From Neoscytalidium dimidiatum (lineage: Eukaryota; Ascomycota; Dothideomycetes; Botryosphaeriales; Botryosphaeriaceae), in assembly GCA_037367355.1 (NCBI GenBank), contig CM074697.1, positions 3,658,001 to 3,722,000 of the forward strand: a stretch of DNA of 64,000 bases. The letters run 5' to 3'. The first letter of the stretch is position 1, and every line of letters starts with the position of its first letter. A program made the translations under genes and the position numbers. The notes under the pieces are model-generated. The model saw only the letters and a list, made by a program, of their open reading frames with translations, did no database searches and was not told where the DNA came from. Positions 1 through 64,000 of the stretch are shown piece after piece.

Positions 1-657
1 ACCGACCCCGTGCGGCCCGACATCAACATCATCAACGACCCGCGCAACGCCATCCTCCTGCGCTCTGACGTCCACACCCTCTTCGACCAGAAGCGCATCG
101 CCCTTGTTCCCCGATTGGCTCCACATCCCGTCTTTGTTGTCCATGTCTTGGCCGCCGGCAGCTCATCCGAGCTGGTCAATCTATACCACAGCGTAGCGCT
201 TCAGCCGCTGCACGCTGTTGCCATCGAGTTCCTCTTTGCACGCTTCGCATGGACCGTTTTCGCATACACGACGCACTTCCTAGCGCAGGGCGTTCCGCGC
301 GTCCTGACGATGGTGCAGGACGGCGAGCCGCGCACCCTAGAGCTGCCCGCCGCCCGTTGCAAGGCCCTCGCATTCCCTGCCCCCGCGCGCTCCAAGTCCC
401 GCAGCAACAGCCCCCAGAAGCGCAAGCGTGACGACGGCTCTGCTGTTGACGACGACGACAGCGAGGACGAGCCCGTCCGCGGCCGGAAGCGGCGGCGGAG
501 CTTCGAGATTGCGTCGTCATTTGACAGGAGCAGCGACGACCGCGGGACGCCGGACACCATTGTCGACGACTCGGAACTATGTGCTCCTAATGACAAGCAC
601 ACTACCACGCAGCGCGAAGCAGTAAGTGTGAGAGACCGAGAAACGACCGACTGCTAG
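1..657 (+). CDS. HNH_2-type nuclease-domain protein, 3' part
   Basis: The frame is open from the left edge of the window, so the true start lies outside. The first ~40 residues resemble the end of the fungal HNH_2 domain: an N-D-P-R-N-A-I-L-L-R stretch, then D-V-H-T-L-F-D, which would supply the Asn and the last His of an HNH site. Members of this fungal family are mostly uncharacterised. After the domain comes a hydrophobic segment, then a disordered tail (about residues 120-215) with basic clusters (KRKRDD, GRKRRR) and an acidic run of D and E, which suggests nuclear location. The stop is TAG at 655-657. No intron is needed in the visible part. The family call is fairly firm; nuclease activity is inferred and the first part of the domain cannot be seen. 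Confidence 0.72.
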   Translation, partial: TDPVRPDINIINDPRNAILLRSDVHTLFDQKRIALVPRLAPHPVFVVHVLAAGSSSELVNLYHSVALQPLHAVAIEFLFARFAWTVFAYTTHFLAQGVPRVLTMVQDGEPRTLELPAARCKALAFPAPARSKSRSNSPQKRKRDDGSAVDDDDSEDEPVRGRKRRRSFEIASSFDRSSDDRGTPDTIVDDSELCAPNDKHTTTQREAVSVRDRETTDC

Positions 658-1809
658 CTGGCACTGGCAGTAAGGCCCGGTCTGTCACACCTATGTAAGG
701 GACGAGCAAAATCCTATTGATAGTAATTGATTCATCCACGCGAAAATGGCGGCAGCTCGGCCAATCGGACTACGACGACATGCATGCTAGTAAGGCCTTC
801 AGGCAGGCGGTAGATCTCGGCAGGTTCCCCTATGATATCTGGGGTCTGAAAGAGCTCGGACTATGTCCTCTGATATTCACGTCGGAATCGCTCATCGGCA
901 TGCTATCCAAGGTATCGAAAGCGCTTAATTCTCTCCGAATTCATCACTGTTCTTTGAGGCACGCCGCGGAACTTATACCGGGAAATGCGAATAATGGCCT
1001 TTGAAGCCCTGAGTCATCTGCAATCCGGTTTCAATTGGGAGCCTGACCAATAGAACCTTATGATGAGTCAACACATCCCTGAAAAGGATCGTTGGGGTCT
1101 TCAATGCAGTCCGGACAAAGTGGAGCACATTATCGTCCAAAAAATCAGCTCGTACATCGAAGCTGCAGTTCCAAAATTTATGATCACATCCTCAAATAAG
1201 TAGATGTCATCCCTCCCCTTAAATCCTACGAATCCGGTATCTCCTGAAGAGGCCAGGCTGCAAAGACCGTGTTTCTTGCTTGTGAGCCGCTATTGAGAGC
1301 CCGGTCTTTTCTCAAATAGTGGTTCTAGACTCAGCCCTTTCATCCTGGTAGCCTTTGTTATCATTCTGTAGAGCAATGAAGTATTCTCGGATATTCAAAT
1401 TGAGGATCACGGATGATTATGACTTGGAAGATTGAAACAGCACCGTCCGCAGGGCATCGAGTGACGAAGTGTAATACGACACTCTAGGGAAGCAGCGACT
1501 ACAAGGCAGTTCGGGTTGATTGAAGGCAGATGTAAGGAAGACCCAGAACGAAAGCATTCCTGTGGAATCGAACAGTGGCTGGCCAATTGCGGAAGACGAT
1601 CAGGTAAGAAGCCCTGTCCAACCTGTAAATTTAACCGATGCCACATTGCCGTCGACTTCCTTGCGATACCTGCTGAAGGGAAAGCACAGTGACTTGACAG
1701 TATTTGCCCAAGGCGAAGGTCTCCTCCCTTGGATCTAGCATACATGCGTCTATGATTGCCGCACTTTCCGGAAATCATCCGCAGCTCATTGCCCAGATCC
1801 TATCAGTAT
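658..1809. other. Intergenic, possible relics
   Basis: No gene is supported. Around 1540-1690 the plus strand reads a short Cys-rich stretch (C-x2-C then C-H) followed by a stop, which could be the remnant of a decayed gene. Stops occur often in all frames. Confidence 0.4.
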
Positions 1810-2536
1810 TCACCGTGTAAGACAGAAAAAGAACGGGCCAGATCCCCGATAGTATTTGCCTGTCAATATACCCAGCACCGCCGTATCCGAAATCTTGCGG
1901 AAATGAATGATAAGAGGGTGGTCATCGCAAAACAGTGCTGCAGATACTACGCCTCTCCATTTCGCTTCAATGACCTGTCTTTCCGGATTATTACAAGCAG
2001 CCCCGCAAGACACCACAACATGCGGTCCGTATCATCCTCCAAGTATTTGGGCGCCCACCCTTTCGCTGTTCGGGCAGCCAATGTGTATACACATCCATGC
2101 GGAAGAAGCTGGAAGAAGGAACTCACCTCTCCATTTCCCCATTCGTCCAACCACCTTTTTCTTGTACCCCGGTCGCCTCTCGTGTATACGGAAACCACGA
2201 TTGGTTGCACATCATCCTCGCTTCGGAAGGCCATACCGACCCAGTTGATAGAGCTTAGCCAATTATGAACCGGGTGTCCAGTGTGGAATCCGGTCGAGGA
2301 CCATTCACCGAGGAGTTCTTGAGGCGCAAGCGGAGGGAGGGCGTCTGCAACATCGTACAGCTCGCAGATCTGGAACTGTGCGTTCGGATCCTTAGTAGCA
2401 GCTGCGATGAGCTCCGAAGCGCGTAACTGCGCTTTTGTCGTTGTTGGTCTTTCGCTGTTGGTCAGCCGTACCGAACGGAGGAAGAGGGAGAAGCGCTAAC
2501 GGCTCACAGGGAGCTCTGGTCGCCCGAAAGAGTCAT
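1810..2536 (-). CDS. GXWXG / DUF4334 domain protein
   Basis: Three exons read on the minus strand: 2536-2508, 2454-2127 and 1974-1810, giving 174 codons (173 aa) with the frame kept at both junctions. Introns are 53 nt (GTGAGC...CAACAG) and 152 nt (GTGAGT...GACAG). Residues ~45-118 match the GXWXG domain: L-L-G-E-W, then F-x-T-G-H-P, N-W-V-G, F-R-S-x-D-D-V-x-P-I-V and a W-x-x-E-W-G end. Residues ~121-170 match DUF4334: W-R-G-V-V-S-A, D-D-x-P-L-I, H-F-R-K and a C-terminal F-F-F-C-L-T-R. The two domains occur together in small fungal and bacterial proteins of unknown biochemical role. The motif reads G-E-W-S-S-T-G, so the last glycine of GXWXG is displaced. The start ATG at 2536 sits in a very short first exon and is the least certain part. 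A single ORF search would miss this gene because no exon exceeds 110 codons. Confidence 0.8.
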
Positions 2537-3170
2537 CGTTGATTATTATGACCGCCTTCATGCCACATCGGCACTGGGCTGCGGGAATGACGTTTAAAAC
2601 AGACGCAGAGAGACCAGCAAGTCGACGAAGAGGGTGGGTGGTCAAAGGCAGATTTTCTGATTAGTTATCAGCCCAGCAAACCTCTGCGCTGTACTCTTCT
2701 TCTTTCGCCGAGCGGCCTTGTGAGATTCCAGAGTGACGGCTACGTATAGCTTTGGTGAGGACATCCCACGCGCTGTTTGTATTTGAGCCAGTACATAACG
2801 CATATGATCATGGGGACTATACAAATGGCGTAGCGGGTTTGATCAACTCTGGGTTGGCGGACATCTGCACAATCCGCACGACTCACTTCTGAGCAACATT
2901 CACAAGATAAATTGAGTCAGTCAGTCCCGGTGTCTGCAGATCTCGTGTAGCCCTGTCGGCGTATCCACAATTTACGTTCTAGGCCCTCATCGAAGCTCTC
3001 CCCTACGTCCGCAACCGAAACCAAAGGTATCCAGCCCGGTACCGAAGAGAACGCGTCCTAGTATAAGTCTCTGGGGGTCTAGAACATTGAGTCGACAAAG
3101 TCTTTATTCTTCGATATATCGTTCTTGTCCCCGCGTTCACCCTTAGCATTTCCGTCCTTCACTATCTCTC
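2537..3170. other. Intergenic between two minus-strand genes
   Basis: This holds the promoter side of the GXWXG gene and the 3' side of the hydrolase gene. No conserved coding sequence or repeat was seen. Confidence 0.4.
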
Positions 3171-5023
3171 TTACGCCCCAAACTTGGGCGGAATGATCGG
3201 CAAGGTCACATAATTCCTCAACTTGGGCCCAAACACAACATGATTAACGCCCCTCAATTTCTCTTCGCTCCTATCCTCCGGGTGGTTATGCAAGAAAATC
3301 CCGCTACCCTGCGTATCCCCACTCGCGACCTCAAACACCAGCTTCCCACCCTTCTCCACCACTACCTGCGTCGGCCACACCTCGACATCGACGCCATAAA
3401 CCTCGCCAGGGATGACGGGTAAGCGATCCGTGCTGAGGTATTCACGCCAAGGGAGGTACGGACGATGTTTCGGGTGGTCCGGATTAGTCTTACGTAGGGA
3501 GACGCGGAGCCAGCCTTTCGTGAGCGGGACTGGATCGCCCGCGGTGCCTGTGTAGAAGACCTCCTTGCCGTCCGGCGAGATGTGGCGGAGGGTGACGAAG
3601 AGGTCGATGTCGGAGGGCGTCGGGCCGGTAGCGTCGGCGGAGACGGACACGTTGAGGTGGGCGAGCACATTGCCTGTGATTTCTGTCTCCTCTTCGAAGG
3701 GCGGGGTTGTGAATTGGATGGCGCTCGGGTTCTCGAGCGTGCCGAGAGCGCGGTAGGAGAGCTTCTTAGGAGGAGTGTGGATGGGCTCGACGCGCGTGAG
3801 CTGCTTGTCTGGAGTGAGGTAGAAGTTGGTCCACTTGGTACGGGCGATGGGCCACTCGCTTTCGGTGCGGCGCGGGTAAGCTTTTTCAGCCTGGGCATCG
3901 TTGAAGCCAACATCGCCTTTGCGCAGGACGATGTCGACGGGCGGTACTTTGCCCTTGATGGACCAACCGACTCGGTCGTCTCCCTTGAGGAAGGCGTCCA
4001 GGAAGCTGCGCTGGACTTCTACCTCTTCTGAGTAATAGAAGGGGAGATCGTGGCGGCCTGTGATCATGCGGAGGTACTTGAATTCTGAACCGGCGTTCAC
4101 GAAGCCCTCGACATTGCCGCGCAGGTGGAGTAGGATGCCGCCCCAGTTACCAACGGAGAGCAGCGGCACTTCGATATCTGCCATGTCATACTCTTTGGAA
4201 GCATAGTACGGTTCGTCGCGGTAGTGATTGGCAGCGTTGTCGATATTTTGGTCCTGGCGGTTCTTTGCCAGTTCCTCTTCGCTGAGGTCGCCCTCGATAG
4301 TATCCGGTCCCCAGTTCCTCGCTGCGCGGCCGGGGCGGCCGTACTGATTTGTGATGACCTGGCGGTCCCACCAGAATTTGATAAAGCTGTTGGACAGGAT
4401 ACCACCATGCCTGCAGCGGTCACGGTAGTAATCTGACATTCCCTCCCATGGAATTATTGCAGATAGACCCTTAGGTTTGCGGGCGGCCACGCGCCATTGC
4501 GAACCGGCATAGTACGAGATTCCCAGCAAACCAATCTTTCCGGACGACCACGGCTGCTCAGCTGCCCACTCGACCACATCAAAGAAAGCCTCGCTGGTGC
4601 CCCGCGACATGGTGTCCAACAGACCAGGCGACTGTCCCAAGCCGCGCTCGTCAGCGCGAACCACTGCATAGCCATGCGTGGTCCAGAATTTGGGATCAGG
4701 CGTCTCCCAAGCAGAATGATCGGAGTGGTGTTCGGGGTTGACTTCGGAGTAGGACTTCGCGTGGAAACTTGGCGCTGTGTGAGTTACCTTGCATAATGGC
4801 GGGGTAGCTTTGAGCTCTCTGGAGCTTACTCTTTGTAGTGGATGTCCTTTCCGTAGGGCCCGTAAGTCACCAACACCGGAACCTTCCCTGAGTCCTTTGG
4901 ACGGTACACGTTTACCCGGCAAAGACCCTCGCTCGATTTCAATTGCACGGTTGCATTCTGCTCAAAGATGTACGGGAACGACTTTTCGTCAATTGTATAG
5001 ATGTCCTTGATTTGGTTAGGCAT
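3171..5023 (-). CDS. CocE/X-Pro dipeptidyl-peptidase-like hydrolase
   Basis: Two exons, 5023-4830 and 4767-3171, are joined by a 62-nt intron (GTAAGC...CCAAG). They give 597 codons (596 aa), and the junction restores the family reading D-I-H-Y-K-D-F-H-A. The N-terminal alpha/beta-hydrolase fold (peptidase S15 type) has the oxyanion region G-P-Y-G-K-D near residue 58, A-D-E-R-G-L-G-Q-S near 104-111 and the nucleophile motif G-I-S-Y-Y-A-G with Ser149. A G-R-H-D-L-P-F-Y-Y motif is a good candidate for the catalytic His. The last ~250 residues form the jelly-roll domain typical of CocE/NonD proteins. Family members hydrolyse esters or acyl peptides; the substrate here cannot be told. No signal peptide is seen, so the enzyme is probably cytosolic. 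The length is normal for the fungal group. Confidence 0.88.
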
Positions 5024-5460
5024 GATTGCGAAGGTAGCACGGCCACGAACAGTGAAATTCTGGAAGCACTGGCAAGAAGCAAAGAACGAATGCTGTTCTT
5101 TTTGTTATTTACCTAGCTCGGCGGGCTTAGCTGACGCAATAGCCGTAGAGCCCCTCCGTCAGGGCTGGGCCGAAGAGCAGCAGACGCAGTTGCATGTGGC
5201 CGCCGAGCTTCTGGATCGGGATGTGGGGGAATTGAACGGGAACGAAGGGTCGCTTGCAGATTAGTGGCGGCCCGCAAGCCGAGGGGGGAGTCCGGATCCA
5301 CTAAAAAGCCATGGAAAGGTCGACCAGCCGCTGCATGTTTCCGAGCGGAGAGATGTGGTAACGGGCGGGTTGGGAGTGAGTGAGGGGAAATGTGTGCGAC
5401 GCTGACAGCAACAATCAAGCCCTCCTGGCCTTGGCGCTAACCATGTTAGGCTACGTCCCT

Positions 5461-5492
5461 CAACGCGTCAACGCGTCAACACGTCAACGCGT
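5461..5492. repeat. 4 x CAACGCGT tandem repeat
   Basis: Four head-to-tail copies of the octamer CAACGCGT; the third has A for G (CAACACGT). Three copies contain ACGCGT, the MluI cell-cycle box bound by the MBF complex in yeasts. The block lies 438 bp upstream of the hydrolase start. Function as a binding site is inferred. Confidence 0.75.
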
Positions 5493-7774
5493 CCTCACTT
5501 CCACCCTCACAAATCCGAAATATTTATCGTCCAGAAAGTTTTTGTCTTGCTGTCACATGAATGGAACTTCGACCCGACATCCTTCACCCCGACGGTCTTT
5601 GCCTTAATGGCCATCGTGACAAGTAACGATGGTGAACGAGCCGGCACCAGCACCTTTGGCTCTCCACGTGGCTTTCCCTTCTCCGGTTCGTCAGTGTTTT
5701 CTGTGGGCTCATATGCTTCCCCTTCCACAACCTCCACCGACTCCGATATTTCCGGAAGGATATTTTGCCCAGCGAAAGACCCTCAAAGCATTAAGCTTGC
5801 TATTACCTCGAGCTCGCGAGAGCGCTATGTGTTCTGACCTCCATCCTTTTCAGTGAAATCCAGCATTTCTCGTACTCGATCACATCATCCGGAGATCTCG
5901 GTCCATGATTTCTGACCTCCATACTGGACTATCTCAGAAACCGCAGCTAGTGGCTTCTTGGTAGCTAATGAGGCTTCTCTAGATACCCGTCCGTTTTAGA
6001 GAATAATGGAACATTTTGCAGCTGACGGGAAATCCTGCTCGAGGGGTCATGTTCGCCTCTATGATGAACTACAGCCTCAAGAATGAATAATAGCTTGATG
6101 ATTGGTAACCTGATTCGCTGTTGCTGGAGCCGCTGGTTGAGAGTTGCTGATAGAGGCAGAGACCCACAAACGTGGGTCCACAGGAGACTGCCACCCGGGG
6201 CATCGACGCTCGCGGCGAATACAACTTGAGGCTAGCTTTCAAATCAGGTGCTCTAAAATGTTTGATCTTGATTGGACACTATTGTTGCATGGCGCTTGCT
6301 CACGACAGCTTTCCCCTTATCAAATGTTGGCCAATACCAAAGAGATTTTGCGCTCTTAATCACCTCGCAGAAGCTGTTCAGGCAGGACATTCCTCTTCAC
6401 TAGTCTCGTTAACCGGAGCAGACGAATCGCGAGATGTCCTCCACATTTATTCAAAAATTTGCTGTGTTCGGTGTAAGTCAGGTGTTCCAATTTCCCTGTC
6501 CTGGTAGCGCACAAATCAATGCTGATACACATTTTCAAGGCCTCCGGATCTATTGAAAAAGCCGTCGTGTATGCCCTCTTGAGCAAGGGGTTCATTTTTG
6601 CAGACATCGCTCACAAGGGTTTCAAATTCACGTTCCGTCCGGAGATCCCGGTGAAGAGAGCGAACCTTTCTTCCAATGAGCCGCTATCCTCTGCTCTCTA
6701 AAGATAAGATGCTGTTGTCTCGTGTTTTGGTACAGTGGTGGTCGGAGAACAACCTGTTCTCGCCGAGGCCGCTATCGAGGCAAAAACTGAACGATTTATC
6801 CTGTCTGATTATGGTATGCAATCCGTGAAGGCGGATCACAGGGTAAAGAAGAAATTACGCTCACATAGCGGAACCTCGAATCACCTGAATGAGCTGTCTC
6901 GGATGTATGCTTGATTTCCTGGATGAGCATACTGAATAACCTTCTTTTCGACAGGGTGAATCAGCTTCTCTTTATTGAAACTACAGGCTTCACAACAAAA
7001 ATGAGCTCTCCACCGAGGAATGACTGCTAGTAGTTCTGGTAGAGCCTTGAAACAGGTTTCCTCGAGATTCGACCTATTAACAAAGACGGCAACTATCGTG
7101 GACTCTGGCAATTAGCCCTTCTCCGCCACCAATGTGATAACTGTCGGCCACGCAATCGCCTCTTTACATTCTCACCTTGATGAAACCGCCAACAAGTTCA
7201 TATCTATATCTTCCTTCACGACCACCCAATATGAGGTTCTGGAGACCCTTGAAGCTGGATCAGGTCAGAGGTGGCAGATGGGGCGTATAAGCAGCAAGGT
7301 TCTGGGAAAGTTTGGCGATCAGAAGAAGGCGGAAGGCGAATTCAGTTATTTCATGCATTACCTGCGTCATTACTTTTTCTCCGGATGGCTCGTCCGGTTA
7401 CGTGAAGGCAATGTGCTCTTGGGGCTTGACAGAGAATGTTCACAAAGCACTATCCGGAAGGTCTTGACTATAGAGAAGTGTTAGTGTTCGAGGCTATTGA
7501 GTTTTAGCATCTTTTCACACTGTCTCTTAGGGGGCCCCGAAGAGCAATTCTGTATCTCGATTAATTTTGTTAATATCGGAAAGACTAAGAGGATGAAGCT
7601 ACTCCAGCGTACTTATCTTGCAACCCTAACAAAGTGGATTATAGCGTTGTCTATAAGACTGGAACTCTTTTCCCTCCATGGTATATATCACAACTAAGGA
7701 GAAATGTGGGGAAAAGAGTGTGCAACAGTCTGCTGTGCCGGCGCTATCGGTGTTAAGGGTGCGTGCACGTGCCC

Positions 7775-7790
7775 CAACGCGTCAACGCGT
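7775..7790. promoter_or_regulatory. Two adjacent ACGCGT (MCB-like) boxes
   Basis: Two tandem copies of CAACGCGT end 138 bp before the ATG of the acidic protein gene at 7929, a normal distance for a fungal promoter element. MBF (Mbp1/Swi6) binds this hexamer in yeast to drive G1/S genes. A CCATA pentamer repeat (about 7813-7834) lies between the boxes and the start codon. The sequence is certain; regulation is inferred. Confidence 0.45.
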
Positions 7791-7928
7791 CGCGCGGGCG
7801 GCAGATGGAATCCCATACCATACCATACCATACTGTTGAGTATATGCTGTTCCACAGTTCAACCCGGCTATCTGAGAGTCCGCCAGACCAAACTCTGTTA
7901 GCGTTTCCTGGCATCCTCATTACGTCTT

Positions 7929-9725
7929 ATGATGCCCTCAAGCACTCGCAAGAGAGCAACCGCCGACACCAGCATTTACTTGTCCGGGACTGCTACTCAC
8001 CAACCGAAGGACCCTAAAGCGCCGAAGAGACGCACCGTTTCTCAACCGCTATTGCGAAATAGAAGGCGGGGTAAGCAAATCACTCTCACGCAGATCGAAC
8101 GAGGTACACCTTTCTATGGAGCTACGATAGCCGATTCCGAAGATGAAGTCGAAGAACCACGGCCGAGAAAGAGGGCACGGCGCATTTCGGCCCTCCCTGG
8201 AAAAACTGAGTCCCAGAATACGCTCACTCAGATTGGATGGGTTTCGACCATTCCACCGTCGGATAGCGAAGAAGACGAAGAGGACAGCAAGACCAGTGAC
8301 CAGGATGACGACGACTCGAACATAGTACAGCCTTCGGACGAAGATGAGGCCGAAGACGGAGAGGTAGCAGAGGAAGCTCTAGAACCGGGATCGAGGATAA
8401 TTCCACCATCGGACGATGAATTTGAAGGATTTTCTGATGGCGATGATATCGTAACTGGGACGAATGAAGAAATGGAACGTACGGTGGAAGATGAGCGAAC
8501 TCATGGGACTAGAGGCGTGCGCGTATTGGAAGATCAAGAAGGCACGAGACAAGCCAGGCCATCCGTTAACCCCAAACCACCTGAAATGCAACCGCATACA
8601 CCACGGAAGGTCCGAAGGCTCGAGATTCCATCCTCCCAATCTCCACCCGTAACTCCACTGTCAGCAATCCACACTCACGAGCGACGGCGCCTGCTGCGAT
8701 CGCCATTGCAACCGCTTTCTGCCAATCCACAGGGACTGCTGAATACTCCTTCGAGGTCAAGACTGGATGCATTTTCACCGACGAATCACAGCAGTAGAAA
8801 GACGGTCATGTTTCGGGAACAACCCACAGTTTTGCCTTCGGGTAATCAATCACATCGCCTCAGTCCAGCTGTAGTTGTGGACTCTGAAGATGAGGATGAG
8901 GGAGATGAAGACCGGGGGGAAGAAGACGACGTCACTGGAGCTGTGGCCGGAATAGACATCGGCCAAGAGACTCAAGCGTACATCCGCCGCATCGACTTCA
9001 ACTGCACCTCTGTGCGAACAACAACAGAGACCAGCCCAGTTTCACACGCAGAAAACAAGCAATCGCCCGATCCTGCTGTCCCATCAAGCTCAGTCATCAA
9101 ATCCTTCAACTTCGATGAAGACCCCAACGAATTGGCCTCGCCTCAGCCGCCGCAAACACAATATCAACCTCCTTCTGTCGACACCATAACCCCCCACGCA
9201 ATCAAACGCGAACCACAATCCCAAATTCCCCTATCCAACCTTCAACCTTCTGACCCACCGTACAACACCGACCAAACCCCAGCCTCCTCTCCCCACCCCT
9301 CTCAAATCAGTACAACGGCCAGCACGACGCAAAACACGCCACACAACGAGGAGCCCGACCTGTCTTCTCCAACGATGCACGAGAACTACTATACATTACC
9401 GGCTTCCCAGCCCGCGCAGCTGCACCTCAAACAGATACTCCTGCGGCCGCAGACGCTAGCGTCGCAGCAGCAGCACCCGTCGCAGGTTTCAACGCAGGAT
9501 GTCACGACGCAGGGTTCCGTGGGGGAACGGGTACCGGATTCGCAGGGTGCCGAGGTGAGGGAGGAGACGGTGGTGACGGCGGGGCCGGGACGCGGGCGGA
9601 GAGGTGTGCAGGGGCTAGTGACAGCGACGCAATTGTTGCCCGAGGGGGGTTTGGACGGTTATTCGCTGCCGCCGCCGCCGCCGTGGACGCAGACGCAGGA
9701 AGAGACGGAAGATGAGGATGAGTAG
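7929..9725 (+). CDS. Acidic, disordered nuclear-type protein
   Basis: Single-exon gene of 598 aa starting at a double ATG. I do not recognise a catalytic domain. A conserved-looking N-terminal region carries two L-T-Q-I motifs (Q-I-T-L-T-Q-I near residue 50 and Q-N-T-L-T-Q-I near 96), each followed by an acidic Ser/Asp/Glu stretch. They recall PCNA-interacting Q-x-x-L motifs but lack the aromatic pair. Basic clusters (RKRARR near 80, HTPRKVRRLE in the middle) could act as nuclear signals. A V-V-V-D-S-E-D-E-D segment near residue 315 fits a SUMO-interacting motif. The C-terminal third is Gln/Ser/Thr/Pro-rich and ends with a proline run and an E-x-E-D-E-D-E tail. Paired MCB boxes upstream suggest S-phase expression, so a role in DNA replication or repair is a reasonable guess only. 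Confidence 0.75.
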   Translation: MMPSSTRKRATADTSIYLSGTATHQPKDPKAPKRRTVSQPLLRNRRRGKQITLTQIERGTPFYGATIADSEDEVEEPRPRKRARRISALPGKTESQNTLTQIGWVSTIPPSDSEEDEEDSKTSDQDDDDSNIVQPSDEDEAEDGEVAEEALEPGSRIIPPSDDEFEGFSDGDDIVTGTNEEMERTVEDERTHGTRGVRVLEDQEGTRQARPSVNPKPPEMQPHTPRKVRRLEIPSSQSPPVTPLSAIHTHERRRLLRSPLQPLSANPQGLLNTPSRSRLDAFSPTNHSSRKTVMFREQPTVLPSGNQSHRLSPAVVVDSEDEDEGDEDRGEEDDVTGAVAGIDIGQETQAYIRRIDFNCTSVRTTTETSPVSHAENKQSPDPAVPSSSVIKSFNFDEDPNELASPQPPQTQYQPPSVDTITPHAIKREPQSQIPLSNLQPSDPPYNTDQTPASSPHPSQISTTASTTQNTPHNEEPDLSSPTMHENYYTLPASQPAQLHLKQILLRPQTLASQQQHPSQVSTQDVTTQGSVGERVPDSQGAEVREETVVTAGPGRGRRGVQGLVTATQLLPEGGLDGYSLPPPPPWTQTQEETEDEDE

Positions 9726-9992
9726 ACGAAAAGATTTATACCAGCGGCGGTGTTGGATAGAGTAAGAACAATGCATGGCATAAGAGTAATATGTAAGATT
9801 TAGATTTTTCTACCAACGGGAGACAGTGTCGTGAGCCTCGCCTATATGCGCTACAGCTACCCACCTTTCCCCAACGCAATACCATCTTATCCCTCCATGC
9901 TCCCCAGAGCTGACGCAATGTGAATCTACAAACACTGAGAGCAAGTCAGCACGGAGATCCCGAAGTTTCCTTGCGATCATGAGGACAGGAAA

Positions 9993-10095
9993 TTGAGATC
10001 CATATCAGAGTTTCAAGTGCGCCAGTTCTAATCAATCTTGATCATATGGGGTTGAAACATATTTTGGAAAACGCAAATCATCATTCGAATCTCCA
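9993..10095 (-). ncRNA. Candidate intronic C/D-box snoRNA
   Basis: On the minus strand a box C (ATGATGA, 10084-10078) and a box D (CTGA, 10008-10005) lie ~70 nt apart. They are enclosed by a 5-bp complement (GAGAT at 10093-10089 with ATCTC at 9999-9995). The element sits inside an apparent 224-nt intron, ~65 nt before the acceptor, the spacing typical of intronic snoRNAs. A weak C'-like TGATTAG is present. The guide region upstream of box D could not be matched to rRNA from memory, so the target is unknown. The stem is short and 4-5 nt from the boxes, so this stays a candidate. Confidence 0.35.
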
Positions 10096-11930
10096 AGCGA
10101 GCAAACAATCAATGTGCAGAAAGGGAAAAGGAAAGATTGCAGAACGTACCTGTACGGGTGCTGCCGCGCCGCTGGTCCCACGCCGAGTCTCAGACGTTCG
10201 AGGCCGTCGGCATGGGGGTTGCGACGCAGGCTGCTTAGTGGCGACTAGCAGAAGAGCATTTTAGTTCGTGCAAAGCACCAATACTTGCACAAGGAGAGGT
10301 CCAGTGTTCAAGTGATGGAATTGAGATGGTGTTGGAGAGTGATGGGTAAGATGTGAGAAGGGCAAATTTTGTGTTGCAGCTCGGCTCGCGGAGCGCCGAT
10401 TCTCCGGTGGAATGCTGAGATTAGTCATCTCGAGCATCGAATCGGGTGGGAAGCAAGGAAGAAAGCGAATGGAGTTCCTGGGTTGCTGCGCTGTGGGTAG
10501 CCCGAGGTTCTGGGGCGTGCTTATGGCTGGCTGAAGGGGCGAGTGAGCGGGATTGCAATTTCTCTTCTACGGTCGTTGGTGTCAGCACTTTCCGCGTCGA
10601 TGGATTCACAGCCCTGTCGATCACCGGTCCTGTGGAAACTGTTTTCCTGGTGCCACGTGCGGCTGATGCGGTGTCTAGAAGGCGGAAATGGATGCATAAG
10701 GACGTAATCCTTAGCTCCTTTTCATTCACTTGTAGATATGCTACACGTCCATCAAGAGGTTCAACCATTGAGTCATTAAGCTTCAGGTACAACCTCTATA
10801 GCATTCTATGCAGTAGCTTGGTTTTATCTAAAGGAGCCATAACGGGATTCTTGGATTTCACAAATTGACCAAAACTCCTACTTCCACCTTCCCTGTATTC
10901 GCACAAGCAAAGATAAGGAATGCCCCTTATTGGTTCGCAAAACTTGTTTCTGCCTGCGCTTGTTTACCATGTATCCGGTGCGCAAATTCATTTGAAACAT
11001 CAACAAAGATATTTTGGTTGAGGCGGATAAGTTTCCCAAGGATCCAATGAGACATGCATCACAGGATCAAAATAAGTGACCCTGCACGTGTCTGGACGGT
11101 AGGAGCCGCACAGATACTCAGAGAACGCTCGAGAATGCAGTCAAGTTTGCGCGAGTTCCTGGAGGGCCGTAGCCAAGGATCCGGTAAGATGCTGCCCCTT
11201 TCATCAGTACTTTATGAGCCACTTCTTCATTTCTGGTGCCTATGCAGCCTCGGCCCAGGCGAGATGAAGGTTTCAATAAACTGCGCGTAAAGTTTCTCTG
11301 GGGCGGCAAGCGACCTAATGCACAGTAAGCTGATGCGGGAGCTTGTCCCCGCTGATTCGGTGAGTTTTTGCGTTGCGGGGTGCTGATCACACCAGGCGTA
11401 GCACTGCGGCTGAAGGAATTGCGGGGTAACTCTAAAGCTTGTGAGCATCCGCCCCGCCCCTGAATCTCATATACGGGTCTCTGGAACATTGGTTGGGTGG
11501 TAGCCAAAAGGCTTGAATCCGTCTTGTTTAGGTCCCGGCAATGGCGGCGGGGACCCGATCGGTTTACGAGCTACTACGGCGCCACTGAACAAGACACCAG
11601 ACCAACAGCACAACGCAACAATGTTCCTGCATCTCGCGTAAGCCGGTGGACTGAGGAAATCTCGAATGAGTTTGGCCCCTTCGGCGACGCTGTGCCGTCT
11701 CTATTGCTTTTTCCCCAAAGAGGGAATTTTGCCTGCCGTGCAGCATCTCCTTTTGGGCTCACCATGCTGCCCCCGCTTACGGTTTCTTGCAGTAGCCAAA
11801 GTATGACATCGATCGCGGACATCACTTGCCGTTCGTTCCTGATGGCACGTTGAGAGGGCCCGTTAGCTAGGCTCTTGGTTTCTCGTGAGCGTACTCAGCT
11901 TCGTTTGTCAGAGCATTGGAAAGGTAGAGC

Positions 11931-11937
11931 ATAAATA
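11931..11937 (+). promoter_or_regulatory. TATA-like box of the But2-domain gene
   Basis: ATAAATA lies 171 bp before the start codon and is followed by a long CT-rich leader (about 11960-12080), a usual arrangement for a strongly expressed fungal secreted-protein gene. Confidence 0.5.
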
Positions 11938-12107
11938 GCTGGCAGGGCCGGTGTGTACTCTTCATTCTCCAGGCTCACCTCCCTGAATCAAAAGCTTTAC
12001 AGACCTCTTCAAGACTATCCTCTGCTTTTCTCTTTCTTTGAAAATCTATTGCATTCTTCATCTTACCAGGTCTTTCCACAGCCTCCAGCAATTACACTCC
12101 AGCAAAC

Positions 12108-12812
12108 ATGAAGTTCCTCCCGCTCCTGACTCTCTTCGGTCTCGCTATGGCCACAGCTATCCCAAACAATGACAAAGAGGACTGCGAGTGCCCCGTAAAC
12201 GGCACTCTCCCTGAAAATGGAAACTACGTCTCTACCTCAGCCTTCTATGAGATCAGTGCCAAAAGGCCTGATAAGCACTTCTGGCCATCTTTGACTGCCA
12301 AGGTCACCCCTAACGACCTCTGCTTCATCACAAATCTCGAACTGCCTCCTTCGGCTGCCGGCAAGACATGCACTCTCAAGTTCCTGTTCCCGACGCAGCA
12401 GCAGGCCAGACAGTGGTACAGGTTCTCTGGACCTGGCCACTTCACCTTCACCGGTTATGCTACTGGAGTGGGCGCTGATGACACGACTACTTACAACCAC
12501 CAGCCTGCTCCTGGCCCCAGTAAGCTTTCTCTTCTTCTTCTTCCCCACACTCACTGCTTTCGATCCGAAACATAAAGGGCTATAGAAGGATACAAGTAGA
12601 AATCATCAAGACTAACGTTCCCAGGCCCTCCCAGCCCTCCTGAGATCCTGCCCGGCAACGCTTACACCATCTTCTCTGGTCCCTGCGGCGTTCCTGATCC
12701 CTCGAAGTCGACTACCGTCAGCGGCAGCCTGTGCAGCGCTGACACCTATTTCGAGTTCACGCAGAGCACTGGCCCCGGTTGCCCGCTGGGTTTCTTCGTC
12801 GAGATCTCGTAA
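12108..12812 (+). CDS. Secreted protein with But2 C-terminal-like domain
   Basis: Two exons, 12108-12519 and 12625-12812, with a 105-nt intron (GTAAGC...TTCCCAG) give 200 codons (199 aa). Residues 1-17 form a clear signal peptide (M-K-F-L-P-L-L-T-L-F-G-L-A-M-A-T-A). The mature part matches the fungal ubiquitin-3-binding But2 C-terminal family (PF09792): K-T-C-T-L-K-F-L-F-P near residue 87, the F-S-G-P-G-H-F-T-F-T-G-Y core, a Pro-rich linker at the intron, a G-P-C-G-V-P segment, and a C-terminal G-C-P-L-G-F-F-V-E-I-S. Cysteines are spaced for disulfides. Secreted members are abundant in plant-associated fungi but their role is not established; the But2 name comes from an S. pombe domain and does not imply ubiquitin binding here. 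Confidence 0.9.
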
Positions 12813-15104
12813 GATGGTTGAGAGGCTCGGGAATCTGTCAACATGCTTTAACAATGAACCAACTTCAGTCTTCCCTTGAATCAGTACAGTATAATACTTC
12901 TAGTCAAATAGTCTTAAATTTACTCAATTTCGCTTCTATATCTTTGTTGTGGAATGCACCTCTGCAGACTTTCAAATGAATCCGCAGCTTTCCTGAATAT
13001 TTGGAGCAGAAGATGTGTGAAGACGTCTATTGAAAAGGAAAAAAGAGAGAAAAGGGAAAAAAAAACAAAATTTTATCTACTCACAATGGAGAGTAAATGC
13101 TTGGATCACTAGAGAACTCCGCACGGAGATTATCAAGGTCGGATGGTATTCTCATGCGCCATGAATGATTCCAGAGATCGATCCCGCAAGTGCGTGCACA
13201 AGGCCAGCGTCAAGTATTGAATTAACAAGCACAGCGGCGTCGATGGAATTGAGGCCCAAGCTGCCCGCACCAATGTTCAAAAGCTTGACGTCACTATGCC
13301 ACGGTAAACTCTCTCGAGTCCATGGTGAGATAATAGCACCGCTGTGTTGAAACTTTCATAATGCTCCTGTACGGGACCCAACACGCGCCGAACTTCGGGC
13401 CCACAAAGCGAACACATGATGCACCCCAAACCTCGGTACCACTCTTCGCCTTTCCCCAATTCTTCTCCATGGAAGAGCGTCGCGGACCCGGACCGCTTTG
13501 TCCATGCATCCAATCAAAGGAGGCGTAAAGAACTCAATCGTTCTAGACGCCGTTCGTGAACCACGCCGCTCCCTCTCCCACCATTGCAGTGCTTCGAGGC
13601 GCACATTATCCCAAATAGGCAGGCACAAGAGAGCAGAGCGAAGGAACGCCGAGAAAAAAAAAAGGGAAGAGGAAAGCCACAATTCATGCAACCACTGACC
13701 CGCACCCCAGGCCGCAACAATAGGCGACCACCATCCGCACGCCGGATGCAAGCACTGGCGGCACATCCCCACGGCAGTCATTCCATTCGACCGGCAATCA
13801 CCTTTTCCCACCGCCGGTATGGCTTGCATATGTATTGCGCACTCCAGGTCCAGCCATGACACACGGGGCTGAACGCCACGGGGTCCAGCCCTACGTGGAG
13901 GGGGGAAGGAGCGCTAAGGAAAAAAAAAAATCCACGCAAATTTTCGAAGGTCCCCACGTCCACCCGGCGGACGCCCATAATTCCGACGGCGCACCACGCG
14001 TCCCAAACAAATTGAAGGAGGGATAAAAAAAAATCTGAGAGGTGGAAAATATGATTTTTCCGACACGTGTGAAGCTCGCAGCGAGCGCCCGAAGGATTCG
14101 CTTCCTTCGCTCGGCCGGCCGGGCGGGCGGCCGGGCCGTTTTTTCCTTTCCTGGATATCGGAATTTATTTCCTGGGCGTGGGGTGGTTGTCTCTTTGTTG
14201 AGCAAAGACGAAGTACAGGTACATACACACGGGAATAGTGAAGGGAATAGGGAGATGTAAAGGGAGGCCTGATCTCCTATACCCGATTTATTTTTTTTTT
14301 TTTAATATGGAATGCTCGGGAGATGTGTGCGGATCTGCCGAGCGTTCCCCGGAGTTACCGGGCTGGGAGGCTCCTGGGAAACGAGAGACTTGAAAGAATG
14401 GACAAGGAAAATGTGGAAACGCGAATTGCGTGAAGAAAATTCTAGAAGCTGAAAAAAAAACACGGTACATTAGCACTACAAAGTACTACCTGTGAAGCAA
14501 CATTCCTTGCGGAGAAATTCTAATAAGTGTCTATCCCTTGAAATCTTGGTATCTTACTTCCCCTCCGTAGTGTAAATGTGAAAATTCCCAGGTCGATGTC
14601 TTGCCGTATGAGGGCATTACGTCCTCCTTATTACCAGATTGCGATGGTGTCCATTCGGTTTACCTGACTAAGCTGGAATGTGCGCCGTGGTTCTTTGTAT
14701 ATCCCTGCTTAAACCTTTGGCTCTGGCTCGTACACCGAGATTGGTAACAGGACTCTGATATTTCTGGGCTGGTCTCGTTGAGCCGCGCCTGAGCGATTAC
14801 CGCACTGGATTGGAACCCAGCTTGGATAAGAAATATAGGAAGTGTCTTCGTCTGACCGAATCGAGCTTGCTATCGACGGGCTGTGGGGTCTGTCAGGTCA
14901 GGGGTTGATGTGACCTACAGTTCCAGACTTGTCCATGTTGCGTGCGAATACTCGTCGCTATGTTGAGCTCCACCGCGGAGTATCACTCCCCCCACTCTTC
15001 AGCGATCCTGCAAGGGGTACCTGCAGGTCATCTTGATCGCCGTCAGTATCCAGTGGAACGGACACGCTAGTATTGGACCCTTACCTACGATCTTCCGCGG
15101 TGTC
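12813..15104. other. Intergenic, low complexity
   Basis: No gene seen. Poly-A and poly-T tracts are frequent (13060, 13655, 13920, 14025, 14290, 14450). A GC-rich imperfect palindrome sits at 14112-14138. Overlapping open frames around 13500-14200 on both strands show no family resemblance. Confidence 0.45.
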
Positions 15105-15584
15105 CTACTTCTGCAGCGCATGCTTCTCCTTCTGCTCGTGCCAGTCTGAGCTCCCAATCAGGATGTTCATGAAGCATAAGCCCGCTTCGTCTGCCTTCAC
15201 CCAGAAGGCGTCTGGCACACATTCATCCTCATCCGAGTCAAGAGTGACGAAAAGCACGCCGTCAGTAGCCCAGTTTGCGCGGGGCGCCGCAACGACGAAA
15301 TGTATCGGATCGTATTGACGGCTCTTTGCAAGCTCGACATGATGCTTGACGATTGCCTCCAGCTTCTGACCAGTGAAGCTCCAGCGCTCTGGTGGCTTGA
15401 CACACTCCCCACGGCGGTGAGTGTCACATTTGGACTCGCAAGCATCCTGGAGCTTAACGAGATCGGCGTCCGGCAGGTTGGCAAGGCTGTAAAGGGCGGC
15501 CGGTAGTAGAGATGCCGGCTCGTCGCGCCAATTCTCCACTTCCGGCAGCTTGGGCGGCAAGGCGAGGATGTCGTCAAGCGACAT
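15105..15584 (-). CDS. Small hypothetical protein
   Basis: A single open frame of 159 aa with ATG at 15584, G+C-rich codons and no competing frame of similar quality. It begins M-S-L-D-D-I-L-A-L-P-P and has a Cys cluster in the middle (C-E-S-K-C, then C after seven residues), a central V-x-K-H-H-V-E-L-A-K helix, and a globular C-terminal half (H-F-V-V-A-A-P, V-L-F-V-T-L-D-S-D-E-D). No signal peptide or membrane segment. I do not recognise the family. The composition looks like a real expressed protein, not a decayed one. Confidence 0.6.
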   Translation of the reverse strand: MSLDDILALPPKLPEVENWRDEPASLLPAALYSLANLPDADLVKLQDACESKCDTHRRGECVKPPERWSFTGQKLEAIVKHHVELAKSRQYDPIHFVVAAPRANWATDGVLFVTLDSDEDECVPDAFWVKADEAGLCFMNILIGSSDWHEQKEKHALQK

Positions 15585-16819
15585 GATTCGTTTCGGAAAA
15601 GGCTTCTAGTGGTGCGGAAGACGTGGTGATTTGCGCGTGTAAGGACAAGGGCCGACGACAACGCAGGAGTAGCGGTCGGTGTGCCGCGGAACGGGGCTCA
15701 GGAAGGGGCTGTGAAAGGCGGTTCCAGTGGACAGAGAGCAGGCAAGAAATGGAAGGCTTCTCGAAGAATTCGAAGGAAAAGAAGTGGTACCCACGCAGCA
15801 CAGTCGCCGAGCGTTACGCTCGCGAAGGTGGGACAAAGCGCCCGCTTATAAAGAGGCCATGACCACAAAGGAATGGAGCATGTCATGCGTAAGCACAGGA
15901 ACAGTAAACGGGAGAGGAAATCAGTCATCAAAAAGAGAGATGCTGAGAGCAGCTCGAGCAGCCAATAAACAGGCTCACCGCCTGTCTCCCTTCGACCGCG
16001 GCGCAGTCATGGAGGCGTCTGGCGACGCCATGATACCCACCCCCCAGCACCAGGCTGCGGCTTGGGGGGCGTGGTGCTGGGCTGTTCTGTACCTGTACGA
16101 GCGCGAAGACCCGAGCTCGAGCGAAAAGCACGCCCGCCCGCCGTGCCGCAGGCGCCGCTAGTCGAAAGTGGGAGCCGTGCATCAATCGGACCGTTGCGCT
16201 GCCTGCACTCGAGGTTCAGTTCGGCTGGTGATATCAGCGATGGGCAGCCGCGTGATCGATTATGGCTGTGCGAATGGCCTGGGTTCCTGCCTCTCAGGGC
16301 TGGCCAGCTGCTCAGCTCCGCGGCTGCCGCCCCGGCTGCTGTCGATGAACTGGGGGTCTGTCGATGGCGGTTCCTTGCACGTGCGGGCCCGCGCCCGTGC
16401 CGCTGCTGCCATAATTACTTCAGGTCACCCGTACGCTTGTGATTGCGCCCAGCAGTGACAGGCCGGACGGGGCGCAGATATATGTCTCGTGTGACGCCGG
16501 GACGTCTGCAGGGCTGGCTTGCCGTTCAGCTGTCGCCTAACCTGCTGCTTTATGCTGCGTCACTGCCCCTCGCGCGACCTGCCTGCCCACTGCCTGCGGG
16601 GCTCGCCAACGGAAGGGGTCACCCAGTCCGACAGCAACAATAGCCGTTATGTCCTCCATCGCGGGGTTACTGTGCCACCATTGTTGTTGTGTCACCAGTA
16701 TACGTGTACAGCTATATCCGACTACTCTGCAGCAATTCCATCCCGATGACACCCCGCCAACCTTTACTTGTCGTTGACCGCTGCAAATATACGTGATCAC
16801 CCACCACCAACGCCAAGCA
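15585..16819. other. Intergenic, divergent promoter region
   Basis: Separates the divergent hypothetical gene and the SDR gene. A plus-strand open frame at 15727-16161 has no recognisable features and is probably chance. No repeats of note. Confidence 0.4.
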
Positions 16820-17953
16820 ATGCCGGACAACACCAACGCCCGCGATGCTCTCGTCAACCGCCAGCTGCCTGAGATGCAGCTCTCAGACGGCTCGGCAGCT
16901 TCAATGTCAGGCCCACCACCTCCAGCTCCCCACTACCTGAACGCCGAAGGGCGAGCTCGCTACCGCTTCTCAGTCGAGGGAAATGCAATCTGTGAGTCGC
17001 GTTACGCTCCTGATGCGATCTCTTAGCCAAACAACAAGGCTCACCCCCGCAGTAACCGGCGGTGCTGGGACTTTGGCCCTAGAAGCCGCGCGCGCCCTTC
17101 TAGAGCACGGCGCCAGCGGTCTAGCTCTCTTTGACATAAACCCGGCTCATGGCGACGAGCAGATCAAGAAGCTGCGCGAAGACTTTCCGGAGCAGCAGAT
17201 CATTACTAAAAAGGTCAATGTGACAGACCCCGAAAACGTCAGTGCTGCAGTGAAAGAGACGGCGGAAGAGCTGGGAAGTGTTGATATCCTCGCCTGCTTT
17301 GCCGGAGTCGTGGGCTGCACCCATGCGCTGGAGATGTCCTTGGATGAATGGCGTAGGGTGATGGATATCAATTCCACGGGCGCGTTCGTGACTGCACAGG
17401 CTGTTGCAAGGTACGTCGACCTTTTTGCTCTTCGCGTATGATTTGTTTAACGTGACCATAGGCAGATTGTGCAGCAGAAAACCAAAGGCTCGATCGTCTT
17501 CATAGCTTGTAAGTCGATACCACTGCTGTTCCCCATCTGGTAATGCTGACGAGCTCATCAGCAATTTCTGCTCATCACGTTAATTATCCTCAGCCCCAAG
17601 TGGCGTACAATGTCTCCAAGGCTGCGGTGGTCCACATGAAGAACTGCCTCGCCGCCGAGTGGGCGCACTATGGCATCCGCGTGAATAGTATCAGTCCTGG
17701 CTACATGGACACGATTCTGAACGAAGGACCCGGCATTGAGAAGGCGCGCAACTATTGGGCTGCCCGTAATCCGATGGGACGGATGGGCGTTCCCGAGGAA
17801 CTAGCCGGACCCCTTATCCTACTTACCTCAAATGCAGGAAGCTACATCAACGGAGCTGATCTCGTGGTAGATGGTGAGTTCTTCGGGATGGAGCATATTT
17901 TCGGTTCGCGAGCGAAGCTGACAGTAGTTCCAGGAGGCATGATGGTGTTTTAG
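16820..17953 (+). CDS. Short-chain dehydrogenase/reductase (SDR)
   Basis: Five exons: 16820-16991, 17053-17410, 17462-17508, 17562-17873 and 17934-17953, totalling 303 codons (302 aa) with every junction in frame. The last exon encodes only the C-terminal G-G-M-M-V-F. The classical SDR core is present: nucleotide-binding T-G-G-A-G-T-L-A at 59-66, an acidic D-I-N after beta-2 (favours NAD(H)), N-S-T-G in the middle, and active-site Y208-x3-K212 with Ser193 or Ser195 before it. The P-G-Y-M-D-T loop and C-terminal N-P-M-G-R-M-G resemble the fungal sorbose reductase/arabinitol 2-dehydrogenase group, so a polyol or keto-sugar substrate is likely but not proven. The glycine motif departs from T-G-x3-G-x-G (Leu at the last position). 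A ~50-residue N-terminal extension rich in Pro and Ser precedes the fold. Confidence 0.9.
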
Positions 17954-18764
17954 ACAAGTAGAAGTTGCGAAGAACCGAAAGCCTCCGTATACACGAAAGA
18001 TTCCAGGGCGCAAGGCATCCCATGGGGGGGAGCAAAAGTCCATTGTTTACGAGACAAAGATGCATGGCTCGGACACTTCGTGCCTGCCAATGCGGGTACG
18101 GAAATTGCACCTACAGAGATTCTTGGCGAACTGCAGTAGATACGATGTAGTAATAACGTGCGTTATCAAGTGTTGTTTGTGCTCGTGTGATGACTGCAGT
18201 GTTGGTGGATCTGCCGCGTGAAGGTTGTTGTGTTTACAGTGCGCCGCTGAGATCAACCGCCATACGGCCGCGGACCGGCTGATGGCCTGTGATACACACG
18301 CGGTCTGGACAGTCGCAAGTTGACTAGCTGGCAGCGCGCCGGTGTGGGTGACGACACGTTGTTCGAAATTGCTACGTGGGCAGCGCGAGAATGGGCCATA
18401 ACGGCACGCGTCGTCGATTGTTGTGAAGATTCATGAACGTCCGGGATGGTCGGGGGTTGCTGGGGACGGTTTCGCTTGGGGCCGGTCTAGCGCGCCTGCA
18501 TCACAGCATGCTTGCCCATCGACACAACAGTCACTCTCCAAACACCGCCCTCCCTCCCCGCAAGGCCAATCCCCGACGCTCTCTGGCCGCTTGTCCTATC
18601 GTGATACCTGCCCATACCGCCCGGCTCGCCGCCTGACGCCATGTTCATCGCCCTCTGCTAAGACGCCTCGACGTGTCGCAGCACCACACGCGTGAGCTGC
18701 AAGCTCTGCCTACCCCTCCCACACCCGCTGTCTCCAGGCTCGTCTTCCCGAGCTATCCTTACGC
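17954..18764. promoter_or_regulatory. DBF4 upstream region with two ACGCGT boxes
   Basis: ACGCGT occurs at 18406-18411 and 18688-18693, that is 354 and 72 bp before the upstream DBF4 ATG (18765). In yeasts this hexamer is the MBF site of G1/S genes, and DBF4 is cell-cycle regulated, so these are plausible control sites. Expression from them is inferred. Confidence 0.4.
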
Positions 18765-20945
18765 ATGGCAGCAGTCTCCATCCCTCCTTCGCCACAGGCC
18801 CTGTCCACCATGACGTCGCGTCGCGTCCCGCTCGCCAACGTCCCCAATGCCACCAACTCACCCTACCGCCCAACCGCGGCCACTGCCACCAAGCGACCGC
18901 GTTCTCACGCGAGCGAGCTGCGAGATGCCACCTACGCCGGCCAGCCGCCTGCGAAGAAGCAATTGTTTGAGGAGAATGACACGGAAGCTCGCCGTCAGGC
19001 TTTATTGAAAAAGGCCGGTCAGACTCAAACTTCGTCTGTGCAGAAGAAGCTGGAGGCTGCTCGCGATGCCAGGCCCAGCCAGAAGCAATCGGAGAAACCG
19101 CAAAAGGCGCTCCAGGACAACTACGACACCATCCGCCAATGGCAAAAACACTACCGCAAGGTCTTCCCGCAATACGTCTTCTACTTCGAGAATATACCGG
19201 CCGATGCACGGACCAGAGCAACAAAACAAATACTGGCTTTGGGAGCTGTTTGTCCCCCACCATTGTAATGATCCGCTTCCGACGTGCTGATATATTATAA
19301 CTTACAGCGTGAGGAGAAGTTTTTCTCCAAGTCGGTTACCCATGTCGTCACAACGCGTCAGATCCCGCCTGAACAGCCCACGTCGAGCTCAGCCGACGGA
19401 CGAACAGCCTCCAGCGCCGTCCCCACACAGGATGAAGCAGGACAACTGCGTACTATCAACCCTTCGTTACTCGATCGGTCGACAGATTCGCACGGTGCCC
19501 GTACGAGGCTTGCTCTCGAGCTTGCCACAGCGAGAAAGCCCAGCACCTCTACTACACATGGGCATGTCCCCCATCTTCTACCGTGTCTTCCACTCGCTAA
19601 CCTGACCTCAGTATATTTCAAGACGTTGAGACCCGTACACGTAGTGGCAATAATGGAGACATACTCTTTAAGGCCAGGGAAATGGGAATGAAGATTTGGG
19701 CTTTGGAGAAGCTCGAGAGAATCCTGAACACCATGTTCAACACCGACACTGGAGAACAACCTCCTGCCTACAACACTCGTGGAAGCACGACTGCCAATGC
19801 TGCCAAGACACGTGGTGCGGATCTCTCCCAGCTGCTGAAGAACGAGAAGGTCAACGGACCTGCCGATCGCGATCTTGCTGTCTCGTCCAAGGATACCGCC
19901 CATTTCCGTGGCTACTATGTATATGTCCACTGCATGAACGAGAAGTACCGGCCCGTCATCATGAGGGACTACCCGAAAGTCGCTACAAAGGAAGATGGAA
20001 AGTGGCCACAATTCCGCCTGACTGCTCCAGGCAGGTGCCCTTTTGTGGAAGATCCGGCTCATCTTAGGAAGTTGCAGATGCAGGACCAACAAAAGACGGC
20101 ACAACAGAGGACAGAGAGGGCTGCACCTGTAGCACCCCGGACCCGATCTGCTTCTGCTGCTTTAGAAGCAGCTAAGCAGGCCCCCAAGGGCGAGCAAAGG
20201 CGTGCACTGACCGAAAACAACAACGTGGCTAGACGTGGCAGCGTGACAGAGCAGTCCACTGACACTGTGCTATCCAAGCCCTTGGAACCGCCGAAGCTCA
20301 TCCCTGCCAAGCGTAGGGAGCCGGATGGCATACCGCCTCTGTTTGGCAGTGCTCAAGCCAGCTTGCGTGCCATGCCTCGCTATGCTGGCGGTGAACCGAT
20401 CGCTTCGGGCGTCCAGCCATCTAACATCACGTCCGCTATCAAGTCTCAGATGATTTCCTCTACCGCTGCCGCTCCTGGTGCCCGTGCTGGAACTAGTAAA
20501 GAACTCCACCAGTTGAGTCGCAAGGTGCTCGAGAAGAACAGCGCACCCAACAGTGCAACCTCTTCCTACATGACAGACATCAGGGCAGCTATCAATGGTG
20601 ATCAAGCTCCTCCCACCAGAGCTGCTAAGCGCAAGGCCCAAGAAACAATGGCTGGTGTCCGAGGAGACAAGGAAGAGGGGGAGAAGCACGGTGGCCGTAG
20701 GGTAATTGTTGCTGGTCGGAAGAAGTCGATTGAGAAAGAGCCGAAGCCCGGTTACTGTGAGAACTGCAGGGAGAAATTCGACGACTTTGATACTGTAAGT
20801 TCAGTAGTTAGAGATGCAAAGTTTCCAATGCTAACCGCGTTTGAAGCACGTTGTTGGCCGCAAGCATCGCAAGTTTGCAACCACTCCGGACAATTGGACT
20901 GAACTCGACAATCTGCTCAGCCAATTGAAGCGACCTTACTTATGA
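18765..20945 (+). CDS. DBF4: Dbf4-type activator of Cdc7 kinase
   Basis: Four exons: 18765-19247, 19308-19561, 19612-20794 and 20847-20945; 673 codons (672 aa). Regulatory subunit of the Cdc7 (DDK) kinase that fires replication origins. Visible domains: an N-terminal BRCT-like motif N region (F-P-Q-Y-V-F-Y-F-E-N-I-P, then S-K-S-V-T-H-V-V-T-T-R; completed by exon 3 I-L-F-K-A-R-E-M-G-M-K-I-W-A-L-E-K), the Dfp1/Him1 central motif M with R-P-V-I-M-R-D-Y near residue 355, and a C-terminal DBF-type zinc finger C628-x2-C631-x9-H641-x5-H647, split by the last intron. Intron 2 must be a GC-AG intron (GCATGT...CTCAG with a GCTAAC branch site) to keep the frame. A second in-frame ATG at 18810 has the better context (CCACCATGA) and starts M-T-S-R-R-V-P-L-A-N, so the true start may be there (657 aa). 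Two MCB boxes lie upstream. Confidence 0.92.
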
Positions 20946-22224
20946 CTGAACTCCTGTGGAATGCCATGTACAGACTCTGTCCACCGGCTACAAAACAACA
21001 TTTTGGGCACCCAACTCCTCTGAGCCAGTATCTCCTAGACCGCTTAGCTCTGTGCCGTCCGACTTCATCCTATCAACGATGTTTCTTTTTTTTTTTTTCC
21101 GTATCGTAAAAGCCCTACAGCTTGGGATTTGGGCTTACTGTCGTTTGGACCTCTTCCAACCCTGCGTACGTTCTGCGCGCCTATGCAAAAATACCCCACA
21201 ACAGCTGCTTTGGTCGTCTCCGGAGCATGTCTACTCTTCCTGCATTGATGAGGCGCATTTTCTTTCCTGTTTGCATTCTCCCTTTTCTTAACCGACAAAC
21301 GACATGAGCCAACGAAGTATCCGCTCATGTTCAGTGTACATGTAGATCACTCTGGCGGCGAAAACTGTTCGCGTTAATCCCGCTTTGCTCCACGGAATCC
21401 GGGAGGAGTTGAATTCTGCGATGAACGAGGACAGCTGGCGTTGGTGCTACTGGCGATGGTGGAGCTGGGGATTATTATTCGTACTGCTGCACCTGCCACT
21501 TGGGTGGAGATGGATGGAATTGAGAGGGTCGACTTGACGATCCTATGCTAATGTCTGAACCGCATCAGTTCGTGTACATACTTTTTTGGTATATGAACAT
21601 AAGCGGATTCGGACCTTGATGAGTGCGGTCGGCTCTGCAATGTGAAGATGAATGTAAACGATGGGTGACGTATGAGGCATGTGGATCATTCCAGAGGTGG
21701 AAGAGGTGTATGTGCTAGAATCCAGGCGTATGGGTAGTCACACGAGCATTCTTAGCAGAACATAAGGCTGAGAAATGAGGACAAACGAGAGAGGGAGGGA
21801 GGACTGATATCGGGTAGATCCGCACTCGCCCTGCGGACGGGCGACCGTCCGTCCGCATTCCCGGTGACGCGTGAGACCGCGCCAACGACGTGCTGCGCTA
21901 CTGCCTAACCGATTGATCGACGGGAAGCCCGTCGTTGACCCCACGTACATGTACGCTTTTATCACAACGGTGCGCTACGGTTTACCTCCTGGCACTGTCA
22001 CCAAATTATTTTTGGATGCTCGGTGATTTTTTTTCTCCTCGCCGCCTTGCTCTCGTCGTCTACTCTGCCCTGGGCCGAAACACCAACAACCGCACCGCAC
22101 CACACCACACCACGGACGGCATCATATCATAAGGCTCCCCAACGCCCGCGCCGGCAACTTCTCACCACGGAGCCACGACAACAGCCAGAAAGAACCGCAT
22201 ACGCAAAAAGCAATACCAGCTGAC
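20946..22224. other. Intergenic, DBF4 3' side and ATG12 promoter
   Basis: No gene supported. Short T-rich tracts at 21080 and 22028. The last ~180 bp is a C/A-rich leader for ATG12. Confidence 0.4.
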
Positions 22225-22954
22225 ATGTCCTCGCCACCGCCTTCCGAGCCCTCCCTCCCCCTCCGCAGCAACGTCGGCGGCGGCGCCGCCGCCGCCAGCA
22301 ACCCCGCCTCACCGGCACCGCAATCTCCCGTCGTCGGCGCCGACTCGCCCTCGACGCCCGACGTGCCCACTGCCGTCGGAGGCGGCGGCAGCGGCGAGGA
22401 GCAAGGAGGAGGAGGAGGCGGCGGCGAAGAAGCGGGCGCGGAGCTACCGATGACGATGGCGGCGTCGGTGATGCTGACAAGCCTGCCACGGGATGCGCGG
22501 AGCGCGCTGGAGGGCGCGGGGGATGTGGGCGTCGATAAGGGTGAGTATCTTACTGTACTGCTCTTTTTGATGCTTCATTTTGCCCCTCTTTCTCTCTCTC
22601 TCTCTCTCTCTTGGCTCTTGACTGAACACATTGCGTTTTAGTGAAAATTCACTTTCGGGCCGTGGGGTCGGCGCCGGCGCTGCGGCAGCCGGTCAGGAAG
22701 CTGTCGTCGACGGCGCGCTTCGAGGCCGTGGTGCGGTTCCTGCGGAAGCAGCTGCGGCTGCAGGACCACGAAAGCGTGTTCTGCTATGTGAATAGCGTCT
22801 TCGCGCCGGGTCTGGATGAGGGGATTGGGAATCTGTGGAGGGTAGGTTGGCGTGCCTCTTTGAATGGGTCTGATGCTGATAGGAATGTGTGAAGTGTTTC
22901 AAAGTCAAGGATGAGCTCGTCGTGGCATATTCGATCACACCTGCATTTGGATGA
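22225..22954 (+). CDS. ATG12: Ubiquitin-like autophagy protein Atg12
   Basis: Three exons: 22225-22540, 22642-22841 and 22895-22954; 192 codons (191 aa). Atg12 is conjugated through its C-terminal Gly to Atg5; the conjugate acts as E3 for Atg8 lipidation in autophagosome formation. The first ~100 residues are a disordered Ala/Gly/Pro-rich extension coded by GC-rich trinucleotide runs. The ubiquitin-like fold follows: V-K-I-H-F-R-A-V-G-S-A-P, F-x-x-V-V-x-F-L-R-K-Q-L, V-F-C-Y-V-N-S-V-F-A-P, and G-N-L-W-R-C-F. The protein ends A-Y-S-I-T-P-A-F-G, so the conjugating Gly191 is already exposed, as is usual for Atg12. The CT repeat near 22590 lies inside intron 1. It converges on the panB gene with 222 bp between stops. 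Confidence 0.95.
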
Positions 22955-23176
22955 AAGTACTCAAAGGCATGGTGGTAGGTATCGGTCTAAACTTCTTATT
23001 CATTCAAGATGCCTGTTGGGTTAAGGCATATTCACCAACGCCTGACGCATGCAATGCCAGCGGTACAAGAGACGACGACGCCCCGAAGGAGGTAGCGACA
23101 GGGTATATCAAACAGCTGCAGACAAAGCACACATGGCCACCTGTTTCCATCATCGTCACATCATTCATCTCCCTCA

Positions 23177-24259
23177 CTACGCCTTCTCACTCTCTTTCAC
23201 CTTCTCCGCAAGCAATCTCTCAAACTCTGCGAGCTCCTCCTTGGGAATAGGATACGTGTGTTCAGGTGCAGGGTAGGCACGCGACTTGACTTCGTTCTTG
23301 TAGTCGGTAATGGCGCGCATGCTCTCCGTCCAGACATTGCCGTACTGTTTGACGAATTTGGGGAGGAAGCGGCCGGGTGAGAAGTTTCCGAGCATATCGA
23401 CCTGAACGAGGACTTGGCCGGAGCAGCCGTTACCGGCGCCGATGCCGATCGTCGGAATGCTCAGCTTCTTCGTCACCAAAGCCGCAACCTCGGGCGGTAC
23501 GGCTTCCAGAACCGTACCGAACGCACCAGCTTCTTGCACGGCGAGGGCATCTTGCAACAACTTGAGAGCGCCGGCTGTGGATTTGCCTTGCACGCGGAAA
23601 CCGCCGAGGGCATTCTGGCGCTGGGGTGTCAGACCGATGTGCGCGAGGACAGGAATGCCGGCGCGGGTGATCTTGGCGATAGTGGGTGCCATTTCGATAC
23701 CGCCCTCAAGCTTGACGCCCTGCATGCGGCCTTCCTTGACCATGCGGATGGCCGACTCCAGGGCTTGTTCGGGTGCGATTTCGTACGATCCCATAGGCAG
23801 GTCGCCAACCTGAAGGCGTTCGCATTAGCAACTGTACATAGGATCAATAGTAGAGAAATGACTGACAGTGAAGGAAGACTTGGTAGCACGCGCAACAGAG
23901 CGGCAGTGCACTAGCATGTCCTCCAACGTGACCTCGCTTGTATCCTCCATACCCATGGCAACCATAGCGAGGCTGTCGCCAACTAGAATAATGTCCATGC
24001 CGGCATGGTCGGCGAGGGTTGCGGAGGGGAAGTCGTATGCAGTGAGCACGGCGATAGGCTCGTTCTTGCGATGCAGCGCTTGCAGAGTGTTGAGCGTCAC
24101 CTTCTTGCGCAAGGGGGCAGACGGCGTGCCCATGGGTGAGTGCGAGCTGTTACGCATTTGCATGAGTGGCACGAGCAGAGCCGACGGCGGCGACGACTTG
24201 CGCAGCGCGGAGGCGCATCGCGCAGAGGGAATAAGGCAGTTCAGGACGGCACGCGACAT
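23177..24259 (-). CDS. panB: Ketopantoate hydroxymethyltransferase
   Basis: Two exons, 24259-23867 and 23809-23177, with a 57-nt intron (GTCAGT...TTCAG) give 342 codons (341 aa). The enzyme (3-methyl-2-oxobutanoate hydroxymethyltransferase, EC 2.1.2.11) adds a hydroxymethyl group from methylene-tetrahydrofolate to alpha-ketoisovalerate, the first committed step of pantothenate and CoA synthesis. Family motifs: T-A-Y-D-F-P-S-A and D-I-I-L-V-G-D-S-L-A near residues 72-95 (Mg-binding Asp), D-L-P-M-G-S-Y, V-K-L-E-G-G, H-I-G-L-T-P-Q and the T-I-G-I-G-A-G region. The ~45-residue basic, Ser/Arg-rich N-terminus is a probable mitochondrial presequence. Length is normal for fungi. Confidence 0.95.
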
Positions 24260-25463
24260 TTCGAGATGCGAATAAAACCAGTGCTCAACGGGGTTTTGAT
24301 GAAAAATGATGAAAACAGGTGCCTATGATGATTTGCGACCGCGGAGATGGGAGCGGAAGAGCCATCGTGGGCTGTGCGCGGCGGCTTTTATTACCTGAAG
24401 GTTCGTGATGTTTTCTGCTGCGCAGGCCAGAGTACGTTGGAGTTGTGGCCCTTTGGTTCCCTCGGCCCGGCCGGGAGCTGATAGCTGGCCTGGGGCTGGG
24501 GCTGGGGCTGGGGCCTGACCGCTGCAGGGTAAGATCAAGTCAAACAATGTCGGGGTTCCGGTCTTTGTCTGCCTGCCGTGAGCAGAACTGGTGCCGAGGC
24601 TGATGGCAGGGCGATGACATGACGTGCGGGGTGTATAGAGCGCTGGTGATGTTGGAGAGGTGAAAATGCACCTTGAGGGCTGCCCCTCGCTCGCCGTGGC
24701 CCACCCACCACTGCCTGCATGCGCCGCATTTCGATGAGGTGCTCGCTCCTAATTCCCTTATCGATACCGCCACCCGAGTCATGCCGAGAGGGGACGGAAT
24801 GTTAGCCTCAGGCAGCCGGCTTGTCCACCGCTCGGAAGGCAAGCGGGCTGAATGGGTCGATTTGGCCAGTCAAACACGCGTGTAACTGGCGCATTGTCTG
24901 TTTGCACTGATGCAGACAGCTGTGCCTTTGCTGCTGCTGCCGTGAGGCGGACCACCCCACTGCCGTGGCTCGCACACCTCATGACTTGGCCCTGGACTAT
25001 GACCCGGGCGGCGTGACTGCCGTCCGCGCGCCAATCATGACGAGACCGCTGCCAGCGCTGGCCGGCTCGCCGACTCACTCACCCCGACCTCGTCCTTCTT
25101 CTTCTACCTTCTGCCCAACCTGACCACCTCCACCAACTTCCCTCGCCCACAACGTCCCTATTCCACCGCCACTTTTCCGCCACGCCCCATTCAATCCACC
25201 TCCTGCGTTCAGCATTCACCCTCATCGGCCGCCGCCGCCTCTAAGCTCCCGACCCCCGCCATTGTCAGTCGAGCCACCACAAAGGGCGGCACACGCACAA
25301 CCCCCCCTACTTCCGGAGCACCATCGCGGGATCGCACCGGCTATTGGCAGCTTCAGCTACTTGAGCGATCGCCTGCGCTTCGCAGTTGCCTCCCGATCTC
25401 CCACCCCCGAGTGGACGACCACCCTTCACACTAGTCCGAGCTCCTGAGCATACAACCGCCACC
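24260..25463. other. Divergent panB / UBC8 promoter
   Basis: 1.2 kb without a gene. A GGGGCT hexamer runs near 24495-24520. The right third (25080-25460) is strongly C-rich and pyrimidine-rich, as expected for the UBC8 leader. ACGCGT occurs once near 24877. Confidence 0.5.
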
Positions 25464-26620
25464 ATGAGCAGCCCCAAGCGGAGGATCGAGACGGATGTAG
25501 GTCACACATACACGCCGCGTCTGCGGATCTAGAGAAAGAAGGGAATAAGAGGCTGACGGAGCGCTTTGCGCGCGGTGAATCTAGGTCATGAAGTATGTAG
25601 CAGGCAGCGTGACGGTGTATGGAATTCCTGTCGCTAACTGACTGGCAGGATGTATGTGTGATTGCCATCAAGGCTTCTTTTTGCCACCGTTGGAGCCTGC
25701 GCAAAGTACTAACGTAGCGCGTAGGCTGATGAGCGACTACGAGGTGACTCTAGTCAATGATAACAGTGAGTAGTCTCCTGTCAGAATAATTCCACCTTGT
25801 TTTTGTATGCTGATGATCTTACAGTGTTCGTCACCACCTGCCATCACAAAAAGGCGATATGCGCATAGAGGACTAACGGGAACCCAGGCAAGAATTCTAC
25901 GTGCGCTTCAAGGGACCGGAAGAGAGTATGGAACACACCTATATAGACACTCGCACCGTTCCTGTGCATTTCCCCGTGAGGTTTATTTTGTTAACTTCTG
26001 TTTGCAATGTGTAGCTCCCTTCGCCGGCGGTCTCTGGAAGATCCACGTCGAGCTGCCTGACCAGTACCCGTACAAAAGCCCCAGCATCGGTTTCGTGAAC
26101 CGCATCTTCCACCCCAATATCGACGAACTGTAAGCATGCTCTCGGTTGTGCTGGGCAGTGTTGCGCGTCCACACATCACTGAAATTCTGTAAAGGCCACT
26201 TTACTGAGAGGTATCGACATAGGTCCGGCTCCGTTTGCTTGGATGTCATCAACCAGACCTGGTCGCCCATGTACGACATGATCAACATCTTCGAAGTGTT
26301 CCTCCCACAGCTACTGCGCTACCCAAACCCTACCGATCCGCTGAATGGGGAGGCCGCTGCCCTGCTCATGCGGGAGCCGAAGAGCTATGATGCCAAAGTC
26401 CGAGGTGTGTATCAGAAGGCTCCAGCCGAGCAACAGTCACTTAGAACGACGGAGACATTCCTTTCTAACATTTCCGGCAGAGTACGTAAACAAGTACGCG
26501 TCAAAGGAAGCTGCCGATGATGCAGACGAGGACAGTGATGAGGAGGACGAGATGAGCTCAGTCGGCAGCTACGAGTCGGGCGACGACGAAGAGCCGGCGG
26601 GCAACATGGAGGAGATCTGA
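25464..26620 (+). CDS. UBC8: E2 ubiquitin-conjugating enzyme, UBC8/UBE2H type
   Basis: The frame needs nine exons: 25464-25496, 25585-25592, 25649-25651, 25725-25765, 25825-25825, 25888-25925, 26015-26129, 26223-26404 and 26481-26620; 561 nt, 187 codons (186 aa). The start [14 protein letters not shown] matches yeast Ubc8. UBC-fold motifs: H74-P-N, active-site Cys85 in [12 protein letters not shown], and D-P-L-N-G-E-A-A near 117. The acidic Ser/Asp/Glu tail after ~residue 150 is typical. Yeast Ubc8 acts in degradation of gluconeogenic enzymes. Exon 3 (GAT) completes Lys14 and begins Met15; exon 5 is a single T, the middle base of Met29. Each tiny exon is flanked by its own introns with donors (GTATGT, GTGAGT, GTTCGT) and branch sites (CTAAC, TACTAAC, CTGAT, ACTAAC). 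Skipping exon 3 costs one residue; skipping exon 5 breaks the frame unless other sites are used (see findings). Confidence 0.92.
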
Positions 26621-28210
26621 TATGTCGTGATTTCTTGCGCCCCAACAAGGCCGGCTTCCTCTTTCACGTTTTTCCCCTCGGTTCTGGATTATCATCCCCA
26701 CCCCATGCATCAGCGAGCATTCTTGAACACACCGGTTCCTATTTCCCCCGGGTTTCTTTCTGCAGATTGATCTTTTCGAATTGGGTATACTCGGCGTGGA
26801 GGGGTTCGGGTCGACGGATTGGGGGTTCATACTTTTTTTTTCTGCTTTCTGTTCAAGAGATAGCCTGAGTCGGGAACGGCACTGCTTTTGTTGCGGAATC
26901 TGTTCCTCTCTCCAGCGATGGATTAACAGGCTTCATTCGAACAGGGCTTGCTTGTTTGTAGGTATCGGCTGTTCGGTGGACATACATGTTTTCACCCCAA
27001 CACACACACACACACACACATTGGCGCAATGGGCGCATTTGGAGTAGTGTAATGGATAGGAGTACTTTGGGGAATAACCCGAAGAGGATGATTTTAAAGG
27101 AGAGAAGAGTAGGTAGGCTGGGGATGATTAATGAGAGATTGGTTTCTTATCTTGTTCCTTTAATTGATGAGGATTTGCTAGATATATGGAAGTGTGACGG
27201 ATGCCTGCATTCAAGACTCAAATTCACACTTCATCTCACACAATTACTTCCCATTCGACGTCGGAGGAAGAAGGTGGTTCAAGGCGCTTACGAGAGAGCA
27301 CACACCAAAAGGAGACTCACGTGTTCCAGAACCTCAAAGCATTACCGTTCCACTATATACCATCGTCCGATGAACAGTAGAAGGTTGCAAACCTGCCATT
27401 TCGAAGCCATGTTCTTTCGAAAGTAATAGAGGAAGAAAACTCAACTCGTTTGTTTCTTTGCAAGCCAGCCAGTTGCACACGCACAAATACGAAGAGTCAG
27501 AGCAGCATACACTCAATTAAGAAACCAAAACCATGGTTAGATCCGACTTGGTGGAATTTTTTTTACTGCTCCCAGCGAGGAAGTCCGAGGACAGCCCATA
27601 CTCCTCTGAATTATGAGTCTACTGGCACAAGTTGACTTGTATATCCAAAACCTTGGATCGGGAAGGTTCTCCTTTGCCTAGAAAATCCCAGTGGCGTTTT
27701 TATCCAGCTCTTTACTGATTGCGTTATCAGAAAGCATTCACAACTCATCACCATAGTTTCCTTTGCCATCTTCATGAGGTATAAGGGCAACCCGATACGT
27801 GCCGTAGCTCGACCGCACTCTGCAGTCCCCCTCTGGGTCCAACCGAAGCGCCCTGATTGCAGCGGCCCACAGAGGGTTCAGGACAGAGAATATGAAGAGA
27901 ACCCGAAAGAACTCTCACTGGTATTTCACCATGGCTTAGCATCGGCCGTGATCCTGCGCGTACGGGAATGTAAAGGCCTGCTCGCGTTCTACATCCAAAT
28001 ACAAGGCCTCATTACGGGAATGGCTCGTGCGAGATACTATGGCGTTGGAGTTGTTGAAATTCTGGCAGTAAGCTCACATGGCGTCGCCATTTGCTTCGCA
28101 ATGAAGCACTGCAGCGTCTGTTCAATTAGCTTGTACTTCCATATTAGATATTACTGATCATACGCAATAGATTCATCGAGACCTCTTACAGGGGCAACTG
28201 TTCATAGGCA
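26621..28210. other. Intergenic
   Basis: UBC8 3' side followed by non-coding DNA. Contains a CA dinucleotide run at 26999-27020. A plus-strand open frame at 27774-28157 has no family resemblance and poor codon quality. Confidence 0.4.
26999..27020. repeat. (CA)n microsatellite
   Basis: About eleven CA units in non-coding DNA downstream of UBC8. Confidence 0.85.
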
Positions 28211-28717
28211 TCATCTGACATGCGGATCCCCCGTTCTCTCCGCTGTGCCTGCATTAGTAGCATTCAGCCACACATAACACCGATCGGAACATTCGCCTTT
28301 ATGGACCGTGAGGTTGCTTTCATAGTTACTTATTCGTAGATTGTCTGTAACAATGAAGGTGTGGTCCTTGGTACTGATACCAAGTAAAGCTTTAGTTGTT
28401 GTAATGTAATCAGTCATGACCTTGTCAGTGCTGAAAGGCCGACATTGTAGGTAGGATCTCAGACGTGCTATGACGAGAAGGCGACCCTTGAAGGCTCTCC
28501 AGAAGACAATTCCGGAAGGGATCGCAAGGATCTGGAAGGGGACTACCACTGAGAAGATGCCAAAGAATGGTATTTGTGATAGCATGGAATTGGGAGTGGC
28601 GTATTCTTGCATTGCATGTAACATTCGAGCGACGACATGGTATGGGACCCAAGCAATGAGAAACCGTCCCACACGGCCGAATTTCGTGTTTCTGACAAGG
28701 GAAATTCATTTTGGGGG
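28211..28717 (-). CDS. Possible membrane-protein fragment
   Basis: The minus strand is open for ~168 codons without an in-frame ATG near its beginning, so it would be an internal or terminal exon, or a decayed gene. It contains two hydrophobic stretches (F-L-I-A-W-V-P-Y-H-V-V-A and P-F-F-G-I-F-S-V-V-V-P-F-Q-I-L-A-I-P) and ends in a Cys-containing region. No family recognised. It lies in a gene-poor region with no neighbour that explains it. An acceptor-like TTGTCAG lies near the upstream end. Treat as doubtful. Confidence 0.25.
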
Positions 28718-31700
28718 AGTGAAAGGAAGATCAGGCTAAATGAGAGTGACACCCACAAAACAAGACTACTCTAGGAGAAAATATCACGGAACGTTGTATG
28801 TGAGATTCCAGCTTGCTACTGGTGTAGTCGCATACTTGATAGAGCCTCGATTCAGCTGATTTATTTAGAATTGTGGCGACGGCGAGGGCTAACACCCCCT
28901 CCCGAGAAAAAAAGAAAAAGTGAGGAGTGTCAAAATATAGAAAATAACGATGTCAGGCTTTTCTTTTCTTCTCCTTTTGGAAAAATTACCTGTTCATGAT
29001 GCTCCATGGTGAATTTTGAGGCGTTGTCCTCTGATTGTATCACGTAAAGGATGTGTAATAGCTTCCAGGGAGTGAGGCAATAGTAGCTGTGAGATTGAAT
29101 TATCCTCATGAAACAGGATAGCCACATATAGTGTGAACAGGATGACGGTGTTTGTAAGAGAGTGATTACTGTGTCTCCGAGGGATTTCTGCTTGTCATTA
29201 ATATCACGGATTCAGCGCTAACGTCGGCTCGATAAGCTAAATTTATAAAAGGCAATAATATGAATAGGTGATTCGATCTCTCAATTAGCCGAAGCTGCCA
29301 TGGTTTTAATCTTCAACAGTGGCTGTGGTGTTTCTAGGGCGAAGCTGTTAATCTTAGTATGGTATCGCAATCGCTGGAGTTGACGGAGACCGAGTCGCAG
29401 AGCAGGAATATTTAGTGGATTGAAGGGACATAGTAGAAATGCGAAAGGATCTAGACTAACAGCGGCGAGTAGTTAGGCAGAATGCAATACGAAAGAGATA
29501 GTCGTCACGGAATACGCTGACCACTATCGGTAATCACCAGCAGTAGATGCAAGGAAGCAAGGTGTCCGTGACTTCTAACAGCATTTGCTGCGGATCATCT
29601 ACCACCCAGGCACATTGGCCCCCGGGATAGGGAAATTGGATGGACCGCGGATATTTCATATTCCAGACAATCTGCAAAACATCTTAGCCCCTTTTGAAAT
29701 CTTGTAAGATATGAGGCAACTCTCTGAATTTCCAACAATCCCCGGAGAAAAAAAAGTACTTTACTCACACTCTATTTATTTACTCGGCCTCATGGGCTCC
29801 ACACCACGATACTTATATCTACTGACGAAGGAGTACTATCACCTTTGCATGAATACCGTCTCAATTCCGGAACATGTCGAGGGTTCCAAAGTCCTTTTTA
29901 GCAGCGGTGGGGAGGAGTGAGAGCAATGTTTGTGTTTCGCACATCGAGCCATGAAGCCATGCGAAATGGAAGACAAGTCAAGCAAATGTATATCGGTCTG
30001 TGGTATATGGAGAACAACACCAAGACCAGGCCGCGCATAAAACATAAACATCTGCGCCAAATGCCAGAAAGAAAGATGATACTGTAGCTGATGGACAGCG
30101 AGACGTCGGGATTTTAGTAAACAGGTGACTTTCTGCCTACCAAGCACAAGGGAGATCTTTACGCGGATAACCGTAACGGTAGACTGGAGGGAATGATGTT
30201 CAGTTTCATGTCTTAGCTGCGCACCAAGTCATACTGATCTGCAGCAGTCGTTAGCTGCGATGACCACTTGTGAACATACAGGGATCTCGCTAGAGTTTAT
30301 TGGTCCTATGCGAGGATCGCGTATCCATGGTTAATTCGTAAAAGCAATATTTACATCGTCGGTTTTCTTCCCGAGGATGCCGACCTCACGGCCACAGCAT
30401 TGATAGGATAATCAAGATGGAACGCAGAATATGAAAACCAGAAGTGAGGTTGGAGTACTTCATGGGCTGTTGATTGTAGAATAGCCTCGGTGATTGCCTC
30501 TTTTTTGACGGAGCAACTATACTCCAGGCAACGCAAGATGCCGGTGGGGATTTCGGACTAAAAAATTTGCAGGTGCAGGTATATGGAAATGCAGCGAATA
30601 ATTAAGAGATTATGCTCGGGTTATTGGTCGAAAGCCCGGACATTTCAGGTCTGCAGGATGCATCGGACTCTGTAGATAATCGGGGGGAACACCACTGGTC
30701 CGGTAGCATCGAATGCCCCGAATATCCTTGTCCGACCTTGTTAAAAGGTTAATGCCGATGCACGTATCTAATCCATATGTAAGTTTTTCGTCAGTGCCAG
30801 GGCTTGTATGGTCCGGTACAGTCCACACTCTCGGACCAAATACTAGAACGTCGCGCGGATGTGCATGAAAACATTCAAGGACGTGAAAGAGTAGAGGAGC
30901 GATCGGAGACGGGATGCAAAACGGATACGGAAGCAGAAGGTCGTAAAAGATGCTGCGTAGAGCCCAGGGGTTGACGCCAGTAAGAGTAACTGGGGACTTT
31001 GCTATCAGCGCCCAAGACTTGTCCTAAAGCTGTTCGTACAGGCAAGCATGCCTGGCTGCGGAGGGCCGGGCCTCATCCTTCGGCTACTGCTGCAGGCCAT
31101 GTGAAGCAAGTAGTGGCGTGGGTCATGGGGGTTGCCAAGCCCGATGCTTGATCGCCTGGAAGGACGCCTTGTTAATAAGTGCTACAGGGTGAGATCTTGT
31201 GCTAAGGTCCAAGCAGGGAGAAAAGAAAAGTGATTAATAGCGCCATTGATGTACGTTGAAATAAGACATCTGTCATCCACTTGGAGCATACTAGTCTACT
31301 TTAGCGGTTATGGGTTCCCGTCCTTGCTGTGGGAATAACTCGCTCGCTTGTCCACGTCCCCCGGCGACCTCACGCCAACGGTGATCGGCAGTCATGCATC
31401 AAGGAGGAGAAACGGCAATCTCCTCCGCTAGCAGCGTCCCTGGTCGCATCCCCTGGCTAGCAGTCAACTTGGATCTCCATAGGCCTGAAAGCTTCTACGG
31501 ATAATTGTTGTGGTTATTCTCATTGGCTGGGAATTTGCACCGAGCAGTCGAGGACGGGAGGGCGGGTGGCCACTCGGACAGGCCACTGCTGGAACGTGAG
31601 GGGTCAACGCGACAGCTCGCACGTGGCGACCTCCCTGATCTTCCGCTTGGTGAGGTGTCAGCCAGGATGCCATATGGGCGTCGCACCCGTTAACTGGGCC

Positions 31701-33974
31701 CTGTGCGTTGTTCGAAGACAGCCTCGAGAACACCACACGGCCCTCCTCCACGAGCTGTGCCTCCTTCGAGAAACATGGTTGTGAAACAGAAGGGTCGCAC
31801 AGCGCCCGGCGAACGCCTTCGCGAACACTGTCTCTGTTCAGCCCTTCGTATCTGCGCTGTCGTCCGATGCAGAGCTCAGGGACGCCGGCCAGCGATTCGT
31901 GAAACGAGTCCTTGCTCTCGCAGCATGCAGTTCACGGACCTGCGTCATTTTGGGGCCGAGACGAATTGTTCGAGAAGAAGTGTGATGATCGTCAAGAGGG
32001 CGAGCTGCGAATAATGTAAATTTGGAAAAGCATGGAGATGTGGAGACACGATGGTGGAGGCGTGCAGCAGGCAGCGCGAGGCTTTGCAGGGGCTTGGCGA
32101 GAAATGATGCAGGGAGCACGTTTTCCAAATGAGTTCTGTCGTACAGTGACCGGTCATTCCGAGAAACGGGAAAAGGAGCAATAGACAGCCGGCGCTGCTC
32201 GTGCCAATAGGATTGGCAGCTGGCAGCATCGCAGTTCGCCGGGCCCGTGGTGGCAGCAAGCGTTTGCTAGAAGGGGACGGCGGTCCAGAGCCGGCAAATG
32301 ACAACGTTCTCCGCGCGCCTATGGAAGAGCGCGCCGCAACTGATCGCCGGCGCTGAAGGGGCGGACATAAAAGGAGCCATCACATATTCCCGGGCATATG
32401 CGCGTGTGAAACGCGTCTCTTGGGAGGGCCAATCAGCTGGGGGCCTTCCAGAAGAAAAAAGCAAACTACGGAAGGCGAGCTCGCTCGCTAAGGCATGACG
32501 AGCAGGACCTGCATTGGTCTCCGCGGCTTGCCCGTCTTATTTTTCGCGGGTTGATGGTGGGCTCGGGCGACGCAAGATCAGCCTGTGCCGCTCGTATTGG
32601 TGGCAGTTGAAACAAGAGACAAGGTCTCGCGTGAGGAGGGTTGAAGGGTGGTGAGCAGCCCACATAAGCGACGCGTGGTAGTGGGCGGAGTGCGTATGAT
32701 GGGCCTCCTGTTCCCAAGCTGGCGGGCCCAGCACATGGCAACCCTCAGGGCTGACGATCCGCCTGCTCGTCTAGGGGCTCGGTGTTGAAGGACCGAACGC
32801 AGGGCGCGACCCGGGCTATGACGGCAGCGGTCGCTCCACCGCGCCCGGCACAGAGGCACGAGGGGCGCGCAGAGGGCAGTTGGAGGGGTGGAATTCCGCG
32901 GCGGGACGCCCACGGACAGGCGGTGTCCCTGGCGGGGGCTCGTCAACAGCGCGATCGGCCGTGGGCTCGGCGCGTCGAGATGAGATGATTTCACTCAGCC
33001 CTGCGGCGGGCGGAGCGTGGAGGGTGGGCCGGGCTCTGGGTGCCAAGGGCAGGTCAGCCAGCTGCTTGGTCCAGACGGCGACAGGATTCGAGTGAGATGC
33101 GGCACAGCACAGCTGGTGGGACAGTGCGGCTCCTGCAGGTGCGTGGCGTCGGCGGGCTGCAGCGAGACGGTTTGGGAGAAGCGGATCAGCAGGCGTTGCT
33201 TCTGGAAGAGTGGCCGGCGTGGAGATTGGCCCAGCACAGACGGAGGCGAGTTCTGACGGTCGGCTCGGGCGGGAGACGCTGTTTCAGGGCGGCTGCAGGC
33301 CACACGTGGAGGCGCTGGACGCTGGACGCTGGACGCTGGACGCTGGACGCTGGATGCTGGGCACTGGACGCGGCGGGCGCGCAGGCGGGCGTGCCTGTGC
33401 TGGGGCTGGTGCGGTACTGCGAGCGCGGGCTGGCGGCGACTCGCGCTGCTGCTGCTGTCGCTGCCGCTGCCGCTGCTCTGCGATCACCACACGCCGCCGC
33501 GACGAATCTTCATGCGGCGTCTCGCACATATTGCGCACTGCAGATCCGCACTCGCGCGCGATCGGAGATATACACGCGCAGGGCGGCGCGCTGGAGCGGC
33601 GCCGCGGCTTGCGACCATCGCGCGCTGGCTATGGCTGGAGCTGGGGCCCTAAGCTGCGAGCGCACCCCTGCGTCTCCTAACCCTACATAGAGCGCCCTCT
33701 CTACAACACTAGGGCCGTCTTTTGGCCATACGCCTTCCGCCCTCCTGCAGGCCACCGCGCCCGTTTCACTCTCGCACCCAGCGCTCACCCTACAAACGTC
33801 GCGCCTCCCGCCCTCGCCCGCTGCTGCATCGCTCGCTCCCTCGCCGCCCTGCCCCCAGAGCCCACGGCCACGCCCCGAGCTCGACGACGACACCACTGGA
33901 CTCCAGGGGCCCTCGCCCGCCGCTGATGCACCAAGCACCCCGACGCGGATGATTCCCTCGCCAACGTCGTCTCA
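28718..33974. other. Gene-poor region
   Basis: More than 5 kb without a convincing gene. 28,800-31,300 is comparatively A+T-rich with frequent stops in all frames. From ~31,400 the G+C content rises and overlapping frames on both strands (31,464-33,690) look like chance ORFs in GC-rich DNA. The last ~300 bp is a C-rich leader of the kinase gene. A heptamer tandem repeat lies at 33314-33369 and CTG/CCG-type runs near 33450. Confidence 0.45.
33314..33369. repeat. 8 x GCTGGAC heptamer tandem repeat
   Basis: Eight consecutive heptamers. The first five are identical; the sixth to eighth each differ by one base or two (GCTGGAT, GCTGGGC, ACTGGAC). It lies ~600 bp upstream of the kinase start. No function is evident. 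Confidence 0.85.
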
Positions 33975-35961
33975 ATGGGCAATTCGAGCGGGAAGCCGGT
34001 AGTCTTTACCGATGAAGGTGCGTCCAACATCCTCCACCGCTCCATTGCACTCCTCGGCCGCCGCCAGGCCGCCCATGCTGCCTCTGCCCCTCCCACCGCC
34101 AGTCCTGCTGACCCCGCCCAGTCAACCTCAACCACTTCCGCCTGCTTCGAGTCGTCGGCAAGGGCGCCTTCGGCAAGGTCCGCATCGTCGAGCGCAAGGA
34201 CACCGGCCTGACGTTCGCGCTGAAGTACATCCGCAAAGATGAAGGTCCGCCAGTCCTCGACCCGCGCTAAACAACACCCATGCTGATGCCGTGTAACAGT
34301 CGTGCGGTCCGAGAGTGTGCGCAACATCATTCGAGAGCGTCGGATGCTGGAGCACCTCAATCATCCCTTCCTTTGCAACCTGAGATACAGCTTCCAGGAC
34401 ATTGAGTATCTGTGCGTGCCCCGCCCCGGTGTACTGCCCGCCCGTACTGACTCTCCTCGCCGCAGCTACATTGTAGTAGACCTAATGAATGGTGGCGACC
34501 TGCGCTTCCATATCTCTCGCAAGACCTTCACCGAGGATGCCGTTCGCTTCTGGATCGCCGAGCTTGGTTGTGCCCTGCGCTACATCCACAAGCAAGGCGT
34601 CGTGCACCGCGATGTCAAGCCCGACAATGTCTTGCTCGACTCGGAGGGACACGTGCATTTGGCCGATTTTGTAAGACATTTTTCCGCCCCCGCCGCGTTC
34701 GCTGCACAAGCTGACAATTCAGAACGTTGCTTCCGACTTTACTCCTGCGAAACCGTTGACAAGCAAGTCGGGTACCCTGGCCTACCTGGCCCCGGAGGTA
34801 TACGAGGGCAAGGGCTATTCCTGCGAAGTGGATTGGTGGTCGTTGGGCGTGCTTTTCTATGAGTGCATATACAACAAGGTACGAGCTCGGTTGAACAGTT
34901 CGGACCGGGTCTGGGATACTAATCATTCGCAGCGGCCGTTCGAGGCACGATCGCACGAAGAGCTCTCTCAGAAGATTCAGAAGGCTGAAGTCCCGTACCC
35001 AGTGACTAGCCCTCCGGTTTCCATGCCTTGCTTGCATGCAATCAGCTCGCTGCTCGAGAAGGACAGACGGAAGAGGATTGGCGCAGTAAGCTTCGAGTCA
35101 TTTACGGATAACCCCTTCTTTCGTCCACTGGATTTTGAGGCGTTGGAGCGCAAAGAGATTGAACCGGTCTTCACGCCGTCGAGCGACAAGACGAATTTCG
35201 ATGCTACGTATGATCTGGAAGAACTCCTACTGGAAGAGGCGCCACTTGAGGCACGCGCACGGAGGCAGAAGCCTCGCGAAGCACTGAAGGAAGATGCTAC
35301 CGAGCAGGAAATTCGCGCAGAAGAGCTGCACAAGATGATCGAGACTCTGTTCGAGCCCTTCAATTACACGACTGTGGCTGCAGAGCGCGCCCCCGTCGTT
35401 ACCCAGGATGGTGGCACGCCCACCTCGACTGAGACGCCATCTTCGGAGTGGCCTCGCCCCAAGTCGTCCTCCAAGGCTTGCGATGACGGCCACCAATTAG
35501 TGCCCACCTCGACGAATCCCGGCCACCAACCTCGTAACATTACTCAATCCCGCTCCACGACTCAGTCACCGAACGGCTCGCCCCCAATTCCCACTGCCAA
35601 TCTCGCTCCGGTTACCAGCCAGCCGGGCCAGAATCCAGACAACTTTGACCCTCATGCTGACCCGACGATACCTGTTTCCTACAGCAGACCGATCAACCGT
35701 CAAAGGGGCAGTACACGCAGTACTAGCATGGGAGGTGGCGTCCAGGTTGTGCTCAACGAAACTGGCAGCTGGTCGGACATGGCCAACCAGAGCTCGTCCA
35801 TGGTTACTCCGAAGCCGGACGCTAACGATCCCAATGCGCAGAAGCCGACAGGTATGCTGGGCTTTTTGAGCAGGAAGAAAGGTAGGGATAGGAGTCCGAA
35901 GGCGAAAGAAAGAGGAGTTCTGGGAAAGGAGGGCGCTAGGGTCATCATCAGCCAGGGCTGA
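33975..35961 (+). CDS. YANK (STK32)-type AGC Ser/Thr kinase
   Basis: Six exons: 33975-34017, 34122-34244, 34300-34411, 34466-34670, 34723-34878 and 34933-35961; 556 codons (555 aa), all junctions in frame. M-G-N-S-S-G at the start is a consensus N-myristoylation signal, pointing to membrane attachment. Kinase motifs: glycine loop G27-K-G-A-F-G-K-V, Lys49, catalytic H141-R-D-V-K-P-D-N, D161-F-N in place of DFG, and A-P-E-V. The DFN form is the mark of the YANK family (human STK32 has it too). An AGC-like C-terminal tail follows (D-N-P-F-F-R-P-L-D-F, F-E-P-F-N-Y-T) and then a long Ser/Thr/Pro-rich region ending in basic K/R clusters (residues ~520-545). Fungal YANK kinases are poorly studied. 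The Val-Ser-Phe-Glu stretch at 35085 is read through; no intron is needed. Confidence 0.93.
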
Positions 35962-37585
35962 AGTCGTTCAACGCACGATTTCTTCCTTGATGTGAACATG
36001 ACCTCAAAAGTCAACAGAGATGCGAGCACGAGTTTGGATGTGTCTTCTTTGAGTTGCTTTTACCTGCAGGGCGTCCAGGCGTAAAATAATCTTTCGTCGG
36101 GGGTTGGTCTGCTACGAGCTTTCTTTTTTGTTATGAGGAGGGAGTCGCTCAAACCCATACAAAGCCAGGAACTTTCCCTCCGGTGTAAGAGTTTATGGCT
36201 CACTCACACCTTTGGGGAAGTCCTTTTTTTTTTGGAACGTCTTGGAGATGCCTCTACTGTCTGTTTTTTTTTTCTCACTAGTCCCTTTCCCTTTTTCCCA
36301 TTTCCACTTTCCGGTGTCTATACTCATGTTCAACTAAAGAGAAGGGTTCGGGGATTTCCGCTTTCATCTCTCTCCACTTTGATACCGGCGTTGCAGCGGT
36401 CCAGCTGTCGAGACCGGCCTCAACTCAAGCAAAGACAATAGCATCAGCGCACACCTAAAACCCCCTGTCTATCCACCACAAGACGATAGCTTAAAACAGA
36501 AAGCACATAAACACAGATTCACAGCTTCATACGTAAGATACCAAATCCAATAAATTGAACCAAGTACATGGGCCCGAGGGCAGCCGAGCGACAGAAAAGC
36601 TTCTCGGTTGAGGAGGCTTTATCGGGGTTCTGATTGACGACTTGGTCCCTCTGACCGCTGATGGTCGCTCCCGTGGCGGTCTCGCTTGCCCCAGTAGCTC
36701 TGACGTCTTTCGGCCCCCTCCTCTTCGTGTTCCTGAGCAATCGACACGGGATGTGTCTCGCTTCACTTTTCACCCGAGCCGCTCATTCCCCCCTTCGGAT
36801 CAGCTTAGGGAAAGAAAATCTCCGCTCCGCTCCGCGCTCGTGGTCTGCTCGCTTCTCTTCCCTGCTCTTTTTCTGCTCTTCACAGATTCCCGCTTCCCCC
36901 CTTGCGAGAAGATCCCTGAACCCGAACGCACATCAGCCTTACCTATATCAAACCCGCACCTTGCCTACTTTGTGTTGAAGGCCGTGAGTCCCCTCGATTT
37001 TCAGGGCTCAGTCTGGGCGTCATCTTTGCTTTCCTCTTCCATCCATCCTTGTTTTCATCATAGGAGGAATTGCCGAATTTTTGCCCTGGGACGATGACGA
37101 GGCGCTCACCCTTGAAGCGCCACCGAGGCACTATGTAGGAATTCAGGAATCGATGAGCACACTATCGTCATCACCCCAGGTAAAGGGCTGGTGAAAATAC
37201 ATGCGGGCGGCTACCGCGTCTCTCGTCCGCGCGTAGACGACATAGTAAGCACGTGCGCACAGAACACGGCTCGGTGTCACATTCTCCGCAATGCTAAAAA
37301 AAAAAACAAAAAAACAGGATCCGTCGAGTAGACGAGCAGGAATTTTTTCTTCGGGATGTAAGCACGTAAGGCCTGACAGACGGTGAACTTCGCATTTTTT
37401 TCCCCGACCATTTGCCGGACGAGTCTTTGCGTGGCTCCCGAGGGAGCGGGTGGTGTTTGAGAGGTCGTGGATGACGGTGGCCCGTGTTTTCTTTTTCTTC
37501 ACTCTCTTTAACAATGTTCCTTGTCGCTCTGCGGATAACAAGTACCAAGCGCTACAGGGTTCTACTGTGGTATCAAGCAGAAGTA
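35962..37585. other. Intergenic with a possible short gene end
   Basis: No complete gene. On the plus strand 37064-37194 reads as a plausible last exon (acceptor TCATAG, then E-F-L-P-W-D-D-D-E-A-L-T-L-E-A-P-P-R) preceded by a GTGAGT donor at 36984, but no upstream exon with an ATG could be joined. A minus-strand frame at 36773-36519 has a hydrophobic C-terminus and no known family. Confidence 0.3.
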
Positions 37586-37687
37586 TTGTTAGTGCACATC
37601 AAAAGTGGGGCACAGAATCTCGGAGAAACTCTACTAAAAACGCCTGTAAATTATAGTAATTCTCCTACTACGCTGTGCTCCACTTTG

Positions 37688-38746
37688 CTACCACTTTGTA
37701 TGCCATCCGCCAGCCTTGATTACGTCCTTACAGCGCTGTGGTATGGTGTTGAGTAACTCTCTCAGCCGCTCCTTAGTTACTACTACGTGCCAGGCTCTTA
37801 TAACTGCCTCCCTAAGCATCTTATAGCTTAGATTCTTATTAGGATAGTTCTGCTCTATCCAGTCCTTCATCCAGTTCTATATTGTCTTAATTGGATTTAG
37901 GTCTGGTGAGAAAGCAGGCCAGTAAATTATAGGAATACCCCTCTTAGCCATATCTGCTATAGTCGCCGTAGCAGAGTGACCTGGGGCGTGATCCTGCATA
38001 ATATAGAGGTACGGATGGCTCCTTAAGTACTCCTCTAGAATAGGCAGAATATGCTTACGATAAGAGCCCTGATTGATTGTCCCCCAGCTCTTTTCCCAGA
38101 AGAGGGCTGGCCCTGGTGTACAGCTATGAAAGGAGCCCCAAAATATCCACCCTCGTTTTCGACGTATCTTCTCTACTACGTATGTCGGATTAAGCGCCTT
38201 ATCCTTCTTTCTCGTAACGTATTGCTTGCGATGTCTTCTACTAGTTACCCACGTCTTATTAGTCCAGAGAACTAGGCTCTACTGGTGAATTGTCCAGTCC
38301 TTATGCTCAAGAGCAAAGCGTAGTCGATCTTGTCGATTCTTCTTAGAGAGAGGTGGTTTTTGATATGCTACGTAGCGCTTATAGCCACGGCTATATAGCG
38401 CTCTTCTTATCGTATCGGCGCCTACACCGTAATGAGCGAATGGGCCAACCGAGAGCTGGAGGTAAGAGAGGAGCCTATTCGTACGTGACGAGCAGACGAA
38501 CGTCTCTAGAGAGTTAATCTGCTTATTAGATAGCGTACCTGGCCTACCCTTACGTTTCTTTGGCGTTGGATGGTTTGTATTATAGGCCGTTTGTACTTGG
38601 CGTAGCGTATAACCAATCTGGCTAGCAATCTCGTCGTAGTGCCAGCTAATCTCTCGTAGGGTTAGGCATCGTAGGCGGTTATCGCGTGATAGGTTAGGCT
38701 CCTTGTATCTCTTAGGCTGGGGCGTAGAGGGCGGATTTAAATCCAT
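37688..38746 (-). pseudogene. Tc1-like transposase, inactivated
   Basis: Reading from ATG 38746 gives ~352 codons, the normal Tc1 length, interrupted by two TAG codons (38281-38279 and 37879-37877) at places where the family has Trp. N-terminal HTH region (L-S-R-D-N-R-L-R, then I-G-Y-T-L-R-Q-V-Q) and a G-R-P-G-T-L-S segment are present. In the DDE domain the first acid is Asn (W-T-N-K-T-W where the family has W-T-D-E-T-W), the second survives (M-Q-D-H-A-P-G-H), and the third is Lys (D-L-N-P-I-K for D-L-N-P-I-E). Both stops and these changes are G-to-A on the coding strand, that is CpA to TpA on the other, as RIP makes. No frameshift is needed, so the copy is young apart from RIP. It cannot encode active transposase. 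Confidence 0.88.
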
Positions 38747-38748
38747 AG

Positions 38749-38839
38749 CTGCGTGCGTGCGTGCGTGCGTGCGTGCGTGTGTATGCGTGTGTGTGCGTGT
38801 GTGCGTGTGTGTGCGTGTGTGCGTGTGTGCGTGTGTGCG
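38749..38839. repeat. (TGCG)n(TG)n microsatellite
   Basis: Alternating GTGC and GT units for ~90 bp, inside the transposon just upstream of its transposase start. Confidence 0.85.
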
Positions 38840-38978
38840 CTGTGTACAGTGGGAGGTATAGGCACAAGGGTGTTTTAAGCTGACAAAGGGATACTCGGAG
38901 ATATTCGCGTATTTTCTATGCAATTCTAGTGTAGCGTCTCCGGGCATCCCCGTGCGCCGCACGGACTCGCACTAACAA

Positions 38979-41900
38979 TACTTATGCTGGGTACCATAGT
39001 ATACGACGTACGTACGCTGTGTCCCCGGCATGAAAGAAGAGCCGGCTCGTGCGTGCGGTGAGACCAGAGGGCCGGAAGGGGAGGGGCAGGAGTACGTGCG
39101 TGCCGGAGCTTGTTCCCAGGTCATTTCGGGGAGCAGGAGGTAAGACGTTGAGCTCCTTCCTTTCCTTTTCTGTCTGCTGTTGATGGCTTGTCGTACGTAA
39201 GGGTGCCAACGGTGATCGATACTGCCAGGCTGAACCCTGAACAAAGCCTGACTACTAGACGAACATCGGAGAAGCTTTCTTTTTCCCCATTGCTGTTCAC
39301 CGTTGGCGAATACGGAGGAGCAGCGTGAAGAGCACTCATTTGCCACTCTGGCGGAGAACATGGACGGCCAAGGAAGCAGATTTACCGACGACCGCATCCT
39401 TCTCGTCAGGCATCCGCCGGTAATTCTTCTGAATGCCGGGCCTTGTAGAACATTCGCCCTACGCACGCAACATTGCAAGCAACAGAAAAGCCGAAATTCT
39501 TACCTTAACCACCATCCGACGGACGACGGATGCGGAGGTGACGCCATGGCGCATGCCTCTACTATCCAAACAGGCAATTCGACGCAGTAGCCCAACCACC
39601 ACAATCTTCTTCCCTCTCGGCCGCCTCCGCATAGTAACTAACACCAAGTACGACCGGAAACCGGAGAACGGCTAAGGCTGATCGCCGTCTACATCTTTCT
39701 TTCCCCTCCCCTTTGTTTGCAGCATGTAGAGCGACGCCAAGCGGCTGCCCGGCTTGGTTTCCGGTGAGCCATGCTTTCCCCCTGTCCTTAGCATCGAACC
39801 ATAAATCGTACGGCGCCGGCGGACGCGCTGCGCTGCACCATGCGGTCCGGCGCGCCGTCTAGAATCTGCCATTGCCCAAACGAGGAAATAAAACGAGCGC
39901 CCTGCCAACCGGCGTGCAGGCCGCGCCATGCCGCGTGAGCCGCAGTTGCGGAGAGAAAGAGCAGAGAGAGATACGTGGAGGAATGAGATGCGTTCCGCAC
40001 CATCTCTGCATCCCGCGCGGGAATGCTCTCTCACACACCCCACGAATAGATGGAGAAAAGCACGGCCAAAAAAAAAAAAATAAAACGGGGGCGTCTTTCG
40101 GCATTCGAGCCGCTCCTACAACGGAGCCTCAACAACTGCAACAGTGACAATTCGCGCAACTCTGTCTGGCTCAATGGATCCCTTTTTTTTTCCCCTCCCC
40201 TTCTTTCCAGCCGCATCTGTCGCCGGCGAGCCAGCCAGCCAGCCAGCCATGCGGCAGGCCGGCCGGCAGCACACCCGCAATTTGGATGTCTCCGGGTTGC
40301 AGAAGCTACCACATGACAACCATCGTGAGGTGGTATCCCGGCCGCCAATCACCCTCCAGCGTCCTTCCCTGCACGCAGGCGTTCATCCACAGCCACCACC
40401 AAGCCACGCCTGCCCCTAGTGCCGGCAGCGCCGAAAGGGAAGGAATAGGGAGGGGAGAAAAAAAAAGAGGCGTTTGAGATGCTACGCGGCGCTAAAATAA
40501 GTAGGAATGGGGCGATCGAAGAGAGAGAAGAAGGGTTCGCTTGCCGATGAACCGTCGTCAGCCGTCCGCCCGGGGCTGCGGCTATCATTGTTGATCGCGC
40601 GCCGTTTTGGGTAAAAGCGACTGGTTCGAAGAAAATTCACGGAGATGCAAGCGCGCGGCCGACGATCTAGCGTCCTTCTAGTGTCATGTGCATTTTTGTG
40701 GGCTTTTTTTTTTTTTTTCTGATTTTTGGGGGCTGACGAGGCTGCGGGACCCTACTGTGCCGCGGATTGGGTGCGGAGAGCGCTCTGGACGCGCGGGAGG
40801 ATGGAAGGAATGGGAGCAACGTAAAACGTTCCGCCGAGAGCCTGTTTAGGGGGGGTGAGGGGCCTGGGTGTCTGTCCTGTCTGCTGCTCTTGCTGGGGGA
40901 AAGATAACGACGTGAGTGTGATTACTGATTGCTGTGCACCCTGTCGTCAGGAGAACAAGGTATATTGGGGAGATATTGGCGGGCTCACGGTCTGGGCCAG
41001 CCCGTGACACGCCTCGCGGTTTCTGAATTGCGGAACGGCATTGAGTGTGGCTTGCTGCCGGCGAGCGCTCGTTCTCGCAGCTGAAGGGGCGGACAGAGCA
41101 TGAATGGGAGGAATAGAGTTGGGAAGGGGACCGGCGTTTAGGCGATGCGGGAGGATGGTGCACGCCTCTGTCCGCTGCTCCGTGTAGATTGTGGTGGTGG
41201 TTGATTGGCCGTGTTTCCAGCAGCTTGGGAAAAGTCAGGGCAGCAGCGAGAGACGAGGGATGCGCGCGCGGGATCCCGACGCTCTGGTATGGGGAAGCGA
41301 GAAGGAGCGACGGCTGTGCGTTGCATGCTGCATGGATGCGCTGACGTGGTCGCTTGTACAGTATGGGCATACGAAGTGTGGTGGTGAGCCCGCGGTTGGT
41401 ATAGACTACCCATGGAGTAGTAGCACGCCGGCTGCCTGCCTGCCGCCCTGCTTGATTGCCTGCTTGCTTGCTTGCTTGCTTGCAGAGACGGACAGGGCTC
41501 TCTTCACATGCACAGACACGCACGCTTCGAAAATGGCCCCCCCCCCTCTCTCTCCGCCTTGCTTTCTCCATTCTTCATCTCCCGTCACCGCGCAACATGC
41601 TAATCAGTAGCCCAAAGAAAATCCACAGCGCCCATTCGCCGCCGTGCCCCAAAGGTCGAAGCTCACGCCCCCTTTGACCAAAGCTCCGTCACCCATCTAC
41701 CGCCGTTTCCGACTAACACTCTCTACGGTAATTGATGGTCCCATCAGCCCCTGCGATCGCCCGCCTGCTTGCGTCTTTCGGCTTGCTTGCTTTCCGGGCC
41801 CTTGCCCTTTCTTTCACGCCAGCCGGAGCGGTCTCCGTATCCGTTCGCCTTTCGCCCTCCAATTTTCTTCTTGGGCTTCTCTCACTTCTCTATGTCCGGC

Positions 41901-42583
41901 CGGAAAATGCAGATGGAAGTTGCCTTTCGGTCCGGTGACACGAATCTCTTTTTTTTTTTCTTTGCTTGAATCACATTGTAGAGGAACCCGGTTTCCCGTG
42001 CGCGCCCTGCCCTTGCCCAACCCTTCGCGATGCCCTGCCCTTTCTTTTTTTTCCTGAACAAGGCGCACGGGGGAGCCGGTGGGCGGACTGGGGGCCAAGG
42101 AAGAGACAGAAAGAGAGAGCAAGCCGGCAGACGGCACGCGGCAAAGTGGTCGTGCGAAAGGGATGATGCATCCGACCAACCGACCGACCGCGGACGGCGG
42201 CGGCGGCGGCGGCGACTCGCAACCCGCCCGCGCGCATGGTCCCCCCGCCCACCACTCCCCCCCCAATCGGCCCCCCCCCGCCGTGGGTGCTGCCGTTAGC
42301 CTTGCAGCGGGCACCCGAGCCCGGGCGGGATAGGCCACCAGCTGTCAAGAGCAGCCGACCGACGGCAGACTGGGGATGAGTGGTCAGGCACAAGGGTGTA
42401 CCGCCAGCCAATCAATGAGGCGCTGTTTAGAAAACAGAAAGGGTCATGATGGTAATCCAAACCTACAGAGAGCAATACCAGTCAAAAGTAGCAGAAGAAT
42501 GAGACCGCAACCACAGCCAGACCGCACTAAACGTGCTCTATGAAATGAAGTCAGACCTCTCCGCCAAAAGCCAATCTTCCCCT

Positions 42584-42615
<32 letters not shown>

Positions 42616-42625
42616 CCTGCCCATA
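38979..42625. other. Gene-free GC-rich region
   Basis: 3.6 kb with no convincing gene on either strand. It holds many homopolymer tracts (T13-15 near 40712, A12 near 40071, C runs near 41530 and 42240-42290), a TTGC run at 41461-41484, GCCAGCCAGCCAGCCAG near 40228 and a (CT)n tract at 42581-42609 just beyond the ATPase stop. Overlapping open frames on both strands look like chance ORFs of GC-rich DNA. Confidence 0.45.
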
Positions 42626-45475
42626 TCACTTGAACTTCGCAAATCGCAGCGAGAACGCAATGAGCACGACAGGCAAGACGCTGACAATCTCGCCCAACCC
42701 GGCGAACTCAGGCGGGATCCTCAGGCCCGCTCCGTCGTCCTCGGAGAACCCGGTCCCGGCCGTCTTGACCCAGACAAAGGCGCCGGCCGCCAGCAGGACG
42801 GCGAAGAAGTTGTAGACGGCGGCCCAGACGAAGTTGAACTTGACGCGGCGGACGGCGCGCGCGGAGATGTCCATGCCGATGGGCAGGCCGCGCAGGTCCG
42901 GCCGCGCGAAGACGACGTCGGCCGCGCTCTTGGCTACGTCGGTGCCGCCCGCGACGGAGATGCCGACGGTGGCCTGCATCAGGGCGACCGCGTCGTTGGT
43001 CCCGTCGCCGAGGAACAGGACGACCGCCGCCGGGTGCGCCGACTGCAGCATCGACACGTAGTCGGCCTTGTCGGCCGGCGAGCAGCGCGAAAGCGCGTGG
43101 TTGGCCGGGACGTTGAGGACGCGCGCGCAGTGCTCGACGCTGCGGGCGTCGTCGCCGGAGACGATGGAGATGGCGATGCCTTGGGCCTGGAGGGTGGAGA
43201 TGACGGAGGGGGTTTCGGCGCGTAGGACATCGCGGAGGGCGAAGAGGGCGCATAGCTCTTTGTTGATGGTAACGCCGAAGAGGGTGTAGTCGAGGGTGCT
43301 TTGGTAGATAGGTGATTCTGCAGATGGACTTGGGGGAGAGGAGATGCGATAGGCAAACTTGCGGATTTGTGAGGAGGAAGTGATGCCTAGCCAGTCGCAG
43401 TTTCCAGCTCTGATCACCAGCTGTTCCTCTTCGAGTCTGCCTTCGATGCCACCACCAACGACTATGGTGGTCGTGTCGAACTTGGTGCGGTGGCTGACGT
43501 TTTTGGAGTCAAGGAAGTCCGCAATTGCTGTTGCAACTGGATGCCTTTGGCCGGACACAAGTCCAAAGAGGTGCGGCAAAGTGGAGGTGCTGGGCTTGAG
43601 CATGTACTCCTCGGCGATGACGGACATCTTCCCTTCTGTCAGTGTCCCGGTCTTATCGAAAACGACATGAGTGGCCTTGCGGATGGTCTCGATAGCTGAT
43701 GGAACTCGGAAGATCACTCCATGCTTGGCAGAAACTCCACTTGCAATGATGATGACCATTGGAACCGCGAGGCCGATGGCGCAAGGACAGGAAATGATGA
43801 GGGTTGCTATAGCGTACGTTGAAGCATCAACAGTGGCGTCCACCTTGTCTTTCTTCCATGCGAAGATACCAACCAGTAGCCAGATGATGAAGGTGGTCAG
43901 TGATACGGCAATAATTGTCGGGACAAAGAGGCCTGCGATGCGGTCTGCGAGAGCTTGAACCCTAGGCTTTGTCAATTCAGCATTCTCTACAAGGGTGCCA
44001 ATTTTGCTAATGCTGTTCTCCCAGGCCATGCGCGTGACTGAGATATCAAGTTGCCCATCCAGGTTCATGGTGCCAGCAGTGACACATGAATCAATACCCT
44101 TGGCTACAGGCCTTGATTCTCCGGTCATCATTGATTCGTCCACTTGAGAACCACCATAGACGACAATGCCGTCCGTTGGGATACGAGTATGCGGCGGCAC
44201 ACGGAAGATGTCGCCGGGTTGAAGAAGACGCACATCAATTTCTCTGCTCTCGTTGCGAGTTTGGGATAGGAGCTGAGCTATAGGTGCCTGCAGTGTCCGG
44301 ATAGAGACCGATTCCGTTGCCTTCTGCCGTGCGAGTTCTCCCATGTATCGACCAAGCCTGATGAGAGTGACCAGTAACGTACTGGTCTCGAAGAAAGACC
44401 CTTCGGAAAGCGGGCTTCCCGTGCCAGACAGCGCGAACGCTACCACCGAAAACACGTACGCAGTTGTAGTGCTGAGGACGATAAGAAGGTCCATGTCGGC
44501 CAGCTTAGAGTGGAACAAGCTCTTGAAGGCATTCGGGTAGAATTCCCAAGCAGAAGCCTGAACGGCGGTGGCTAGAAACAAGCAAACAATCCCTTTCCTG
44601 AATTCGCCCAATGACATTGGCGCCCACACCAGAACCAGTACTGGAATCGTGAAGATGAGTGCGATGAGGAAGTATACCAGCTCCCGTTGCAGTTGCCTTT
44701 TCCCAGCAGCCACAGAATCAGGCGGTGGGATCGGGGCCAGCTCTGCATTGTCCGGAACCAAGGCTTTCTCCATGATATCCCGGGGAAAAATGATATGGGG
44801 GTAGTACTCAATTCGTATCTTGGTCTTTCCAGTCTTGTGTAGCTCCGCGAATTGCGTGATGCCCCTTATACCTTGAGGCGGAGGCCCATGAAACATGACT
44901 TCAGGGTCGTTGAGGAGAACGTCCAGGAATTGAGCACCCTCCTTCGCTTCTGCAACGTGCTTGAATCCAAAAGGTGTCGTTCGCCGAAGGGTTTGTAAGA
45001 CATCCTCCAGCGTGATGATGTTGACATCGATGCAGAATTGAGCTTGCGAAGTGCCCATATCAGTGCGGATATCCTTGATCGTTGGGATCTTCTCCAATGC
45101 CTTCTGCAAATTCTTCTCGCAGCCACTACATGTCATTCCAGAGACGCTGAGCTTGACGTTCTCGTACAAGGGTTTACTCTTCTCGGTGTCCGTTGAGCCA
45201 TCCCTCACAAATAACGGCACGGGAAGTGAATCTTCGGACCCACACAGTCCTGGGCCACAGATACTTGAAGCACAGCGACGAACTAAGCCCGGTGTCCTTG
45301 CTCTTTCATATTCCTCGTCACGACTGCGATAGCCGTCGTGTCCATGACAGGAACTGATGAAGCTCCCAAACGTTTTCCGAGTTTTCACGACGACGGCAGG
45401 TTGGGGGAAGCCGGGGTGCATCAAGCCGGAGGAGCCTAAGGAATCCGAGTCTCCCATATCCGGCTTCTTCCCCAT
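42626..45475 (-). CDS. P1B-type heavy-metal (Cu/Cd) ATPase
   Basis: One coding exon, 949 aa, from ATG 45475. Upstream an intron with good signals (45633-45573, GTAAGC...TTCTTAG) lies in the 5' UTR. The protein pumps soft metal ions across a membrane using ATP. In order: a Cys/His-rich N-terminus (C43-H-G-H, C68, C73, C78), one HMA domain with M-T-C-S-G-C at 114-119, eight expected membrane helices, the actuator loop T-G-E-S 451-454, the metal path C-P-C 563-565, phosphorylation site D607-K-T-G-T, the H-P pair 645-646 and G-D-G-T-N-D 823-828. Thr instead of Ile in G-D-G-T-N-D is shared with the yeast PCA1-type branch, so a detoxifying efflux pump (copper or cadmium) is more likely than a Golgi copper loader. 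It has one HMA domain where many Ccc2-type pumps have two. Metal specificity is inferred. Confidence 0.93.
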   Translation of the reverse strand: MGKKPDMGDSDSLGSSGLMHPGFPQPAVVVKTRKTFGSFISSCHGHDGYRSRDEEYERARTPGLVRRCASSICGPGLCGSEDSLPVPLFVRDGSTDTEKSKPLYENVKLSVSGMTCSGCEKNLQKALEKIPTIKDIRTDMGTSQAQFCIDVNIITLEDVLQTLRRTTPFGFKHVAEAKEGAQFLDVLLNDPEVMFHGPPPQGIRGITQFAELHKTGKTKIRIEYYPHIIFPRDIMEKALVPDNAELAPIPPPDSVAAGKRQLQRELVYFLIALIFTIPVLVLVWAPMSLGEFRKGIVCLFLATAVQASAWEFYPNAFKSLFHSKLADMDLLIVLSTTTAYVFSVVAFALSGTGSPLSEGSFFETSTLLVTLIRLGRYMGELARQKATESVSIRTLQAPIAQLLSQTRNESREIDVRLLQPGDIFRVPPHTRIPTDGIVVYGGSQVDESMMTGESRPVAKGIDSCVTAGTMNLDGQLDISVTRMAWENSISKIGTLVENAELTKPRVQALADRIAGLFVPTIIAVSLTTFIIWLLVGIFAWKKDKVDATVDASTYAIATLIISCPCAIGLAVPMVIIIASGVSAKHGVIFRVPSAIETIRKATHVVFDKTGTLTEGKMSVIAEEYMLKPSTSTLPHLFGLVSGQRHPVATAIADFLDSKNVSHRTKFDTTTIVVGGGIEGRLEEEQLVIRAGNCDWLGITSSSQIRKFAYRISSPPSPSAESPIYQSTLDYTLFGVTINKELCALFALRDVLRAETPSVISTLQAQGIAISIVSGDDARSVEHCARVLNVPANHALSRCSPADKADYVSMLQSAHPAAVVLFLGDGTNDAVALMQATVGISVAGGTDVAKSAADVVFARPDLRGLPIGMDISARAVRRVKFNFVWAAVYNFFAVLLAAGAFVWVKTAGTGFSEDDGAGLRIPPEFAGLGEIVSVLPVVLIAFSLRFAKFK

Positions 45476-47003
45476 GATCACCAGAGTCTTGGATGTTCAC
45501 CGTGGAGGGAATCAATTTGAGTGTTGTGTTTAGATAAGGACAGCCTGCGCGACTCGACACCTGCAAGTCGTTCTAAGAAGTCAAGTATTAGCTGTGTCTC
45601 TACATGCGTCACAAGCGAAGTCACCATGCTTACCTTGGACTGGGCCTTAAAGATAAGGCGAAGTATCGAGGTGTTTAGGAGCGGTCGGGAGTATTGAGGC
45701 AAGATTGAGGCAGGAATAGGGCAACGAAGTTGGAAATCGTGCAGGACCGATGTTATCAATATATCAAGGGAAGCAGCCAGGGAACGGGCTATGAAACAGT
45801 ATTTCGGAACCGGCCACCTGCGGCGGCAACCACTCCGGTGCTGCCGAACTCGGAAGGTCGCCGTGTACTGGGCGACGTGTCTGGAGCTGAGCAAAGGCTT
45901 GTATGCGCGGGAAACTTGGGTGATGCTCTTCTATACATAGCTAGGCCAATCGTACAAATCCGATTTAAAAGATGAGAATAATATTTCAAGAGTCTAGGGT
46001 GCACTGAGTTGCAATGAAAGAAGGTCGTTTCGCAGGCGGTCGTTGGAGTGGTGGTACCCATTGGCAACCTCCGCCTGTACGACGAGGAGCTTTGAATGTT
46101 GTGCAGATGCTTCTAAAATAGCATTCAAAACCCAGTGTTGATGATGGCTCGCTATCATCTTTTTGTACGCCACTTACAAGCGGAACGAGCTGTTAGGGTC
46201 ATGTCGTGACCCGTGATGCAGGTCGAGTCTCAGGCACAAGAGGCTATCGACCCCTTTGCTGGTGAGAGCATGAAGGTACGCCGTAGTATGACCTGCATAT
46301 TTCACAAAACAAGACATGGCGCGTATGGTAATTTAGCACGAGAGTTCCACTTGGCCTGGGTAGCGGGAGCTCCTGCCCGGCTCATGCGGAAGGGTGCTTC
46401 ATTACGCGTGGGCAACCGCGCACCCGCGCCAGGCGTCCGTTCAGCGTATCATCGTCCAGTGTCGCCACAACACCCTGATGGCCTGGGCCAATGATGTGAG
46501 CTGGCTTTAGAGATGAGTATGGTGGTAGCAAAGGTTGAGAGAGGCCATGACGAAGGAGTTGGTGGAAGGTTAATATGGGGAACGGGATAAGGCTTTCGGA
46601 GATCAGAGCCAAGGATAAGTCGTCGGGTAATTTTGGCCTTCGAAAAGACGCCGCTGGCGAACGCGTACGCGATCACATGATGGCGCGGAACGCGACTCCA
46701 CCTAACGTCATCGCCTGGCCTGACGAGATGCTTTAGCACTCTGCGCCCACTCCACCATCATCACGGCTCGATCATCGATTCAACTTCGAGCCTTTCCCAG
46801 GCACTGCAGCTATTTTATCCAGAAACAGCGCAAATGACCACCTAGCGCACTTCGCCGTCCGTCGGCGCAATTCATGTGGACTTCGCAAAGGAACCGTTGC
46901 TTCTTGTTGTCTCACAACTCCCACGTCCATGTCAACGACCCTACCACCTGTTTCTCTACATCCATCAGCCGCAATAACATCCCGATGATTCCAACCCACA
47001 AAT
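45476..47003. other. Divergent ATPase / RAD4 promoter region
   Basis: 1.5 kb; contains the ATPase 5' UTR intron (45573-45633). A single ACGCGT lies near 46661, ~340 bp upstream of RAD4. Open frames at 46213-46740 on both strands lack family features. Confidence 0.45.
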
Positions 47004-50000
47004 ATGGCAAGGGCGAAGGCAAGGGCCGAGCGGCCTCCGAGCACTCCAAGAGCGCGACGAAGGTCAGCAAGGAATCAGCAACAAGACGATGCGCCAAGAG
47101 ACAAAGTGCCCGATGTTTTCCAAGAAATGCTCGCCGAGGAAGCTCCTCGGTCAATTGACGAACAGCGACCCCTGAAGAAACGCAAGGTTGAGGAGACCGT
47201 TAACGATACCGTATCGCAATCGTTAGCTTGGCCGACGGCTTCGAGTACAGTGGCGGATCGGGAGGATAATGATAGGCTGCTAGAAGATACACCTAGGCTT
47301 CAAACGATAATAGACGAATCCGAAACGGACGACAGCGATGTAGACTGGGAAGATGTCGATCTAGACCGAAATAATGCGGACTATCTTCTACAGCCGCTCA
47401 CAAGGGACCAGGCGGAAGAGACTCTTCAGATAGAGATAGGCAACGATGGCACAAAAAACAAGCCAGCAAGGGCTCGCAGGAAGGCAGCTACTGCCGCTGA
47501 GAGGGTCGTCAGATTACACATACACAAGATGCACGTATTGTGTCTCTTGTACCACTCCCACATCCGCAATGCCTGGTGTAACGACCAAAAAGTCCAGGTA
47601 TGCACGTAGGATGAGGGACCAAGAGCATGTATTCCTGACTTTTCATACAGTCTTCCTTGAAGAGGTTTCTCAGCGTGCGACTGAATGACTTTTTCACCCC
47701 CGATCCGAATCAGTCTCAGTCCCAAGCCTCAAAGGCCTTCTTGGATGGCCTCACACTTGCCAAGGAGGCATGGAAGAAATTCAAGATTACGTCAGTAGGA
47801 ATGAAGCGAGCAAAATGGGCTCATGATAGGAAGGAGTTGGAAACTGTATGTCACGAACATGGCATTTCTTTCAGTAATTCTCATGAAGTTCCAGTTCCGA
47901 ATACCCGCAAACGCCGACCCAGTCATGGACATAACAGATTTTCAAAGAGCTGCGGTAGCCTTTGAAGGATCTGCGGATACCGGGGCAATGTTGTTCTGTG
48001 CCTTTCTTCGAGCAACCGGCGTAGAAACAAGGCTGGTCTGCTCTCTTCAGGCTCTACCATTCACTGCTGCCAGTGTGCCAGCTGCTGAAACGACACCGAA
48101 AGACAAAGGCGACGTTGTATGTGCAGAAAATAGCAGCGACGACAAGGCTACACTGAGTCCAAAAACTACGCCACTAAAGAGGATTACAAGGATCGGACGC
48201 CCTGGGCTTGGTTCTTCGTCCCATCGCCAAGCAGCGGCGCCGCCACCTGTAACACCTAAGAAAACAATTTCTCATCCTCGATACCCAGTCTACTGGGTTG
48301 AAGCCTTCAACGCCGCGCAGCAGAAATGGGTCACTGTAGATCCGATTGCCACAGGAACTATCGGAAAACCTTCCCGCCTCGAACCTCCACTCAGCGATCC
48401 GGACGTTTGCATGTCTTACGTTGTAGCCTTCGAACGTGACGGGGTAGCGAAAGATGTTACACGTAGATATGCTAAAGCGTATAATGCTAAGACCAGGAAG
48501 TCCCGGGTTGAATCCACAGAGAATGGAGAGAAGTGGTGGAGGAAAGCTTTGAAATTATTCAGACGTAGAGCAGTCTTGGTAAGCATATTTCAAAGCAATT
48601 GATCTTAGAAATTCCATACTAATCGGTATTCTACGCTAGGATAGAGACCAAGTCGAAGATGCCGAGCTCGCCCGCCGTGAAGCTCAAGAGGAGATGCCCA
48701 AGAACGTGCAGGACTTCAAGGCCCACCCGTATTACGTCCTCGAACGACACCTCCGCCACAACGAAATCATCCACCCCAAGCACGAAGTCGGAAAAGTAAA
48801 TGTCGGCACCACCGCCCACACGAACCTTGAACCCATATACCGTCGCCGCGACGTGCACCAGCTCAAGTCTGCGGACAAGTGGTACCGACTCGGCCGGGAC
48901 GTCAAACCCGGCGAACAGCCCCTCAAGCACGCCAAACCGCGGCGCAGCAGGCAGCGGCAGCCCTTTGATGACGACGAGGGCGAAGAGGAGGGGCTCGGTA
49001 CAGCGCTGTACGCGCCATTTCAGACGGAACTGTATGTTCCTCCTCCATGCGTACGCGGCCGCGTTCCACGAAACGCTTTTGGTAATCTGGACGTCTACGT
49101 ACCTTCCATGGTGCCGCCTGGTGGTGTGCACATACGTGATCAGCGCGCTCGTCAAGCCGCGCGCCTCCTCGGAATCGACTATGCTGATGCCGTCACGGGC
49201 TTCAATTTCCGCGGCAGGCACGGCACCGCCATTATCGAGGGCGTGGTCGTAGCGGAAGAGTTTAGCGATGCCATGCACGCCGTGCTTGAAGGGTTCCGCG
49301 ATGTTGAACTGGAGGATGAGCAGGCAAGAAGGAGCAGGGAGGCACTTCGCATGTGGAAGAAGTTCATGCTCGGTCTGCGTGTTCTGGAGCGCGTGCAGGA
49401 GTATGCCAGCGCGGATGAGAAGAAGCAAATGGAGAAGGAGATGAAGGAGCGGATTGAGGCAGAAGAGAGAGAAGAGGAGAAGGCCGCGCAGGAGGAGATG
49501 GCTGGAGGGTTCGTCTTGGCGGATGCTGCGGGTCAGATGCCTGCGGAACCGACAGCGGGAAGGATGGTGGCCGCGGCTAGGCAAGACGACAACGAGGAGC
49601 ACTATGATGGTGGCGGAGGGTTCTTGCCCGAAGATGCTAATATGGGAGAAGGCAGAGAACCCAATAGCAACCTCTTTAGGAGCCGAATCATGGACGAGGC
49701 ATCTCTAAGGCCCAGCATATCGCAGCGCGGCTTGGATGGTGCTGGCGATGAGCATGAGCTTGTGGATGGAGGCGGATTTGTTCCGGATGAGGAGACTGCC
49801 CTGGCTGAAGATGTTCCAGATGATGGAGGTGGCTTTATCCCCGAGGATGGGGGCGGCTTTGTTCCAGAAGACGGTGGGGGCTTTATCACTGGGGACGATG
49901 GTGGCTTTCTCCCCGACCGGGACGAGGGTGAAGGTGGTGGTTTTCTACAAGAAGACAACGTGCCTTTCACTTACGATTCCACTTACAGTCAAGGACCTGG

Positions 50001-50382
50001 GGATCACGGAACTACTATGTCCTCAATTGGTAATCCCGGAGGCTCAGGAATGATAGCAACGACTGTGAGTACAAACAACGACGCGTCCCAGAGACAGGAG
50101 TCAATAAGAGATTCGGATGAAGTTTCCCACCGGGCGGACAACGATTTCCAGGACCTCTCAATGCCGTCAGAACCCCAGCCTCAAATGGCAAGCGTAGAAG
50201 ATCAGTCCAGCAAGAACGATGAGCCGCCACCTGGCCGAACGGGCCGGCCTTTAACTGTGGCGGAAACTGTTGCAAATGAGCAGAGTACCTCAGACGATGA
50301 AAGGGACTCACTTCCATCCCATGATCCAGAAGATGAAGATGCGGAACCAGAGTGGCTTGCAGAGGAGGTAGTCAGCGACTGA
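47004..50382 (+). CDS. RAD4: Rad4/XPC nucleotide-excision repair protein
   Basis: Four exons: 47004-47597, 47651-47845, 47889-48578 and 48640-50382; 1074 codons (1073 aa). Exon 3 could instead begin at 47895 (two residues fewer); both keep the frame. Rad4 with Rad23 recognises helix-distorting lesions and recruits TFIIH. A basic, disordered N-terminus leads to the transglutaminase-like domain (about 180-480; C-A-F-L-R-A-T-G-V-E-T-R-L-V-C-S-L-Q and Y-P-V-Y-W-V-E-A-F). Three beta-hairpin domains follow: BHD1 from ~512 (F-K-x-H-P-Y-Y-V-L-E-R-H-L), BHD2, and BHD3 (G-R-V-P-R-N-A-F-G-N-L-D-V-Y-V-P, then A-A-R-L-L-G-I-D-Y-A-D-A-V-T-G-F). After a Lys/Glu coiled coil the tail carries repeated G-G-G-F-[VIL]-x-[ED]-[DE] units (about residues 820-930) and a Ser/Glu/Asp-rich end. 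The repeated tail is longer than in yeast Rad4. Confidence 0.95.
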
Positions 50383-50753
50383 GCAGGTTCTAGGATGGAC
50401 ACGTATTGCTCTTTCGCGGGGTTTCTCGACATCTATTGAGCGCACGGACTGAATCATGATAGAAAGTGATAATGAGCGCTCGCCAACCCTCAATCGCAGA
50501 AGTTCTAATTTATGTGATGACATCAGAATATATTAGATCTGCATACAAGAAACGCTACATAGGAATTCATTCTTATTTCATTAGTTTAACATTCTTTTTA
50601 GAGTGTCTCTGTTGAGCACCCCTTCGCTTCCTTTGACATTTCTGTTGGGCCCCTTCGCATGTCTGCCCTTTATATTCTTCTCCCTTCATCAAGGTCCCAC
50701 AAGTCACTAGCTGGTACTGATATCCGGTAGGAGGACTATCCGATATCTTCGAC

Positions 50754-51613
50754 ATGCATAAACTCATCATGATTATGGGCCTTGTCAGGCTTGCCACAGC
50801 GTGTCACTACAGTCCAGACTATCCCGACGACGATTGCCCACCTCCACCTCTAGTTCATGCCTGCGACAAGTACTCGCCAACTACCCTTCGTACATATTCG
50901 ATCGCCAGCCTCCCTATTCCCTCTGAAGAATCTAGTTTTCTTCACACTCCCGCCGCATCGCTGACAACCCTCCCCTCCACCCTCCCCACCGCGAGCTCCT
51001 GCCCGAATCTCTTGACGAATGGCGACTTCAGCAGGGGCCTCGACGACTGGGTCACCACAGGCAGCAGCGCCCGCCTGCCCAACGGCTTCCCCGGCTACGG
51101 CGTCGTCGCCCTAGCCAATCCGAACGATCTATCCGGCGCGACCAACAATGCCGTATGACATAGACCTCTAACGCAACAATGCCAGTAAAGAAGGATTTCT
51201 GACAAAACGAAATCTTGCAGTTCTACGCCGCTCTCTCCTCGACCGACCGCCGAACCGCGACGCTCGACCACTACGGCCTCACCACCATCGCCGACAGGCT
51301 GTACTCGTTCTCGCTGAAGCTGCGGTCCAGCAGCAGCGGCGCCCCGAACGCGCTGGTGTCCTGGGCGTGCGACTACGTCGCCGTGCTGAATCCCAGGACG
51401 CGCGTCGAGTACGTCGTCGCTGAGATCGTCAGGCATCGGACCGTGCCGGCGGGCAGCCCTGGCCAGTGGTCGACCGAATCCGCCACCTTCAGGGGGGCGG
51501 GCAGGCCGACCGGCGTGGTGGATGAGGGGTTGAGGTGCACGTTTACGCCGCAGAGCCCCGGCTTGGCGACGGTATTTGTGGATGACGTGAATATTTCTAT
51601 TGCGCGTTGTTAG
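50754..51613 (+). CDS. Secreted protein with carbohydrate-binding-like module
   Basis: Two exons, 50754-51152 and 51221-51613, with a 68-nt intron (GTATGA...CTTGCAG) give 264 codons (263 aa). The N-terminus M-H-K-L-I-M-I-M-G-L-V-R-L-A-T-A-C is a short signal-like sequence. A Ser/Thr/Pro-rich linker follows (about 40-85), then C-P-N-L-L-T-N-G-D-F-S-R-G-L-D-D-W, the usual opening of a jelly-roll module of the CBM4/9-like kind (N-G-x-F-E-x-G-x-x-x-W). The module ends V-F-V-D-D-V-N-I-S, the common last strand. No catalytic domain is present. A cell-wall or substrate-binding role is inferred from the fold type only. Confidence 0.78.
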
Positions 51614-52613
51614 CGGGGAGGAGTGAACTGTTCGGGGATAAGGGGTCGGGGGTCGGATGAGTTCGACGTTTCTCGCAGTTGATATGAGAATTTCCGGTAA
51701 AAAAAAAAAGGGTTCCAGAGGTTTCATGAGGAGCTGGGTAATTGGAGGTGTACATGGGGAATGGTTCTCGCACTGTTATATAGTCCTGTCCGTTTGTACC
51801 CTTGTAGTCTTTGTAATTCTTTCGATTCGTTTAGGGAAGAGAAGGACTTACTGGGTTACTGGAACTTATAGCAAACTAACACAATAAATGCATGTGAGAT
51901 ACATAGATGGAAACTGAAGAGACTCCGTGCTGACATGGCTATTCATTGGTGGCTATAATGCCAAGCTACCTACCTAAATCGGGTAATATGTCTGAAGTTT
52001 AGGCTACCACTTTAAGGCGGCACAGTATATTCCAGATTCCCTCCCCAACCTCTCTAGTCCTTGAGTGACAAAGAAGAGGGTTATGCAGTAGACTTTGCAA
52101 TACGAATTGGGCCAGAATTGTTGGTTTGGCGGCGAACTCCGTGGGTTTCGCAAAGACGCAGTCTGGCATCCCTGACTTATTCGAGGTATTACGAGGCGAC
52201 CATTTGGCAAGGCAGTCTTGTAGAAGGCTTTTGATCTGACTTGTCGAGGCAGCTGATTTTAGGTGGAATGACAACAGACGACGCTTTAAGATATTGGTGG
52301 CTGTTGCTCGCGGAGATTATCGAGTCCTTAAAAGTATTTTAGTAAACGTAGCAAAATCCTGCTATGACCAAGCAAGACGGCGAGGGCATCGGCCAAAGAG
52401 GCAAATAGAGTCTTGAGACAAGGCCGGGACAGCATTTATGTTGTGCTAGATCATTTCTTTTCATTTTAGCATCACCGCATCCACGCCTGGCTTCTATACC
52501 TCTCTATTGGCGGCGTCCTGTCGTCAATGAATCAGAATCCCATGAAGAGGCAGGTATATTACATTTCCGTAATCCATCATTTAGCGCCCCGCCCATACAG
52601 GAAATCCCATCAT
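51614..52613. other. Intergenic, A+T-richer
   Basis: No gene supported. Minus-strand open segments at 52274-51999 contain no known motif. It may be old decayed sequence. Confidence 0.4.
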
Positions 52614-53593
52614 TTAGCTCTCCGGCCTGTTCTCCGCGTAGCCCGCTGTGCCCACTCGCTCCTCGGTCGTCTCCGCATCCGAGGCCTTGGCCAGGCCGTG
52701 CTCCTTAAGCAGGGCGTCAATCTCGTCAGCGGCCCAGAGGTGGTGGTAGATTTTGCCGGACTTGGTACGGCCGACGGTGGCAAATTCGACTGAAGGAAGT
52801 TAGCAATGAAACATTTTATTTCAACGGATGAGCGGGATTCCGGAACGCACTCTTCTCGCTGCTGAGCTTGGTCGAATCCATGGTCTTGCTGAGCACCTTA
52901 ACGGCCAGGCCGCAAGCCTCCTTCAGATCGCATTCCTCCTTGTAATCCTGCTTGAGCAAGCTCTGGGCACTAGCGTTGTTAGCACCGACGCTGGTGGCCT
53001 TCCAGCCGCCGTAGTTGCCGGAGGGGTTGCTTTGGTACAGCTGGAACTGGCGCTGGGGGTCGTAGCCGGCGTAGATGAAGGAGACACCGAAGGGGCGCAA
53101 GCCACCATGCTGGGTGTAACCTTGCTTCAGATCGCATAGTCGGCGCACCAGCTGCTCACAGGGGATGTCTTCGTTGTAGGTCAGCAGATAGCGCTGGGCG
53201 GCCTGGCGGGCGTAGTTGATGAGGATGTTGGCGTCGGCTGTCATGCCTGCCACCGCACAGATCATGTTGCTAGGAAACAAGTATGTCAGTGACGGTACTC
53301 TGATGAGCTCGAGATATTGTGACGTACTCATTGAGGATGTACAGCTTCTCGGCGGAGGTGTCCTGCTCCAGCAGCTTGCTAGTAACCTTGCGCTCCGCAG
53401 CCAACACAATACCATCCTGTGCGAGAATGCCGAGAGCTGTGCCGGCGTGCGAAATGGCTTCGAGCGCATATTCAACCTGGTACAGGCGGCCCTCGGGCGA
53501 GAAGATGGTCGTCTGTGTGCACAGAGTAAGCTACTGGCAGGCCAACGAGGCAAGCTTTGGGTGGCTGACTCTTGAATCGTATCTCCGCGACAT
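52614..53593 (-). CDS. PRE9: 20S proteasome alpha-3 (Pre9/PSMA4-type)
   Basis: Four exons: 53593-53570, 53512-53328, 53269-52851 and 52789-52614; 268 codons (267 aa). Exon 1 encodes only M-S-R-R-Y-D-S-R. The protein is one of the seven alpha-ring subunits of the 20S proteasome, with no proteolytic activity itself. The alpha-subunit signature is complete: [20 protein letters not shown] at the start, then [28 protein letters not shown] and R-P-F-G-V-S-F. The M-S-R-R-Y-D-S-R start and T-S-K-L-L-E-Q point to the PSMA4/Pre9 type among the alpha subunits. It is divergent from the WW/FF gene, with 330 bp between the two start codons. Confidence 0.93.
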
Positions 53594-53923
53594 GTTGGGT
53601 GACGGCTATGCGGAGGCAGGCGGAGAACAGCGGAGAAGGAATCGATGGAGTAGCGGCGGATGGGAGTGCGGCGAGGAAGGTGTGGAGTTGGCGGTTGATG
53701 GTTGTGGTGGTGATGGACGAGCTCCAGGCAGAGCTCCGACGCGTAGATCGACCTTGGACGGTCAGAGGCAAGGACTTTTATGTTCGATATGTCACAATGT
53801 CAATTAGTGGCCGTATCTGGCCCGAACGCTTTGGCCAAGCAGCCTGCCGCCAAGCCCAAAAGCATCATCGCCCGCGACTAACTTTCAACGCTCCGTCGTC
53901 TGCAACAACACCGTTCGCAAGCA
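53594..53923. promoter_or_regulatory. Shared divergent promoter, PRE9 / WW-FF gene
   Basis: Only 330 bp separate the two start codons, so the genes must share promoter space. One ACGCGT is present near 53748. A proteasome-associated control element (GGTGGCAAA) was looked for and not seen. Confidence 0.5.
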
Positions 53924-55688
53924 ATGGTCAAGTCGACCTACAAGCCCACACCCGCGGCGCCTGCCCTGCCACCGCTACCTCCGGGCTGGACTGAGCACAA
54001 AGCTCCCTCAGGTGCGCAATTACGCGCCGAATCATTCTCCCTACTAACAATCTGGTGCAGGACATACCTACTACTACCATGCCGAGACAAAAAAGTCTAC
54101 CTACCAGCGTCCTGCTCCTATCCTCGAGCCGGCACAGCTGCAACCGCCCGTAAATTCAGCCTATCCCCTGAATACCTTCCCCGGCGCCCCATTCCAGGCC
54201 GGCTTCCCTCCGCAGTACCAACAACAATTCCCCATCCCGCACCATGACGGACGAGGCAACTTCCGCGGCGGCCATGGTTACCAAGACCGTCGCCGGCACC
54301 AGCCTGAGGATCGTCCCAAGCATAAATATGCAATACCCGGCTGCGCACCCTGGGTCCTCGTCAAGACGAAATTGGGACGGCGGTTCGTCCACAATTCCGA
54401 GACGAAGGAGAGCTTCTGGAAGTTTCCGCCAGATGTAATGAAGGGCGTGATTGAGTTCGACCGTATTGAACGCGAAAAACGGGAAAGGAGGGAGCGTGGC
54501 GAGCCAAGTGACATCGAGGATGAGGAGGCTGCGGCGGCAGAGTTGGCGGCTGCTGAGGAACGTGAGGGTGATGGGGAGCGGCCCTCGGTGAAGCCTGCGC
54601 CGGAGCGTAAGGACTATGACAGCGAGGAGTATGAAGAAGTTGAGATCACGGATGACGAGGAGGCTGAAGAAGAAGACGGTCCCTCGAAGCGGCAGAGAAC
54701 GGGAGGAGATGGCGAAGACGAGGCCGTCGAGTTTGACGAGGATGATATCGCATGGCAGCTACAAGCAATGGGCGAAGAGTACGGGCTCGATCCAGGAGAG
54801 TATGGCGACGGCGGTGAGGACCTTCCAGAGGGCTCGGAAGGTCTGTTGTTGACCGAGGAGGACTCCAAAGCCCTATTCCGAGAACTTCTGGACGATTATA
54901 ACTGCAACCCTTTCTCGACCTGGGACAAGATCATTGATGAAGGTCGCATTATCAATGACGACCGTTATACCGCCCTCACCACTATGAAGGCTCGAAAGGA
55001 AACTTGGGAAGAGTGGTCGCGTGACAAAGCGCAGATTCTAAAGGAGCAACGTGAGAAGGCTGCAAAGGAGGACCCTGCTATCCCGTATCTCGCCTTCTTG
55101 CAAAGGCACGCCACACCGAAACTCTATTGGCCCGAGTTCCGCCGGAAATTCAAGAAAGAACCAGAGATGAAGAACACGAAGCTCCTTGATAAAGACAGAG
55201 AAAAGTGGTACCGCGAGCATATCAATCGTCTCAAGCTTCCAGAGAGTACCCGCAAATCTGACCTCTCCGCGCTCCTCAAATCCATCCCCATCGCACAGCT
55301 CAACCGTTCTACGTCCATGGCGAACCTTCCCTCGGCTCTGTTGCGGGACCTACGCTTCATTTCCCTGCCGCCGTCGACAAGGGACCCGATGGTTGAGGCA
55401 TATATCTCAACACTTCCCCCGGCGCCAGAGACTACGGAGCAATCGGCGGAAGAGCTGGAAGAGGCAGAGCGGAAGAAGAAGGATCGTGAGAGGAGAGAAA
55501 AGGCTTTGGCCGAGCGTGAGCGGAGGGTGCAGGAAGAGAAGAGAAGGCAGCAGAGGGACTTAGCATACGGAAAGGGAAGACTGAGGGAAGAAGAAGAAGA
55601 GTTGAATAGAGCTATGAGGGTTGGCAAGGAAGGCTTGAAAGCGCAGTTGGGAGAATTGGCAGAGAAAGGAGAAACGCCAGAGGAATAG
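53924..55688 (+). CDS. URN1: WW/FF-domain splicing factor (URN1-like)
   Basis: Two exons, 53924-54011 and 54061-55688, with a 49-nt intron (GTGCGC...GTGCAG) inside the first WW domain; 572 codons (571 aa). WW1 spans about residues 16-50 (L-P-P-G-W-T-E-H-K-A-P-S-G, H-T-Y-Y-Y-H, T-Y-Q-R-P). A second WW-like unit at ~130-165 (A-P-W-V-L-V-K-T-K-L-G-R-R-F-V-H-N, F-W-K-F-P) follows a Gln/Pro/Gly-rich linker. An acidic region precedes an FF-type domain (about 305-360: F-R-E-L-L-D-D-Y-N-C-N-P-F-S-T-W-D-K), then a helical region and a basic coiled coil to the end. The layout matches yeast Urn1 and the TCERG1 group, associated with pre-mRNA splicing. The role is inferred from domains. Confidence 0.88.
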
Positions 55689-56979
55689 GAAGTACACCCT
55701 GCCTGAAAATGGTGTATGTTTGGAATTGCTTCTATTACCATCACTGCGCGAAGAAAAGGTCAACCTCGCAATCTATGGATTCGGCTGGGCAGTGGTAGGG
55801 GTCTAGCGGACAGTAAAGGATGTCCCACCATAGACTGCAGTTGGATAGCTTCTCGAAAAAAAAAAAAAAAAAACACTGCAAAAACAGACCGCACACCCAT
55901 TCAGATTTCCTGAAAGGTAAAGCGACCGTTCTGATGAGAATTTTATCAATTCCATTGACCATATTCTAAAGCCTCTATCAATCCAATATATAAAATATTG
56001 CTAATTGCCACTCACAGGCCGAGGATCAATTATCTCTAGCATTATCCGCCGTGTCTCAATTGTCCGGTAGATTTTCGACTAGTACTTGTTTCACGAAAGC
56101 CGCATTACAACAGTGCGAGAGTCGAGTGTGGATATCCTCAACGAATGCAGAATGTCATCCGCTCCAGGATCTCAATGCAGGCTTTTCCGCTCATAATTGC
56201 ATGGGCAAAATACTCTCCACAGAGTCTTTCGAACAGCCCTTCACTTCGGAAGTATTTGCGGCACCTCGATCCCAGTGAATGCAACGACGTTATCTCCCGG
56301 TTGAATGGCCACCGGCCCAAGTCCGAAAAAGCCGTTTTAGATCATGAAGAACCAGCGACTATATTACCAGTTTCCCATATCGCGCTCTGTGAAGAAATCG
56401 AAACTTTCACCGGCTGCACCATGATCTAAAGAAACGCCCAATGTTGACAAATTTTCGAACTTGGGCTTTGCTCACCCCATTTACAACTGCACTGAAAGTG
56501 TGCGTCAAATTATTGAGAACATTGTCCACTCGAATGAGGAGGCGATCCTGCAGTCGAGAATTAGGACAGCAATGTCTGTCTTGTGATGATATCCAGATCT
56601 CAACAAAATGGTCGTGCAGAGACAAAATTGGCACATTGAAGGACGTCAGAGTACCAAGACATAGAGTTCACCACTTCACAATCGATGCTAAGAGGCCTTG
56701 CGTGTCCACAGAACATCTTGGTACGAGACTACGCTCGCCAGTGTTGTATTGCGATCCTTCCACGGGAAATCGCGCATTGTTCGGTTTTATATCCCAGTGT
56801 GGTACCCAAGAAAGTCTACATTAACATCTGCTGAGACGATCCTTGTTGGAAGGTCCTTATTGTCGACATATGAAAAAGGCTGTGGAGGGATTGAGAGCCC
56901 TCGCTCTGCTACCTATCAATACACCGCATTCTGATCCTTGGTGTAATCGAATGGATCAAATATTGTTAGAATCAAGGAC
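55689..56979. other. Intergenic / HET gene debris
   Basis: No intact gene. A poly-A tract (~17 nt) at 55856. Short open segments on the minus strand (56634-56407, 56320-56138) may be decayed parts of the HET-domain gene that begins at 57865. Confidence 0.35.
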
Positions 56980-57865
56980 GGCCGAGGAGAGTGTAGGCTG
57001 TGTCTCGCGGATCAGTTGCGCATGAGGAGCGTGCTTCGTTCAACAAGTCCAGTGCGCTAAATGTGAAATCATCCACAGGTCATGGAGACTGGAAGAAATG
57101 AATGATCCTTAAGACCTTTCGTAGAAGGGCCCTATCTTCGGGGCTGAAAAGAGAGTCATCCTTACACATCCACACGAAGTACAAGGTTCTCCATGAAAGC
57201 TCTTCTACGCCTCAATGCGCCGAGGTGGAAGATACTGGGCCGCTCTTTTAAAAGATCCGGACCTTGTCGAACCATGGTAAGTCGAGAAGCCTTTGCATAT
57301 TTCTTACGCAGTCCTTTTTTATCACAAAAATCATAAGAGTTCCATGCGTAGCTTCCAGTACTATCAGAGGTCCTCCTGAAAAACGTGAACACTTCGTTGG
57401 CGAAATTATCGGGATCAGGGCCTAGTTATGTAGGAACACAGATGGCGCTGCGTACATGGATCGCATAATTTTAATTTGATGGCCACGCTCTCCCATGTTT
57501 TCCTGATTTATGCAGGTGGCGTCGGCCCAAAGGATTCGAGGCGATGTTGGTGGCTTAGGCCGAAATGTGTGTAGCACATCGTGCAAATTTCTGGTTATTC
57601 TAAGAAAGCGCCCGGAGCAATTGACAAGAACCCAATACCTCGGGCTTGGGTTACCCCATGCGTAAGAGATTGCCTCGTATTCAGTCAATCGCTTAACACT
57701 AACGGTAATTAGCCGCCCTTGCACTGGGTCCTTCCAATAGCCAGGAAGGGTTTCAAACAGGCGGACGTACCCTTTCTCTGGAAGTATATGCAAAGTATAA
57801 GGGGCCAGTTTGCTATCTTTGGTCTACTTGCACGTCTTCTTAATGGATTCGCGGAGCCTCTGCAT
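56980..57865 (-). pseudogene. Decayed HET-domain gene
   Basis: The minus strand carries pieces of a heterokaryon-incompatibility (HET, PF06985) protein in order. From ATG 57865: a short N-terminus with an in-frame TAG where Gln or Trp would fit; Y-E-A-I-S-Y-A-W-G (about 57680-57655); I-T-R-N-L-H-D; I-L-W-A-D-A-T-C-I-N-Q; and G-H-Q-I-K-I-M. A stop at 57424-57422 follows. The next motif (L-G-P-D-P-D-N-F-A) is in another frame, so there is at least one frameshift. A-T-D-P-R-D-T-A-Y-T-L-L-G near 57020 is the usual HET C-terminal motif. HET proteins trigger cell death on fusion of unlike strains; this copy cannot make a full protein. Single-exon reading from 57865 is assumed. Confidence 0.72.
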
Positions 57866-58184
57866 GATGGCTGGGCTGACCCCATACTTTGAAAGTACGC
57901 TATTCCACCCATCAGCGTTCGACGATCACCTTATCCTGAATCAATCCTGACGGCTTCAGCTTCCTTATTTTTGAGATTTCCGTAAGCCCCTTATGCAGAT
58001 AGTATAAACTTGGGCTGAGGCTGCGGGTCCTGACCTTCCGGAACTGCTTAAGCGAAGGGTCTATGATCGACACTGCGGAAGACACGTCAGAAAGCACAGG
58101 TCGGCGTACAATACTGTGTATTGTGGGGACCGGAGAGCAAGGCCGAAGCGCAAAGGTGGGTCCACATGCATCCTTCGCTGTACA

Positions 58185-59576
58185 ATGGGAACACAGACGG
58201 TGAGAGGACCAAAACTACTTCTCCTCCTCGAGCTCCTTTCTCAATACGTAGTTCATCTCGCAGCTTATGTCTTTCACGATCTCTATGTCCTCAAGCTGAC
58301 CAAAATGCCTTCCTCCCCTCTTCTTATATTGCCGCAGCTTCCCGAGTGGGTCCAGCAGCTCGCCCACATCCTTCCCCTCGCCGTTTTCATTGAGCTCATC
58401 GATGTATCCCTGAAATTCCACGTCTTCGAACTTAACGGTCTGGTACCGCTTTGGAACTGGCCTATCACTCCCAAGGATGCCCGTCTCCTCCTCTCCAATA
58501 AGGATAATACCACTGCATGCTTTCTTGACAAAGTGGACAGCTGTGGGAGCGCACTTCAATGTATCGACGGACGGCACGGTGATTGCTACCAGAGCAATGC
58601 CTCAACAACGGTCCGTCTCTGTGTTTCAAACCTCCCCATAGAGCAAAAAATTGCGAACGGTAGCCGTCTATTATTGAACGGCGAGGCGAGGATTCAGAGG
58701 CTTGACTTTCTGCACGTAACATCGATACAAACCTCATCTGGATCGCGGGTGAGGAAAGCATTATTTGGACAACAATCAATTCGATATTCCCTCGTGTCCT
58801 CACTTGGATGGCTTCTTTGGATCGCAGTGGCGTGCTTCAGCTTCCTGGCTGGACTGTACGTGGCTGCTGCTTACATGTTACTCATGCCACTAAGCGGGAT
58901 CGTGGCATTCCTCACACACGGCGGCGAACCCCGGACTTTGGATACCAGGACTTCAGAGTTCCGGAGACTGACTCTGGTGGCAGACAGCCTGAATGCAACG
59001 GACTGGTGGGGATTTTACGGCGGTAATCGTGCGCTCAGCTCACTCCTCCGAAGACCGCTGTTCCGTGAAGCTGGACTGACTCTCTCACGGCCGGTGCGCT
59101 TCGTCATGCGGATCATGGTGCTTGGTCAATGGGTTCTGGCCATAGTCGCATGCACCAAACAGGACTGGAATGCTCTGGTGATCTCCTTCTGGGTTTTCTG
59201 GTGCGCCCTCGCCAGCGAATACGGCTATTCCCCCAAACACAGCATCAAAAACTGGCTCAAATACTCTTGCAACGTTCAGATACGGCGGATACAAGCTGTA
59301 TTCTCTTCGAGAAAGGCCATGCTGGGTGCCCTGGTGTATCTGAACCCGGATACAATGGGACGGAGACTGCAATGGATCAATCATATCTTTGAAGACGGAC
59401 CGGACAGACGAGAGTGGGAGACAGCATTACTGGACTTCATCGAAACGGGAAGCTGCAATGATGACACGCTGAGGGACAAACAGTGGTGGGGCTGGATCGA
59501 AGAAGGCGTAGAGATGGGAAGGAGGATCTCGGCAACCCTGAAAGAATCGGAGAAGGGGGGTCCATTGACAGCGTAA
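58185..59576 (+). CDS. Fungal integral membrane protein, unknown role
   Basis: Single-exon frame; the first ATG at 58185 gives 463 aa (the frame is open a little further upstream without ATG). Hydrophobic segments: near residues 8-30 (L-L-L-L-L-E-L-L, partly amphipathic), a strong double segment L-G-W-L-L-W-I-A-V-A-C-F-S-F-L-A-G-L followed by Y-M-L-L-M-P-L-S-G-I-V-A-F (about 210-250), F-V-M-R-I-M-V-L-G-Q-W-V-L-A-I-V-A (about 305-325) and A-L-V-I-S-F-W-V-F-W-C-A-L (about 330-345). Between them N-A-T-D-W-W-G-F-Y-G-G and L-L-R-R-P-L-F recall a family of uncharacterised Pezizomycotina membrane proteins. The N-terminal ~190 residues have six Cys or so and may be lumenal. No enzymatic motif. Confidence 0.75.
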   Translation: MGTQTVRGPKLLLLLELLSQYVVHLAAYVFHDLYVLKLTKMPSSPLLILPQLPEWVQQLAHILPLAVFIELIDVSLKFHVFELNGLVPLWNWPITPKDARLLLSNKDNTTACFLDKVDSCGSALQCIDGRHGDCYQSNASTTVRLCVSNLPIEQKIANGSRLLLNGEARIQRLDFLHVTSIQTSSGSRVRKALFGQQSIRYSLVSSLGWLLWIAVACFSFLAGLYVAAAYMLLMPLSGIVAFLTHGGEPRTLDTRTSEFRRLTLVADSLNATDWWGFYGGNRALSSLLRRPLFREAGLTLSRPVRFVMRIMVLGQWVLAIVACTKQDWNALVISFWVFWCALASEYGYSPKHSIKNWLKYSCNVQIRRIQAVFSSRKAMLGALVYLNPDTMGRRLQWINHIFEDGPDRREWETALLDFIETGSCNDDTLRDKQWWGWIEEGVEMGRRISATLKESEKGGPLTA

Positions 59577-60052
59577 TAACTTAGTATGGAAGCAAAAAGT
59601 TAATTTTTTGGGTGTAGCTACAGGAACAATATCTCGTTGTAGAAACCGCGTATAATGCGAGTGAGTGTGTGGATGGAAGGAGCTTCCATTCCCTTGTGCC
59701 GGGGCCTTTCCGACAAACTTCGCGAAGAAAAAAAAACAAAAAACAGCTGTAACTCTCCAGTTTCAGACACCATTAAATTTATTCGTACCTTTCACTGGCA
59801 CTCTCTGATACTAGCATTCTCACCGACGTATCAAACGACATTCTTTTCTTTCGCAATCAGCCAGACGTTTGCCAAGCATTTCCGGAAGACCGCAACAGGA
59901 ATACATGGAGCGACGCCAAAAGGACACAAAGCACAAGAAAAGAAAAAATTGGAACAAACACCGGAACAATTCCTTGTACATCGAATTTTTGTCAGGATCG
60001 GGATAGCAACAGGTAAGACGGCTCTAACACTAAGCCGGGCAGCACGTCTGAT
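59577..60052. other. Intergenic or 5' part of next gene
   Basis: An open frame at 59655-60140 partly overlaps this stretch but shows no known domain; it may be leader or an early exon of the unresolved gene that follows. Confidence 0.3.
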
Positions 60053-61103
60053 TTGCGTAGCGACGAAGAGAGCAAATTTAAGAACACTGAAGGGCACAAA
60101 GAGGCTGCACAGAGTGTCACCAGACAAAATATCAGGTTGAGTATACCCAATGGTACATCTGGAAGCTCGCAGGAGAGCGGTGATAGCGAATACAGAGCTA
60201 AAACTATCCACAGGTCATATGCCGATGCGGTAGAGTGTTCAAATTTGCTCTCGACTGTCCAACCGCACCCTTCAAATCGACAACACATTTCTACCAACCA
60301 TTCGAACAGAGACGAAACAACCCTTCCGAAGTATTACTGTGAATATCAGGTCCCGGTTCATTACCACATCACCTTTCGACACACCGGATACGAACTTTAC
60401 TTTGCACCCCCGTTGATATACGAAAGCGAAAATAGCAGTGAATCGACTCAATATGCAAAATCAAACTCACAGGGTCGTGTCAGGCCACGATTATGACACT
60501 GGTCTCCATCAAAAACGCCTTGACGCGCCTACGAGTGACAGCTTGCATTCTCTACAGGCCTCCCAGACCCAGATGGCCTTTACTGGAGTCACCGAAGGCG
60601 CCAAAAGTGCTCGAAGTATCACTGGTAATGGTAATACCATCAATGCGCACGCCAACAAAGCTGCTCAAACAAATGGATCCCGGCCTTGCGGCCACGCCAA
60701 GTCGAGCAAATTCCTCAACTGTCCGAGCTGTCTTCCAGTTCATAGAGAGTCCCTTGTCCGAGAGACTTATCACACACCAAGTGCTCAATCAGGCAGGGGT
60801 CAGAGCGTTTGGCGACAGCTACCGACACTAAATGAATTGGAAATGATATCGAACAAGCACGATGCCTCCAAATTCCATGACCGCATCTGCGATATCCACG
60901 GATGTTGTGTCAACCGAAAACTGAAGAACATCTGGAAAGCGAGCCCGGAAGAACTAACCATGATGTATTCCAAAAACGTCTTGTTCATGCGGGCGCATGA
61001 TATTCCTCTGAATCAAGTCCACGTAGAGAACTGGACGTGGGAACAGGTGCGGCGGACAAGCCGCAAAGGATCATTGAATGAGCATCCACCCCGGGCACCA
61101 TAG
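60053..61103 (+). CDS. Unresolved spliced hypothetical gene
   Basis: Two overlapping plus-strand frames look like parts of one protein. The first (to ~60470) is polar and ends with C-E-Y-Q-V-P-V-H-Y-H-I-T-F-R-H-T-G-Y. The second (from about 60438, stop at 61103) has a Cys/His cluster (C-G-H-A, C-P-S-C, then C-D-I-H-G-C-C) and a structured end (N-I-W-K-A-S-P-E-E-L-T-M-M-Y, N-W-T-W-E-Q-V-R-R). An intron somewhere between 60,437 and 60,560 would join them, but no donor/acceptor pair gave a clean frame, so the model is incomplete. The first codon taken here (60053) is not an ATG. No family recognised. Confidence 0.4.
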
Positions 61104-61735
61104 GCCGGTATAGTTTTTTTTTTTTTTTACTGTGTAACCAGTTGAATTCTATGCATTGAGGTATTGGATATTGCCGTTGCTTGTGTTCAGTTTCGGAGGA
61201 AGCACTCTGACAGCGGAACTGTTGTCTGATGAGGCGTGGAAGGAGATGGTCTTGTTCAACGCATCAGTTTTCATTTACTGTTGGTATCCTCTGTCATTTC
61301 TCTATGCAAGTGTTTCATCGTTGATTGCAGCGGAGGATGCTTAAAGTTGAAATTGCGGTGAAGCTAGGAGAGCAGCTGGCCAAAATCCAGATTTGGCCTC
61401 GATGCCAGACATTTCTTGCCTAGAGTTCCAGTTAAGTGAGCACTTGTAAGCCAATCGCGTAATCTTCTGGTGATGTGCGGGGAGACGAACGAAGTCAAGC
61501 CGTCCCTTGCTCACCCGCTCAAGCTTGCTAGACCCTTGCGTCGATCGTCTCCAGCCATGACGCCATACCTACCTAAGCAACATTTAGGCAGCTACCGGCT
61601 CCATGCGTGAGAGTTGAGAGCTTGGAACTTCCTCGCTGACTCAAGTGCCGTCTTAAATACATTCCCAAATACACCAAAACCTAGGCCATCCGCTAAAGCC
61701 GGATCCAAGATCTCCAATCACTCACGGCTACCAAA
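61104..61735. other. Intergenic
   Basis: A 13-nt T tract at ~61115, then the promoter of the HhH gene. A short plus-strand frame at 61156-61344 has a hydrophobic core but no support as a gene. Confidence 0.4.
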
Positions 61736-62689
61736 ATGGTCACCACCCGCTCCAAAGCCCGCGAGGGAGACATCACGGAAGAGGTCTCCCAGAACCCACC
61801 GAGCAAAGCCGCAGCCATCCAAACCAAACCCAAGAAATCCGCAAACACCTCCCGCAAGCGCAAGGAGCCGGCATCCGCCAGCACGCCGCACGCCGCGAAC
61901 CAAGGCAAGAAGCGCAAAGACTCAGTCGCCGAGCAGCATCCGCAGGCGCCAGGAGACCGGCACTCCCAGCCCGGAGCTCAGCTCGAGGCGCCCAAAGCCA
62001 GATACAAGCACATGAGCAACGAAACCCCGCACGGCAGGCTCCTCTTCATCCTCCACGACGCCTACCGCGCGCCCGCCCCGCTGCACGACGCTGGTCTCTC
62101 GTCGCCCGACGAGCCGACCTCGCAGACGGTCCTCGCGCACGTCCTCAACGCGCTGCTCTCCTCCACGCGCATCTCGCACGACATCGCCGCGCGCACCGTC
62201 GCCCTGCTCGTTCGCGAGAACTACCATGACTTGCCGACGCTCAGGGCCACGACCTGGCAGCAGCGCACCGAGGTGCTCACCGAGGGCGGGTACACGCATT
62301 ACCGGGAGAAGACGGCGACGGAGCTGGGGGACCTGGCGGCGCTGTTGGACGAGCAGTACGGCGGGGATGCGAGCGCGCTGCTGCCGGGGGAGGAATTCAG
62401 CGAAGGGGAGGCCGCGCAGAAGGAGTTGCGGAGGCGGTTGAAAGCGATCAAAGGGATGGGGGACGTCGGGGCGGACATATTCATCGCGGCGGTGCAAGGG
62501 ATCTGGCCACGAGTGGCGCCGTTCTTGGATAAGCGGAGCCGCGAGACGGCAGCGGAAATTGGGTTGGGAGAGGATGTTAGAGCTTTGTTCGCGGAGATGT
62601 CAAAGAATGCGGGGAGGATGGCGAAGCTGAATGCCACATTGACCAGGGTGAGATTGGAGAAAAAGGCGGACGAATTGAAGGAGCTATGA
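61736..62689 (+). CDS. HhH DNA-glycosylase-fold protein
   Basis: Single exon, 317 aa, from ATG 61736 (context CCAAAATGG). Residues 1-95 are basic and disordered (T-R-S-K-A-R, S-R-K-R-K-E, G-K-K-R-K-D), consistent with nuclear location. Residues ~100-310 form a helical domain: L-L-F-I-L-H-D-A-Y-R, L-L-S-S-T-R-I-S, then T-W-Q-Q-R-T-E-V-L-T-E-G-G-Y-x-x-Y, and a helix-hairpin-helix I-K-G-M-G-D-V-G-A-D-I-F followed by V-Q-G-I-W-P-R-V-A-P-F-L-D. This resembles endonuclease III-like HhH-GPD proteins seen in bacteria and fungi. The usual catalytic Lys of true endonuclease III could not be placed, so DNA binding is likely but glycosylase activity is uncertain. Confidence 0.8.
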   Translation: MVTTRSKAREGDITEEVSQNPPSKAAAIQTKPKKSANTSRKRKEPASASTPHAANQGKKRKDSVAEQHPQAPGDRHSQPGAQLEAPKARYKHMSNETPHGRLLFILHDAYRAPAPLHDAGLSSPDEPTSQTVLAHVLNALLSSTRISHDIAARTVALLVRENYHDLPTLRATTWQQRTEVLTEGGYTHYREKTATELGDLAALLDEQYGGDASALLPGEEFSEGEAAQKELRRRLKAIKGMGDVGADIFIAAVQGIWPRVAPFLDKRSRETAAEIGLGEDVRALFAEMSKNAGRMAKLNATLTRVRLEKKADELKEL

Positions 62690-63031
62690 TCTGAGAAGCG
62701 AAATGATAGAAGTCAAGCTGCTCTGGTGGCTTTTTTCTTGGATCTAGAGCTATCCATCTCCAGATGACGCCGCACTTTCCTTGAATTTGAGTTCAGAGTA
62801 AGTCCGCACCGATGAAGGGTATTTTCCAGATTTCCCCGTCAGCAACCGTGAACCCGATAAGTAACCTTAACAAAACACATACGGTTGTATGCATGTTCCG
62901 TGCTTCTTTATGTTCAAGCGCACTGGTAAAGACCAAAATAAGTGGCTGACGCATAGAGTCGTTGGTCGATAATCTCAATCGATGGGCTTCTTGGGAGACG
63001 CGAATGCTCGTGAAAAGTGATGGATAGATCC
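62690..63031. other. Convergent 3' intergenic space
   Basis: Separates the stops of the HhH gene and the cap methyltransferase. No feature seen. Confidence 0.45.
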
Positions 63032-64000
63032 CTAAACCTTGTAGAAGCAGAAAGCGTGATAGAAGCCTTGAAATTGAAGATCAGAACGAGAGTCTTGAGG
63101 AGAGTAATCCGAGTCGGTGAACTTACTTGCAGCTTCCATCTCCTCATCGCTGATCAAGAGCGGGCCACGGTCTCGACCCCTGACTCCCATACGTTCACTT
63201 AATGGACCTAAGATAGGATCTCCATTCTCCTCGTCCCAAACCTCGTTAAACGGCTTCCGATATTGGAGTTCCAGGTTGTAGTCTTCAGCCAGACTAAGTT
63301 CTTCCATTAATAAGTGCTCAATGAGAACTTGAAGATATGACTTACGCTCGGAAGGCTTCCCACGGAACAACGTACTCTGGCACCGACTCTACTGCTTCCT
63401 CGAGGAAGTAGAAGTACTTCCAACCGAATGGTGGTCTGAAGACGCCATCGTGGGGAGTCTTGCCTGGAAACTTGACCCGATATATGCTGTTGCCCCACTC
63501 GACAGATTCGTCTTTTACTTCACCATCTTCCTTTTCAGGAGGCGGAGCTTCCTCTTTTGGTTCTTCAGCAGGCTTCTCAGGATCCCAGTCATCATCACTC
63601 GCATAAGTAGGCGAATCAGACCCATCAGCGCCAGCACCATTAGTAGCCGCGCGCTTACCGTTCTTCCTGTGGAACTCTTCGACCTTGGCAGAGAGGACGT
63701 CTGAGTTGGGAATGACGCCAATGAACCTTCCGCCTTTCTTCAAGGAACCGGCCACGTTACGCAGCATCCCCCGCGCCTTGTGCTCGCTCTCAAAAGCATA
63801 GTGCATGCAGAACATCATCGTGACCACGTCAAAGCCTCCACCTCCAAAACGGCCGGCACCGCCGCCCTCAGGGCCGACGCTCGGGTCGATACCCACATCA
63901 CGAATGATAGGGATATCACCAAGCCATTCGCCGTAGCCATCCTTCGCAAAGAATTCAGCATGGAAAACATGCTGCGGCCTGCCACGGTGGGGCTTCCTCT
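63032..64000 (-). CDS. ABD1: mRNA cap guanine-N7 methyltransferase, 3' part
   Basis: The 5' part lies beyond the right edge. Visible exons: 64000-63346, 63293-63127 and 63066-63032, with 52-nt (GTAAGT...ACTTAG) and 60-nt (GTAAGT...TTCAAG) introns and intact phase. The enzyme transfers methyl from S-adenosylmethionine to the cap guanine in the nucleus. Motifs: F-D-V-V-T-M-M-F-C-M-H-Y-A-F (SAM/cap-binding strand), L-K-K-G-G-R-F-I-G-V-I-P-N-S-D, W-G-N-S-I-Y, then F-G-W-K-Y-F-Y-F-L-E-E-A-V-E-S-V-P-E-Y-V-V-P-W, and the last residues F-Y-H-A-F-C-F-Y-K-V. An acidic Pro/Glu-rich insertion (about 60 residues) sits between the P-N-S-D and W-G-N-S motifs, as in other filamentous fungi. Confidence 0.93.

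Follow-up and report, generated by a model that had tools for sequence, protein, structure and literature searches.

The UBC8 locus of Neoscytalidium dimidiatum (25464-26620, plus strand) raises the question of whether a single base is retained as an exon between two introns. An earlier note had proposed T25825 as such an exon, and the proposal was examined in the window (the whole 64,000-nt stretch of DNA that was analysed), in the genome and among relatives of the encoded protein. As judged from these sequences, T25825 is very probably a one-nucleotide exon of UBC8, a gene for a UBE2H-type E2, and its use is probably constitutive.

The gene was modelled with nine exons (33, 8, 3, 41, 1, 38, 115, 182 and 140 nt) and eight GT-AG introns (88, 56, 73, 59, 62, 89, 93 and 76 nt). 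The coding part of exon 1 (25464-25496) specifies 11 residues colinear with yeast Ubc8 (8pmq_E) and is followed by intron 1 (25497-25584, GTAGGT...CTAG). Exon 2 is a microexon, GTCATGAA (25585-25592), which carries the family residues VMK, and it is separated by intron 2 (25593-25648, GTATGT...GCTAAC...GCAG) from exon 3, the microexon GAT (25649-25651), which ends the Lys and begins the Met of VMKMLMSD. The 8-nt exon thus lies just upstream of the 3-nt exon, and it takes five exons (33, 8, 3, 41 and 1 nt) to make up the first 86 coding bases of UBC8. Intron 3 (25652-25724, GTATGT...ACTAAC...GTAG) leads to exons 4 to 6, which are described below. The rest of the model comprises intron 6 (25926-26014), exon 7 (26015-26129), intron 7 (26130-26222), exon 8 (26223-26404), in which we take a 13-residue segment to be the active-site region, intron 8 (26405-26480) and exon 9 (26481-26620), which encodes an acidic C-terminus and the stop.

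With T25825 included, the product has 186 aa and aligns without gaps with yeast Ubc8 (8pmq_E) up to residue 154. Its best structure matches were 8pmq_E (1.6e-68, named E2-24 kDa) and 8pjn_2 (2.3e-66, E2 H), and PF00179 gave two exon matches above the cut-off at the locus. With this domain, and with yeast Ubc8 and human UBE2H as the closest solved relatives, the gene is identified by its encoded sequence as UBC8, a UBE2H-type E2 (ubiquitin-attaching enzyme). When the genome (43.8 Mb, 40 contigs) was searched with the whole protein, 14 matches were obtained, three of which were the UBC8 locus itself; the other eleven were E2-like with at most 41% identity, and no second UBC8-like locus was present among the 14 matches in the whole genome. 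Among the matches listed, the closest named relatives included Eremomyces (94%, with 91% of the query covered), a dothideomycete according to a taxonomy look-up, and Myriangium and Cenococcum (91%), which we take to be dothideomycetes likewise. Searches for UBC8 yielded no fungal locus in genome contigs, where three prokaryotic UBC-like loci were matched, and no locus at all in viral contigs.

Exon 4 (25725-25765) ends in ...AAC A, and exon 6 (25888-25925) begins with G CAA GAA TTC; these boundaries and T25825 agree with the earlier note in both sequence and coordinates. The 122-nt stretch between the two exons (25766-25887) is cut by T25825 into two complete GT-AG introns, as had been claimed. 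Intron 4 (25766-25824, 59 nt) has the donor GTGAGT, the branch-like motif GCTGATG and the acceptor TTACAG, and intron 5 (25826-25887, 62 nt) has the donor GTTCGT, the branch-like motif GACTAACG and the acceptor CCCAG. Exon 5 (25825-25825) is accordingly the single base lying between TTACAG and GTTCGT, with a boundary, AG-T-GT, that is common to both introns. Less favourable to this reading are the donor of intron 5, whose +3 base is T, and the intron 4 branch, which reads CTGAT in place of CTAAC.

The reading frame needs this base. Translation of exon 4 joined to exon 6 without T showed a frame shift with a stop at about codon 69, which bears out the statement that the best donor joined straight to CCCAG shifts the frame. 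With T, the junction reads AAC ATG CAA (Asn28-Met29-Gln30), the T being the middle base of the Met29 codon ATG, and the predicted spliced sequence is ...GATAAC-ATG-CAAGAATTC. N-M-Q-E-F and the length of the Ubc8 family are restored, again as proposed. Exactly one AG-N-GT occurs within 25766-25887, and no other AG in that stretch with its nearest GT at most 12 nt downstream would divide it into two introns that both reach 40 nt.

The chance occurrence of such an arrangement was estimated from 20,000 dinucleotide-preserving shuffles of the interior of the stretch, in which its first 6 and last 20 nt stayed in place. In 9.9% of the shuffles there was an AGNGT with both introns of at least 45 nt; the figure fell to 0.475% when T, YAG and a CTRAY branch motif were demanded in addition, and to 0.015% for AG-T-GT with branch motif, YAG and a GTNNGT donor (introns at least 45 nt). 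These percentages are a guide only, because the null leaves both ends unshuffled and was devised once the motif was known.

Relatives provided the second line of evidence. We collected 208 distinct proteins from three protein searches (best 120 matches of each), in which two of the query proteins carried Met at codon 29 and one carried NSEQEF. The proteins were sorted by source tag, contig size and record name, so that transcript-like is an inferred label. It was given to 69 proteins from jgi, lgn, merc or ena sources, most of them on contigs of about 1 kb, with five contigs of 2.5-7.3 kb and four entries without contig data. A further 54 genome models or named records came from outside Pezizomycotina, including one labelled Anthurium, which was taken for a contaminant, and 83 were Pezizomycotina genome models, in which some genera and species are represented repeatedly; two plant proteins were set aside. 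The clades of seven taxa were looked up, and those of the others are presumed.

Among the matches listed, the codon between NDN and QEF was Met, at family length, in all 69 transcript-like proteins and in 54/54 of those from outside Pezizomycotina. In contrast, only 16/83 Pezizomycotina genome models listed read Met, 65/83 were garbled exactly there and 2/83 were unreadable. Fisher tests against the 16/83 gave 7e-28 and 5e-24, values that are not literal probabilities, since shared pipelines and related species make the rows depend on one another. The 16 Met-reading models, of which P0027 and P0180 are also tagged lgn/jgi, could represent correct annotation, transcript-derived members or intron loss. 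The third search was intended as an out-of-sample test in Sordariomycetes; its list consisted mostly of transcript-like proteins and outgroups and added just two Pezizomycotina genome models, both with Met, and the prediction was not borne out by that list.

A taxonomic control was made by comparing the 69 transcript-like proteins, with the N-terminal part removed, with 137 named ones. Pezizomycotina models were clearly the best match for 53 of them, 15 were undecided and one was nearest an outsider. Proteins with matched cores differed at the codon: P0002 has Met and a core 100% identical to P0037 (Lepidopterella), which reads SMRSPQM; P0024 has Met and a core 100% identical to P0072 (Penicillium chrysogenum), which reads K; and P0015 has Met and a core 99% identical to P0116 (Aspergillus tanneri), which reads MYVEYKE.... 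Models also disagreed within species, with three readings at the Met29 codon in four models of Hortaea werneckii and different readings in the two models of Lasiodiplodia theobromae, and likewise in Acidomyces richmondensis. Together, the matched cores and the disagreement within species indicate that the scatter points to annotation, not to biology. At the level of protein sequence, the comparison shows most of the listed Pezizomycotina UBC8 models to be wrong at one codon.

The garbled readings themselves are informative. In 16/65 the models read S-x-Q (AGT xx-G, with x being K, E, M, T, G or R), which fits an annotator using the second GT of a GTNNGT donor (GTAAGT, GTGAGT, GTATGT, GTACGT and similar) after AAC A. 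Another 8/65 read M-[YF]-V (ATG TAY/TTY GTN), as is expected if intron 4 is removed up to T and intron 5 is read through (T-GTAYGT, T-GTTYGT), and 3/65 read K alone, that is, an AG within exon 6. The others start with S and are longer, except P0136 (16/65), contain other inserts (15/65), or have R-Q or R-S at family length (7/65), for which no simple splice-site shift accounts. Garbled examples were found in Tuber (Pezizomycetes), Epichloe (Sordariomycetes), Drepanopeziza (Leotiomycetes), Coccidioides (Eurotiomycetes), and Aureobasidium and Eremomyces (Dothideomycetes).

Two groups of models deserve separate mention. The Pezizomycotina models P0014, P0031, P0041, P0068, P0078, P0102 and P0170 have Arg for Met at family length, perhaps because a one-base G exon was annotated or another base stands there. 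P0039 (Botryosphaeria) and P0058 (Septoria) read NDN-M-S-V..., a misfit with T followed by a GT donor.

Explanations that do without a T exon were sought by pairing GT/GC donors at 25745-25799 with AG acceptors at 25800-25915. Three single-intron solutions were in frame: NDNSEQEF (donor 25770), NDNKF (acceptor 25892) and an intron of 160 nt, which was rejected since it loses 13 conserved residues. The first two, both named in the earlier note, are the in-frame forms that keep the flanking residues, and among the matches listed both occur only in genome models; their spliced sequences would read ...GATAACAGTGAGCAAG or ...GATAACAAATTC.

The best surviving of these explanations, though a very unlikely one, is a single intron of 118 nt that would begin with GTAGTC, a weak donor, at 25770 and end with CCCAG at 25887. 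The earlier note had given its product correctly as NSEQEF and had placed the donor at 25774; it starts at 25770. This intron is in frame and GT-AG, and NDNSEQEF is found in two genome models (P0051 and P0104), with the same shift in 14 more; nor did anything structural in the analysis speak against a loop longer by one residue. However, the product is one residue over the family length, and 0/69 transcript-like proteins carry it; when a query of the NSEQEF form was used, NSEQEF appeared only in genome models and in no transcript-like protein (best 120 of 1008). The intron would also leave a complete internal intron end and start ignored, and its donor showed no excess in a donor-free intron scan of candidates against controls (1 vs 1, whereas GTGAGT, four bases upstream, gave 4 vs 0; small counts).

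An assembly error is less probable still. If a T had been lost from the contig before G25888, one ordinary 122-nt intron would be enough, and a single-base indel would give exactly such a frame problem. Against this, a T is already present between two complete introns, and among the matches listed the same codon is garbled in 65/83 Pezizomycotina models from many assemblies, 8 of which show the T-GTNYGT junction.

We give hardly any credence to an intron of 127 nt that would start with GTGAGT (25766) and end with the AG in exon 6 (25892). It is in frame, and NDNK-F is read in three genome models (P0059, P0066 and P0072), but the product NDNKF is two residues shorter, loses M-Q-E and is found in 0/69 transcript-like proteins; P0024, the transcript-like protein that shares its core with P0072, reads Met. 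It is just as improbable that UBC8 is broken or spliced otherwise, with a mature mRNA that lacks Met29, a view opposed by the sole UBC8-like locus among the 14 genome matches, its otherwise intact exons, its GT-AG introns and its strongly conserved protein. The one-nucleotide exon proposed in the earlier note is the best explanation, supported by the frame, the anatomy of the stretch and the Met of relatives, and we infer that it is used in this species.

Splice-site statistics in the genome were consulted as well. In the donor-free scan, GTTCGT was also in excess (4 vs 0; small counts), and intron 5 was not one of the four candidates. A motif-seeded intron scan gave candidates exceeding the control at 50-65 nt and picked up 0/8 of the UBC8 introns, the gene's exons being mostly shorter than the open flanks required. 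Training of donor, branch and acceptor matrices on 290 kb of the genome gave too few introns or drifted into coding sequence, and the splice sites of UBC8 therefore carry no reliable strength score. All UBC8 introns scored below the picked set with the drifted, unreliable matrices, which, equally unreliably, placed the single intron of 122 nt and the one that yields NKF slightly above either short intron.

The neighbouring 3-nt exon GAT showed a related pattern. AG-GAT-GT with branch, YAG and GTNNGT occurred in 0 of 20,000 shuffles. Among the matches listed before the third search, a VMKMLMSD-like stretch of family length was present in 57/60 transcript-like proteins and 28/28 proteins from outside Pezizomycotina; the remaining 3/60 start with MDVMKMLMSD and so have the family length too. 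For the Pezizomycotina genome models listed, 45/81 had the family length, 17/81 were one residue short and 19/81 were garbled or lacked the segment. Skipping of GAT gives VMKLMSD, one residue short, and models such as VMKMYV... fit GAT-GTATGT read through. The 3-nt exon also seems to be conserved, and genome models of Pezizomycotina frequently skip or garble it.

Considering how T25825 could be spliced, the factors at the 3' site of intron 4 would occupy, at AG-T-GT, positions overlapping with those of the factors at the 5' site of intron 5. Introns 4 and 5 are therefore probably removed consecutively, as Guo and Liu argue from overlapping sites for APC11 in the excerpted text of PMC4674806. 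In either order of removal, the first step would leave the remaining splice sites intact. A one-base exon could hardly be defined as an exon, and the sizes of introns 4 and 5, within the 50-65 nt range of excess candidates, fit recognition across the intron.

With Met in the transcript-like proteins and garbling in the models, the UBC8 one-base exon appears to be old and conserved, and its misannotation systematic. Provided that the arrangement is homologous across classes, it would predate the split of Pezizomycetes and Leotiomyceta, put at 435 Mya (400-487) in the excerpts of PMC3683012. It is likely, on the protein-level pattern, that the one-nt and 3-nt exons were already present in the ancestor of Pezizomycetes and the other sampled Pezizomycotina and were kept in most lineages. 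If this is true, no other spliceosomal one-base exon so far described in fungi would be as deeply conserved as that of UBC8, and most Pezizomycotina genomes would owe their wrong UBC8 models to it.

One-base exons are an established rarity, to which UBC8 adds a new case. The remark in the earlier note that they are very rarely documented is right yet dated, as those of APC11, VPS55 and CYP621A have been confirmed at transcript level. In the excerpts of two reports on plant APC11 and VPS55, this confirmation is described (PMC4674806, PMC8831610), and it is stated that land plants have conserved the 1-nt microexons and that annotations lack them (PMC8831610). For APC11, short-read mappers are reported to be capable of overlooking the one-base exon (PMC8831610). 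Like T25825, they are one base between AG and GT, required for the product and unannotated (PMC4674806, PMC8831610), and their conservation over long times (PMC8831610) is what we propose for UBC8. They differ, according to the same excerpts, in belonging to plants, in introns that sometimes reach a greater length (Arabidopsis APC11 has 422 nt of intronic sequence, compared with about 60 nt for each of the UBC8 introns 4 and 5) and in their verification by RT-PCR, for APC11 also by mutation (PMC4674806, PMC8831610).

The closest parallel in kind is CYP621A of Fusarium, whose one-base exon its authors, in the part of the report seen, call the first in a fungal gene and confirm with SRA reads (PMC12940212). 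As in UBC8, the gene is a fungal nuclear one, with AG-N-GT between introns and a frame that matters in a conserved motif, and nearly all model-built transcripts are wrong at that place (PMC12940212, excerpts). The CYP621A base is a G in the middle of a Gly codon, known from Fusarium species and SRA reads (PMC12940212, excerpts), whereas that of UBC8 is a T in a housekeeping E2 gene, with a pattern seen in protein models of several Pezizomycotina classes.

Two other fungal arrangements are similar in part. The [D1,2] stwintrons of Pezizomycotina, as described in the excerpts of PMC5639578, share adjoining introns, misannotation and probably also consecutive removal with UBC8, but there the internal intron sits within the external donor, after its first base (G) and before its second (U), whereas in UBC8 one base stays in the predicted mRNA. 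The bases on either side of intron 4 are A25765 and T25825, not G and T, and the UBC8 arrangement is therefore not a [D1,2] stwintron. In the mitochondrial rnl gene of a fungus, a single base also lies between two introns, but these are group II introns in an rRNA gene and not spliceosomal (PMC12308204, in the text available). Among the matches listed in the literature on one-base exons, fungal microexons, stwintrons and UBC8 introns, no one-base exon of UBC8 was found.

An exon of one base is the smallest that a spliceosome can retain, and known examples are very few. The interest of UBC8 lies in the likely breadth and age of its conservation, in its being a housekeeping gene and in a large annotation error that can be checked. 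A deeply conserved housekeeping case in tractable moulds would be a natural system in which to test how, and in which order, two introns with one base in common are removed. Further one-base exons could also be sought at codons on which transcript-derived proteins are unanimous and genome models diverge.

Elsewhere in the window, an open frame of 205 aa lies on the minus strand at 23177-23794; by its motifs, it presumably resembles a ketopantoate hydroxymethyltransferase.
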